From the NCBI GenBank assembly GCA_005798405.1, contig SYJQ01000031.1, positions 1-32,412 of the forward strand: DNA of 32,412 bases, written 5' to 3'. This stretch comes from Nitrosopumilaceae archaeon (GTDB lineage Archaea; Thermoproteota; Nitrososphaeria; Nitrososphaerales; Nitrosopumilaceae). The translations under genes were made by a program, and so were the position numbers. Below the pieces are notes generated by a model. The model saw only the letters and a list, made by a program, of their open reading frames with translations. It searched no databases and was not told the origin of the DNA. Positions 1 through 32,412 of the stretch are shown piece by piece; the first letter of the stretch is position 1, and each line of letters starts with the position of its first letter.

Positions 1-144
1 ACAAAGAAAAGATCAAAGGCTCCTTCAAAGAAAGCAACAAAGAAAAGATCAAAGGCTCCTTCAAAGAAAGCAACAAAGAAAAGATCAAAGGCTCCTTCAA
101 AGAAAGCAACAAAGAAAAGATCAAAGGCTCCTTCAAAGAAATCT
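1..144 (+). repeat. 36-bp tandem repeat, four copies, in frame
   Basis: Units begin at 1, 37, 73 and 109. The first three are identical as far as visible, and the fourth differs only at its last codon (tct in place of gca). Because 36 is a multiple of three, copy-number change would lengthen or shorten the basic protein tail without breaking the frame. There are no spacers, so it is not a CRISPR array. Confidence 0.95.
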
Positions 145-153
145 AGAAAATAG
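1..153 (+). CDS. C-terminal tail of a lysine-rich repeat protein (5' truncated)
   Basis: The window opens inside a reading frame that runs from base 1 to a TAG at 151-153. It is built from a 12-residue unit, TKKRSKAPSKKA, repeated about four times and ending in SRK. The tail is extremely basic, with Lys, Arg, Ser, Ala and Pro only, like histone H1-type or other nucleic-acid-binding disordered tails. The main domain lies outside the window, so the function cannot be named. An archaeal DNA- or RNA-binding protein with a basic tail is the likeliest class. That the frame stays open through all repeats and ends cleanly supports it being coding. Confidence 0.7.
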   Translation, partial: TKKRSKAPSKKATKKRSKAPSKKATKKRSKAPSKKATKKRSKAPSKKSRK

Positions 154-255
154 ATTTACGCTGTCTTTTATCCATAAAATAATTTTATCACTATAACAAA
201 TGCTTTTTTTATCGTTAGTGTTAAAGTAGGGTGTGTTTTTATTATTTTATTCAAA

Positions 256-861
256 ATGAAAAAACGTGGTCCTATAATTGGAATCTGTGGGGTATCTCTA
301 ATAATTATATCAATTTCAATTATGATTTCTGTTCTCCCTAACGATATCACTGACAGCGGTGATTTTTTTATTCCTTCTATGTTTGAAGGAATGTTTGATC
401 AAATTTCTGATAATATTCAAATCCTACCTGGTGAGTCAGGCTATTTTTCATACAGTGCTAAATTGTCTAACATTCCTCTGTTATGGGGAGTGCAGATAAT
501 TAATTATCAGGATGGTGACAAACTCACAGTATCCATCTCTAATATTTATGGTGATGATTATGGTGTATTTTCTCAAGATGGCCCAATAATCTTTGAGATG
601 TTGGAAATTCATCAATCTGATACACTGAATTTTGAAATTCAAAACCATGGTTCTAGGATGATTGATGTGGTTGTAATGCTTTCAGAAGATCCTGATAACT
701 CTGATGCACTATCTAATCCAAATTCCCCTTTTATGAATAAAATCATGCCTCTGGCAATTTCTGGAATTTTAATAATTCTTGGAATCATCATATTATTGGT
801 AGGTTCAGTGCTGTCTTTTGTTGATTGGAAAAATATCCAAAATAATAAAAGGAATTTCTAG
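256..861 (+). CDS. Membrane-anchored extracytoplasmic protein, unknown function
   Basis: This 201-residue protein has one hydrophobic segment at about residues 7-28 and a second at about 164-188, followed by a short basic tail. The middle (about 30-160) is polar and acidic and looks like a beta-sandwich domain held outside the membrane. The layout resembles many thaumarchaeal surface proteins with an N-terminal signal anchor and a C-terminal membrane segment. I recognise no catalytic motif. It stands alone between the lysine-rich gene and a convergent small gene. The ATG at 256 is the first of a long open frame and follows an AT-rich leader. Confidence 0.75.
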   Translation: MKKRGPIIGICGVSLIIISISIMISVLPNDITDSGDFFIPSMFEGMFDQISDNIQILPGESGYFSYSAKLSNIPLLWGVQIINYQDGDKLTVSISNIYGDDYGVFSQDGPIIFEMLEIHQSDTLNFEIQNHGSRMIDVVVMLSEDPDNSDALSNPNSPFMNKIMPLAISGILIILGIIILLVGSVLSFVDWKNIQNNKRNF

Positions 862-980
862 AGTCAAATCCTGTCTATTTACTATGTTCTATTTTGTCAT
901 GAATTGTTTTCTCAATTTCACTTGCTTGAAATTAAAAATTTTGAATCAAAATAAAAATTAAAAAATATCTTGTATGTGGT

Positions 981-1223
981 TTATTTGCCTGCTTGTGCTC
1001 TAATTGCTGCTGCTTCATCCGCAAAAGGATCTGCATGCCATTGTTCTTTGTTAAGTTTGGCACCTAAACCTGATTCTGATGAAAAAGCTCCTTGTTCTGT
1101 AGCTGGTGCAAGAACTGCGTCATCTGGAATATAGTTTTGTTGGTTTTGTGTTCCATATGTTATTGCGCCTGCCATTCCCAAGACTCCTATAGCTATGCCG
1201 ACATATATCATTGCATTTGACAT
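981..1223 (-). CDS. Small single-pass membrane protein
   Basis: This 80-residue protein has one N-terminal hydrophobic helix (about residues 5-24, rich in Gly, Ala, Ile) followed by a soluble tail with an acidic and alanine-rich end. No family is recognised with certainty. The size and layout resemble small subunits or assembly factors of membrane complexes, but nothing here proves that. A TATA-like TTAATACAG about 25 bp upstream of the ATG fits a leaderless transcript. The gene lies alone, with the OB-fold gene upstream on the same strand. Confidence 0.7.
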   Translation of the reverse strand: MSNAMIYVGIAIGVLGMAGAITYGTQNQQNYIPDDAVLAPATEQGAFSSESGLGAKLNKEQWHADPFADEAAAIRAQAGK

Positions 1224-1310
1224 TGTATATCATATGCGTTTTCTGTATTAATCCAGTAGGACTGCAATGCACCCATTTTTTAAACACAAAAATAAATTTA
1301 AAAATTTGAC

Positions 1311-1616
1311 TTATTGAGGATTTATTTCCATTTTACCGAACTTTCCTTTTGTTAAGGAAACATCGCCTTTGAACTCATTGGTGTATCCATTTGTGATAAC
1401 TACTACGTCTCCAACGTTAACTGCTTTAATGTCATCTCCCCATAATGTTAGTTTGATGTCGTCTGATCCGTCAGATATCACCGCATCACAAACGTCAACT
1501 GTGCCACCTGTTTTGAGATTAACTGTTCTTGGCTCTCCTTTACTTTTTACTTCAGCTTTTAGGTTAATTCCACTACGCATTTTTTTTACTTGTGCAACTG
1601 ATTGAAATTCTGCCAT
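1311..1616 (-). CDS. OB-fold single-stranded nucleic-acid-binding protein (RPA/SSB-like)
   Basis: This 101-residue protein is a single OB fold. The pattern of strands, and the WGDDIKAVNVGDVVVITNG stretch around residues 58-77, is typical of archaeal RPA/SSB-type OB domains (a polar strand ending in LTLWG, then a short helix and VGDVV). It probably binds single-stranded DNA or RNA in the cytoplasm. It is much shorter than multi-domain RPA and lacks a zinc finger, so it may be an accessory single-OB protein. A GGAGG at 1625-1629 lies 8 bases before the ATG. TATA-like sequences occur near 1640-1660. Confidence 0.8.
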   Translation of the reverse strand: MAEFQSVAQVKKMRSGINLKAEVKSKGEPRTVNLKTGGTVDVCDAVISDGSDDIKLTLWGDDIKAVNVGDVVVITNGYTNEFKGDVSLTKGKFGKMEINPQ

Positions 1617-1830
1617 CTATTTTGCCTCCAGTTTGGACAATTATAAGCTTTTTTAAATAACCTTCCAGATGAAATTAAAAGCATATTTTGTGATTTATTA
1701 TGCATTTTTTTCTTATGTTCTGATCTATGATCCATTGATAATATGACGTTCGATTTTATGTAAATAGGCTAAATGTCCTCTTTAATCAAAATTTGACTGT
1801 TTTTCATATTTTTTTATAAAATGGTACAAT

Positions 1831-1878
1831 TATCCATTTATTACCATTGATTACCATTTATTACCAATAGTATATAAG
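1831..1878 (+). promoter_or_regulatory. Strong promoter with four phased 10-bp repeats and TATA box
   Basis: A TATA box (TATATAAG, 1871-1878) lies with its centre 25 bp before the ATG at 1900, predicting a leaderless mRNA. Directly upstream are four head-to-tail decamers at 1831, 1841, 1851 and 1861: TATCCATTTA, TTACCATTGA, TTACCATTTA and TTACCAATAG. The 10-bp period places every copy on the same face of the helix. An inverted ATGGTA occurs at 1821. This looks like a multi-site operator for an unknown regulator. Confidence 0.75.
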
Positions 1879-1899
1879 ACCCCGTATCTAATCCTAGCC

Positions 1900-2328
1900 A
1901 TGAATACACAAATTACACAAACAAATCAGGCAGGAAATGTATATTCAATGTACAAGCAAAACGTTCAAAAATATTTTGAAAATGTTACAAAAAACGTACC
2001 ACAGTATTTTCAATCTATGACACACCTACAAGAAGAATGTGTCAAAGCATGTGAAAAGACAATCGATGCTTCAATCTCAATGCAGCAAGAATTTGCAAAA
2101 AAGAATGGATTTTCAACTGAAATTCCAGATGCAATGAAAACTACATTTGTAGATATCAACAAGCAAGTTGTTCAAGCAAATACTGTACAAAATCAAATTG
2201 TTAAAACAACAATTGATGCAACCGTACAAAACATCAAAACATTCAATGATAATGTCAACGCATTTGCTGATTTGAATAAAAATATTGTCCAGTCTTGGAT
2301 AACCCCATTCACACAAATTAAAAACTAG
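1900..2328 (+). CDS. Phasin-like all-helical protein
   Basis: This 142-residue protein lacks any hydrophobic segment. It is predicted almost entirely helical, with Gln/Asn-rich heptad-like stretches (about residues 10-60 and 75-130) and aromatic residues near the end (W...F). The composition and size resemble phasin-type proteins that coat polyhydroxyalkanoate granules or act as general amphipathic-helix proteins. No polyhydroxyalkanoate synthase gene is in view, so the assignment is tentative. The strong TATA box and phased upstream repeats suggest abundant, regulated expression. The leaderless position of the ATG fixes the start well. Confidence 0.7.
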   Translation: MNTQITQTNQAGNVYSMYKQNVQKYFENVTKNVPQYFQSMTHLQEECVKACEKTIDASISMQQEFAKKNGFSTEIPDAMKTTFVDINKQVVQANTVQNQIVKTTIDATVQNIKTFNDNVNAFADLNKNIVQSWITPFTQIKN

Positions 2329-2336
2329 TGTGATTG

Positions 2337-2369
2337 GTTTTCTTTTTTCTTACCCGATCTCTTTTTTAA
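2337..2369 (+). terminator. T-rich terminator after the phasin-like gene
   Basis: Two T-rich runs (about 2337-2349 and 2360-2367) on the coding strand begin roughly ten bases after the stop codon. Archaeal RNA polymerase commonly stops at such oligo-T tracts without a hairpin. No strong stem is visible. Confidence 0.45.
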
Positions 2370-2604
2370 TACCTTCAATAGCTATACGATAAAAATAGCC
2401 AAATAATCTACTCACTATCTTTTTTCATACTCTAAAACATTGATTTTTAGACTTACTATTGGAATTGTTTTCATATTCCTTGTGAATGGAATGATCTTTT
2501 AAAACAAATGAATGACATATTTTAAAATTGATTGATTTTACGATCATTTTCTGAATTTTATTCCAATAGCAATCGAAAAATATCAGTCTATATCCAATCT
2601 CATT

Positions 2605-2703
2605 GCAGAGGTATCGAAGCCCGGTCAACCGAGAAGGACTCAAGATCCTCAATAGGAAATCCTTTCTCTCAGGAGTTCGTGGGTTCAAATCCCACCCTCT
2701 GCA
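2605..2703 (+). tRNA. trnL: tRNA-Leu(CAA) with a 14-nt intron
   Basis: The acceptor stem GCAGAGG (2605-2611) pairs perfectly with CCTCTGC (2696-2702), with discriminator A at 2703. The T arm is GTGGG-TTCAAAT-CCCAC (2679-2695). The anticodon stem is AAGGA (2634-2638) with TCCTT (2660-2664), and the loop CTCAAG|A places anticodon CAA at 2641-2643, reading UUG. The stem only closes if 14 bases, about 2645-2658, are removed between positions 37 and 38, the canonical archaeal intron site. The exact cut is ambiguous by a few bases because ATCC is repeated at both ends. The variable arm (2665-2678) is long, as in Leu tRNAs. The mature length is about 85 nt. CCA is not encoded. Confidence 0.93.
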
Positions 2704-2743
2704 TTATTCTAATTTCTGAATATGATCAAAATAGGCCAGAATG

Positions 2744-2866
2744 CTAAACAGCGATCTGTTTTATTTTTGTAATTGAATGCTTTGAAATCTGTTTGTGTAT
2801 GTCTGCCATGTTTTCATCTTTCCATGTAAGATTGCATCTAAAACACTTCCAGTTGACCTCAGACAT
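2744..2866 (-). CDS. Small C2H2-type zinc-finger protein
   Basis: This 40-residue frame begins at the ATG at 2866. It has C-x2-C followed by a His pair (KCFRCNLTW... then H and KQISKH), so one zinc ion is probably bound by two Cys and two His. A longer reading to 2938 exists, but a TATA box (CTTATAAG) centred 26 bp upstream of 2866 makes the shorter, leaderless form more likely. Small zinc fingers of this size are common in thaumarchaeal genomes, and the role is unknown (nucleic-acid or protein binding). The gene is downstream of and opposite to the tRNA. Confidence 0.6.
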   Translation of the reverse strand: MSEVNWKCFRCNLTWKDENMADIHKQISKHSITKIKQIAV

Positions 2867-2888
2867 AGGGAAGTTTAAGCATAATTTC

Positions 2889-2896
2889 CTTATAAG
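2889..2896 (-). promoter_or_regulatory. TATA box of the zinc-finger gene
   Basis: CTTATAAG, centred 26 bp upstream of the ATG at 2866. It decides the start of the small zinc-finger gene. Confidence 0.6.
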
Positions 2897-3054
2897 TATA
2901 TTGCATGATTGTTCCAATTTCTTCCAATTTATGATCAATGATCTAAAATTTATGAAATTTTTAGATAATTTACGATCATTTCAATGTATTTTTGTGATTT
3001 AATGGTAATCCAAGGGTTTAGAAATAAAAAAATCAAGTTCAATGAAGGGATATC

Positions 3055-3669
3055 ATGGATATTTTTGAGATATTTGGAGGATTTTCATATCTTGGGCCAC
3101 TACTTGTTTTGTTTTTGATGAATCTCTCACCCATTCTAATGCCTCCAAATTGGTTAATCCTTTCTTCATTTTATGCGCTAGATGATTCCATGAATTTGAT
3201 CATGCTTGTCATAGTAGGTGCCACTGCTTCAACAGCTGGACGATTTGTTTTAAAACAACTCATTTCTAAATTCAAAAATCCATCAAATGATAATAATTCA
3301 AATTTAACTGTGATAGGAAACTATCTCAACAAGAAAAAATATGGTTATGTAATTTCGTCTTTTGTCTTTGCAGTAACTCCTTTACCAGACAATATTCTTT
3401 TTGTAGCATATGGTTTGATAAAAGCAAAAAGCATCGGCATGTATGTTGGATTCTGGTTTGGAAAACTTTTAGCGTTTTATGTTATGCTGACAATAAGTCC
3501 TGCAATACTTGTTCCATTTACAAGAATATTTGAAGACAGACTTGTTGGTATTTTATTAGCTGATGGTATTGGAATTGTAGGGATTATTATTTTTGCTTCA
3601 ATTGACTGGAATGTTCTGTTAAATGAGAAAAAATTCAAACTAGTCAGACCTAGATTATGGAGATTTTAA
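3055..3669 (+). CDS. VTT/DedA-like (SNARE-associated) membrane protein
   Basis: This 204-residue protein has four to five hydrophobic stretches. It shows the VTT-domain pattern: a re-entrant region with G55...S-x2-G62-R63, a second with F105-x3-P109-L-P111 and then YG at 119-120, and a conserved Lys at 137. DedA/VTT proteins are thought to move or scramble lipid carriers or other lipids across the membrane. The acidic residue of classical DedA is not obvious, so it is a divergent member. The HD hydrolase gene starts one base after its stop (TAA-G-ATG), so the two are co-transcribed and may share a lipid- or nucleotide-related role. Confidence 0.7.
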   Translation: MDIFEIFGGFSYLGPLLVLFLMNLSPILMPPNWLILSSFYALDDSMNLIMLVIVGATASTAGRFVLKQLISKFKNPSNDNNSNLTVIGNYLNKKKYGYVISSFVFAVTPLPDNILFVAYGLIKAKSIGMYVGFWFGKLLAFYVMLTISPAILVPFTRIFEDRLVGILLADGIGIVGIIIFASIDWNVLLNEKKFKLVRPRLWRF

Positions 3670-3670
3670 G

Positions 3671-4294
3671 ATGGATGTTATAGATTCTCTGAAAAACGAA
3701 GTTTATGATTTAATGATTAATGATTCTGCGCATGACTTTGAACATGTTATGCGTGTATTCAAAAATGCTCAAAACATATGTAAAAAAGAAAATGCCAACG
3801 AAAAACTTGTTCTAAGTGCTGTGTTGTTACACGATATTATTTCGTATCAAAAATCTGACAAGCGTTCAAAACTATCCTCAATTAAAAGTGCAGAAGAATC
3901 AAAGAAAATTTTAAAGAAATATAATTTTACAAAAGAAGAGATTCAGATAGTTTCTGATGCTATTCGTGATCACAGTTTTTCTAGAAATAAAACTCCTGCC
4001 ACTATTGAGGGAAAAATTCTTCAAGATGCTGACCGCTTGGACGCAATAGGTGCAATAGGCATTGCACGTGTCTTTGCTGTAGGCGGCTCTGAAAAAAGAC
4101 CATTTTATAACATAAAAGATCCTTTTTGCAAAAATAGGGAACCTGATGATAAAATTTGGACCTTGGACCATTTTTATCGTAAACTACTCAAATTGGAATC
4201 TCTTATGAACACAAAATCTGGAAAAATTGAAGCCAAAAAAAGAACTAAAATTCTCAAAGACTTTCTTAATGAATTAAAAAAAGAAATAAAATAA
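3671..4294 (+). CDS. HD-domain phosphohydrolase
   Basis: This 207-residue protein has the full HD signature: H21 and H25 in the first helix, the H54-D55 doublet (LLHDI), D100-H101 (RDHSF), and a DADRLDAIG stretch at 119-127 supplying further metal ligands. These residues bind one or two divalent metals and hydrolyse phosphomonoesters or phosphodiesters of nucleotides. The arrangement matches the YedJ/YfbR-like soluble HD hydrolases. The substrate is unknown. It follows the VTT membrane gene by one base, so both are probably translated from one mRNA. The C-terminus is Lys-rich. Confidence 0.88.
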   Translation: MDVIDSLKNEVYDLMINDSAHDFEHVMRVFKNAQNICKKENANEKLVLSAVLLHDIISYQKSDKRSKLSSIKSAEESKKILKKYNFTKEEIQIVSDAIRDHSFSRNKTPATIEGKILQDADRLDAIGAIGIARVFAVGGSEKRPFYNIKDPFCKNREPDDKIWTLDHFYRKLLKLESLMNTKSGKIEAKKRTKILKDFLNELKKEIK

Positions 4295-4317
4295 TCTTAT
4301 TTTTTGGACAAAATAAT

Positions 4318-4500
4318 TTAATTTTTCTTTCCTCTGGGCTTTGTTCTTAAAACTGCCTTGCAACAAATGCATCTTGTATCATCTACTGACAAAAATATGC
4401 CACAGAACGTGCATCTTTTCTGTCCGATTTCATATCTAATTTTATTTGGAACTGGTACTGCTTTGTGCATCTGACATATGCCTCTACATGTTCTAGCCAT
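4318..4500 (-). CDS. Small zinc-ribbon protein, operon partner of TFB
   Basis: This 60-residue basic protein has cysteines at 5, 9, 30, 33, 44, 46 and 47. C30-x2-C33 with C44-x-C46-C47 forms a likely zinc ribbon, and the N-terminal C5-x3-C9 pair may bind a second ion or stay free. The C-terminus is RTKPRGKKN. It resembles small ribosome- or transcription-associated zinc-ribbon proteins of Thaumarchaeota, but no function is established here. Its ATG overlaps the stop of the TFB gene by one base (TAATG), so the two are translationally coupled and probably work in the same process. Confidence 0.8.
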   Translation of the reverse strand: MARTCRGICQMHKAVPVPNKIRYEIGQKRCTFCGIFLSVDDTRCICCKAVLRTKPRGKKN

Positions 4501-5399
4501 TAAATTTCACCCCCTATCATTTTTCTCATTTCATTGGCTCTATCTCTGATTGTAACTGCGCTGATACCTGATACTTGGGCAATTTTCAACTGGGTAACTT
4601 TTTCACTATTTTTTAGTGATGCAATATGTACTGCGGCAGCTGCCATTGACATTGGATTCTTACTTGTGCTAATTCCTTTTTTTCCGGCAATGTCTAGAAT
4701 TTTAAATGCTAACCTCTGCGTTTTCTCTGATAAGTTGGTTGCTTTTGCAAGTCGTGTTACGAACTCGTTTGGAGTATATACTTCTGGGTAAATATCTAAT
4801 TCCTTAACTAGAAATCTGTATGTTCTTTGCAAATGTTTTGTTTTGACATTTCCAACATCTGCAATATCGTGGATAGTTCTAGGTGTATTGGTTAATCTAC
4901 ACGCGATATACGTCGTTGCACAAAGAACTCCTACCGTAGATCTTCCACTGAGAATTTTTTTTGCAGAAATTTTTCTAAACAAATATGCTGTTTGCTCAAT
5001 CACTACTTCAGGCAGTCCTAGTTTTGTCCCTATCGCATCAAGTAAAGTAAATGCCTTTTGAAATGATTTTACTGTGTTTGCAGATCTACTGTTTCTATCC
5101 CACATACGTAAACGATAAAACATTCTACGATTCTCTTTAGACAGTGACTTACCTGTAGAATCTTTATCATGTGCTTCAATTATTGTTGATAGCCCCATAT
5201 CTGCCATTTTTAAGGAAATTTTTGAACCTACTCTACTAGAAGAATACCCTTCAATGGGGGATGAATTTTCTAATCCTACTTCTAATGATTTTTCAGGAAG
5301 AACTGTTCCACAATTACTACATGCAATTTCACCTGTGGCAGGATCTGTAACTATGTTGTTTTTCTTACAATCATCTTGATGAATTAATTCTGTTAACAT
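4500..5399 (-). CDS. tfb: Transcription initiation factor IIB paralogue with altered zinc ribbon
   Basis: From the ATG at 5399 the protein is 299 residues, the usual TFB length. It has an N-terminal ribbon and two cyclin repeats (about 105-195 and 200-295). It recruits RNA polymerase to TBP-TATA complexes and contacts the BRE. The ribbon is odd: C27-x2-C30 is intact (ACSNCG), but the first knuckle has only C11, the second Cys being Asn14; H7 might substitute. I chose 5399 over the in-frame ATG at 5426 because AGGGTGA lies just upstream and because the regulon promoter at 5489-5524 drives a short leader ORF ending at 5404. The second TFB (25890-26846) has a normal ribbon. Confidence 0.9.
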   Translation of the reverse strand: MLTELIHQDDCKKNNIVTDPATGEIACSNCGTVLPEKSLEVGLENSSPIEGYSSSRVGSKISLKMADMGLSTIIEAHDKDSTGKSLSKENRRMFYRLRMWDRNSRSANTVKSFQKAFTLLDAIGTKLGLPEVVIEQTAYLFRKISAKKILSGRSTVGVLCATTYIACRLTNTPRTIHDIADVGNVKTKHLQRTYRFLVKELDIYPEVYTPNEFVTRLAKATNLSEKTQRLAFKILDIAGKKGISTSKNPMSMAAAAVHIASLKNSEKVTQLKIAQVSGISAVTIRDRANEMRKMIGGEI

Positions 5400-5403
5400 T
5401 TTT

Positions 5404-5466
5404 TCACCCTGATAATTTAAAATCATTTGATATTTTTTTCATATAGTATAGATTACTTTTTTCCAT
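5404..5466 (-). CDS. Putative 20-codon leader ORF ahead of TFB
   Basis: The TATA box TTTATATG (5489-5496) predicts transcription starting at about 5466, exactly at an ATG. That frame encodes 20 residues (MEKSNLYY...LSG) and stops at TGA 5404-5406, four bases before the TFB ATG. The stop lies inside the Shine-Dalgarno-like AGGGTGA. This layout suggests that ribosomes finishing the leader re-initiate on TFB. No similarity is known, and the peptide itself may be irrelevant. The frame is too short to be sure it is translated. Confidence 0.4.
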   Translation of the reverse strand: MEKSNLYYMKKISNDFKLSG

Positions 5467-5488
5467 CTCTCTACATTGCATTTAAAAT

Positions 5489-5524
5489 CATATAAAGAAT
5501 AACTAAAAATTTTACTAGTGCTAA
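5489..5524 (-). promoter_or_regulatory. Regulon promoter of TFB: GCACTA element plus TATA
   Basis: On the minus strand TTAGCACTAG (5515-5524) is followed by 18 bp and the TATA box TTTATATG (5489-5496). The element and spacing match those of the other promoters of the island. No clear second copy sits next to the TATA box here. Confidence 0.65.
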
Positions 5525-5563
5525 TTATTAGGATCTTAGTTTAATTAAAAAATACATTCAAAA

Positions 5564-5701
5564 CTATTTCTCAGATGAATACCAAAATTTCTTACAATTA
5601 TAACACTGCATTTTCCATTTTGAAGTATTGTTTTCATCTTTAATCATTTCAAGAACTCCAAAGTTTTTAGAAGAACATGTAGGACATCCTTCATCTCTCA
5701 T
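5564..5701 (-). CDS. 45-residue zinc-ribbon protein
   Basis: This small frame begins at ATG 5701, three bases after the stop of the FMN split-barrel gene, and ends at TAG 5564. Its 45 residues contain C6-x2-C9 and C33-x2-C36, a standard four-cysteine zinc ribbon of the kind found in small transcription- or translation-related proteins. The ordered spacing of the cysteines, the tight coupling and the clean stop argue that it is real. Its role is unknown. It is probably expressed from the regulon promoter at 6175-6214 together with the gene upstream. Confidence 0.7.
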   Translation of the reverse strand: MRDEGCPTCSSKNFGVLEMIKDENNTSKWKMQCYNCKKFWYSSEK

Positions 5702-5704
5702 TAT

Positions 5705-6142
5705 TTATACATCCTTCATTCGTTTAGAATAATCATACGTGAATAACTTTGCTGGTGATACCTCTATTGCTACTTCGTTTTCAGAATTATTTCGTAGAAA
5801 TTCTGATAATGTTGAAATTTTATTTCCAAGATATTTGTCTATTAAAATATCAAGTATATCTTTTCCGATATGTTCTATGACTTTTGCTTTTCCATGACCT
5901 CTCATCCCTCTATATGGTGGATTATCTGCTGCAATCTCAAATCCTATTGAGGGATTATTCTTAATATGGGTGATTATTTTTGCCTTTTTTTGTGTTGCAC
6001 AATAAATTTTCCCATCTATCATTGTATACCATAATGACATCACTATGGGATGTCCTAATGATGTAATACATGCAATTCTTATTGGAATTTTAGTTTCATT
6101 TACAAGATCTTCTATTTTTTTTGAATATGTTTTTTGCATCAT
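5705..6142 (-). CDS. Pyridoxamine 5'-phosphate oxidase-like flavin (FMN/F420) split-barrel protein
   Basis: This 145-residue protein has the split beta-barrel pattern of the PNPOx-like family. It has an N-terminal strand with GHPIVMSLWYTMIDGKIYC, then the AT-x-K-x-K-I loop that holds the flavin phosphate, and a PPYRGMRGHGKA strand. Members bind FMN or F420 as homodimers and carry out redox reactions or flavin storage. The true vitamin B6 oxidase is usually longer, so the substrate is open. F420 is plausible in an archaeon. The start has two consecutive Met codons (6142 and 6139). It is divergent from the 6311 gene and shares a regulon promoter region with it. Confidence 0.8.
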   Translation of the reverse strand: MMQKTYSKKIEDLVNETKIPIRIACITSLGHPIVMSLWYTMIDGKIYCATQKKAKIITHIKNNPSIGFEIAADNPPYRGMRGHGKAKVIEHIGKDILDILIDKYLGNKISTLSEFLRNNSENEVAIEVSPAKLFTYDYSKRMKDV

Positions 6143-6174
6143 TCTTTAATCCTATCATCCTTGGTGTGTCATTT

Positions 6175-6214
6175 CTAATATATGAATAGTATTAAAAACA
6201 ATTTCTAGTGCTAA
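6175..6214 (-). promoter_or_regulatory. Regulon promoter of the split-barrel operon
   Basis: Minus-strand TTAGCACTAG (6205-6214), then 20 bp, then TATA CATATATTAG (6175-6184). The ten bases directly before the TATA box (TAATACTATT) look like a weak second copy. The predicted leader before the ATG at 6142 is roughly ten bases. Confidence 0.65.
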
Positions 6215-6247
6215 TTTATGGGTAATTTGTTTACAAAATCTGTATTT

Positions 6248-6285
6248 TTAGCACTATGACATTCTAACCATTTTTCATATATATC
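6248..6285 (+). promoter_or_regulatory. Regulon promoter of the 6311-7119 operon
   Basis: Plus-strand TTAGCACTAT (6248-6257), 18 bp, then TATA CATATATATC (6276-6285), which places the transcript start a few bases before ATG 6311. It stands back to back with the promoter at 6175-6214. Confidence 0.7.
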
Positions 6286-6310
6286 AAATATTGCTATAAC
6301 ATTGGTATAG

Positions 6311-6673
6311 ATGCCACACGTCGTATTTGATAAAAAAATTGATTTGTTTAATTTATCAAAAAATTTCATTCCTATTTTTCAAAAGACACCTATTTTGATC
6401 AAAATTTCATCCATATTTGTTGAACAAAACGGCCATTCTGCTCTTTTGCCAACTATTGTTATTGACAAATCTCACCAAGAATTTTTAATTGAAATTTCAA
6501 CTACTGAATTAAAGACAACTATTAGACTTTATCCTGGTACAGATCCTGAGAAAACAGACGGTGTGAAAATTTCAATGGCGTTAATGTCTAAATTTTTAAT
6601 AAAAATTTTTCCTGATGTTAAAATAATTCGCTCTAATATCTATGAATTTCTTGAAGATGTGAATCATATTTGA
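6311..6673 (+). CDS. Conserved-looking protein of unknown function
   Basis: This 120-residue soluble protein is a mixture of predicted strands and helices with no signal peptide or metal-binding cluster. I do not recognise the family. It has a hydrophobic core pattern (for example TIVIDKSHQEFLIEIS and TTIRLYPG), suggesting a compact alpha/beta fold. Its stop overlaps the next start (TTGA at 6670-6673), so it is translationally coupled to the SRPBCC gene. It belongs to the motif-driven set through the promoter at 6248-6285. A role in the same stress or light response is an inference from that alone. Confidence 0.75.
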   Translation: MPHVVFDKKIDLFNLSKNFIPIFQKTPILIKISSIFVEQNGHSALLPTIVIDKSHQEFLIEISTTELKTTIRLYPGTDPEKTDGVKISMALMSKFLIKIFPDVKIIRSNIYEFLEDVNHI

Positions 6674-7119
6674 AAATTTTTAGATTACGTAGAACTTCAT
6701 TAATGACTGCTGAGGATATTTTTAACATTAGTGTGGATGTTGCTAATTTTCATCAAGTTCTGCCAAAATATTTTCAGTCGCTTAAAATAATTAAAGACGG
6801 AAAGCATGAAAAAATTGTTATTGAAAAGATTTCTTTTCTTGGATTTAGTTCAAAGATTAAAACAAAACATGTTATACTGCCTCCAAATCTTCATCATGTT
6901 TACATCTTAAGTGGTCCGCTCAAAGGTTCATTGTTTATAGAATCATACAATCCATTAAAAATTGGTACTGAGATAATTATAGATGTGCATCTAAAGTTTT
7001 TTGGATTTTTTTCTGGTTTTAATTTTTTGAATAACTATATTGCTGATAAAATGCATCAAGTTATGAATGAATTTATTACATCTGTGGAAGCAAAAATCAA
7101 CAAAAAACTAATTAGTTAG
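6670..7119 (+). CDS. SRPBCC/polyketide-cyclase-like (START-type) protein
   Basis: This 149-residue protein resembles the SRPBCC superfamily (CoQ10-binding/polyketide cyclase type). It has an early helix with AEDIFNISVDVANFHQVLPK, the usual position where the membrane- or ligand-binding helix meets the first strand, followed by repeated beta strands and a long C-terminal helix (about 120-145). These proteins form a deep hydrophobic pocket for lipids, isoprenoids or pigments. The start is TTG at 6670, overlapping the preceding stop; an internal ATG at 6703 is the alternative. The neighbouring phytoene-desaturase-like gene makes an isoprenoid or carotenoid-like ligand attractive, but this is not shown. 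Confidence 0.75.
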   Translation: MKIFRLRRTSLMTAEDIFNISVDVANFHQVLPKYFQSLKIIKDGKHEKIVIEKISFLGFSSKIKTKHVILPPNLHHVYILSGPLKGSLFIESYNPLKIGTEIIIDVHLKFFGFFSGFNFLNNYIADKMHQVMNEFITSVEAKINKKLIS

Positions 7120-7152
7120 CACTATGAAAATAAATTAGCACTTGTATAAATA
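7116..7152 (+). promoter_or_regulatory. Regulon promoter with tandem element, before the desaturase-like gene
   Basis: TTAGCACTAT (7116-7125) overlaps the stop codon of the upstream gene. A second copy, TTAGCACTTG (7135-7144), lies 19 bp further on and directly abuts TATA TATAAATA (7145-7152), 25 bp before ATG 7173. This gives the gene its own leaderless transcript. Confidence 0.75.
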
Positions 7153-7172
7153 ATTTAAAATAAAATTCAATT

Positions 7173-8555
7173 ATGGTAAAACCAATTTACATTATAGGGG
7201 CTGGAATAGGCGGTCTATGTGCAGGGGCTCTACTTGCTAAGAATGGTTATTCTGTAAAAATCCTTGAAAAACATTCAAAATTAGGTGGCAGAACAGCCTC
7301 CATGCAATTTCGCAATCACATACTTGATAACGGATTTCACATAATGCCATTTTACAAAAAATCTGCAATTTTTAGTGTTTTAAAACAGGTTGGTATTGAA
7401 AATAAATTAAAACTTGCAACTGTTGATAAGATTGCCTTTTTTTCTGATACTGGATTTCATAAATATCCAAAAGGCATGGGGGATTTACTTCGACTTTCAT
7501 TAATTCCTTTTAGTAGTAGAATCTCTCTCTTGAAAATACTCCTGCCAATGGCATTTGCATCTATAAAAAAAACTGAATCATGGGATGATCTCTCCTTAAC
7601 TGAAATGACTAAAAATCTTGATCCTAAAACAAATGCATTTTTTGAAGCAGTCTGTATGCTGGCATTTGCAGATACATCTGAGCATATATCACTTGGTGAA
7701 TTTGCTAGAACTATTATCCGTGCAAATCAATTCAAGGGAGGTACTAGTGAGTTTGCTTATCCTGTTGAAGGAGGGTATGATTCCATATCGAAAGTATTGG
7801 CTACTTTTATTCAAGAGAATAACGGTGAAATTCTCCTAAACAAGTCAGTAAAAAAAATATTGATAGAAAATTCCACAGTTACAGGAATTATTACTTCTGA
7901 TGACGATACTATCCACACTGATTGCGTAGTTGTTTCTTATCCTGCATATGCAGCTCTAAACGAATTGTTTGATAAGAATACAATTGATTATAATTTTATT
8001 AAAAAAATTAATCAATTAAATAAAACTACCTCTGTAGTGGAAGTTCATTTTGCATTAAATTCTAAATTAGATTTTAGACAAGTAGTTTTTCCAGTAGGTG
8101 ATAACTATGTTACAAAAGGGATTTTTTTTATTTCTAACATTTCTCCCTCTGTATCTCCTTTGGGTGAACATTTGATGATTGCTGGAACACCCGTTTCTCC
8201 AACAGTGGCAGATGATCCACATAAAATTAAAGAAATTGTAAATGATATGAAAAAAGAAATTTCATTAATCTACCCAAAATTTTATGCTTCACTTATCTGG
8301 GAGAGACCAATGGCATGGAAGTTAGTCGAGTCTGTAGTTAAAGAGCCAGGAATGGTGTGGAAATCAAAAATGCCTCATCAAATCCCAGGAATGAAAGGGT
8401 TATTTTTTGTAGGAGATTCTACTATTAGTTATGGGATTGGTACTGATTCTGCAGCCCACAGTTCGATTCTTTGCTATCCTGAAATTATAAAATATGTTAA
8501 TAAAAATAGAACACCCACGTTTTACGCGGTTTCTGAAGGTTCTCGTAACGCATAA
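7173..8555 (+). CDS. Phytoene-desaturase-like FAD-dependent oxidoreductase
   Basis: This 460-residue protein has an N-terminal FAD-binding Rossmann motif G9-A-G-I-G-G14, then the KLGGRT dinucleotide-binding motif at about 36-41. Near the C-terminus is the second FAD motif (GLFFVGDST...GIGTDSAAHSS). This is the plan of carotenoid desaturases, cis-trans isomerases and related amine-oxidase-fold enzymes. The substrate could be a carotenoid, a polyprenyl chain or a lipid. No phytoene synthase is in view, so carotenoid synthesis is not shown. It has its own tandem-element promoter. Flavin amine-oxidase-type enzymes also occur in bacterial light regulons, which fits the island. Confidence 0.85.
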   Translation: MVKPIYIIGAGIGGLCAGALLAKNGYSVKILEKHSKLGGRTASMQFRNHILDNGFHIMPFYKKSAIFSVLKQVGIENKLKLATVDKIAFFSDTGFHKYPKGMGDLLRLSLIPFSSRISLLKILLPMAFASIKKTESWDDLSLTEMTKNLDPKTNAFFEAVCMLAFADTSEHISLGEFARTIIRANQFKGGTSEFAYPVEGGYDSISKVLATFIQENNGEILLNKSVKKILIENSTVTGIITSDDDTIHTDCVVVSYPAYAALNELFDKNTIDYNFIKKINQLNKTTSVVEVHFALNSKLDFRQVVFPVGDNYVTKGIFFISNISPSVSPLGEHLMIAGTPVSPTVADDPHKIKEIVNDMKKEISLIYPKFYASLIWERPMAWKLVESVVKEPGMVWKSKMPHQIPGMKGLFFVGDSTISYGIGTDSAAHSSILCYPEIIKYVNKNRTPTFYAVSEGSRNA

Positions 8556-8574
8556 CTGCATTTTATTTTACAAA

Positions 8575-9249
8575 TTATTGAATTCTTTTTGGATGAATTC
8601 TTGATTTTATAATTTTTCTAGAAATGAAAATTATCAAGCTTCCCACTAACCCTACAATACCCATGAATATTCCAGACATATTCATTACAGACTGGATGGG
8701 ATCCATTTCAAAGAAATTCTGATTGATTATGGGAATCAGATAGACGCTAGAGACAAAATCATTGAATTGAAATTTTTCAACCACTCCTGTTGCAAGTGCA
8801 TATTTGCAATTTTCAGTCTCACTTGATACGTGAATCGTGTATAGTCCTGGTATGACAAAGACATTTGATTCTGGACCGCTAAAATAATCTGCGTTTCCAA
8901 ATGGCTCATGAAAATCGGTCCACAAGGTATTTTTGCCTATTCCCTCATACATTACAAAATTTTTGTCATTTGTCAGACTAATTGTTGGCTTACACTGAGG
9001 GGTATCTGATACTTTTGGGACAGAAATTCCCATGTAAAACTCTCCACTATTTTTCACTATTAGATTATAGACTCTGGGAGAATCATCAATCTCATCATAG
9101 TAAGCCATAGATGTAATTGCATCTCTGATTTGATACGGATTTTCAGGAGTTGCCTGCTCTTTGTCCAAAACAACAGGAATGTGTGCAAATGCACTTGAAG
9201 ACCCAGATAAAACAATAATTCCCACAAGAAAAATAAAAGATCTTTTCAA
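8575..9249 (-). CDS. Secreted, C-terminally membrane-anchored protein
   Basis: This 224-residue protein has an N-terminal signal peptide (MKRSFIFLVG...SAFA, cleavage after about residue 22), a beta-rich extracellular domain (about 25-180) containing two spaced cysteines (in QCKPT and NCKYA) that could form a disulfide, and a membrane segment at about 190-212 followed by a basic tail. I recognise no enzyme motif. It lies 27 bases downstream of the DICT gene on the same strand with no obvious separate promoter, so it is probably co-transcribed with that sensor and may be its surface partner or output. Confidence 0.75.
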   Translation of the reverse strand: MKRSFIFLVGIIVLSGSSSAFAHIPVVLDKEQATPENPYQIRDAITSMAYYDEIDDSPRVYNLIVKNSGEFYMGISVPKVSDTPQCKPTISLTNDKNFVMYEGIGKNTLWTDFHEPFGNADYFSGPESNVFVIPGLYTIHVSSETENCKYALATGVVEKFQFNDFVSSVYLIPIINQNFFEMDPIQSVMNMSGIFMGIVGLVGSLIIFISRKIIKSRIHPKRIQ

Positions 9250-9276
9250 AAAATCCCCTGTTTTTGTGTGGTCATT

Positions 9277-9831
9277 TTATTTAGATAACTCAATGTCTAC
9301 TTTTAGCGTAGTACAGATATTTTCAATTGTTTTTCTAATTACCATCGGACTTATCGAAAAGAAACCTCTGAAATTGTTATCCCCAACATCTTCTGCAACT
9401 AATCCGAATACACCTGTTGAACGCTTGGTTATCACTATCCACATATTAGATATGTTTGTCCCAACACAGCTAATCACTTCAACTGTATTTGGAAGGTTTT
9501 GAGCCAAAAAGGGGTTGTTAAAGTTGCCAATTATCCAAGCCCTTGGAACCTTCTTGAGGATCTCCATATATCTATCCTCAACATACTTGTAAAGAGATTC
9601 ATTCTCAAAAGTAGCTAAAAGAGGCGCTTTGTTCTTCACGGCAAAATTTTCAAGCATCATACTTAGCGTATACAGCGTTTTTCTATCTGTACGAAAATTG
9701 ATGTATCCTGCAGATATGTATTGCCCTAAAGACCATGATTTTAATTCAGACTCATCAGTAAAATCCCTTTTTGACAGCGCTGGATAACTACTCCAAACTT
9801 CGTCAATGAAACTAGTGTACTTTTGCGACAT
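9277..9831 (-). CDS. DICT-domain sensor protein (paralogue 1)
   Basis: This 184-residue protein matches the DICT domain (sensory domain of diguanylate cyclases and two-component systems). There is a helix with SMMLENFAVKNKAPLLATFE, the F-E-x-x-x-x-Y-x-x-VE-x-R-Y pattern, a strand with AWIIGNF, then W-x-V near MWIVIT, and a final domain with FGLVAEDVG...FRGFFS. Known DICT proteins appear beside light or stress signalling modules. No output domain is attached, so it probably acts by binding another protein or DNA. The gene is leaderless from a TATA box at 9852-9859 with the island's element. Its paralogue lies at 10640-11185. Confidence 0.75.
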   Translation of the reverse strand: MSQKYTSFIDEVWSSYPALSKRDFTDESELKSWSLGQYISAGYINFRTDRKTLYTLSMMLENFAVKNKAPLLATFENESLYKYVEDRYMEILKKVPRAWIIGNFNNPFLAQNLPNTVEVISCVGTNISNMWIVITKRSTGVFGLVAEDVGDNNFRGFFSISPMVIRKTIENICTTLKVDIELSK

Positions 9832-9851
9832 GCAATAATTTGGTCTTTATT

Positions 9852-9889
9852 GTATTTAACATAGTGGTATAAAATGCAACTAGTGCTAA
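9852..9889 (-). promoter_or_regulatory. Regulon promoter of DICT gene 1
   Basis: Minus-strand TTAGCACTAG (9880-9889) is followed 20 bp later by a degenerate second copy TACCACTATG (9860-9869) abutting TATA TTAAATAC (9852-9859). The TATA centre is about 25 bp from ATG 9831. Confidence 0.7.
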
Positions 9890-9897
9890 CAAAGCAT

Positions 9898-10263
9898 CTA
9901 GATTAATCCGCCAAGTTTCTTTAGTAATTTCAAATTTGTAATTTCTATACTGTCACTTAATGTCACAATTTTTGCAAGTTTTGGATTTGTATCAGCACCT
10001 AATTTCAAAACGGTCTCGCCATGCAATCTGACTTCGAGGGTGATATTGTCTTGTTTTAGACTTTTTGCAAGCCCCTTTGCAACGGATAATTTTTTGAACA
10101 GTCCTGGCTTTTTTGAAATGGATATCGGAATATCTTCTACATCTATGATTTTAGAATTTCCTTCGACTCTGAAATTAATCATGGGTGAATTATCACATGT
10201 AATTTTGATACTTCCGCTTTCAAGATAATATAAAAAATTAACAGGTAGATCAAAACTTTTCAT
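9898..10263 (-). CDS. Small beta-rich protein of unknown function
   Basis: This 121-residue soluble protein has no signal peptide and no metal cluster. It shows alternating predicted strands (SGSIKITCDNS, MINFRVEGN, NITLEVRLHGET) around a helical middle segment rich in Lys and Leu (GLFKKLSVAKGLAKSL). I recognise no family. It starts at ATG 10263, 13 bases after the stop of the gene at 10277-10462, with an AGGTGG ribosome-binding site between them. It therefore forms a two-gene operon under the motif-bearing promoter at 10482-10520. Confidence 0.75.
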   Translation of the reverse strand: MKSFDLPVNFLYYLESGSIKITCDNSPMINFRVEGNSKIIDVEDIPISISKKPGLFKKLSVAKGLAKSLKQDNITLEVRLHGETVLKLGADTNPKLAKIVTLSDSIEITNLKLLKKLGGLI

Positions 10264-10276
10264 TTCAACCCACCTA

Positions 10277-10462
10277 TCACTTTGCTGTAATTGTCAGCTT
10301 CCCAGTTAAAGAAACTGTACCGGTTGGGATCACTTTGCCTTCTTTCTGAATTTTACCTTGCAACTCCAGATTTCCAAAATCATATGTGATTGAGGCATGC
10401 TTTTGTGTTAGTTTTTCAAAAATTTCGGCCAATAAGTTTGCCCATTCTTGTTGTTCTGCCAT
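10277..10462 (-). CDS. Small protein of unknown function, first gene of a regulon operon
   Basis: This 61-residue protein has an N-terminal helix (EWANLLAEIFEKLTQKHA) and a C-terminal beta part ending in GTVSLTGKLTITAK. No family is recognised. Its TATA box and tandem elements are the clearest of the whole set, with the predicted transcript starting at the ATG. It is translated before the beta-rich gene at 9898-10263. Its position between the two DICT genes suggests a signalling or stress role in the same system, but the sequence itself gives no function. Confidence 0.75.
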   Translation of the reverse strand: MAEQQEWANLLAEIFEKLTQKHASITYDFGNLELQGKIQKEGKVIPTGTVSLTGKLTITAK

Positions 10463-10481
10463 GAGTTTGTTTGTGATTTAT

Positions 10482-10520
10482 CATATATAACATAGTGCCA
10501 GAAACTAATTCTAGTGCTAA
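10482..10520 (-). promoter_or_regulatory. Regulon promoter with two clear elements (best example)
   Basis: Minus strand: TTAGCACTAG (10511-10520), ten bases, then TGGCACTATG (10491-10500), a 20-bp step, directly followed by TATA TTATATATG (10482-10490). The ATG at 10462 is about 24 bp from the TATA centre, so the mRNA is leaderless. Confidence 0.78.
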
Positions 10521-10639
10521 TTTTAATTGTAATCATTTAATTTTATGTGACAATTAATTTTTCATGACATGTATTAGAAATAATTTCATACAAATTACAA
10601 CTTGATAAAAATCAAATATCAAAATTTTAATCTGTAGAA

Positions 10640-11185
10640 TTACACTATGGTAAATTTTGTACCAAGTGTTTTGCCCATGACTTCTAAGGCATATCTGCAA
10701 ACATTTGGATTTAGTGTAAAAAATCCTCTAAATTTTCCATCCTCATATTCTTCTGCAATCAGACCAAATGGTCCATATGGCCCTCTAGTAATTACACTCC
10801 AAACATCACTAAGGTCTGTATCTTTACAATTAATTATGTTGATTTTTGGAGGAGCTCTAATCTCAGTCTTACCATAATCTGCAATTACCCAAATTTTTGG
10901 GATTTGCTCTATTAGTTTCTGATATCTTTTTTCTACAAATTTGTACCTTGCAATTTTTTCAAAAGTTGCAAGCAGTGGTTGAGCATTATCCTGAGCATGT
11001 TTTTCTATTAATTTGCTAATGTGAAACAATTGCTTTCTTTCTGCATGAAAATTATGATACCCTGCTTCGATGAATTTATCCATACTCCACATTTGAAGCA
11101 TTGAAGGATCCTCAATATGCCATTCTGCAAGCTGTGGAAATTGCTCCCAAACTTTACCTAGAAAACCAAGATAGGGCATTGCCAT
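10640..11185 (-). CDS. DICT-domain sensor protein (paralogue 2)
   Basis: This 181-residue paralogue of the 9277-9831 product has the same architecture: SKLIEKHAQDNAQPLLATFE, KFVEKRYQKLI, a WVIADYG strand, DVWSVITRG and FGLIAEEYEDGKFRGFFTL. It is a stand-alone DICT domain. Unlike paralogue 1, its promoter (TATA ACTTATATC at about 11207-11215, 26 bp from ATG 11185) has no recognisable GCACTA element, so it may be expressed constitutively as the sensing partner. It is divergent from the DUF6659-like gene at 11282. Its ligand is unknown. Confidence 0.75.
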   Translation of the reverse strand: MAMPYLGFLGKVWEQFPQLAEWHIEDPSMLQMWSMDKFIEAGYHNFHAERKQLFHISKLIEKHAQDNAQPLLATFEKIARYKFVEKRYQKLIEQIPKIWVIADYGKTEIRAPPKINIINCKDTDLSDVWSVITRGPYGPFGLIAEEYEDGKFRGFFTLNPNVCRYALEVMGKTLGTKFTIV

Positions 11186-11252
11186 TGGTTTTTTAAAGTT
11201 AAAATCAGATATAAGTTAATCCTTACTTGCGATTTCTGATAATTACAAATTG

Positions 11253-11277
11253 TTTTTATGGTGTAATGTAATACCAT
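11253..11277 (+). promoter_or_regulatory. TATA box overlapped by a 20-bp imperfect palindrome
   Basis: TTTTTATG (11253-11260) is centred about 26 bp before ATG 11282. From 11258 to 11277 runs an imperfect inverted repeat with arms ATGGTGTAAT and GTAATACCAT (outer ATGGT/ACCAT exact). Placed between TATA and start, it would block transcription if a repressor bound it. Confidence 0.5.
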
Positions 11278-11281
11278 AGTC

Positions 11282-11686
11282 ATGGGACGATACGAAAAAG
11301 TTCTCAATATGTTAATGGATTATGATGAGTCCATTAGATTAGCAATAATTAGCAATACCTCAGGCGACATATTGTGGCATTCTAAAAGAAACGATGCTAA
11401 ACTTCAAGTTCCAATTGCTGAAACAAAAAAAGCACTAAAACGCGAATCAGATGATTGGATAGACAGGTGTAAAACAGCAGATCGAGCTGCATTAGGCCGT
11501 GCTCTTTATCATATAACATCATTTGAGAAGACAAAAAGAGTTACACTACCAATTGATGCGTTTCACCTTTTGTTTATTAGTGTAGATAACACTCCTATGA
11601 AAAATACTAAGAATAAAAGTTATGGAAAACTTGTCGAAATGGGAAAAATATTGTCCATTGTTGACTTTGTAAATACATTTGAGTAA
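11282..11686 (+). CDS. DUF6659-like (roadblock-type?) protein, paralogue 1
   Basis: This 134-residue protein is closely similar to the next gene: both start with a (G/D)(R/K)YEKxLNMLMD helix, have GxIxWxSxR, a central helix and YxI(T/S)SxEKxKRxxxPxD, and end in KxxEMGKILSIVDF. This is a family common in ammonia-oxidising archaea that I associate with DUF6659. The fold looks like a small profilin/roadblock-type sensor domain. The role is unknown. Two tandem copies next to a DICT gene suggest a signalling role. Its promoter carries a palindrome rather than the GCACTA element. Confidence 0.8.
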   Translation: MGRYEKVLNMLMDYDESIRLAIISNTSGDILWHSKRNDAKLQVPIAETKKALKRESDDWIDRCKTADRAALGRALYHITSFEKTKRVTLPIDAFHLLFISVDNTPMKNTKNKSYGKLVEMGKILSIVDFVNTFE

Positions 11687-11726
11687 AACAGATTTTTTTA
11701 TATTTATTATAAGCGATTTTTTCCAG

Positions 11727-11760
11727 TTAGACACTAGAATAATCATTTAGAATATTTATT
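11727..11760 (+). promoter_or_regulatory. Promoter with degenerate GCACTA element
   Basis: TTAGACACTAG (11727-11737) looks like the island's element with one base inserted, lying about 16 bp before a TATA-like ATTTATTAA (about 11752-11760) that is about 26 bp ahead of ATG 11784. It is weaker than the other promoters and may not be functional as a member. Confidence 0.4.
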
Positions 11761-11783
11761 AACACAAATTCACAATATATCAT

Positions 11784-12188
11784 ATGGACAAATACGAGAA
11801 ACTTCTCAACATGTTAATGGATTTTAATGATAACATCAGATATGCGGCGGTTGCAGACAGTGATGGTAAAATTATGTGGAATAGTCAAAGAACAGGATTA
11901 AAAAATATCGTACCAATAGAAGAAACAAAGCAAACTATTGGCAGAGCATTGCGTGGTTGGAAAGAAAATGCAACTGTAAAAAACTATCTTGGCTCAGGAC
12001 TATATTCAATTTCATCATATGAAAAAATAAAAAGAATATCGGTTCCTTTGGATGGCGGAAAGATGTTATTTTGTACCATTAGCAATGAACCACTGGTAAA
12101 ATCATCAGAAGGTAAAAAGGGATATGGTCACATTGCTGAAATGGGGAAAATTTTATCCATAGTTGATTTTATAAAATCTCAAAAATAG
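11784..12188 (+). CDS. DUF6659-like protein, paralogue 2
   Basis: This 134-residue protein matches the 11282-11686 product along its full length, including LxNMLMDxxxxIR at the start, GKIMWNSQR, the YSISSYEKIKR motif and EMGKILSIVDFI at the end, so the two arose by tandem duplication. The first copy retains more charged loops. The absence of any hydrophobic segment suggests a cytoplasmic role. It ends about 100 bases before the convergent stop of the B12-binding gene. Nothing in the sequence shows what it senses or binds. Confidence 0.8.
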   Translation: MDKYEKLLNMLMDFNDNIRYAAVADSDGKIMWNSQRTGLKNIVPIEETKQTIGRALRGWKENATVKNYLGSGLYSISSYEKIKRISVPLDGGKMLFCTISNEPLVKSSEGKKGYGHIAEMGKILSIVDFIKSQK

Positions 12189-12296
12189 AATACATTTGTA
12201 ACTAATTTAATTTTTTAGATGATATTCTTTTGACTGGATTCCCTTTTTATTCTCTTTGATGATAAAAAAATCTTGAAAATTTATAATTGCTAATTA

Positions 12297-13139
12297 TTAT
12301 GCTGCTCTTAGAATTTTTGGAATTTCATCCAAATTTACATCATGGATAACTTTGGCATCAAATTTATGAATTTTTTCTTCTTGAAATGCAAATCCTCCTA
12401 CTAATATTGGAATATCGTATTGCTCTTTAATTTTTTTAACTAGTCTTTGTCCTGCAGATATGTTGTCTTCTAAAGTAATTGAAACTAATACTATGTCTGG
12501 TTTGTTATATTCAATAAAACTAAGTATTGATTCTGTTGGTATTGATGTGCCCATATTGTATACTTTGAATCCCTTTATTGAAAGATATGTTTCTAACACA
12601 TCACATCCTAAATGATGTTCTTCACCAAGTGGAACACAAATTAAGATTTTCTTTTTGTTTGAATTGCCTGTGACTTTGTCCATTATGATTTTTACTAATG
12701 TTTGAGCAACATTGCTTGCAACATGCTCTGTAGCAATACTGATGGTATTATTTGCCCAATCTTCTCCTATTTTGGACATAACAGGTCTCAAAATCTTATC
12801 GAAGAAATCCCCCGGACTAAAAATCTTAATGTATTCTTCATAAATTTTTACAGATGATTGAATATCACCATCAATTAATTTTTTGTATAATGTCTGTTTT
12901 GATTTTTTTGTTGATTCTTCTCTTTTGCTAATGTCTTTTGGATTATGTAATGTCAGAACAGATAATATCTTTGGATCATTTCTGTATTCTACCGGTATGT
13001 CATCATTGATAACTTCCGATGCTTTTCCCAAATATTTTACAATTTCTTGCTTGGATGTGTTTTTTTTAGAATCCCAGACACTTTTAACTAGATATAGATA
13101 ATTATCTGATTTTACTTTTTTAGCCCTAATGTAGACCAT
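12297..13139 (-). CDS. CarH-like B12-binding (photo)regulator without MerR domain
   Basis: This 280-residue protein has a basic N-terminal domain (1-45) of the thaumarchaeal YLYLVKSVWD...IVKYLGKA type. It then has a helical cap (about 78-155) and a cobalamin-binding Rossmann domain (162-280). The cap contains W128-x9-E138-H139, the Wx9EH signature that CarH/LitR photoreceptors use to hold adenosylcobalamin. The B12 domain has E173-x-H175-x2-G178 (His175 being the lower cobalt ligand), S220-x-T222-L and G248-G249. Methyltransferase corrinoid proteins lack Wx9EH. The His that follows Trp in Thermus CarH, the light-state ligand, is Ala129 here. There is no MerR helix-turn-helix. The gene carries its own tandem element, suggesting autoregulation. 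Confidence 0.85.
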   Translation of the reverse strand: MVYIRAKKVKSDNYLYLVKSVWDSKKNTSKQEIVKYLGKASEVINDDIPVEYRNDPKILSVLTLHNPKDISKREESTKKSKQTLYKKLIDGDIQSSVKIYEEYIKIFSPGDFFDKILRPVMSKIGEDWANNTISIATEHVASNVAQTLVKIIMDKVTGNSNKKKILICVPLGEEHHLGCDVLETYLSIKGFKVYNMGTSIPTESILSFIEYNKPDIVLVSITLEDNISAGQRLVKKIKEQYDIPILVGGFAFQEEKIHKFDAKVIHDVNLDEIPKILRAA

Positions 13140-13158
13140 AAATAATCTTTAATTGTTT

Positions 13159-13196
13159 GATATTTAATTAATGCTAACCTGAGGATCTAGTGCTAA
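13159..13196 (-). promoter_or_regulatory. Regulon promoter of the B12-binding protein gene
   Basis: Minus-strand TTAGCACTAG (13187-13196) and a second copy TTAGCATTAA (13168-13177), 19 bp apart, the second abutting TATA TTAAATATC (13159-13167). The start at 13139 is about 24 bp from the TATA centre. Confidence 0.72.
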
Positions 13197-13250
13197 CAAA
13201 ATAATTTGATTTAAGAGTGATTTACCATAATCTGTCTTTTTTATGCCTAT

Positions 13251-13288
13251 TGGCACTAGTTTTAAGCAGTGGCACTAGTTTTAATAAT
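13251..13288 (+). promoter_or_regulatory. Regulon promoter of the SDR gene
   Basis: Two identical TGGCACTAGT copies at 13251-13260 and 13270-13279, 19 bp apart, precede TATA-like TTTAATAA (about 13279-13288), which lies about 26 bp before the leader ATG at 13309. It faces away from the B12-protein promoter at 13159-13196. Confidence 0.72.
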
Positions 13289-13308
13289 TAATTTGACAAA
13301 ATTAATTC

Positions 13309-13389
13309 ATGTCTGATTTCAAGATTGATATTTTTAATTTAAAAATTAATTTTCTAGATACTAGTATTGGGAACCAACTATTTTCATGA
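13309..13389 (+). CDS. Putative 26-codon leader ORF overlapping the SDR start
   Basis: The TATA box of the regulon promoter places the transcript start at ATG 13309. This frame codes for 26 residues (MSDFKIDIFN...QLFS) and stops at TGA 13387-13389. That overlaps the ATG of the SDR gene at 13386 (ATGA), so the leader and the SDR are translationally coupled. The SDR start has no good TATA box or ribosome-binding site of its own, making coupling the simplest explanation for its translation. The same layout occurs in front of TFB. Confidence 0.45.
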   Translation: MSDFKIDIFNLKINFLDTSIGNQLFS

Positions 13390-14765
13390 CTCAAATAACG
13401 GATAATTTCGTATCTTCTAAAATCAAACCTTATTCCATTCTAGTTACTGGTGCTACTGGCTTTATTGGTTCCAGGTTGATCACAAATTTGGTATCTAATG
13501 GATTCACTGTCAAGGGAATGAGTAGAAAAAAACTCCTTGATACCAACAATGTAAAGTATGTTCAAGCTGATGTTTTTGATGTTGAGCAATTAGCAAGAGC
13601 AATGAATGGAATTGATATTGCCTATTATCTCCTTCATTCTATGGAGGGAGAAAAAGAACATTGGAAAGAATTTGCATCCCGAGAAAAGATCCAAGCTGAA
13701 AATTTTCTTAAAGCTGCCACTCAAGCTAATGTTAAAAGAATAATCTATCTTGGCGGTTTAGTAAATGATAGTCTAGAATTATCTCCACATATGAGAAGTA
13801 GAAAGGAGGTCGGTGAAATACTTGCTTCTGGAAATATTCCTGTTACACAATTGCGCGCATCTTTGATTATTGGTGCTCAAGGAGGATCATATGCAATGCT
13901 CAGATATCTTGTTGAGCGATTGCGTATAATGGTTACGCCGTCTTGGGTCAAGTCTCGAGCTCAACCAATAGCTGTTGATGATGTTATAGCATATCTTGTA
14001 GGATGTATGAATCATCCTGAAACTAGTGGCAAAATTTTTGAAATCGGTGGACCTGATATTATGACGTATGAAGAATTGATGCGCGTATATTCTGCATATC
14101 TTAATAAAAATCTCTTTGTAATACAAATTCCATTTCTAACAACCAGACTTTCATCCTATTGGGTAGATCTAATCACACCAGTAAAGGCATCCTTGGCAAG
14201 ACCGCTAATTGATAGCTTGGTTCATGATACTGTTGTAACTGATAATTCCATCACAAAGATTATTCCTCTTAATTTAAAATCCGTGCGTGAATCAATTGAT
14301 ATCGCTACTAAAGAAATGCGAGAAAGTCCACCTGAATCCAATCCAAGAGATCAAAAAACTGGTTTTAAAATCAATCAGAAACTTTTGCTTGCTTCTTTAA
14401 TTGTAATGGCATGTATTGGAACCACGTATTATTGGATGGATGATAGGGTGGATGTTTATCATCCAATTTGGATTTTAGCTGCAATACTATGGTATATTGG
14501 AATAATATTTGCTATAACTTTTGTAAGTAGTAAAACTAGATTGGGGTTTATGATCAGTGGTGTCTTATCGTGGATTACCTTAATTTTTTGGTCATTTGAT
14601 AATTTTTATGTCGTGTTTAACACTTCATTGATATCTTCACCTCCAAGTGACATTATTGAGTTGAGGAACTTTATTGGAATTATAATTACCATTATTGCAA
14701 TAATCTCATCTCACAATACTTTCCATAAAGTAATTAATTACCAATACAAAGGTAAACCGATTTAA
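13386..14765 (+). CDS. NmrA/YbjT-like SDR oxidoreductase with four-helix membrane tail
   Basis: This 459-residue fusion begins with an atypical short-chain dehydrogenase Rossmann domain: T21-G-A-T-G-F-I-G28 binds the NAD(P) phosphate, followed by DVFD, a YYLLHSM stretch, YLGG and RKEVGE. Residues 1-315 resemble NmrA/YbjT-type proteins. After a linker, residues about 330-450 form four membrane helices, which bacterial relatives usually replace with another domain (DUF2867). The active-site Tyr-x3-Lys is not evident, so it may be a sensor or act on a membrane isoprenoid or quinone. Related SDRs are common in bacterial light regulons. Gene 14778 converges on it 12 bases away. Confidence 0.8.
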   Translation: MTQITDNFVSSKIKPYSILVTGATGFIGSRLITNLVSNGFTVKGMSRKKLLDTNNVKYVQADVFDVEQLARAMNGIDIAYYLLHSMEGEKEHWKEFASREKIQAENFLKAATQANVKRIIYLGGLVNDSLELSPHMRSRKEVGEILASGNIPVTQLRASLIIGAQGGSYAMLRYLVERLRIMVTPSWVKSRAQPIAVDDVIAYLVGCMNHPETSGKIFEIGGPDIMTYEELMRVYSAYLNKNLFVIQIPFLTTRLSSYWVDLITPVKASLARPLIDSLVHDTVVTDNSITKIIPLNLKSVRESIDIATKEMRESPPESNPRDQKTGFKINQKLLLASLIVMACIGTTYYWMDDRVDVYHPIWILAAILWYIGIIFAITFVSSKTRLGFMISGVLSWITLIFWSFDNFYVVFNTSLISSPPSDIIELRNFIGIIITIIAIISSHNTFHKVINYQYKGKPI

Positions 14766-14777
14766 TTTTTTCAAACA

Positions 14778-16133
14778 TTATTTTTGATTTTTAAAAATAT
14801 TCTTGGTCTTACCAGCTTCAATTTTGTGGTCGACAATCGGGTTTGGATATGTTAATCCCTTAGGTTGCTTTCTCCACAAGTTGTGAATTTCATTTGGTTT
14901 TACAGTATTTAATTCCGGAATCCATTTTTTGATATATTTACAATTTGAATCAAATTTTTCTTGTTGCATCCATGGATTGAATATTCTAAAGTATGGAACT
15001 GCATCACAACCAGTAGATGCTGCCCACTGCCAATTTCCTACATTCACTGCAGGATCATAATCTATCAGTTTTTCTGCAAAATATCTTTCTCCCCATTTCC
15101 AGTAAATATGTAAATCTTTAGTCAGAAAAGATGCTACTATCATTCTGACTCTGTTGTGCATGAATCCTGTCGTGTTTAATTCTCTCATTCCAGCATCTAC
15201 TATGGGAAAGCCTGTTTCTCCTTTGCTCCAAGAAAGAAATTGTTGCTTGTTTTGGCTCCATTTTATTTTTGCAAATTTTTTCTTAAAACTCTCAAATTGT
15301 GAATTTGGATGATAATGAAGAATATAAGTAAAGAATTCTCTCCAGTATATTTGGCTAATTAAGATGTGATCTTCTCCAAGGCTGTTTTTTATTGCATGGT
15401 ATACTTCACGAATGGATACAGTGCCAAATCTGATATGAGCTGACATTTTAGTTGTCATATCTAAAGCAGGATAGTCTCTGTTTTTCTTATATTCTTTGAA
15501 TTGTTTAATTTTTTTTAGAATTCCAATCGCATTTTCTCTCCCACCGATGTGTTTTTCAATATTTTTTTCTTTAAATTCTAATGATATGTCTCCTTCAATT
15601 TTATCTTGATAGTAATTGTTGAAGTTATTTTTAATAGATTTTCTAACTGGAATGGTCTTTGCAGTTTTAAAAAAATGTGAGTACACAGTATATGGTTTTT
15701 GTTCTTTTGTATGTATTTCATCAGGAATATGTAATAAATAATCTGCATGTTTGTTAAAATCTATACTATTTTGTTTGCATATCTTTTTGAGTTGCATTTC
15801 TTTTTTTTGAGCAAACCTAGTATAATCTCCATTCACAAACACTCCATCTATTTTTTGTTCCGATATTATTCTCTTTAGACAGTCTTCTGTTCTACCCTTG
15901 AAAATTTTTAAATTACTTTTCTTTTTATGTAACTGCTCATCAAGATCTATTAATGATTCGTTAAGAAATTTAATTCTTAATGTAGATTTTTTTAATTCAT
16001 TCATTATCTCAGTATCTATAATGAAACACGGGATAACTTTATCTGAATTTTTTAATGCGTAGACTAGTCCTGTGTTATCTTCTAATCTTAAATCACGACG
16101 AAATATGAATAGTGATTTTTTATATTTTGGCAT
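14778..16133 (-). CDS. phr: DNA photolyase / cryptochrome family
   Basis: This 451-residue flavoprotein has the antenna-domain opening FRRDLRLEDN (11-20). Its C-terminal FAD domain carries WxxEFF, MHNRxRMIVASFLTKDL, then DYDPAVNVGNWQWAASTGCDA and PYFRIFNP at about 358-390. The NWQWxxS-x-G-x-D motif and the tryptophans there are those of photolyases that repair cyclobutane pyrimidine dimers with blue light. The cofactor is FAD with a deazaflavin or folate antenna; archaeal photolyases use 8-HDF. Cryptochromes share these motifs, so a repair role is inferred from family. It is the second gene of an operon with DUF1722, 23 bases downstream. Confidence 0.92.
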   Translation of the reverse strand: MPKYKKSLFIFRRDLRLEDNTGLVYALKNSDKVIPCFIIDTEIMNELKKSTLRIKFLNESLIDLDEQLHKKKSNLKIFKGRTEDCLKRIISEQKIDGVFVNGDYTRFAQKKEMQLKKICKQNSIDFNKHADYLLHIPDEIHTKEQKPYTVYSHFFKTAKTIPVRKSIKNNFNNYYQDKIEGDISLEFKEKNIEKHIGGRENAIGILKKIKQFKEYKKNRDYPALDMTTKMSAHIRFGTVSIREVYHAIKNSLGEDHILISQIYWREFFTYILHYHPNSQFESFKKKFAKIKWSQNKQQFLSWSKGETGFPIVDAGMRELNTTGFMHNRVRMIVASFLTKDLHIYWKWGERYFAEKLIDYDPAVNVGNWQWAASTGCDAVPYFRIFNPWMQQEKFDSNCKYIKKWIPELNTVKPNEIHNLWRKQPKGLTYPNPIVDHKIEAGKTKNIFKNQK

Positions 16134-16156
16134 CTAACAATACCCTCTGGAATAAT

Positions 16157-16702
16157 TTACTCATACTCTTTGATATTCATTGGTTGAAATATTGCTTTAG
16201 GGTCTATATCTGAATACAACAAAAAGTATGTCTGGCTTGCAAGATATGTTCTATCAAAGCGATAAGCAACAGGACTCATTTCTAAAAGAATTTTTCCTAG
16301 AGTTATTTTTCCGTCTCTAAATTTTTCTAATCTACTTAAAAATAACTCCTTTTCATTTTGATTCAGATATTTTAGGAAATATCCAAAAATATGCATAATT
16401 ACGTTAGTATTTGTTTTGATAGTAGGTGTTTTTGACATGGCCAGTGTTAAGTGACTTTCATAATCCGTTAGTATGTCTGAAAATGATCTTTTTTTGTAAC
16501 TTGCTACAATATTTCCTAATATCTTTAATTCTGCTTGGTCATGTGCCATTATCATGTATTTGTTAGATGTATGAAACGCTATCATGTTTTTGATCTTTTT
16601 TGAGTGTTTTACGTCTTGAAATCTTTGCAACACATATTCCATTACATCTTTTTCAGATAATCGATGATTATTTTTATCAAAATACGATTTAACATCTGAC
16701 AT
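16157..16702 (-). CDS. DUF1722 (YbgA-type) protein, operon partner of photolyase
   Basis: This 181-residue protein carries the DUF1722 pattern: FH (43-44), K48, AH (53-54), LG (62-63), then TN-x-VIMHIFGYF (98-109), EK (117-118), FRDGK (128-132) and YLASQTYF (153-160). E. coli ybgA lies beside phr in the same way, and bacterial relatives are also fused to DUF523. The function is not known; the pairing suggests DNA repair or flavin handling. A TATA box (CTTTTTAAG at 16725-16733) lies 27 bp before ATG 16702. An inverted copy of the island's element (16755-16764) stands 21 bp upstream of that box. Confidence 0.88.
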   Translation of the reverse strand: MSDVKSYFDKNNHRLSEKDVMEYVLQRFQDVKHSKKIKNMIAFHTSNKYMIMAHDQAELKILGNIVASYKKRSFSDILTDYESHLTLAMSKTPTIKTNTNVIMHIFGYFLKYLNQNEKELFLSRLEKFRDGKITLGKILLEMSPVAYRFDRTYLASQTYFLLYSDIDPKAIFQPMNIKEYE

Positions 16703-16754
16703 TTTTTAAATTTCAATCTTTTTGCTTAAAAAGGCAAGTTCGATTATTTGCTCT

Positions 16755-16823
16755 TGGCACTATGTTTTTAAATTTTTTGGGTTTTTTGGCACTAGATAAT
16801 TTTTTTAGCACCATCTTAAATAC
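16755..16823 (+). promoter_or_regulatory. Regulon promoter with three elements, before the secreted repeat protein
   Basis: TGGCACTATG (16755-16764), TGGCACTAGA (16787-16796) and TTAGCACCAT (16805-16814); the last two are 18 bp apart and the third abuts TATA CTTAAATAC (16815-16823). The TATA centre is 27 bp from ATG 16846, fixing the start of the secreted protein. The first copy could also serve the divergent DUF1722 promoter in inverted orientation. Confidence 0.75.
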
Positions 16824-16845
16824 GATGATTGCAAAATTAGTCATA

Positions 16846-17745
16846 ATGAAAACAACAATTACTACAATAGCAACAATACTACTTGTTGGATCAATAACTC
16901 CATTTGTCTATGCAGAGGGAGTTCCAGCTTGGGTAAAGAACAATGCAGGATGGTGGGCTGACGGTACAATATCTGAATCTGAATTTATTCAAGGAATTCA
17001 ATTTCTGATAAAAGACGGTGTCATAGTAATTCCCCCAACAACAGTATCTGCAGAAAAGTCTCAATCTGTTCCAGCTTGGGTAAAGAACAATGCAGGATGG
17101 TGGTCAGACGGCACAATCACTGATGGTGAATTTGTAAATGGCATTCAGCATTTGATTAAGACTGGAGTAATTTCCGTTACTGTAGAATCCAAATCATCTG
17201 AATCTACAAACAAAGATAAATCTCCAATGACATCTGATTCAGAACTTACATCTCTTCAAACAGAATTAGAGAAATGTGCTGATATTGAAAAAGCATATCC
17301 TAGATTAAACTGTGAAAAAGAAGCCAAGTTAAAGATAACAGAATATGAGTATGTACAAAAATCAACACAATATGTAGTTGGTTCAGCGACATTTTATTTT
17401 CCAGGTCCTGAATATGAGGTTAGTTCAACCGGACAGGCTCTTTTAACAATTAAGATGCTTGTTAAAAATACTGGCTCTGATGAAAATGTCTCTTTGATGT
17501 GTACTGGACCATCCATTTGTCACTATGATGTATGGAATGGTGAAAAAGCATTCAAGTACTCTGCAACTGACTTTACAAACGGAAACATTGTTCTAACTCC
17601 AGGACAAGCAAGAGAATTCTCCATGTTATTTGGGCCTCTAGTCCCATACGGTGGAACACAATTCATCTATGATCCTGCAAAGGATTACGTCTTTAGGATT
17701 TCAGAACCTTGGGGAAGTTACAATATTCCATTGGACCTCCCATAG
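16846..17745 (+). CDS. Secreted protein with two WVKNNAGWW repeats
   Basis: The start at 16846 gives a classical signal peptide (MKTTITTIAT...PFVYA, cleavage after about 23) and 299 residues in all. An upstream ATG at 16762 is in frame, but it lies inside the promoter elements. After the signal come two copies (about residues 26-60 and 75-109) of VPAWVKNNAGWWADG/SDG-TI...EF..GI..LIK.GVI, a domain widespread in secreted thaumarchaeal proteins. A coiled linker with two cysteines follows, then a beta-sandwich (about 180-290). It is likely cell-surface or extracellular. A role in binding carbohydrate or peptidoglycan-like material is sometimes assumed for these repeats, but is not shown here. Confidence 0.85.
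   Translation: MKTTITTIATILLVGSITPFVYAEGVPAWVKNNAGWWADGTISESEFIQGIQFLIKDGVIVIPPTTVSAEKSQSVPAWVKNNAGWWSDGTITDGEFVNGIQHLIKTGVISVTVESKSSESTNKDKSPMTSDSELTSLQTELEKCADIEKAYPRLNCEKEAKLKITEYEYVQKSTQYVVGSATFYFPGPEYEVSSTGQALLTIKMLVKNTGSDENVSLMCTGPSICHYDVWNGEKAFKYSATDFTNGNIVLTPGQAREFSMLFGPLVPYGGTQFIYDPAKDYVFRISEPWGSYNIPLDLP
16921..17103 (+). repeat. Two exact 36-bp copies encoding the WVKNNAGWW repeat
   Basis: Bases 16921-16956 and 17068-17103 are identical (gttccagctt...tggtgg). Such identity within otherwise diverged repeats suggests recent gene conversion or duplication. Confidence 0.9.
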
Positions 17746-17747
17746 AT

Positions 17748-17774
17748 TCTTTTTCCTTTTTTTCTTTAATATTT
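17748..17774 (+). terminator. T-rich intergenic terminator
   Basis: Runs of T (in tctttttcctttttttctttaa) directly follow the stop at 17745, between two convergent genes, as expected of an archaeal oligo-T terminator. Confidence 0.45.
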
Positions 17775-17790
17775 TAGAAAAATAACTATT

Positions 17791-18102
17791 TTATCCATAA
17801 TCTACATACCTGTCATATCTTTTTTCTACCTCTTTATTCAAACCAGCCATGATTTTTTCATATTCTTCTTGTTTTCTTATCTGAATGTATTTTATTATCT
17901 CTGAAAATTTCTCATCTGTCTGATATGATTGAAATATCGGCTCCATCATTTTGAGATATTCTAGAACTTTTTTTCTATATTCTTCACGAGTAGGTTTTTT
18001 TATTTTATTTAATCTAAACCAAATCACTGCCCAGCTAGAACCTACAATGTGAGGCAGTAAGTCAAAAGCTCTTTCTATCTCAAAACGTTCATCATTTCTC
18101 AT
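17791..18102 (-). CDS. Small helical protein downstream of hemB
   Basis: This 103-residue protein is charged, helical and rich in Glu, Lys and Tyr, with no hydrophobic segment apart from a short stretch (HIVGSSWAVIWF). It overlaps the hemB stop by four bases (ATGA), so it is translationally coupled to porphobilinogen synthase and very likely of the same operon. I do not recognise the family. Its position invites a role in tetrapyrrole synthesis or assembly, though in other archaea hemB is more often followed by hemL or hemC. Confidence 0.75.
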   Translation of the reverse strand: MRNDERFEIERAFDLLPHIVGSSWAVIWFRLNKIKKPTREEYRKKVLEYLKMMEPIFQSYQTDEKFSEIIKYIQIRKQEEYEKIMAGLNKEVEKRYDRYVDYG

Positions 18103-19079
18103 GATTTCTGAAGAAATTTTGCAGCTGATTTTGCAAAATATGTTACGATCATGTCAGCACCAGCTCGTTTAATGCAGTATAGTATCTCTTCTGTAATGTC
18201 TTTTTCATTTATCCATCCCTGCTTTGCAGCTCCTTTAACCAATGCATATTCTCCTGAAACACTATATGCTGCAATCGGAACATTGAATCTTCTTCTGGTT
18301 TCTGCTATTAAATCTAAATATGCCAAAGCTGGTTTGATCATGACAATATCTACTCCTTCATTGATGTCTGTTTCAACTTCCATCATTGCTTCTCGTGCAT
18401 TTGTAAATGGAACTTGGTATGTCTTTCTGTCTCCGAATTTTGGTGCACATTCTGCTGCATCTCTAAAAGGCGAATAAAACGATGACCGATGTTTTGCCGA
18501 ATGTGACATTATGGATACGTCTGTGAATCCTTCATCATCTAGTGCCTTTCTTATTGCTGCTACTTGTCCGTCCATCATTGCAGAAGGTGAGACTGTATCT
18601 ACACCTGCTTTTGCTTGGCTTACTGCGATTTTTGCTAACGTTTCTAGGCTAGAATCATTATCAATTTTATCGCCTTTGATAATTCCACAATGACCTGTGG
18701 ATGTAAATTGACATAGGCATACATCTGCCATAATTACTATTTTATCTCCAAAATTTTTTCTAATTTGAGAAATTGCTTTTTGAACAATACCGTTATCGTC
18801 AAATGCAGAGGTTCCTGCCTCATCTTTCTTTGTAGGAATGCCAAATAACATGATAGATGGAATGCCTAAATCTGAAATTGTACCGACTTCATCACTTATG
18901 TCATCCAGAGGCAGTCTCTCGATTTCTGACATTGATTCGACTTTGATTCTAGTCTTTAGATCTTCTTGAACAAATACTGGGCAAATTAAATCCCTTGGAG
19001 TTAAAGTGGTTTCTTGAATTAACTCTCGCATTTTCTCAGATGTACGTAATCTACGAAGACGTCTGGTTGGAAATGACAT
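18099..19079 (-). CDS. hemB: Porphobilinogen synthase (5-aminolevulinate dehydratase)
   Basis: This 326-residue enzyme joins two 5-aminolevulinate molecules to porphobilinogen. Zinc ligands C121, C123 and C131 lie in DVCLCQFTSTGHCG. The Schiff-base lysines are K196 (SHSAKHRSSFYSPFRD) and K249 (VMIKPALAYLD). It is cytoplasmic and part of the shared haem, sirohaem and B12 route. The ATG at 19079 was chosen over a TTG two codons upstream. It lies 31 bases after hemA, with a TATA-like ATTATATC in between, so both operonic and separate transcription are possible. Confidence 0.97.
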   Translation of the reverse strand: MSFPTRRLRRLRTSEKMRELIQETTLTPRDLICPVFVQEDLKTRIKVESMSEIERLPLDDISDEVGTISDLGIPSIMLFGIPTKKDEAGTSAFDDNGIVQKAISQIRKNFGDKIVIMADVCLCQFTSTGHCGIIKGDKIDNDSSLETLAKIAVSQAKAGVDTVSPSAMMDGQVAAIRKALDDEGFTDVSIMSHSAKHRSSFYSPFRDAAECAPKFGDRKTYQVPFTNAREAMMEVETDINEGVDIVMIKPALAYLDLIAETRRRFNVPIAAYSVSGEYALVKGAAKQGWINEKDITEEILYCIKRAGADMIVTYFAKSAAKFLQKS

Positions 19080-19110
19080 TAGCAAAATTCATTCTGGGTA
19101 AGATATAATC

Positions 19111-20376
19111 TTAGTCTAATTCGTTCTGTTTTTTATAGTCAAATAATTTACTTGCCATTTCTATGATGTCTGGCTTGCCCTGCTCTGATGCCTTGCGAAT
19201 ATTGTTCATTGGCGTTGAAACAATGCTTTCTACAACTGCCTTTGTTAGTTCTTCTATGATTTTGATTTTTTTCTCATCTTTTTCGTTAAGCATTTGCAGC
19301 GCTTTTTGTAATTCTTTCTCTCTTAACGAATCAATATTTTTGAATACGTCTTTTACAAGTGGTTCTGCATCTAATCTTTTCATTGAAGCCTCTAGTACAG
19401 ATACTTCCTCACTAATTATATTTTCAACACTTTTTACCTTGTTTAATCGTGATTTCATATTTTTTTCAACCATTTCTGCAATCTGATCCAAATTCATCAA
19501 TTTCACACCTCCTATAGTTGCAACCTTCTCATCCACTGTTCTTGGATTTGACAAATCTAAAATCATCATTCCTTTTTTCTTTCCTTGCATTGCTTTTACT
19601 ATCCTCTCCTGTGTAACAAGGAAGTATGGAGCAGTTGTTGCAACAAACAATACATCGTAATTCTCAAATCCTGTTAGAACATCTTCAAATTTTACTGGTC
19701 TTCCTCCCATAGTTTCACAAAATGCTTGAGATCTGTCCAATGTTCTACTAGTTACCACAAAATCATACCCTCTACGTCCAAGTGACTTTGCAACAAGTGT
19801 TGACACTTCACCTGTTCCAATTAGCAAAATTTTCTTTAGTTTTAACTCATCAATGTTCTCTTCTGCTAATTTCACTGCCATTGAACCAACTGAAATTCCA
19901 CCACGGTTAATCCCTGTAGAATTTCTAATTCTGGTTCCAATTCTGATAGCTTTATCAAATAAATTGTTAAGATGTTGTCCTGATGCCTTAGCATTTCTAG
20001 CTGATGTGATGGAGTTTTTTATTTGACCCAGAATCTGTTCTTCCCCTACCACCATTGAATCTAATCCTGACGTAAGTTTTAGTAAATGGTGCAGTGCTTC
20101 TCCGTTTTCCACAAATTCTACATTTTCCTCAAACGCCATTTCTTCCAAACCCGTCAATGAAGCCCAAGTTTTTTTAATTTTTCCAATGTCGTAATTTTTT
20201 GCTTTACCAAACAATTCTATTCTGTTGCATGTTTGAATGATCACGCATTCATCTAATCCAGAGTGTTCTTTGAACTGAACATATGCATTTTCTAAATCCC
20301 GTATTGTGAATCTTTCAAGAATATGAATAGGTGAGTTACGAAAAGTAACACGTGCATTGATTATGTTTTGGTTCAT
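19111..20376 (-). CDS. hemA: Glutamyl-tRNA reductase
   Basis: This protein has 421 residues from ATG 20376, which overlaps the TGA of the preceding gene (ATGA) and is preferred over a TTG two codons upstream. The catalytic cysteine is in IIQTCNRIE (about residue 50). The SGLDSMVVGEEQILGQIK region binds tRNA/Glu, and the NADPH-binding domain begins with ILLIGTGEVSTLVAKSL. It reduces Glu-tRNA to glutamate-1-semialdehyde, the first committed step of the C5 pathway. The C-terminal helical dimerisation domain is present. The operon continues to hemB. Confidence 0.97.
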   Translation of the reverse strand: MNQNIINARVTFRNSPIHILERFTIRDLENAYVQFKEHSGLDECVIIQTCNRIELFGKAKNYDIGKIKKTWASLTGLEEMAFEENVEFVENGEALHHLLKLTSGLDSMVVGEEQILGQIKNSITSARNAKASGQHLNNLFDKAIRIGTRIRNSTGINRGGISVGSMAVKLAEENIDELKLKKILLIGTGEVSTLVAKSLGRRGYDFVVTSRTLDRSQAFCETMGGRPVKFEDVLTGFENYDVLFVATTAPYFLVTQERIVKAMQGKKKGMMILDLSNPRTVDEKVATIGGVKLMNLDQIAEMVEKNMKSRLNKVKSVENIISEEVSVLEASMKRLDAEPLVKDVFKNIDSLREKELQKALQMLNEKDEKKIKIIEELTKAVVESIVSTPMNNIRKASEQGKPDIIEMASKLFDYKKQNELD

Positions 20377-21026
20377 TTCCAATTCCTCAATATTGTAATT
20401 GCTCGCTTTTCAGCTCTTTTCAACTGACCATCTTTTATTAACTGTTTAATCTCTTTATCGCTCATAATGTTGCTCAAATACGTCTTTCTCTCATTTTGAG
20501 TTGAGATCATGTTTTTAGCAAGTTCTCTTACGATATTTTGAATTTTTATCTGACCGATGTCCTCTTTTGTGATTATTTTTTTGAATATTTTTTCAGATTC
20601 CATCCTTAATTTTTTTGCCATTGCTGGACTTTTACCTCCTGTAAAAATCGCAATTTGTATTGTATTTTCAAAATCTACAATGGCAGGATTTGCAAAATCA
20701 CTCAATTCTGGATTATCTGAACTATATGCTATGATCTTTTTATTTTTAGCATAGTTGATTATTTTTTGATTCATTTTTTTTTCATTCGTGGTTGTGATTA
20801 TAATGTATGGATTATATGCTGAAATAATATCTAAATTTTGAATTTTCTGTTTTTTAAATTTTATTTTCTTATTTTTTACTAGTGTTTTAATTTGATTACT
20901 TGTCTCATTACTGATTACTAGAATCTGACATTTTTCTTCTAATAATGAATTGATTCTCTTTAGGGCCTCGTTTCCTCCTCCTATAACAATGACTAATCTG
21001 CCTTGGAGATTTAGATTTACTATCAC
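20373..21026 (-). CDS. Precorrin-2 dehydrogenase / sirohydrochlorin ferrochelatase (Met8/CysG-N type)
   Basis: This 217-residue protein starts with a Rossmann motif (VIVIGGGNEALKR). It continues with the helical domain of Met8p/SirC-type enzymes, including NPxxSDFANP (about 104-112) and FTGGKSPAMAKKLR. It oxidises precorrin-2 to sirohydrochlorin with NAD, and in some members inserts iron. GTG at 21026 is the start: a TATA box (CTATAAATAG, 21049-21058) lies about 27 bp upstream. The gene overlaps hemA and so leads the hemA-hemB operon. It is divergent from the sirohaem decarboxylase gene, giving a complete route to sirohaem-derived haem. Confidence 0.9.
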   Translation of the reverse strand: MIVNLNLQGRLVIVIGGGNEALKRINSLLEEKCQILVISNETSNQIKTLVKNKKIKFKKQKIQNLDIISAYNPYIIITTTNEKKMNQKIINYAKNKKIIAYSSDNPELSDFANPAIVDFENTIQIAIFTGGKSPAMAKKLRMESEKIFKKIITKEDIGQIKIQNIVRELAKNMISTQNERKTYLSNIMSDKEIKQLIKDGQLKRAEKRAITILRNWK

Positions 21027-21048
21027 CGATCAAGTGGGACCAAAGTTT

Positions 21049-21074
21049 CTATTTATAGATTCAAATCATATACG
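21049..21074. promoter_or_regulatory. Divergent TATA boxes of the haem genes
   Basis: Minus-strand CTATAAATAG (21049-21058) serves the Met8-like gene (GTG 21026), and plus-strand CATATACG (21067-21074) serves the AhbAB gene (TTG 21098). Both are at leaderless spacing of about 27 bp. Confidence 0.6.
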
Positions 21075-21097
21075 TGATATTCCAGCTACGTTTTTAA

Positions 21098-22150
21098 TTG
21101 AATGAGAAGATTACTGATATGTTGACTCAATCCATGGATAATTTGGATAAGGAAATTCTCAATGAGATTCAATGGACTTTTCCGCTTACTTCAAAACCAT
21201 TTGATGACATTGCAAAAAAATTTGGTACTACTCCGGAAATTATTAAGGAGCGTTTGATTAATCTTAAAAAAATTGGTGTATTGCGACAACTAAGTGCTAT
21301 ATTTGATACAAGACGCCTTGGTTACAAAAGTTCCTTGGTTGCAATGGAGATTGAATCTGATAAGTTAGAACACGTGGCAAATCAAATCAATCGTCATCCC
21401 GGGGTAAGTCATAATTATGAGCGAGATCATCAGTTTAATCTCTGGTTTACTTTGGCAGTGCCACCTGGATCTGATTTGAAGACTGAAGTTGACAAATTTT
21501 CTGTATTGAAAGGAATTAAGAAAGTTAGAATGTTGCCTACCATTCAATTATTCAAGATTGGGGTAAAATTAGACATGGTTGATGAAAAAAAACATGAAGT
21601 TGCTCCAACAGAAGAAAAAAAAGAAATTAAAAACATAAAATTCGTTCCTACTGAACAAGATAAAGAGTTTATCCGTGAGATGCAAAAAGACATGGAGATC
21701 ACTGATAGACCATTTCTAAACTCTGCAACAAAATTAGGACTGACTGAAGATGAGTTATTTGAGAAAATGAAATATTATGAGAGTATTGGTGTGATGCGAA
21801 GATTCGCTGCCATTTTGAGACACAGAGAAGTTGGTTTTACTGCAAATGGAATGATTGTTTGGAATGTACCTGATGATAAAATTTCAGAAGTAGGTGCAAA
21901 ATTAGGTGCGTTTCCACAAGTAAGCCATTGTTATCAAAGACCAACATATCCTGATTGGCCTTACAGTGTATTTTCTATGATTCACTGTAAATCTGAAGAA
22001 GAGGCAGGAGAAATGGCAAAAACGATTCAAAACCAAATCGATATCAATGATTATAAAATATTATTCAGTACACGCGAATTTAAAAAAACTCGAGTGGAAT
22101 ACTTTGTTGAAAATAATTTTAGTCTAGAAGAAACAATTCAATTATCTTAA
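21098..22150 (+). CDS. ahbAB: Sirohaem decarboxylase, AhbA-AhbB fusion
   Basis: This 350-residue protein consists of two Lrp/AsnC-like halves. Each has a winged helix (about 15-65 and 188-235) and a RAM-like ligand domain containing an RR/RQ-x-S/A-A-I motif and an H-x-Y/YER or CYQR motif (NYERDHQFNLWF and HCYQRPTYPDWPY). That is the pattern of AhbA/AhbB, which decarboxylate sirohaem to 12,18-didecarboxysirohaem in the alternative haem pathway. In many organisms AhbA and AhbB are separate; here they are one chain. The start is TTG at 21098, fixed by the TATA box 27 bp upstream. Its position opposite hemA and the Met8-like gene supports this over a transcription regulator. Confidence 0.9.
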   Translation: MNEKITDMLTQSMDNLDKEILNEIQWTFPLTSKPFDDIAKKFGTTPEIIKERLINLKKIGVLRQLSAIFDTRRLGYKSSLVAMEIESDKLEHVANQINRHPGVSHNYERDHQFNLWFTLAVPPGSDLKTEVDKFSVLKGIKKVRMLPTIQLFKIGVKLDMVDEKKHEVAPTEEKKEIKNIKFVPTEQDKEFIREMQKDMEITDRPFLNSATKLGLTEDELFEKMKYYESIGVMRRFAAILRHREVGFTANGMIVWNVPDDKISEVGAKLGAFPQVSHCYQRPTYPDWPYSVFSMIHCKSEEEAGEMAKTIQNQIDINDYKILFSTREFKKTRVEYFVENNFSLEETIQLS

Positions 22151-22485
22151 AATTCATTTTCATCATGTCCTACTACATGAATCATACAAAAATATTGGTC
22201 ATTCATGTTGCAATAATATTCTGAATCATTACCGCATATTTTACATGCTGGTTTTTCGTCCTGTTTTGATAGTTTTGTGTGGTATGCTTTGCTTCTGACT
22301 GATATGTTTGAATCCTTGTAAATTCTTGTCATGTTAGAAAAATATTCTATATCTGATGGATTTAGTTTCTCTTTATTTTTTATTTTTTTAGCTATGGCAT
22401 TCCATTTTTTATACTCACCAATTTTTGCAAGTTTCATTCCTTCGATGACATCTAATGTCTTGATAAAATCAATTTGTTTGTCCAT
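22147..22485 (-). CDS. Small protein with C-terminal zinc cluster
   Basis: This 112-residue protein has a helical, Lys-rich N-terminal two-thirds (about 1-75). Its C-terminal zinc motif is CKICG...YYC...FC-x2-H-x3-H (cysteines at about 81, 84, 91 and 99, then His), like the treble-clef/B-box ends of small nucleic-acid or protein-binding factors. No named family is recognised. Its stop overlaps the end of the AhbAB gene by four bases, in convergent orientation. It lies seven bases downstream of the aldo/keto reductase gene on the same strand and probably shares its transcript. Confidence 0.75.
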   Translation of the reverse strand: MDKQIDFIKTLDVIEGMKLAKIGEYKKWNAIAKKIKNKEKLNPSDIEYFSNMTRIYKDSNISVRSKAYHTKLSKQDEKPACKICGNDSEYYCNMNDQYFCMIHVVGHDENEF

Positions 22486-22492
22486 CTACAAA

Positions 22493-23488
22493 CTAGTTTG
22501 CCTGAGTTGCTTTTAATTCGTATGAGGGCCAAGTACTGTACAATTCATCTATCTCTTTCATGTCTGATGAATTTAGATATTTTCCATCTGATATTGCAGC
22601 AAAAGTTTCTATTTCTTCTACACTTACAACTGTGGGCAAAACAGAGGCGATTGATTTTTTTGTCAAGATGAACTTTATTGCAAACTCTGTAATGTTTAAT
22701 CCGTTACGCTCGGCAATTGGTCTGAATTGTTCTACTTTTCGTAATGCATCTTGTCTCCATTCTTGCTTTCTATCTTTTCTGTGATCATTACTTGGAATTA
22801 CTGTCTCTGCCTTTACTTTACCTGTTAGAATTCCTGACGCATCTGGAACTCTAACTAGAATTCCAACATTTTGTTTTTCTGCTTTTTCGATTAATTCATT
22901 TCCAGGTGTTTGTTCTAAAATATTATACACTGTTTGTACTGCCGACACACTTTTTCTTTCCATTGCTTCCAATCCTTCTTGTGTCCATCCTATTGCTGGA
23001 CCTAGGGCAACCTGTGATGAACGTATCTTTCCTTCTTGAATTAATTTATCAAACATATCAAAAGTTGCATCATTTCTAATGTGGTTTAACTTTGGATTGT
23101 GCATTCCATATGAATCCACATAGTCTGTCTGTAATCTTTCTAGTGATGCATTCAATGCTTTTCTTGTAAATTCAGGTTCAAAACTTTGAGGTAATTCAGC
23201 ATGTCCTATTTGTTCCACTTTTGAAAAATCATATCCGTATTTTGTTGAAATGACTACCTCGTTTCTCATTCCTTTGAATACTTGACCAATGAGTTTTTCA
23301 CTTATTCCTTTACCATACATGTCCGCTGTTTCAAAAAAGTTAATTCCTAAATCATATGCTCTTTTGAGCATACGTTTTGCTTCATCTTCCTCAATTTTTT
23401 TACCCCACCAATCAAGACCTATAGTCCAGGCCCCAAATCCTATCTCTGATACTTTAATTCCACTTTTTCCCAATGTTTTGTATTTCAT
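22493..23488 (-). CDS. Aldo/keto reductase
   Basis: This 331-residue TIM-barrel oxidoreductase has the catalytic tetrad: D56 and Y58 (ETADMYGKG), K83 (ISTKYGYD) and H130 (SYGMHNP). The NADPH-binding end carries the usual Ser/Lys/Arg region near the C-terminus. It reduces aldehydes or ketones with NADPH in the cytoplasm; the substrate is unknown. Its ATG overlaps the stop of the DUF1802 gene by four bases (ATGA), forming part of a four-gene run with the HemQ-like gene upstream. Confidence 0.93.
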   Translation of the reverse strand: MKYKTLGKSGIKVSEIGFGAWTIGLDWWGKKIEEDEAKRMLKRAYDLGINFFETADMYGKGISEKLIGQVFKGMRNEVVISTKYGYDFSKVEQIGHAELPQSFEPEFTRKALNASLERLQTDYVDSYGMHNPKLNHIRNDATFDMFDKLIQEGKIRSSQVALGPAIGWTQEGLEAMERKSVSAVQTVYNILEQTPGNELIEKAEKQNVGILVRVPDASGILTGKVKAETVIPSNDHRKDRKQEWRQDALRKVEQFRPIAERNGLNITEFAIKFILTKKSIASVLPTVVSVEEIETFAAISDGKYLNSSDMKEIDELYSTWPSYELKATQAN

Positions 23489-24030
23489 TTTATTATCTCC
23501 TTGAATTTGCTGAGTTTTGATTCTATTTCTATATCGCTCAAAACTGCTTCTCCGTTTGAAATTTCTTCATTTATGTTTATCCAAGATTTGCAGCCCTGAT
23601 ATTCGGATTTTAGAGGCGTATTGACCACCGGAATTTTATAGACTTTTAAGAACACTGCTTTCATTGGGTTTTCTGGTTTCCAATTTCTTCTTTCATTTAT
23701 GTATGAATCACTCCAAATATGGAATAATGAAATTTTTTTGATTGTCTCCTCAGATAAGATATCTGCCTCTGCTAATACCTCTGCATATGATGTAATTCTA
23801 TTAAATCCATTTGATGGTGGATTTGACTTTGCTTGTTCAAGATATTTGTGAAATTGTGGTTTTATGTGATTATACTCTTGATGTTCTTGTGTGGGGAACA
23901 ACAGGAATTTTTTTGATTCTATTCTAAAGCCTGACGCTGCATCTAATATCCCACCTTTTCTTAAAATAATTGTTTGATCACCGTTTTCTAAAGCATTGAC
24001 TATTGTTGCCCATTCTTTTAGGGAGTCCAC
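23485..24030 (-). CDS. DUF1802 family protein
   Basis: This protein has 181 residues from the GTG at 24030, which overlaps the stop of the HemQ-like gene (TAGTG). An upstream ATG at 24075 would intrude 46 bases into that gene and is rejected. It shows the DUF1802 signature: LKEWATIVNALENGDQTIILRKGGI, then FRIESKKFLLFPTQEHQ. The function of the family is not known. Tight overlaps on both sides put it in one operon with the HemQ-like and aldo/keto reductase genes. Confidence 0.85.
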   Translation of the reverse strand: MDSLKEWATIVNALENGDQTIILRKGGILDAASGFRIESKKFLLFPTQEHQEYNHIKPQFHKYLEQAKSNPPSNGFNRITSYAEVLAEADILSEETIKKISLFHIWSDSYINERRNWKPENPMKAVFLKVYKIPVVNTPLKSEYQGCKSWININEEISNGEAVLSDIEIESKLSKFKEIIK

Positions 24031-24707
24031 TAACCAAGACTTCCTATTAAAGGAACAATATCTTTTTTGACACACACTATCATTGGAGTGTCTTTTTGGA
24101 CATATTTTGAAACTCTTGTTTCTCTCAAATCCATTATCAAATCTTGAAAGTCTCTGATTTGATCTACTTCAAATGCCAGCATAAAATCCTCATCGTGAAT
24201 TCCAAAAGAGTATGTTGTGTTTAGAGTAATTTGCGGATATTTTTTACTGACTTCAATATGTTCGTCCATTATTGATTGTCTTTCTTCTTTTGGAAGTAGA
24301 TACCATTCTCTAGTCTTTGTGAAAGGATACACAATTACATGTTTTTTCATTTCAGCATCTGCAACAAATCCTAGTGGTTTTCCTGTTTTTACATAAATTG
24401 ATGGTCTAGTGCATGACAAATATGTTCTTGATGGAATGATGTATTTTCCAAAAACAGTCGTGTATAATTTTTCTATTGCCTTTTGGATTTCTTCTACTGT
24501 TTTTGCTGCAAACCAAAACAAAAAATCTGCGTCGTCTCTTAGTCCTAAAGTAGAATACGTTCTAAATTTTATTCCAGAATTTTTAATTACATTTTCTACT
24601 TCTTTGGCTGACTCTTCTTTGGCTAGGTCTGCCATCCACCTCCATTTAGGATCTACTTTAAAAAATGAGAAATTGAAAAAATATTGTTCATTACTATTTA
24701 CTTCCAT
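24030..24707 (-). CDS. Chlorite-dismutase-family haem protein (HemQ/coprohaem decarboxylase-like)
   Basis: This 225-residue protein follows the Cld/HemQ ferredoxin-like fold. The likely haem-binding His is H150 (IMDEHIEVSKKYPQI), followed by NTTYSFGIHDEDFMLAFE. W135-Y136 (TREWYLLP) occupies the place of the catalytic Tyr of coprohaem decarboxylase. HemQ turns coprohaem III into protohaem using peroxide. Because AhbAB feeds the sirohaem route, whose later product is coprohaem, this protein could provide the last step in place of AhbD. A haem-dependent peroxidase role is also possible. Confidence 0.82.
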   Translation of the reverse strand: MEVNSNEQYFFNFSFFKVDPKWRWMADLAKEESAKEVENVIKNSGIKFRTYSTLGLRDDADFLFWFAAKTVEEIQKAIEKLYTTVFGKYIIPSRTYLSCTRPSIYVKTGKPLGFVADAEMKKHVIVYPFTKTREWYLLPKEERQSIMDEHIEVSKKYPQITLNTTYSFGIHDEDFMLAFEVDQIRDFQDLIMDLRETRVSKYVQKDTPMIVCVKKDIVPLIGSLG

Positions 24708-24750
24708 GCTTTTTTCATTTACAAACCCTATTTAAACAAAAACTAGATTC

Positions 24751-24963
24751 TCAATGTTGTATCTGTATGATTTTTTGCTTGGATTTATGTCCTGATTTTA
24801 TTTGAACCGAAGACGATGATACCCCAAAATGCTTTGCTAATTTTTTTATGATTTCTTTGTTGGCCTCTCCTTTGATTGGTTTTGATTTTATTCCTATAAC
24901 AATTTGATTTTCTTCAATACTGATAAATTCTCTATTAAATTCTACGTTTACCTCGTACAACAT
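24751..24963 (-). CDS. DUF167 (YggU-like) protein
   Basis: This 70-residue protein has the DUF167 core KPIKGEANKEIIKKLAKHFGV...IKSGHKSKQKII, a small alpha/beta fold found across archaea and bacteria. Its role is uncertain. The family is short, and the length here is near normal. It stands alone between the HemQ-like and sufC genes, with about 40-60 bases on each side. Confidence 0.85.
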   Translation of the reverse strand: MLYEVNVEFNREFISIEENQIVIGIKSKPIKGEANKEIIKKLAKHFGVSSSSVQIKSGHKSKQKIIQIQH

Positions 24964-25024
24964 ACTTTCTCAAAAATTGTTTATGCTTAAACTTGTTTAT
25001 CTTGAAAAATTATTAAAAATTTGT

Positions 25025-25795
25025 TTAGACTTTCTGTTCTAAAACCCAGTCATATCCTTCGCTTTCTAGTTTATCTGCAAGTGATGCATCACCTGTTTTT
25101 AAGATTTGACCTCTAGCAAAGACATGAACATAATCTAGCTTGTCTAAAAATTTTAAAATTCTAGCATAATGAGTAATTACAATCACTGTTGCATCTTTTC
25201 CTGACACTTGACTTATTGCCTTAGCTACTGCTTGAACTGCATCTATGTCCAAACCTGAATCTGGTTCGTCTAAAATTGAAATCTTTGGTTTTAAAACTGC
25301 CATCTGTAAAACTTCGGCACGTTTCTTTTCTCCTCCTGAAAATCCCTCATTTAGATATCTTGAGAGAAATTCTTCTTTCAATCCAACCTTGTTTAAATTC
25401 TCTTTAAGATATTTTTGAAATTCTCTTACTGTGATGAACACTTCTCTGTCTTCTCCTTGCATTGCTTTGCTTAGTGAATTGTAAGCTGTTCTGAGAAAAT
25501 GTGAGAATCCAACTCCTGATACTTCTGTAGGATATTGAAATCCTAAGAATAGTCCTTTTTTTGCACGTTGATCTGCAGATAATTCTAAAATGCTTTCACC
25601 ATCTAGCAAAATATCTCCTTTAGTCACTTCATATTTTGGATGTGCAAGCAACGTGTATGCCAAAGTGCTTTTTCCAGAACCGTTAGGTCCCATTATGGCA
25701 TGTACTTCTCCTGGGCCTGTTTTCAAATTAACTCCTTTGAGAATTTCTTTACCTTCACGTGTTACATGAAGATCTCGTATCTCAAGTATTGCCAT
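25025..25795 (-). CDS. sufC: Fe-S cluster assembly ATPase SufC
   Basis: This 256-residue ABC ATPase has Walker A GPNGSGKST (36-44), signature FSGGE (152-156), Walker B ISILDEPDSGLD (172-183) and switch His209. The SufC-typical GFQYPTEVSGV follows the Q-loop. It drives SufB-SufD scaffold assembly of iron-sulfur clusters. SufB and SufD are not in the window; in relatives they lie upstream of or apart from sufC. The start is the ATG at 25795. Confidence 0.95.
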   Translation of the reverse strand: MAILEIRDLHVTREGKEILKGVNLKTGPGEVHAIMGPNGSGKSTLAYTLLAHPKYEVTKGDILLDGESILELSADQRAKKGLFLGFQYPTEVSGVGFSHFLRTAYNSLSKAMQGEDREVFITVREFQKYLKENLNKVGLKEEFLSRYLNEGFSGGEKKRAEVLQMAVLKPKISILDEPDSGLDIDAVQAVAKAISQVSGKDATVIVITHYARILKFLDKLDYVHVFARGQILKTGDASLADKLESEGYDWVLEQKV

Positions 25796-25878
25796 GGTGC
25801 ATTTTGTTTTGTTTCTATATATAATGCCGACGAAATTTAGCTAATCCTAATAGAATTTTCTAAATAATAAAATGAAAA

Positions 25879-25888
25879 GGGGGGGGGG
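25879..25888. repeat. G10 homopolymer next to the TFB stop
   Basis: Ten consecutive G on the plus strand, one base from the TAA of the TFB gene (25890-25892). It lies outside the coding frame. It could be a slippage-prone site or a sequencing or assembly length error. Confidence 0.8.
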
Positions 25889-25889
25889 A

Positions 25890-26846
25890 TTAAATTTTGG
25901 CCAGAGATGGTCTCAAAGTAATTTTGAGTTTGTAACATGTTAGGATCTCTTTACATCTATTTCTGATAGTGACTTCTGTGACACCTGCAATACTTGAGAC
26001 GTCTCTTTGAAGGACATTCTGTCCTAACAAAACTGAGGCAACATACAGATATGCTGCAGCGATTCCATTTGGAGCTTTTCCATCTGCAATGCTACTGTCT
26101 TTAGTTTTTTCTGCTATTTCCAAAGCTAGTCTTTCAACTCTAACTTCAGTCTGTGTCATGTTTGCTATCTTTGAGATGTATTTGTCCATGGTAACTACTG
26201 GGGCACTTAATTGACCCATTTCCATTACCATTGTTCTATAGTATTTTGCTGCAAGTTTTGTCTTTGACTTGACATCTTTTGGCGCGCATATTCCTCTACA
26301 AATTTCTTCTAATGATCTTACAACATCACATTGTTTGCATGCCATGTAAATTGTAGCTGCAGTAATACTTGCAACTGATTTTCCCTTCACATCTACATGT
26401 CCATCCAAGTTTCTGTATATCATAGAAGCAGTTTCCAAGACGTTTCTTGAAAGATTTAGACCATCACATGTTTCACCCATTTTTGATAAAACATTTGCTA
26501 ATCTTCTTTCTCTTGGTGAAGAAACACGTACTCGCTGTTGCCATTTTCTGAGATTGTTCATTTGATTTGCAACTTCGCGGTTGATTGTTTTTCCGCTAAA
26601 GTCTTTTGTACTAATTGATATCTCAGTTGTTATTCCCAAATCGTGTTGAGAATAAGTTGTCTGTCCTGTTGCTCTTGCTAGCTTCATCCTGTCTTCGAGA
26701 TTTGAGCTTATTGTTTCTGGACCGTGATCTACCATCTGATCTGCGACAACTACACCGCAACCAGAGCAGATTATTTCACCATTCTGAACGTCATCAACTA
26801 ATGAAGATTGACATTCAGGACAGTTTTGTTGTTGTAATATGTTCAT
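25890..26846 (-). CDS. tfb: Transcription initiation factor IIB (canonical)
   Basis: This 318-residue protein has an intact zinc ribbon C9-x2-C12...C27-x2-C30 (NCPECQ, CSGCGVVV), a B-finger/linker and two cyclin repeats (about 120-210 and 215-310). Helix patterns include TAATIYMACKQ and AAAYLYVAS. It recruits RNA polymerase to the promoter with TBP. It overlaps the Gar1 gene by four bases, a linkage common in archaea. The contrast with the TFB at 4500-5399, which has a defective ribbon, suggests this is the housekeeping copy. Confidence 0.96.
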   Translation of the reverse strand: MNILQQQNCPECQSSLVDDVQNGEIICSGCGVVVADQMVDHGPETISSNLEDRMKLARATGQTTYSQHDLGITTEISISTKDFSGKTINREVANQMNNLRKWQQRVRVSSPRERRLANVLSKMGETCDGLNLSRNVLETASMIYRNLDGHVDVKGKSVASITAATIYMACKQCDVVRSLEEICRGICAPKDVKSKTKLAAKYYRTMVMEMGQLSAPVVTMDKYISKIANMTQTEVRVERLALEIAEKTKDSSIADGKAPNGIAAAYLYVASVLLGQNVLQRDVSSIAGVTEVTIRNRCKEILTCYKLKITLRPSLAKI

Positions 26847-27088
26847 TTTTTTCTTCTCCTAAATTTTTGTGTATTAGCAGGAGAATAATCAATTGCGAAA
26901 ACACTTTTGCCAATGTATTTTTTGATGTTATTTGTTAACGGAGTTGCTGATGCAAACGGTCTTTTTATTGGACCAATTAATTCCATTACTTTTGCAACTC
27001 TAGTTCCTGTTTCGTCACAGAGTATATCTCCCTCAGCTAATTTTTTTGATAGCTGAATGATCACTCTGCCACTAGCGGCTAAGTGCAT
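26843..27088 (-). CDS. gar1: H/ACA ribonucleoprotein component Gar1
   Basis: From ATG 27088 this is an 81-residue protein of the Gar1 beta-barrel type, with MHLAASGRVIIQLSKKLAEGDILCDETGTRVAKVMELIGPIKRPFASATP and a basic RRRKK tail. It binds Cbf5 and guides pseudouridylation of rRNA and tRNA. The start is decided by a perfect GGAGGT (27099-27104), ten bases upstream; an in-frame TTG at 27109 would place the ribosome site inside the gene. It overlaps the TFB start (ATGA). Confidence 0.9.
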   Translation of the reverse strand: MHLAASGRVIIQLSKKLAEGDILCDETGTRVAKVMELIGPIKRPFASATPLTNNIKKYIGKSVFAIDYSPANTQKFRRRKK

Positions 27089-27183
27089 TATTTCGCCTAC
27101 CTCCTGCAATTAGAAACAGTAATCATCATATTCTTATCATAGACTTCTGTCAACTTTACTTTAGCTAAGAGCTAGATTTGATT

Positions 27184-27483
27184 TTACTTTGTTTGCTTGG
27201 CTCTTTTCGAAACTAATTTTTCTGAAATTTTGTTAAGAATATTTGTCTTAGAAGATCCTTTTGGCAACACTATGTAGCCTGACCTGACATATGGTCTTTT
27301 TGGAAATCTTACTTTTTCATCAGTCTCCGTAATTTCAAATCCTGCCGCTTGAGCAGCTTCTGTCAATTCTTTTAGTGAAGGATCAAAAATGCACTTTTCT
27401 TTTTCTAATTTTCTTCCTTTAGCTCTTGGTAATGTCTTGTTAAAATAATCCAACCAGATTACGACATGCTCGTAATCTTTCAT
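27184..27483 (-). CDS. srp19: Signal recognition particle 19 kDa protein
   Basis: This 99-residue protein has the SRP19 signature: VVIWLDYFNKTLPRAKGRKLEKEK near the start and KVRFPKRPYVRSGYIVL in the middle, with a basic C-terminus. It binds SRP RNA helices 6 and 8 so that SRP54 can join, targeting membrane and secreted proteins. It follows S8e by four bases on the same strand, in an information-processing gene group. Confidence 0.95.
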   Translation of the reverse strand: MKDYEHVVIWLDYFNKTLPRAKGRKLEKEKCIFDPSLKELTEAAQAAGFEITETDEKVRFPKRPYVRSGYIVLPKGSSKTNILNKISEKLVSKRAKQTK

Positions 27484-27487
27484 TTTA

Positions 27488-27868
27488 TCACTTTATTAAA
27501 ACTGCGTTAACTATTCCTGTTTGACCTGGTTTAGAAACAACTCTGCATTTTCCTGCTTCTGTTTCTAATATTGCACCTTTTGTAATGATGCCTCTTCTTT
27601 GATAATCATTGTTTGTAGAATTTTCTAATACTTTGAGAATTTTTATTTTCTTTACTTTGGAATCACCTGCTGATAAATTGACAAAATCAATTGTTTTCAA
27701 AGCTGTTTTTTTATTATTTCCTCTAACTCGTCGTGTGATTGTAACTTGAGCTCCTGTAACGGATTCATTTGGATATCTATCTGTTTCATATTTTCTTCTA
27801 ATTCTTGCAGGATGTCTTCTTCCGCCAGTTATTTTGCTGGTTGCAAGATTTTCTACTGACTTTCTCAC
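27488..27868 (-). CDS. rps8e: Ribosomal protein S8e
   Basis: This 126-residue archaeal S8e has the expected GGRRHPARIRRKYETDR opening, TITRRVRGNNKKTALK, RGIITKGAILETEAGKCRV and a terminal GIVNAVLIK. It is a component of the small ribosomal subunit. Its usual length is about 125-130 residues. It is encoded immediately before srp19. Confidence 0.96.
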   Translation of the reverse strand: MRKSVENLATSKITGGRRHPARIRRKYETDRYPNESVTGAQVTITRRVRGNNKKTALKTIDFVNLSAGDSKVKKIKILKVLENSTNNDYQRRGIITKGAILETEAGKCRVVSKPGQTGIVNAVLIK

Positions 27869-27932
27869 GAATGTTCTTTTAACTACTCTAATTTATACAA
27901 AACGCAAAAAGTTAGGCTTGAACTAAAAATAT

Positions 27933-28511
27933 TCAGTTTGCTTTGCTGACTATTTCAGGTACCGGATTTGATTCTGACATCTTTGCTGTTTTTCTTACTT
28001 TGGAAAATAGTCTTTGTTTGAGATTTTCAACATCTCCTTGTATTCCAAAATATTTTTGGAATTTTTCAGTTGTATTAAAAATTTTTAATCTTCCTACATT
28101 TTGATGAGTGATAAAGTCCAACTGTCTTAATTCCTTGAGATGTTCATATACTCCAGAACCTCTTGTTTCTACAAGTTGCTTTGATGAAATTGGTTGCATG
28201 TATGCAATATATGATAATGTTTTCAGAGTTGCGTTTGGAAGAATAGGTTTTGACGCATATCTTTTGATGGTTGAACTGTATTCTGGTTTTAACTGAAATA
28301 CGTATGATCCATCAGGAAGTGTCACCACTTCAAGTGCCTTGAATGTTGACTTGGTCTTTTTCATTAGGTCGCTGAGTAACTCAAACGTCTTTGTTCGTGA
28401 TTCTGTGCCTGAAGCTCTGATCAGTTCTTCTATTTTTAGAGGTCTTCCAGCAGAGTAAAGAGCTGCCTCTATCCTTGCCATAGGTTCATCGTTTGTTTCA
28501 GTTTTTGTCAA
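27933..28511 (-). CDS. scpB: Segregation and condensation protein ScpB
   Basis: This 192-residue protein is built of two winged helices, with the ScpB pattern ARIEAALYSAGRPLKIEELIRASG at the start and SYIAYMQPISSKQLVETRGSGVYEHLKELRQLDFI in the second domain. With ScpA and SMC it forms a condensin that shapes and separates the chromosome. It lies 53 bases after scpA on the same strand. Confidence 0.93.
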   Translation of the reverse strand: MTKTETNDEPMARIEAALYSAGRPLKIEELIRASGTESRTKTFELLSDLMKKTKSTFKALEVVTLPDGSYVFQLKPEYSSTIKRYASKPILPNATLKTLSYIAYMQPISSKQLVETRGSGVYEHLKELRQLDFITHQNVGRLKIFNTTEKFQKYFGIQGDVENLKQRLFSKVRKTAKMSESNPVPEIVSKAN

Positions 28512-28564
28512 TTGCCTTCTTTTCCTGTAAAATCTACTTAAAGAAATCCTTTCTTCATTTTTGA

Positions 28565-29239
28565 TCAGATTGTTAACTTCTCTTTTATCAGAATAATTTT
28601 GATGTCGCCTTCTATTTGTTCTAGGTCTACTTTTTCGTCTCTAGCTAAAAACAATATTGCAAAAAAACATCTGATTGAATCTATCTCATCAAGATCTTTT
28701 ATAATGTCTTCAAGCATACCGTATCCTGCAACTGAAATCTTTCTAATGATCAAGTCCTCGTATTTTCCGATGATGTTTTCAAGCGAAATGAAATATTCTT
28801 GAAAATTAGGAGCTTCGATAGGCTCTATCTCTAGTTTATTTCTTCTTGATTGTGGATTGGCTATTGTACCAATTAAATTCTGTAACAATCCTAACAAATC
28901 ATCTAGTGAAACTGGATAAGTTGATTCATGTCTATATGGTATGTCGATTAATTCTATATCTACATCCGTTCTTTGTCTGATTGGCTTTTTTTCCATTGCA
29001 GCGCGTTGTAATGCAAAAATACTTTCTACTTTCATTCTGTAAATTAATGAAGATGATAATGCTGCCATTCCTGCAACTCTGAGATCTTTTTTTCCACTTT
29101 TTTCAAGAATTTTTATTAATAAATTCAAAATTTGAATAAGATCAATATCCCAAACATCTTTTTTTGCAACCGTTGTGGGATTAAATAGAATATTTACTGG
29201 TGCTTGCGAAATACTATCTGGAGTTTGTTCTTCACTCAC
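28565..29239 (-). CDS. scpA: Segregation and condensation protein ScpA
   Basis: This 224-residue kleisin has a helical N-terminal part (VWDIDLIQILNLLIKILEKSGKKDLRVAGMAALSSSLIYRMKVE), where SMC neck binding is expected, and a C-terminal winged helix (EIDSIRCFFAILFLARDEKVDLEQ). It bridges the SMC heads and ScpB. It is shorter than many bacterial ScpA proteins, as usual for archaea. Only about 70 bases separate its start from the divergent alcohol dehydrogenase TATA box. Confidence 0.9.
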   Translation of the reverse strand: MSEEQTPDSISQAPVNILFNPTTVAKKDVWDIDLIQILNLLIKILEKSGKKDLRVAGMAALSSSLIYRMKVESIFALQRAAMEKKPIRQRTDVDIELIDIPYRHESTYPVSLDDLLGLLQNLIGTIANPQSRRNKLEIEPIEAPNFQEYFISLENIIGKYEDLIIRKISVAGYGMLEDIIKDLDEIDSIRCFFAILFLARDEKVDLEQIEGDIKIILIKEKLTI

Positions 29240-29304
29240 AAAATAACTCTTTTTTTATTCAATAATATCTAAGGGCTCTACTTTTTTCTCATATCCTGTC
29301 AACT

Positions 29305-29312
29305 CTTATATT
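29305..29312 (+). promoter_or_regulatory. TATA box of the alcohol dehydrogenase gene
   Basis: CTTATATT, centred about 26 bp before ATG 29335. It sets that ATG, not the in-frame TTG at 29311, as the start of a leaderless mRNA. Confidence 0.6.
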
Positions 29313-29334
29313 GTTAAGAATGGATTGTCAATCT

Positions 29335-30387
29335 ATGAAGTCTGCTAGGATTACAGGTCCTAACGAACCGTTGAAAGTGGTAGAAATGGAAACTCCACAT
29401 CCTAAAGATAATCAGGTCTTAGTTAAAGTCAAAGCAGTAGGCGTATGTCATAGTGATTTGCATCTTTGGGAGGGTGGATATGATTTAGGTGATGGCAAAT
29501 TCATGAAAGTCACTGATAGAGGAGTCAAGTATCCTGTCACTCCTGGACATGAAATTGTTGGCACTGTTGAGACATTTGGAGATAATGTTAAGGGTTTTTC
29601 AAAAGGTGATCAAGTTTTAGTTTATCCTTGGATAGGATGTGGTGAATGTCCTGCTTGTAAAGTCGGTAATGAAAATTTATGTGATACTCCAAAATCGCTT
29701 GGAGTTTTTCAAGACGGCGGGTATTCGGATTATTCCCTTGTTCCCCATTTCAAATATTTAGCAAAATTAAACGGCGTTGATCCTGAATCTGCAACTTCCT
29801 TAGCTTGTTCTGGTCTAACAGCTTACAATGCAATTAAAAAATCAAATCAGAATTCACCCGAGTTTCTTGTAATAATAGGTGCTGGTGGATTAGGATTGAT
29901 GGGTGTACAAATTGCAAAGTCTATCACCAAATCTAAAATAATTTGTGTGGATCTAGATGATCAAAAATTAGAAATTGCAAAAGAAATGGGTGCTGATTTT
30001 GTAATGAACTCAAAAGATCCTGAAACATCTCAAAAAATAATTTCAATTTGTAATGGTAAGGGTGCTGACAGTGTTGTGGATTTTGTTAATGCTCCACCTA
30101 CTGCAAAAATGGGATTGGCAGTTCTAAGAAAAAGAGGAAATCTGGTTTTAGTTGGTCTATTTGGCGGCTCAATGGAGTTGTCACTTGTTACAATTCCTCT
30201 CAAATCTATTATTATTCAAGGTGCATATACTGGAAATTATAATGACATGGTTGAATTATTAGATCTTGCTCGAAAAGGAACTATTAATCCAATGATTTCA
30301 AAAAGATACCCACTTGATGCTGCAAACTCTGCTTTGGAGGATCTTAAGGCACGTAAGATTGTTGGCCGTGCTGTGATTAATCCTTAG
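29335..30387 (+). CDS. Zinc-dependent alcohol dehydrogenase
   Basis: This 350-residue protein is of the medium-chain dehydrogenase family. The catalytic zinc is held by C38 (GVCHSDLH), H72-E73 (PGHEIVG) and C158. Structural zinc cysteines are 102, 105, 108 and 116 (GCGECPACKVGNENLC). The NAD(P) site is G182-A-G-G-L-G187. It oxidises alcohols or reduces aldehydes; the substrate is not evident. The shorter start is supported by the TATA box. Confidence 0.95.
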   Translation: MKSARITGPNEPLKVVEMETPHPKDNQVLVKVKAVGVCHSDLHLWEGGYDLGDGKFMKVTDRGVKYPVTPGHEIVGTVETFGDNVKGFSKGDQVLVYPWIGCGECPACKVGNENLCDTPKSLGVFQDGGYSDYSLVPHFKYLAKLNGVDPESATSLACSGLTAYNAIKKSNQNSPEFLVIIGAGGLGLMGVQIAKSITKSKIICVDLDDQKLEIAKEMGADFVMNSKDPETSQKIISICNGKGADSVVDFVNAPPTAKMGLAVLRKRGNLVLVGLFGGSMELSLVTIPLKSIIIQGAYTGNYNDMVELLDLARKGTINPMISKRYPLDAANSALEDLKARKIVGRAVINP

Positions 30388-30430
30388 TCAAAAATCAATA
30401 TTACAAAATGTTATAAAATAAAAAAATTCT

Positions 30431-31189
30431 ATGTCTGTATTGGATGCAAAGACTAGCTGTGAGGTAGCATTAACACATTTAAAAAATAAGCAATTCATCA
30501 CCGCTCATAATTTATTTCTCAATCAGGCAAATTTGATGAAAAAATCTGAAAATCTTAAATCTGCACTCTTGTATATGCTTGCAGCTGAATGTAAAACTAG
30601 ACAAGGAAAAGAATCTAAAGACGAAATTGAACAAGCAGGTAATCTTTTTTTACAATATTCTAAATCTAAAAATTCAAAAAATATACAAGGTGCATTATTT
30701 TGTGCATCAAAATGTTTTTTGAGTCTTGGTGAATACGACAAAGCAAAAATTTCATATCAGAAAGCAAAATCAATAATTTCTTCAACTATTGAAACTACTA
30801 GACCCATTGTTATAATCGACGATAGTAAGGCGATAACCATGAAACTTCAAAACTATGTAGAAAAACTTGGATATGCCGAAATTTTTGTTTATGCTAATGG
30901 CAAAGATGGACTTAAAGGATGCCAAAAATTATTTTCTGAAAATAAACAGCCGATTATTCTCTTAGATATGGGATTACCTGATTTTGATGGCGATGTACTT
31001 GCTACAAAATTATTAAATGAAAAAACAGATTTGCAGATTATTGTGATTACAGCTGATGACAAAACCACAAAACGAGTTAATAAAACAATTAGTTCTGGGG
31101 TTGCAGCATTTATCCAAAAACCGTTCACTCTTGATGAGATAAAAAAAGCAATTGATATTGCTGAATCTGAATATTCTTTATTACAATAA
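30431..31189 (+). CDS. Orphan response regulator with helical-repeat N-terminus
   Basis: This 252-residue protein has two parts. Residues 5-115 form TPR-like helical hairpins (for example SALLYMLAAECKTRQG and GALFCASKCFLSLGEYDKAKISYQKA). Residues 124-250 form a receiver domain with acidic pair D130-D131, phosphorylated D179 (LLDMGLPDFDG), T207 (ITADD) and K230 (IQKPF). There is no DNA-binding output domain, and no histidine kinase is in view, so it probably acts by protein-protein contact. The helical repeats at the front are unusual for a response regulator. Its end overlaps the convergent Lrp gene by nine bases. Confidence 0.92.
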   Translation: MSVLDAKTSCEVALTHLKNKQFITAHNLFLNQANLMKKSENLKSALLYMLAAECKTRQGKESKDEIEQAGNLFLQYSKSKNSKNIQGALFCASKCFLSLGEYDKAKISYQKAKSIISSTIETTRPIVIIDDSKAITMKLQNYVEKLGYAEIFVYANGKDGLKGCQKLFSENKQPIILLDMGLPDFDGDVLATKLLNEKTDLQIIVITADDKTTKRVNKTISSGVAAFIQKPFTLDEIKKAIDIAESEYSLLQ

Positions 31190-31699
31190 CAATAAAGACA
31201 CATTCAAAATATTTGCATCCTTGATATCTATCTCGTTTATTCTATAATCTATTAATTCATCGGAAAATTTTTCAACGATTTTTTGCGATGTATTTGTTTT
31301 TGCTGAATCTATTTGAATTATTACAAACATATTCCATTCTCCCTCCATATTTGCTACAAGAAGATAATTGTCTAACTTTGTGATGAACTCTTTAATTGAA
31401 TCTTTTACTGCCTCTAAAGATTTTGATGGTTTTAATTTCATTAATATTATTTGATATTTATTAATTCCAGAGACATCTGTTAGGACAGCTTTGTATCCTT
31501 TAATGATACCACTTTTTTCTAGTCTTTCTATTCTTTTTCTAATTGTTCTATCTGATACATCATGACCTGATTTTTTTAATTCAGATGCAATTTCTTTTGA
31601 TGGAGTCCTTGCATTGTTGTTTAGAATTTCTATGATTTTTTGATCTACTTTGTCCAAATTTGACCATGCATCATCACTCATGAAATCATGATGTTTCAC
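31181..31699 (-). CDS. Lrp/AsnC family transcriptional regulator
   Basis: This protein has 172 residues from GTG 31699 or 166 from ATG 31681. A weak TATA-like AATACAACTT about 27 bp upstream favours the GTG. It has a winged helix (LDKVDQKIIEILNNNARTPSKEIASEL...DRTIRKRIERLEKSGIIKGY) and a RAM domain with VANMEGEWNMFVIIQI. Such regulators bind amino acids or other small ligands and control metabolism genes. The target is unknown. Confidence 0.9.
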   Translation of the reverse strand: MKHHDFMSDDAWSNLDKVDQKIIEILNNNARTPSKEIASELKKSGHDVSDRTIRKRIERLEKSGIIKGYKAVLTDVSGINKYQIILMKLKPSKSLEAVKDSIKEFITKLDNYLLVANMEGEWNMFVIIQIDSAKTNTSQKIVEKFSDELIDYRINEIDIKDANILNVSLLLL

Positions 31700-31750
31700 A
31701 CACTTTTGAATTTTTGCTTGAAGTTGTATTGAAAGTATGTTCTTTTTTGA

Positions 31751-32311
31751 TTATTTTTCTAAAATCCAACCTGTCTCTATTTGATCTTTATCTGACTCTT
31801 CTCCCACACCAGTTGCAAATCTCCATATTAACGGAGCATCTGTAGTCATTTTTATTTTAATTTTTAACAGTGACTCTATTTCTGAATTTAAATTTTGATC
31901 AGCAGAACCATGTTCTTTGCAAAATTTACATTTCTGATCAAGTGTAAGAGGGTTTGATTCTATTAATGGATAAGTCATACATGCGAGAGGTCGTTTATCA
32001 TATATTTTACAGGGAAACCCACCATGAGGTGATCTAACTGTGGTTTCTTTATCTAAAAAGGGACATGTATTTCCATTTTGTTCTGTACCCATTAATTGAT
32101 ATGCTAATATTTCTGTTGGACCTGATTTGTCTTCTGATATTCCGATTCTTGGTAAAATTGTAATTTTTAATCCATTTATTTCCGCAAGTTGTTTTATTCT
32201 ATCTTTTTCTTCTGGCAGTATCAGGACTCCAATTTTTCCAAATTTCTTAGTTGGATAATATTCTCTTTCGATGCAGCACTGAGAGCATTCCTGTATGCAT
32301 CTAAATTCCAC
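31751..32311 (-). CDS. YkgJ-type cysteine-cluster protein (zinc or iron chelating)
   Basis: This 186-residue protein begins with C5-x3-C9-x2-C12-C13 (CIQECSQCC). It has a second cluster in GFPCKIYDKRPLACMTYPL and a third in CKFCKEHG. This matches the YkgJ family, thought to bind zinc or an iron-sulfur cluster. The function is unknown; oxidoreductase or metal-handling roles are often supposed. The region from 32312 to 32412 holds only AT-rich leader. Confidence 0.85.
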   Translation of the reverse strand: MEFRCIQECSQCCIEREYYPTKKFGKIGVLILPEEKDRIKQLAEINGLKITILPRIGISEDKSGPTEILAYQLMGTEQNGNTCPFLDKETTVRSPHGGFPCKIYDKRPLACMTYPLIESNPLTLDQKCKFCKEHGSADQNLNSEIESLLKIKIKMTTDAPLIWRFATGVGEESDKDQIETGWILEK

Positions 32312-32412
32312 AGATTATTTTTATTATCTATAAATAAAATCCATTGGAAATATCCATTTTTATGAAAATTGTGATTTTTTTTATTCAAATAATCCCCACA
32401 GTTATATGCTCA

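Follow-up and report, generated by a model that had tools for sequence, protein, structure and literature searches.

The window, as we call the whole 32,412-nucleotide stretch of Nitrosopumilaceae DNA analysed here, encodes on its minus strand a CarH-like B12-binding regulator candidate, hereafter labelled CAR, within an island of genes and operator-like sites collected in Table 1. The original prediction had proposed this open reading frame without its strand, and the frame proves to be real.

Table 1. CAR, the surrounding island genes and the operator-like sites (positions within the window)
Feature	Coordinates	Strand	Remarks
CAR gene, CarH-like B12-binding regulator candidate	12297..13139	-	ATG start, 280 aa
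CAR N-terminal 65 residues, candidate DNA-binding domain	12945..13139	-	basic three-stranded sheet + helix
CAR helical cap, residues 82-152, G125-x2-W128 and E138-H139	12684..12896	-	PF02607, E 3e-12
CAR Rossmann B12-binding domain, residues 165-257, G172-E-E-H175-x2-G178 and G197-x3-P201	12369..12647	-	PF02310, E 9e-14
SDR/NmrA-like oxidoreductase (SDR), C-terminal hydrophobic segments	13386..14765	+	divergent from CAR; co-occurs with CAR
DNA photolyase (8-HDF/class I type)	14778..16133	-
Stand-alone DUF1722 (YbgA-like) protein	16157..16702	-
Secreted protein, AWVKNNAGWW repeats	16846..17745	+	likely start 16846, not 16762
FAO, FAD-dependent amine-oxidase/carotenoid-desaturase-like oxidoreductase	7173..8555	+
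PNPOx-like flavoprotein	5705..6142	-	Pfam match below cut-off
Conserved archaeal protein, function unassigned	9277..9831	-	adjoins CAR in Nitrosopelagicus too
61-aa ORF (10277-10462) and 121-aa conserved protein (9898-10263)	9898..10462	-
Transcription factor B (TFB) paralogue	4500..5426	-
Two conserved genes (6311-6673, 6670-7119) between TFB and FAO	6311..7119	+	half-site TTAGCACTA at 6248-6256
Operator-like repeat TTAGCACTAG-N9-TTAGCATTA before CAR, flush with TATA box	13169..13196	-	about 30 bp before start codon
Operator-like repeat, divergent promoter, SDR side	13250..13277	+
Operator-like site before secreted repeat protein	16786..16813	+
Operator-like site before FAO	7116..7143	+
Operator-like site before PNPOx-like gene	6187..6214	-
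Operator-like site before 9277-9831	9862..9889	-
Operator-like site before 61-aa ORF and 9898-10263	10493..10520	-
Weaker operator-like site upstream of TFB gene	5497..5524	-	10.8 bits, alone not significant

The island and its distribution

The members of this island (SDR, photolyase, DUF1722, FAO, PNPOx-like, TFB and the unassigned genes) recur around CAR in other genera in rearranged order. A TFB gene lies within the island in 41 of the 69 long loci and a photolyase gene in 11 of the 69, so that adjacency of the photolyase taken alone is weak evidence, and the sites described below together with the SDR are better. Counted over 81 genomes, the SDR is found alongside CAR in 28 of 29 genomes (p 4e-14) and the photolyase in 14 of 15 (p 1e-5); in the single exception genome, G041, operator sites are present and CAR was not found, and since this is a 120-contig assembly that carries the sites, its CAR gene may sit in a gap. 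Within the window, the DUF1722 and photolyase genes probably form one operon.

It is worth recording that two duplicated gene pairs inside the island (9277-9831 with 10640-11185, and 11282-11686 with 11784-12188) recur with it in other genera, and that a 26-aa ORF (13309-13389), which begins 31 bp past the SDR-side site and shares an ATGA overlap with the SDR start, is possibly a leader peptide or a true first cistron. In one Nitrosopelagicus locus (L146, 8002-8553) a MEDS-domain protein is encoded just upstream of CAR (Pfam E 2.5e-8), MEDS being among the domains reported as fusions with light-responsive B12 domains, and in a lake thaumarchaeote (L141, 3524-4078) a flavoprotein-family (UbiX-like) gene adjoins the SDR gene as a further flavin-related member of the island. 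Elsewhere in the window, a single ORF (21098-22150) has matches to AhbA as well as AhbB, the two subunits of siroheme decarboxylase, that is, a fused AhbAB, and adjoins hemA, hemB and cysG-like genes. As to DUF1722, bacterial members are tied to s4U tRNA de-modification (PMC11417400), and freshwater Nitrosarchaeum has been reported to be without s4U synthesis (PMC9239080).

Of 81 genomes from the family of the window organism, 35 encode full-length CAR homologues, named carriers including Nitrosarchaeum, Nitrosopumilus, Nitrosopelagicus and Nitrosotenuis. A 300-genome sample of the phylum yielded them only in the order of the window organism, with more distant homologues in further families of that same order, and the architecture of an N-terminal sheet followed by a CarH-type B12 module was seen only in ammonia-oxidising archaea (AOA).

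The B12 module and the N-terminal domain of CAR

The original prediction saw here a candidate B12 photoreceptor of the CarH kind whose N-terminus is not of MerR type, a reading that sequence, fold, phylogeny and genomic context all support. Both W128-x9-E138-H139 and E173-x-H175-x2-G178 lie exactly at the positions it had named. W128, E138, H139, G172, E173 and H175 are invariant in 25 CAR orthologues, down to 41% identity, and when this alignment is widened by five distant homologues, the W, the EH and the cobalt-ligand His are kept in 20 of 20 signature-bearing homologues. CAR has all four motifs that SignatureFinder (PMC11796333) gives for light-responsive cobalamin-binding domains, namely GxxW (G125-W128), EH (E138-H139), GxxH (G172-H175) and GxxxP (G197-P201), the G of the last being variable within the CAR family; it also carries ExHx2G-x41-SxT-x25-GG, which fits the CarH motif quoted as ExHx2G-x41-SxT-x22-27-GG (PMC9304148). 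We compared 33 B12 domains, comprising 20 archaeal homologues, 7 bacterial photoreceptor-type proteins, MetH and five archaeal corrinoid proteins. W and EH are present in 20/20 of the archaeal homologues and 7/7 of the bacterial photoreceptor-type proteins; MetH and the five corrinoid proteins have F or Y at the W position, are without EH and form a group of their own (support 100/99), and the archaeal CAR family forms one group (98/99). Judged from these alignments, the signature exceeds chance, since it is invariant across orthologues and its W and EH are missing from the methyltransferase relatives.

The AlphaFold model of CAR (pLDDT 87) has the fold of the CarH B12 domain (Foldseek E about 1e-12 against CarH), and its 49 top PDB matches are CarH, photocobilins or CtMerR, although the orientation of the cap relative to the Rossmann domain is unreliable in this model (pTM 0.45, rmsd about 13 Å). 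Among NCBIfam models CarH scores best and matches 25 of 25 orthologues, far below its cut-off: the MerR-type CarH equivalog NF052513, with a curated threshold of at least 400 bits, gives CAR 68.4 bits from the B12 part only, the same part to which the roughly 22% identity with Thermus thermophilus CarH is confined. Like CarH and the LitR class, CAR joins a cap and a Rossmann B12 module bearing Wx9EH and ExHx2G.

The residue after the tryptophan is Ala129, as had been pointed out, at the position of the bis-His light-state ligand His132 of Thermus CarH; across the CAR family it is never His (Ala here; K, S, E, V and others elsewhere). The prediction had taken this loss as a hint of different photochemistry, but it is not unusual: characterised light-responsive relatives hold Arg, Gln or Tyr there (PMC11796333), and CtMerR, SasPcob and AbDPcob respond to light in spite of it. 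CtMerR, the photocobilins and other signature-bearing B12 photoreceptors (PMC11796333, PMC10979010) share with CAR all four light-response motifs and the lack of His after Trp; they differ in being bacterial, with MerR, bilin-binding or enzymatic partner domains, and the text consulted names no archaeal member. In Thermus CarH itself, the H132A protein is largely tetrameric in light, most of the tetramer dissociation being lost (PMC10442372). With a residue other than His after the Trp, CAR would have no bis-His state, and the archaeal protein would need some other route from photolysis to the release of DNA.

Where Thermus CarH begins with a MerR winged helix, residues 1-65 of CAR are basic, as predicted, and are modelled, at pLDDT 91, as an antiparallel three-stranded sheet with a helix. 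We considered whether a helix-turn-helix had been overlooked and rejected it on this predicted topology and on the lack of a MerR match in Pfam, which gave no consistent match of any kind for these residues; they had no sequence match in the PDB, and comparison of their fold with the PDB returned nothing better than E 0.28, with a weak resemblance to PC4. They are nonetheless the most conserved part of CAR (75% mean column identity) and are nearly always coupled with the B12 module in AOA genomes. As the fold is without a structural match, the case for DNA binding is built on the basic character of the domain, its conservation and the sites linked with CAR.

Modules resembling this domain, with the shared pattern K-x-K-x2-G-x2-Y-x-YL...YLG, also open archaeal Fic proteins (L266 and L267, Fic domain confirmed) and small orphan ORFs of 135-156 aa (L255-L259). 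By sequence, the module may therefore be widespread and unnamed, and its relatives in Fic and orphan proteins point to a possibly general nucleic-acid or protein-binding module. It may also resemble the N-termini of IS transposases.

Operator-like repeats upstream of CAR and other island genes

CAR upstream regions share the tandem repeat TTAGCACTAG-N9-TTAGCAYTA followed by a TATA box, with a 19-bp step; in Nitrosopelagicus the step is 20 bp and a TATA-like stretch lies between the repeats. The region 13140-13308, which the original prediction had singled out for DNA-binding assays, holds two conserved sites of this kind, in keeping with that choice. Such an operator-like repeat, conserved upstream of CAR itself and of other island genes, is new here. 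With a weight matrix built from other genomes only, seven strong sites come up in the window, in front of CAR, SDR, FAO, the secreted protein, the PNPOx-like gene, the 9277 gene and the 61-aa/9898 pair; at the pattern level, shuffles give 0.54 matches per window. For most strong sites the distance to the start codon is 29-32 bp (for the PNPOx-like gene, 44), counted on the SDR side to the 26-aa ORF, with the SDR start itself 108 bp away. For photolyase and DUF1722, no well-placed strong site of their own orientation was found within the window.

In the whole genome, 5 of 5 near-perfect matches (at most one mismatch) fall inside the island, and weaker matches elsewhere stay at the level of a reversed-pattern control. 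The 1.3 Mb of homologous neighbourhoods contain 213 sites, whose ends typically fall 30-31 bp short of the CAR, FAO and 9277-gene start codons; a Markov control of 0.6 Mb yielded 0. Site and gene occur together in 30 of 81 genomes, the gene only in 5, the site only in 5 and neither in 41 (Fisher p about 5e-12); four of the five site-only genomes hold just weak, non-canonical matches, and the Nitrosopelagicus genomes among the five with CAR and no perfect-spacing site use the 20-bp step. In two genomes (G022 and G039) CAR lies on one contig and the SDR, photolyase and PNPOx genes, with sites still among them, on another, which indicates a link in trans. A general AOA promoter element was considered and rejected, given the confinement of near-perfect sites to the island, the control level of weak matches and the absence of the site from nearly all CAR-less genomes.

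CAR homologues from other AOA families (34-39% identity) still have site-like repeats upstream; three degenerate paralogues, in which W and EH have been lost, no longer do. A second paralogue of this type, in which the N-terminal domain is kept, was seen at L062 (8549-9412), L063 (5092-5967) and L064 (6890-7714); in L062 and L063 a truncated cap gene adjoins it. A different palindromic element (CTCACCTAGGTGAG and variants) replaces TTAGCACTAG upstream of the paralogues without W/EH, which, by their sequence, are perhaps B12-independent like CarA.

A candidate light switch and its alternatives

With a probability of roughly 0.7, we consider CAR to be an AdoCbl-dependent, light-sensing transcription regulator whose N-terminal domains sit on the TTAGCACTAG repeats and whose photoprotection genes are released by light; AdoCbl binding, the light response, binding to the sites, oligomerisation and the sign of control (repression) are what we infer. 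In the dark, AdoCbl would sit between the cap, at W128, E138 and H139, and the Rossmann domain, which would supply His175 as the lower ligand, the loaded form would favour an oligomer placing its N-terminal beta-sheet domains on the tandem repeats beside the TATA box, and the bound protein would probably block TBP/TFB. Light would break the Co-C bond, the adenosyl group would depart and the complex would loosen from DNA, whereupon the SDR, flavin oxidoreductase, PNPOx-like and other genes, probably also photolyase/DUF1722, and CAR itself would be expressed. CAR is probably a dark repressor: repression over activation is suggested by the overlap of the site with BRE/TATA and by the Nitrosopelagicus repeats that flank the TATA-like stretch, although the fixed site-to-TATA geometry would also suit an activator, or a promoter element that a dedicated TFB recognises.

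That some other factor recognises the repeats, for instance the island TFB as an extended BRE, with CAR acting on that factor off DNA like an AerR-type antirepressor, strikes us as unlikely. The proximal repeat does lie at the BRE position, flush with TATA, the TFB gene is frequent in the island as counted above, and the N-terminal domain of CAR is without a known DNA-binding fold; but the distal repeat, 19 bp further up, falls outside a BRE, and the TATA-like stretch sits between the repeats in Nitrosopelagicus. Moreover, the local TFB is missing in 21 of 22 loci under 60% identity, where the site upstream of CAR is mostly kept, and the sites track CAR and vanish upstream of its degenerate paralogues.

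A light-regulated CAR also agrees with the company it keeps. The Thermus carH cluster, like the CAR island, contains photolyase, SDR and FAD oxidoreductase genes (in Thermus also flavin reductase), the window SDR being 36% identical over 300 aa to the SDR of that cluster and the photolyase homologous too. The class II LitR regulons of Pseudomonas likewise include clusters of photolyase, SDR and FAD-dependent oxidoreductase (PMC9758184), and one LitR operon combines photolyase with the TudS-DUF1722 protein RudS, whose target is s4U, a photosensitive base of tRNA (PMC11417400); class II LitR, however, works with a LOV protein and has another DNA-binding domain, and DUF1722 stands alone in the CAR island. 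As for the different output that had been expected, its kind is probably the same as in CarH, transcriptional control of photoprotection genes, exercised through a different DNA-binding domain. The same gene content speaks against a DNA-binding regulator responding to AdoCbl supply or redox state instead of light, which we regard as quite improbable: the island genes (photolyase, DUF1722, SDR, flavin enzymes) belong to photoprotection rather than to B12 metabolism and match the light regulons of Thermus and Pseudomonas, even though AOA make and need AdoCbl and CarH-type domains switch upon cofactor binding as well as light. A corrinoid subunit of a methyltransferase, finally, which shares the cap-Rossmann fold and to which the weak matches of CAR to MtaC/MtbC/MetH models and the common D/ExHxxG ligand motif might point, is nearly excluded, as CarH is the best-scoring model, W and EH are present in CAR and absent from methyltransferase members, and a methyltransferase partner, which would have overturned the prediction, was sought and not found (the genome has no MttB, and the Pfam-scanned neighbours include no methyltransferase gene).

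By membership CAR is not a CarH, having no MerR domain, no His132, a sub-threshold model score and another operator (TTAGCACTAG repeats at a 19/20-bp step rather than nAnnTnnACAn at 11 bp) within archaeal TBP/TFB promoters; yet it very likely works alike, and direct repeats at the promoter are common to both. It is apparently a new architecture of B12-dependent photoregulator, unreported in archaea within the open literature searched: no archaeal CarH was found among open-licence PMC papers, and subscription journals may hold one. The fuller proposal, that CAR is the first archaeal B12 photoreceptor, pairing a CarH-type module with a new beta-sheet DNA-binding domain, controlling a photoprotection regulon via TTAGCACTAG repeats at BRE/TATA, possibly with a TFB in the role that a light-induced sigma factor has in some bacterial systems, and relying on photochemistry without bis-His, we hold to be somewhat more probable than its contrary.

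AOA are light-sensitive and very abundant, and a search of open-licence PMC papers yielded no light sensor for them. The CAR cluster with its shared promoter site is probably an AOA switch for photoprotection in light, and with the gene, the DNA site and a short list of targets now specified, the light response of these archaea can be tested directly. If true, B12 photoreception would extend into archaea with a new DNA-binding module, and a light module of photolyase, SDR and flavin enzymes would be common to bacteria and archaea, governed by B12-domain regulators with unrelated DNA-binding ends.
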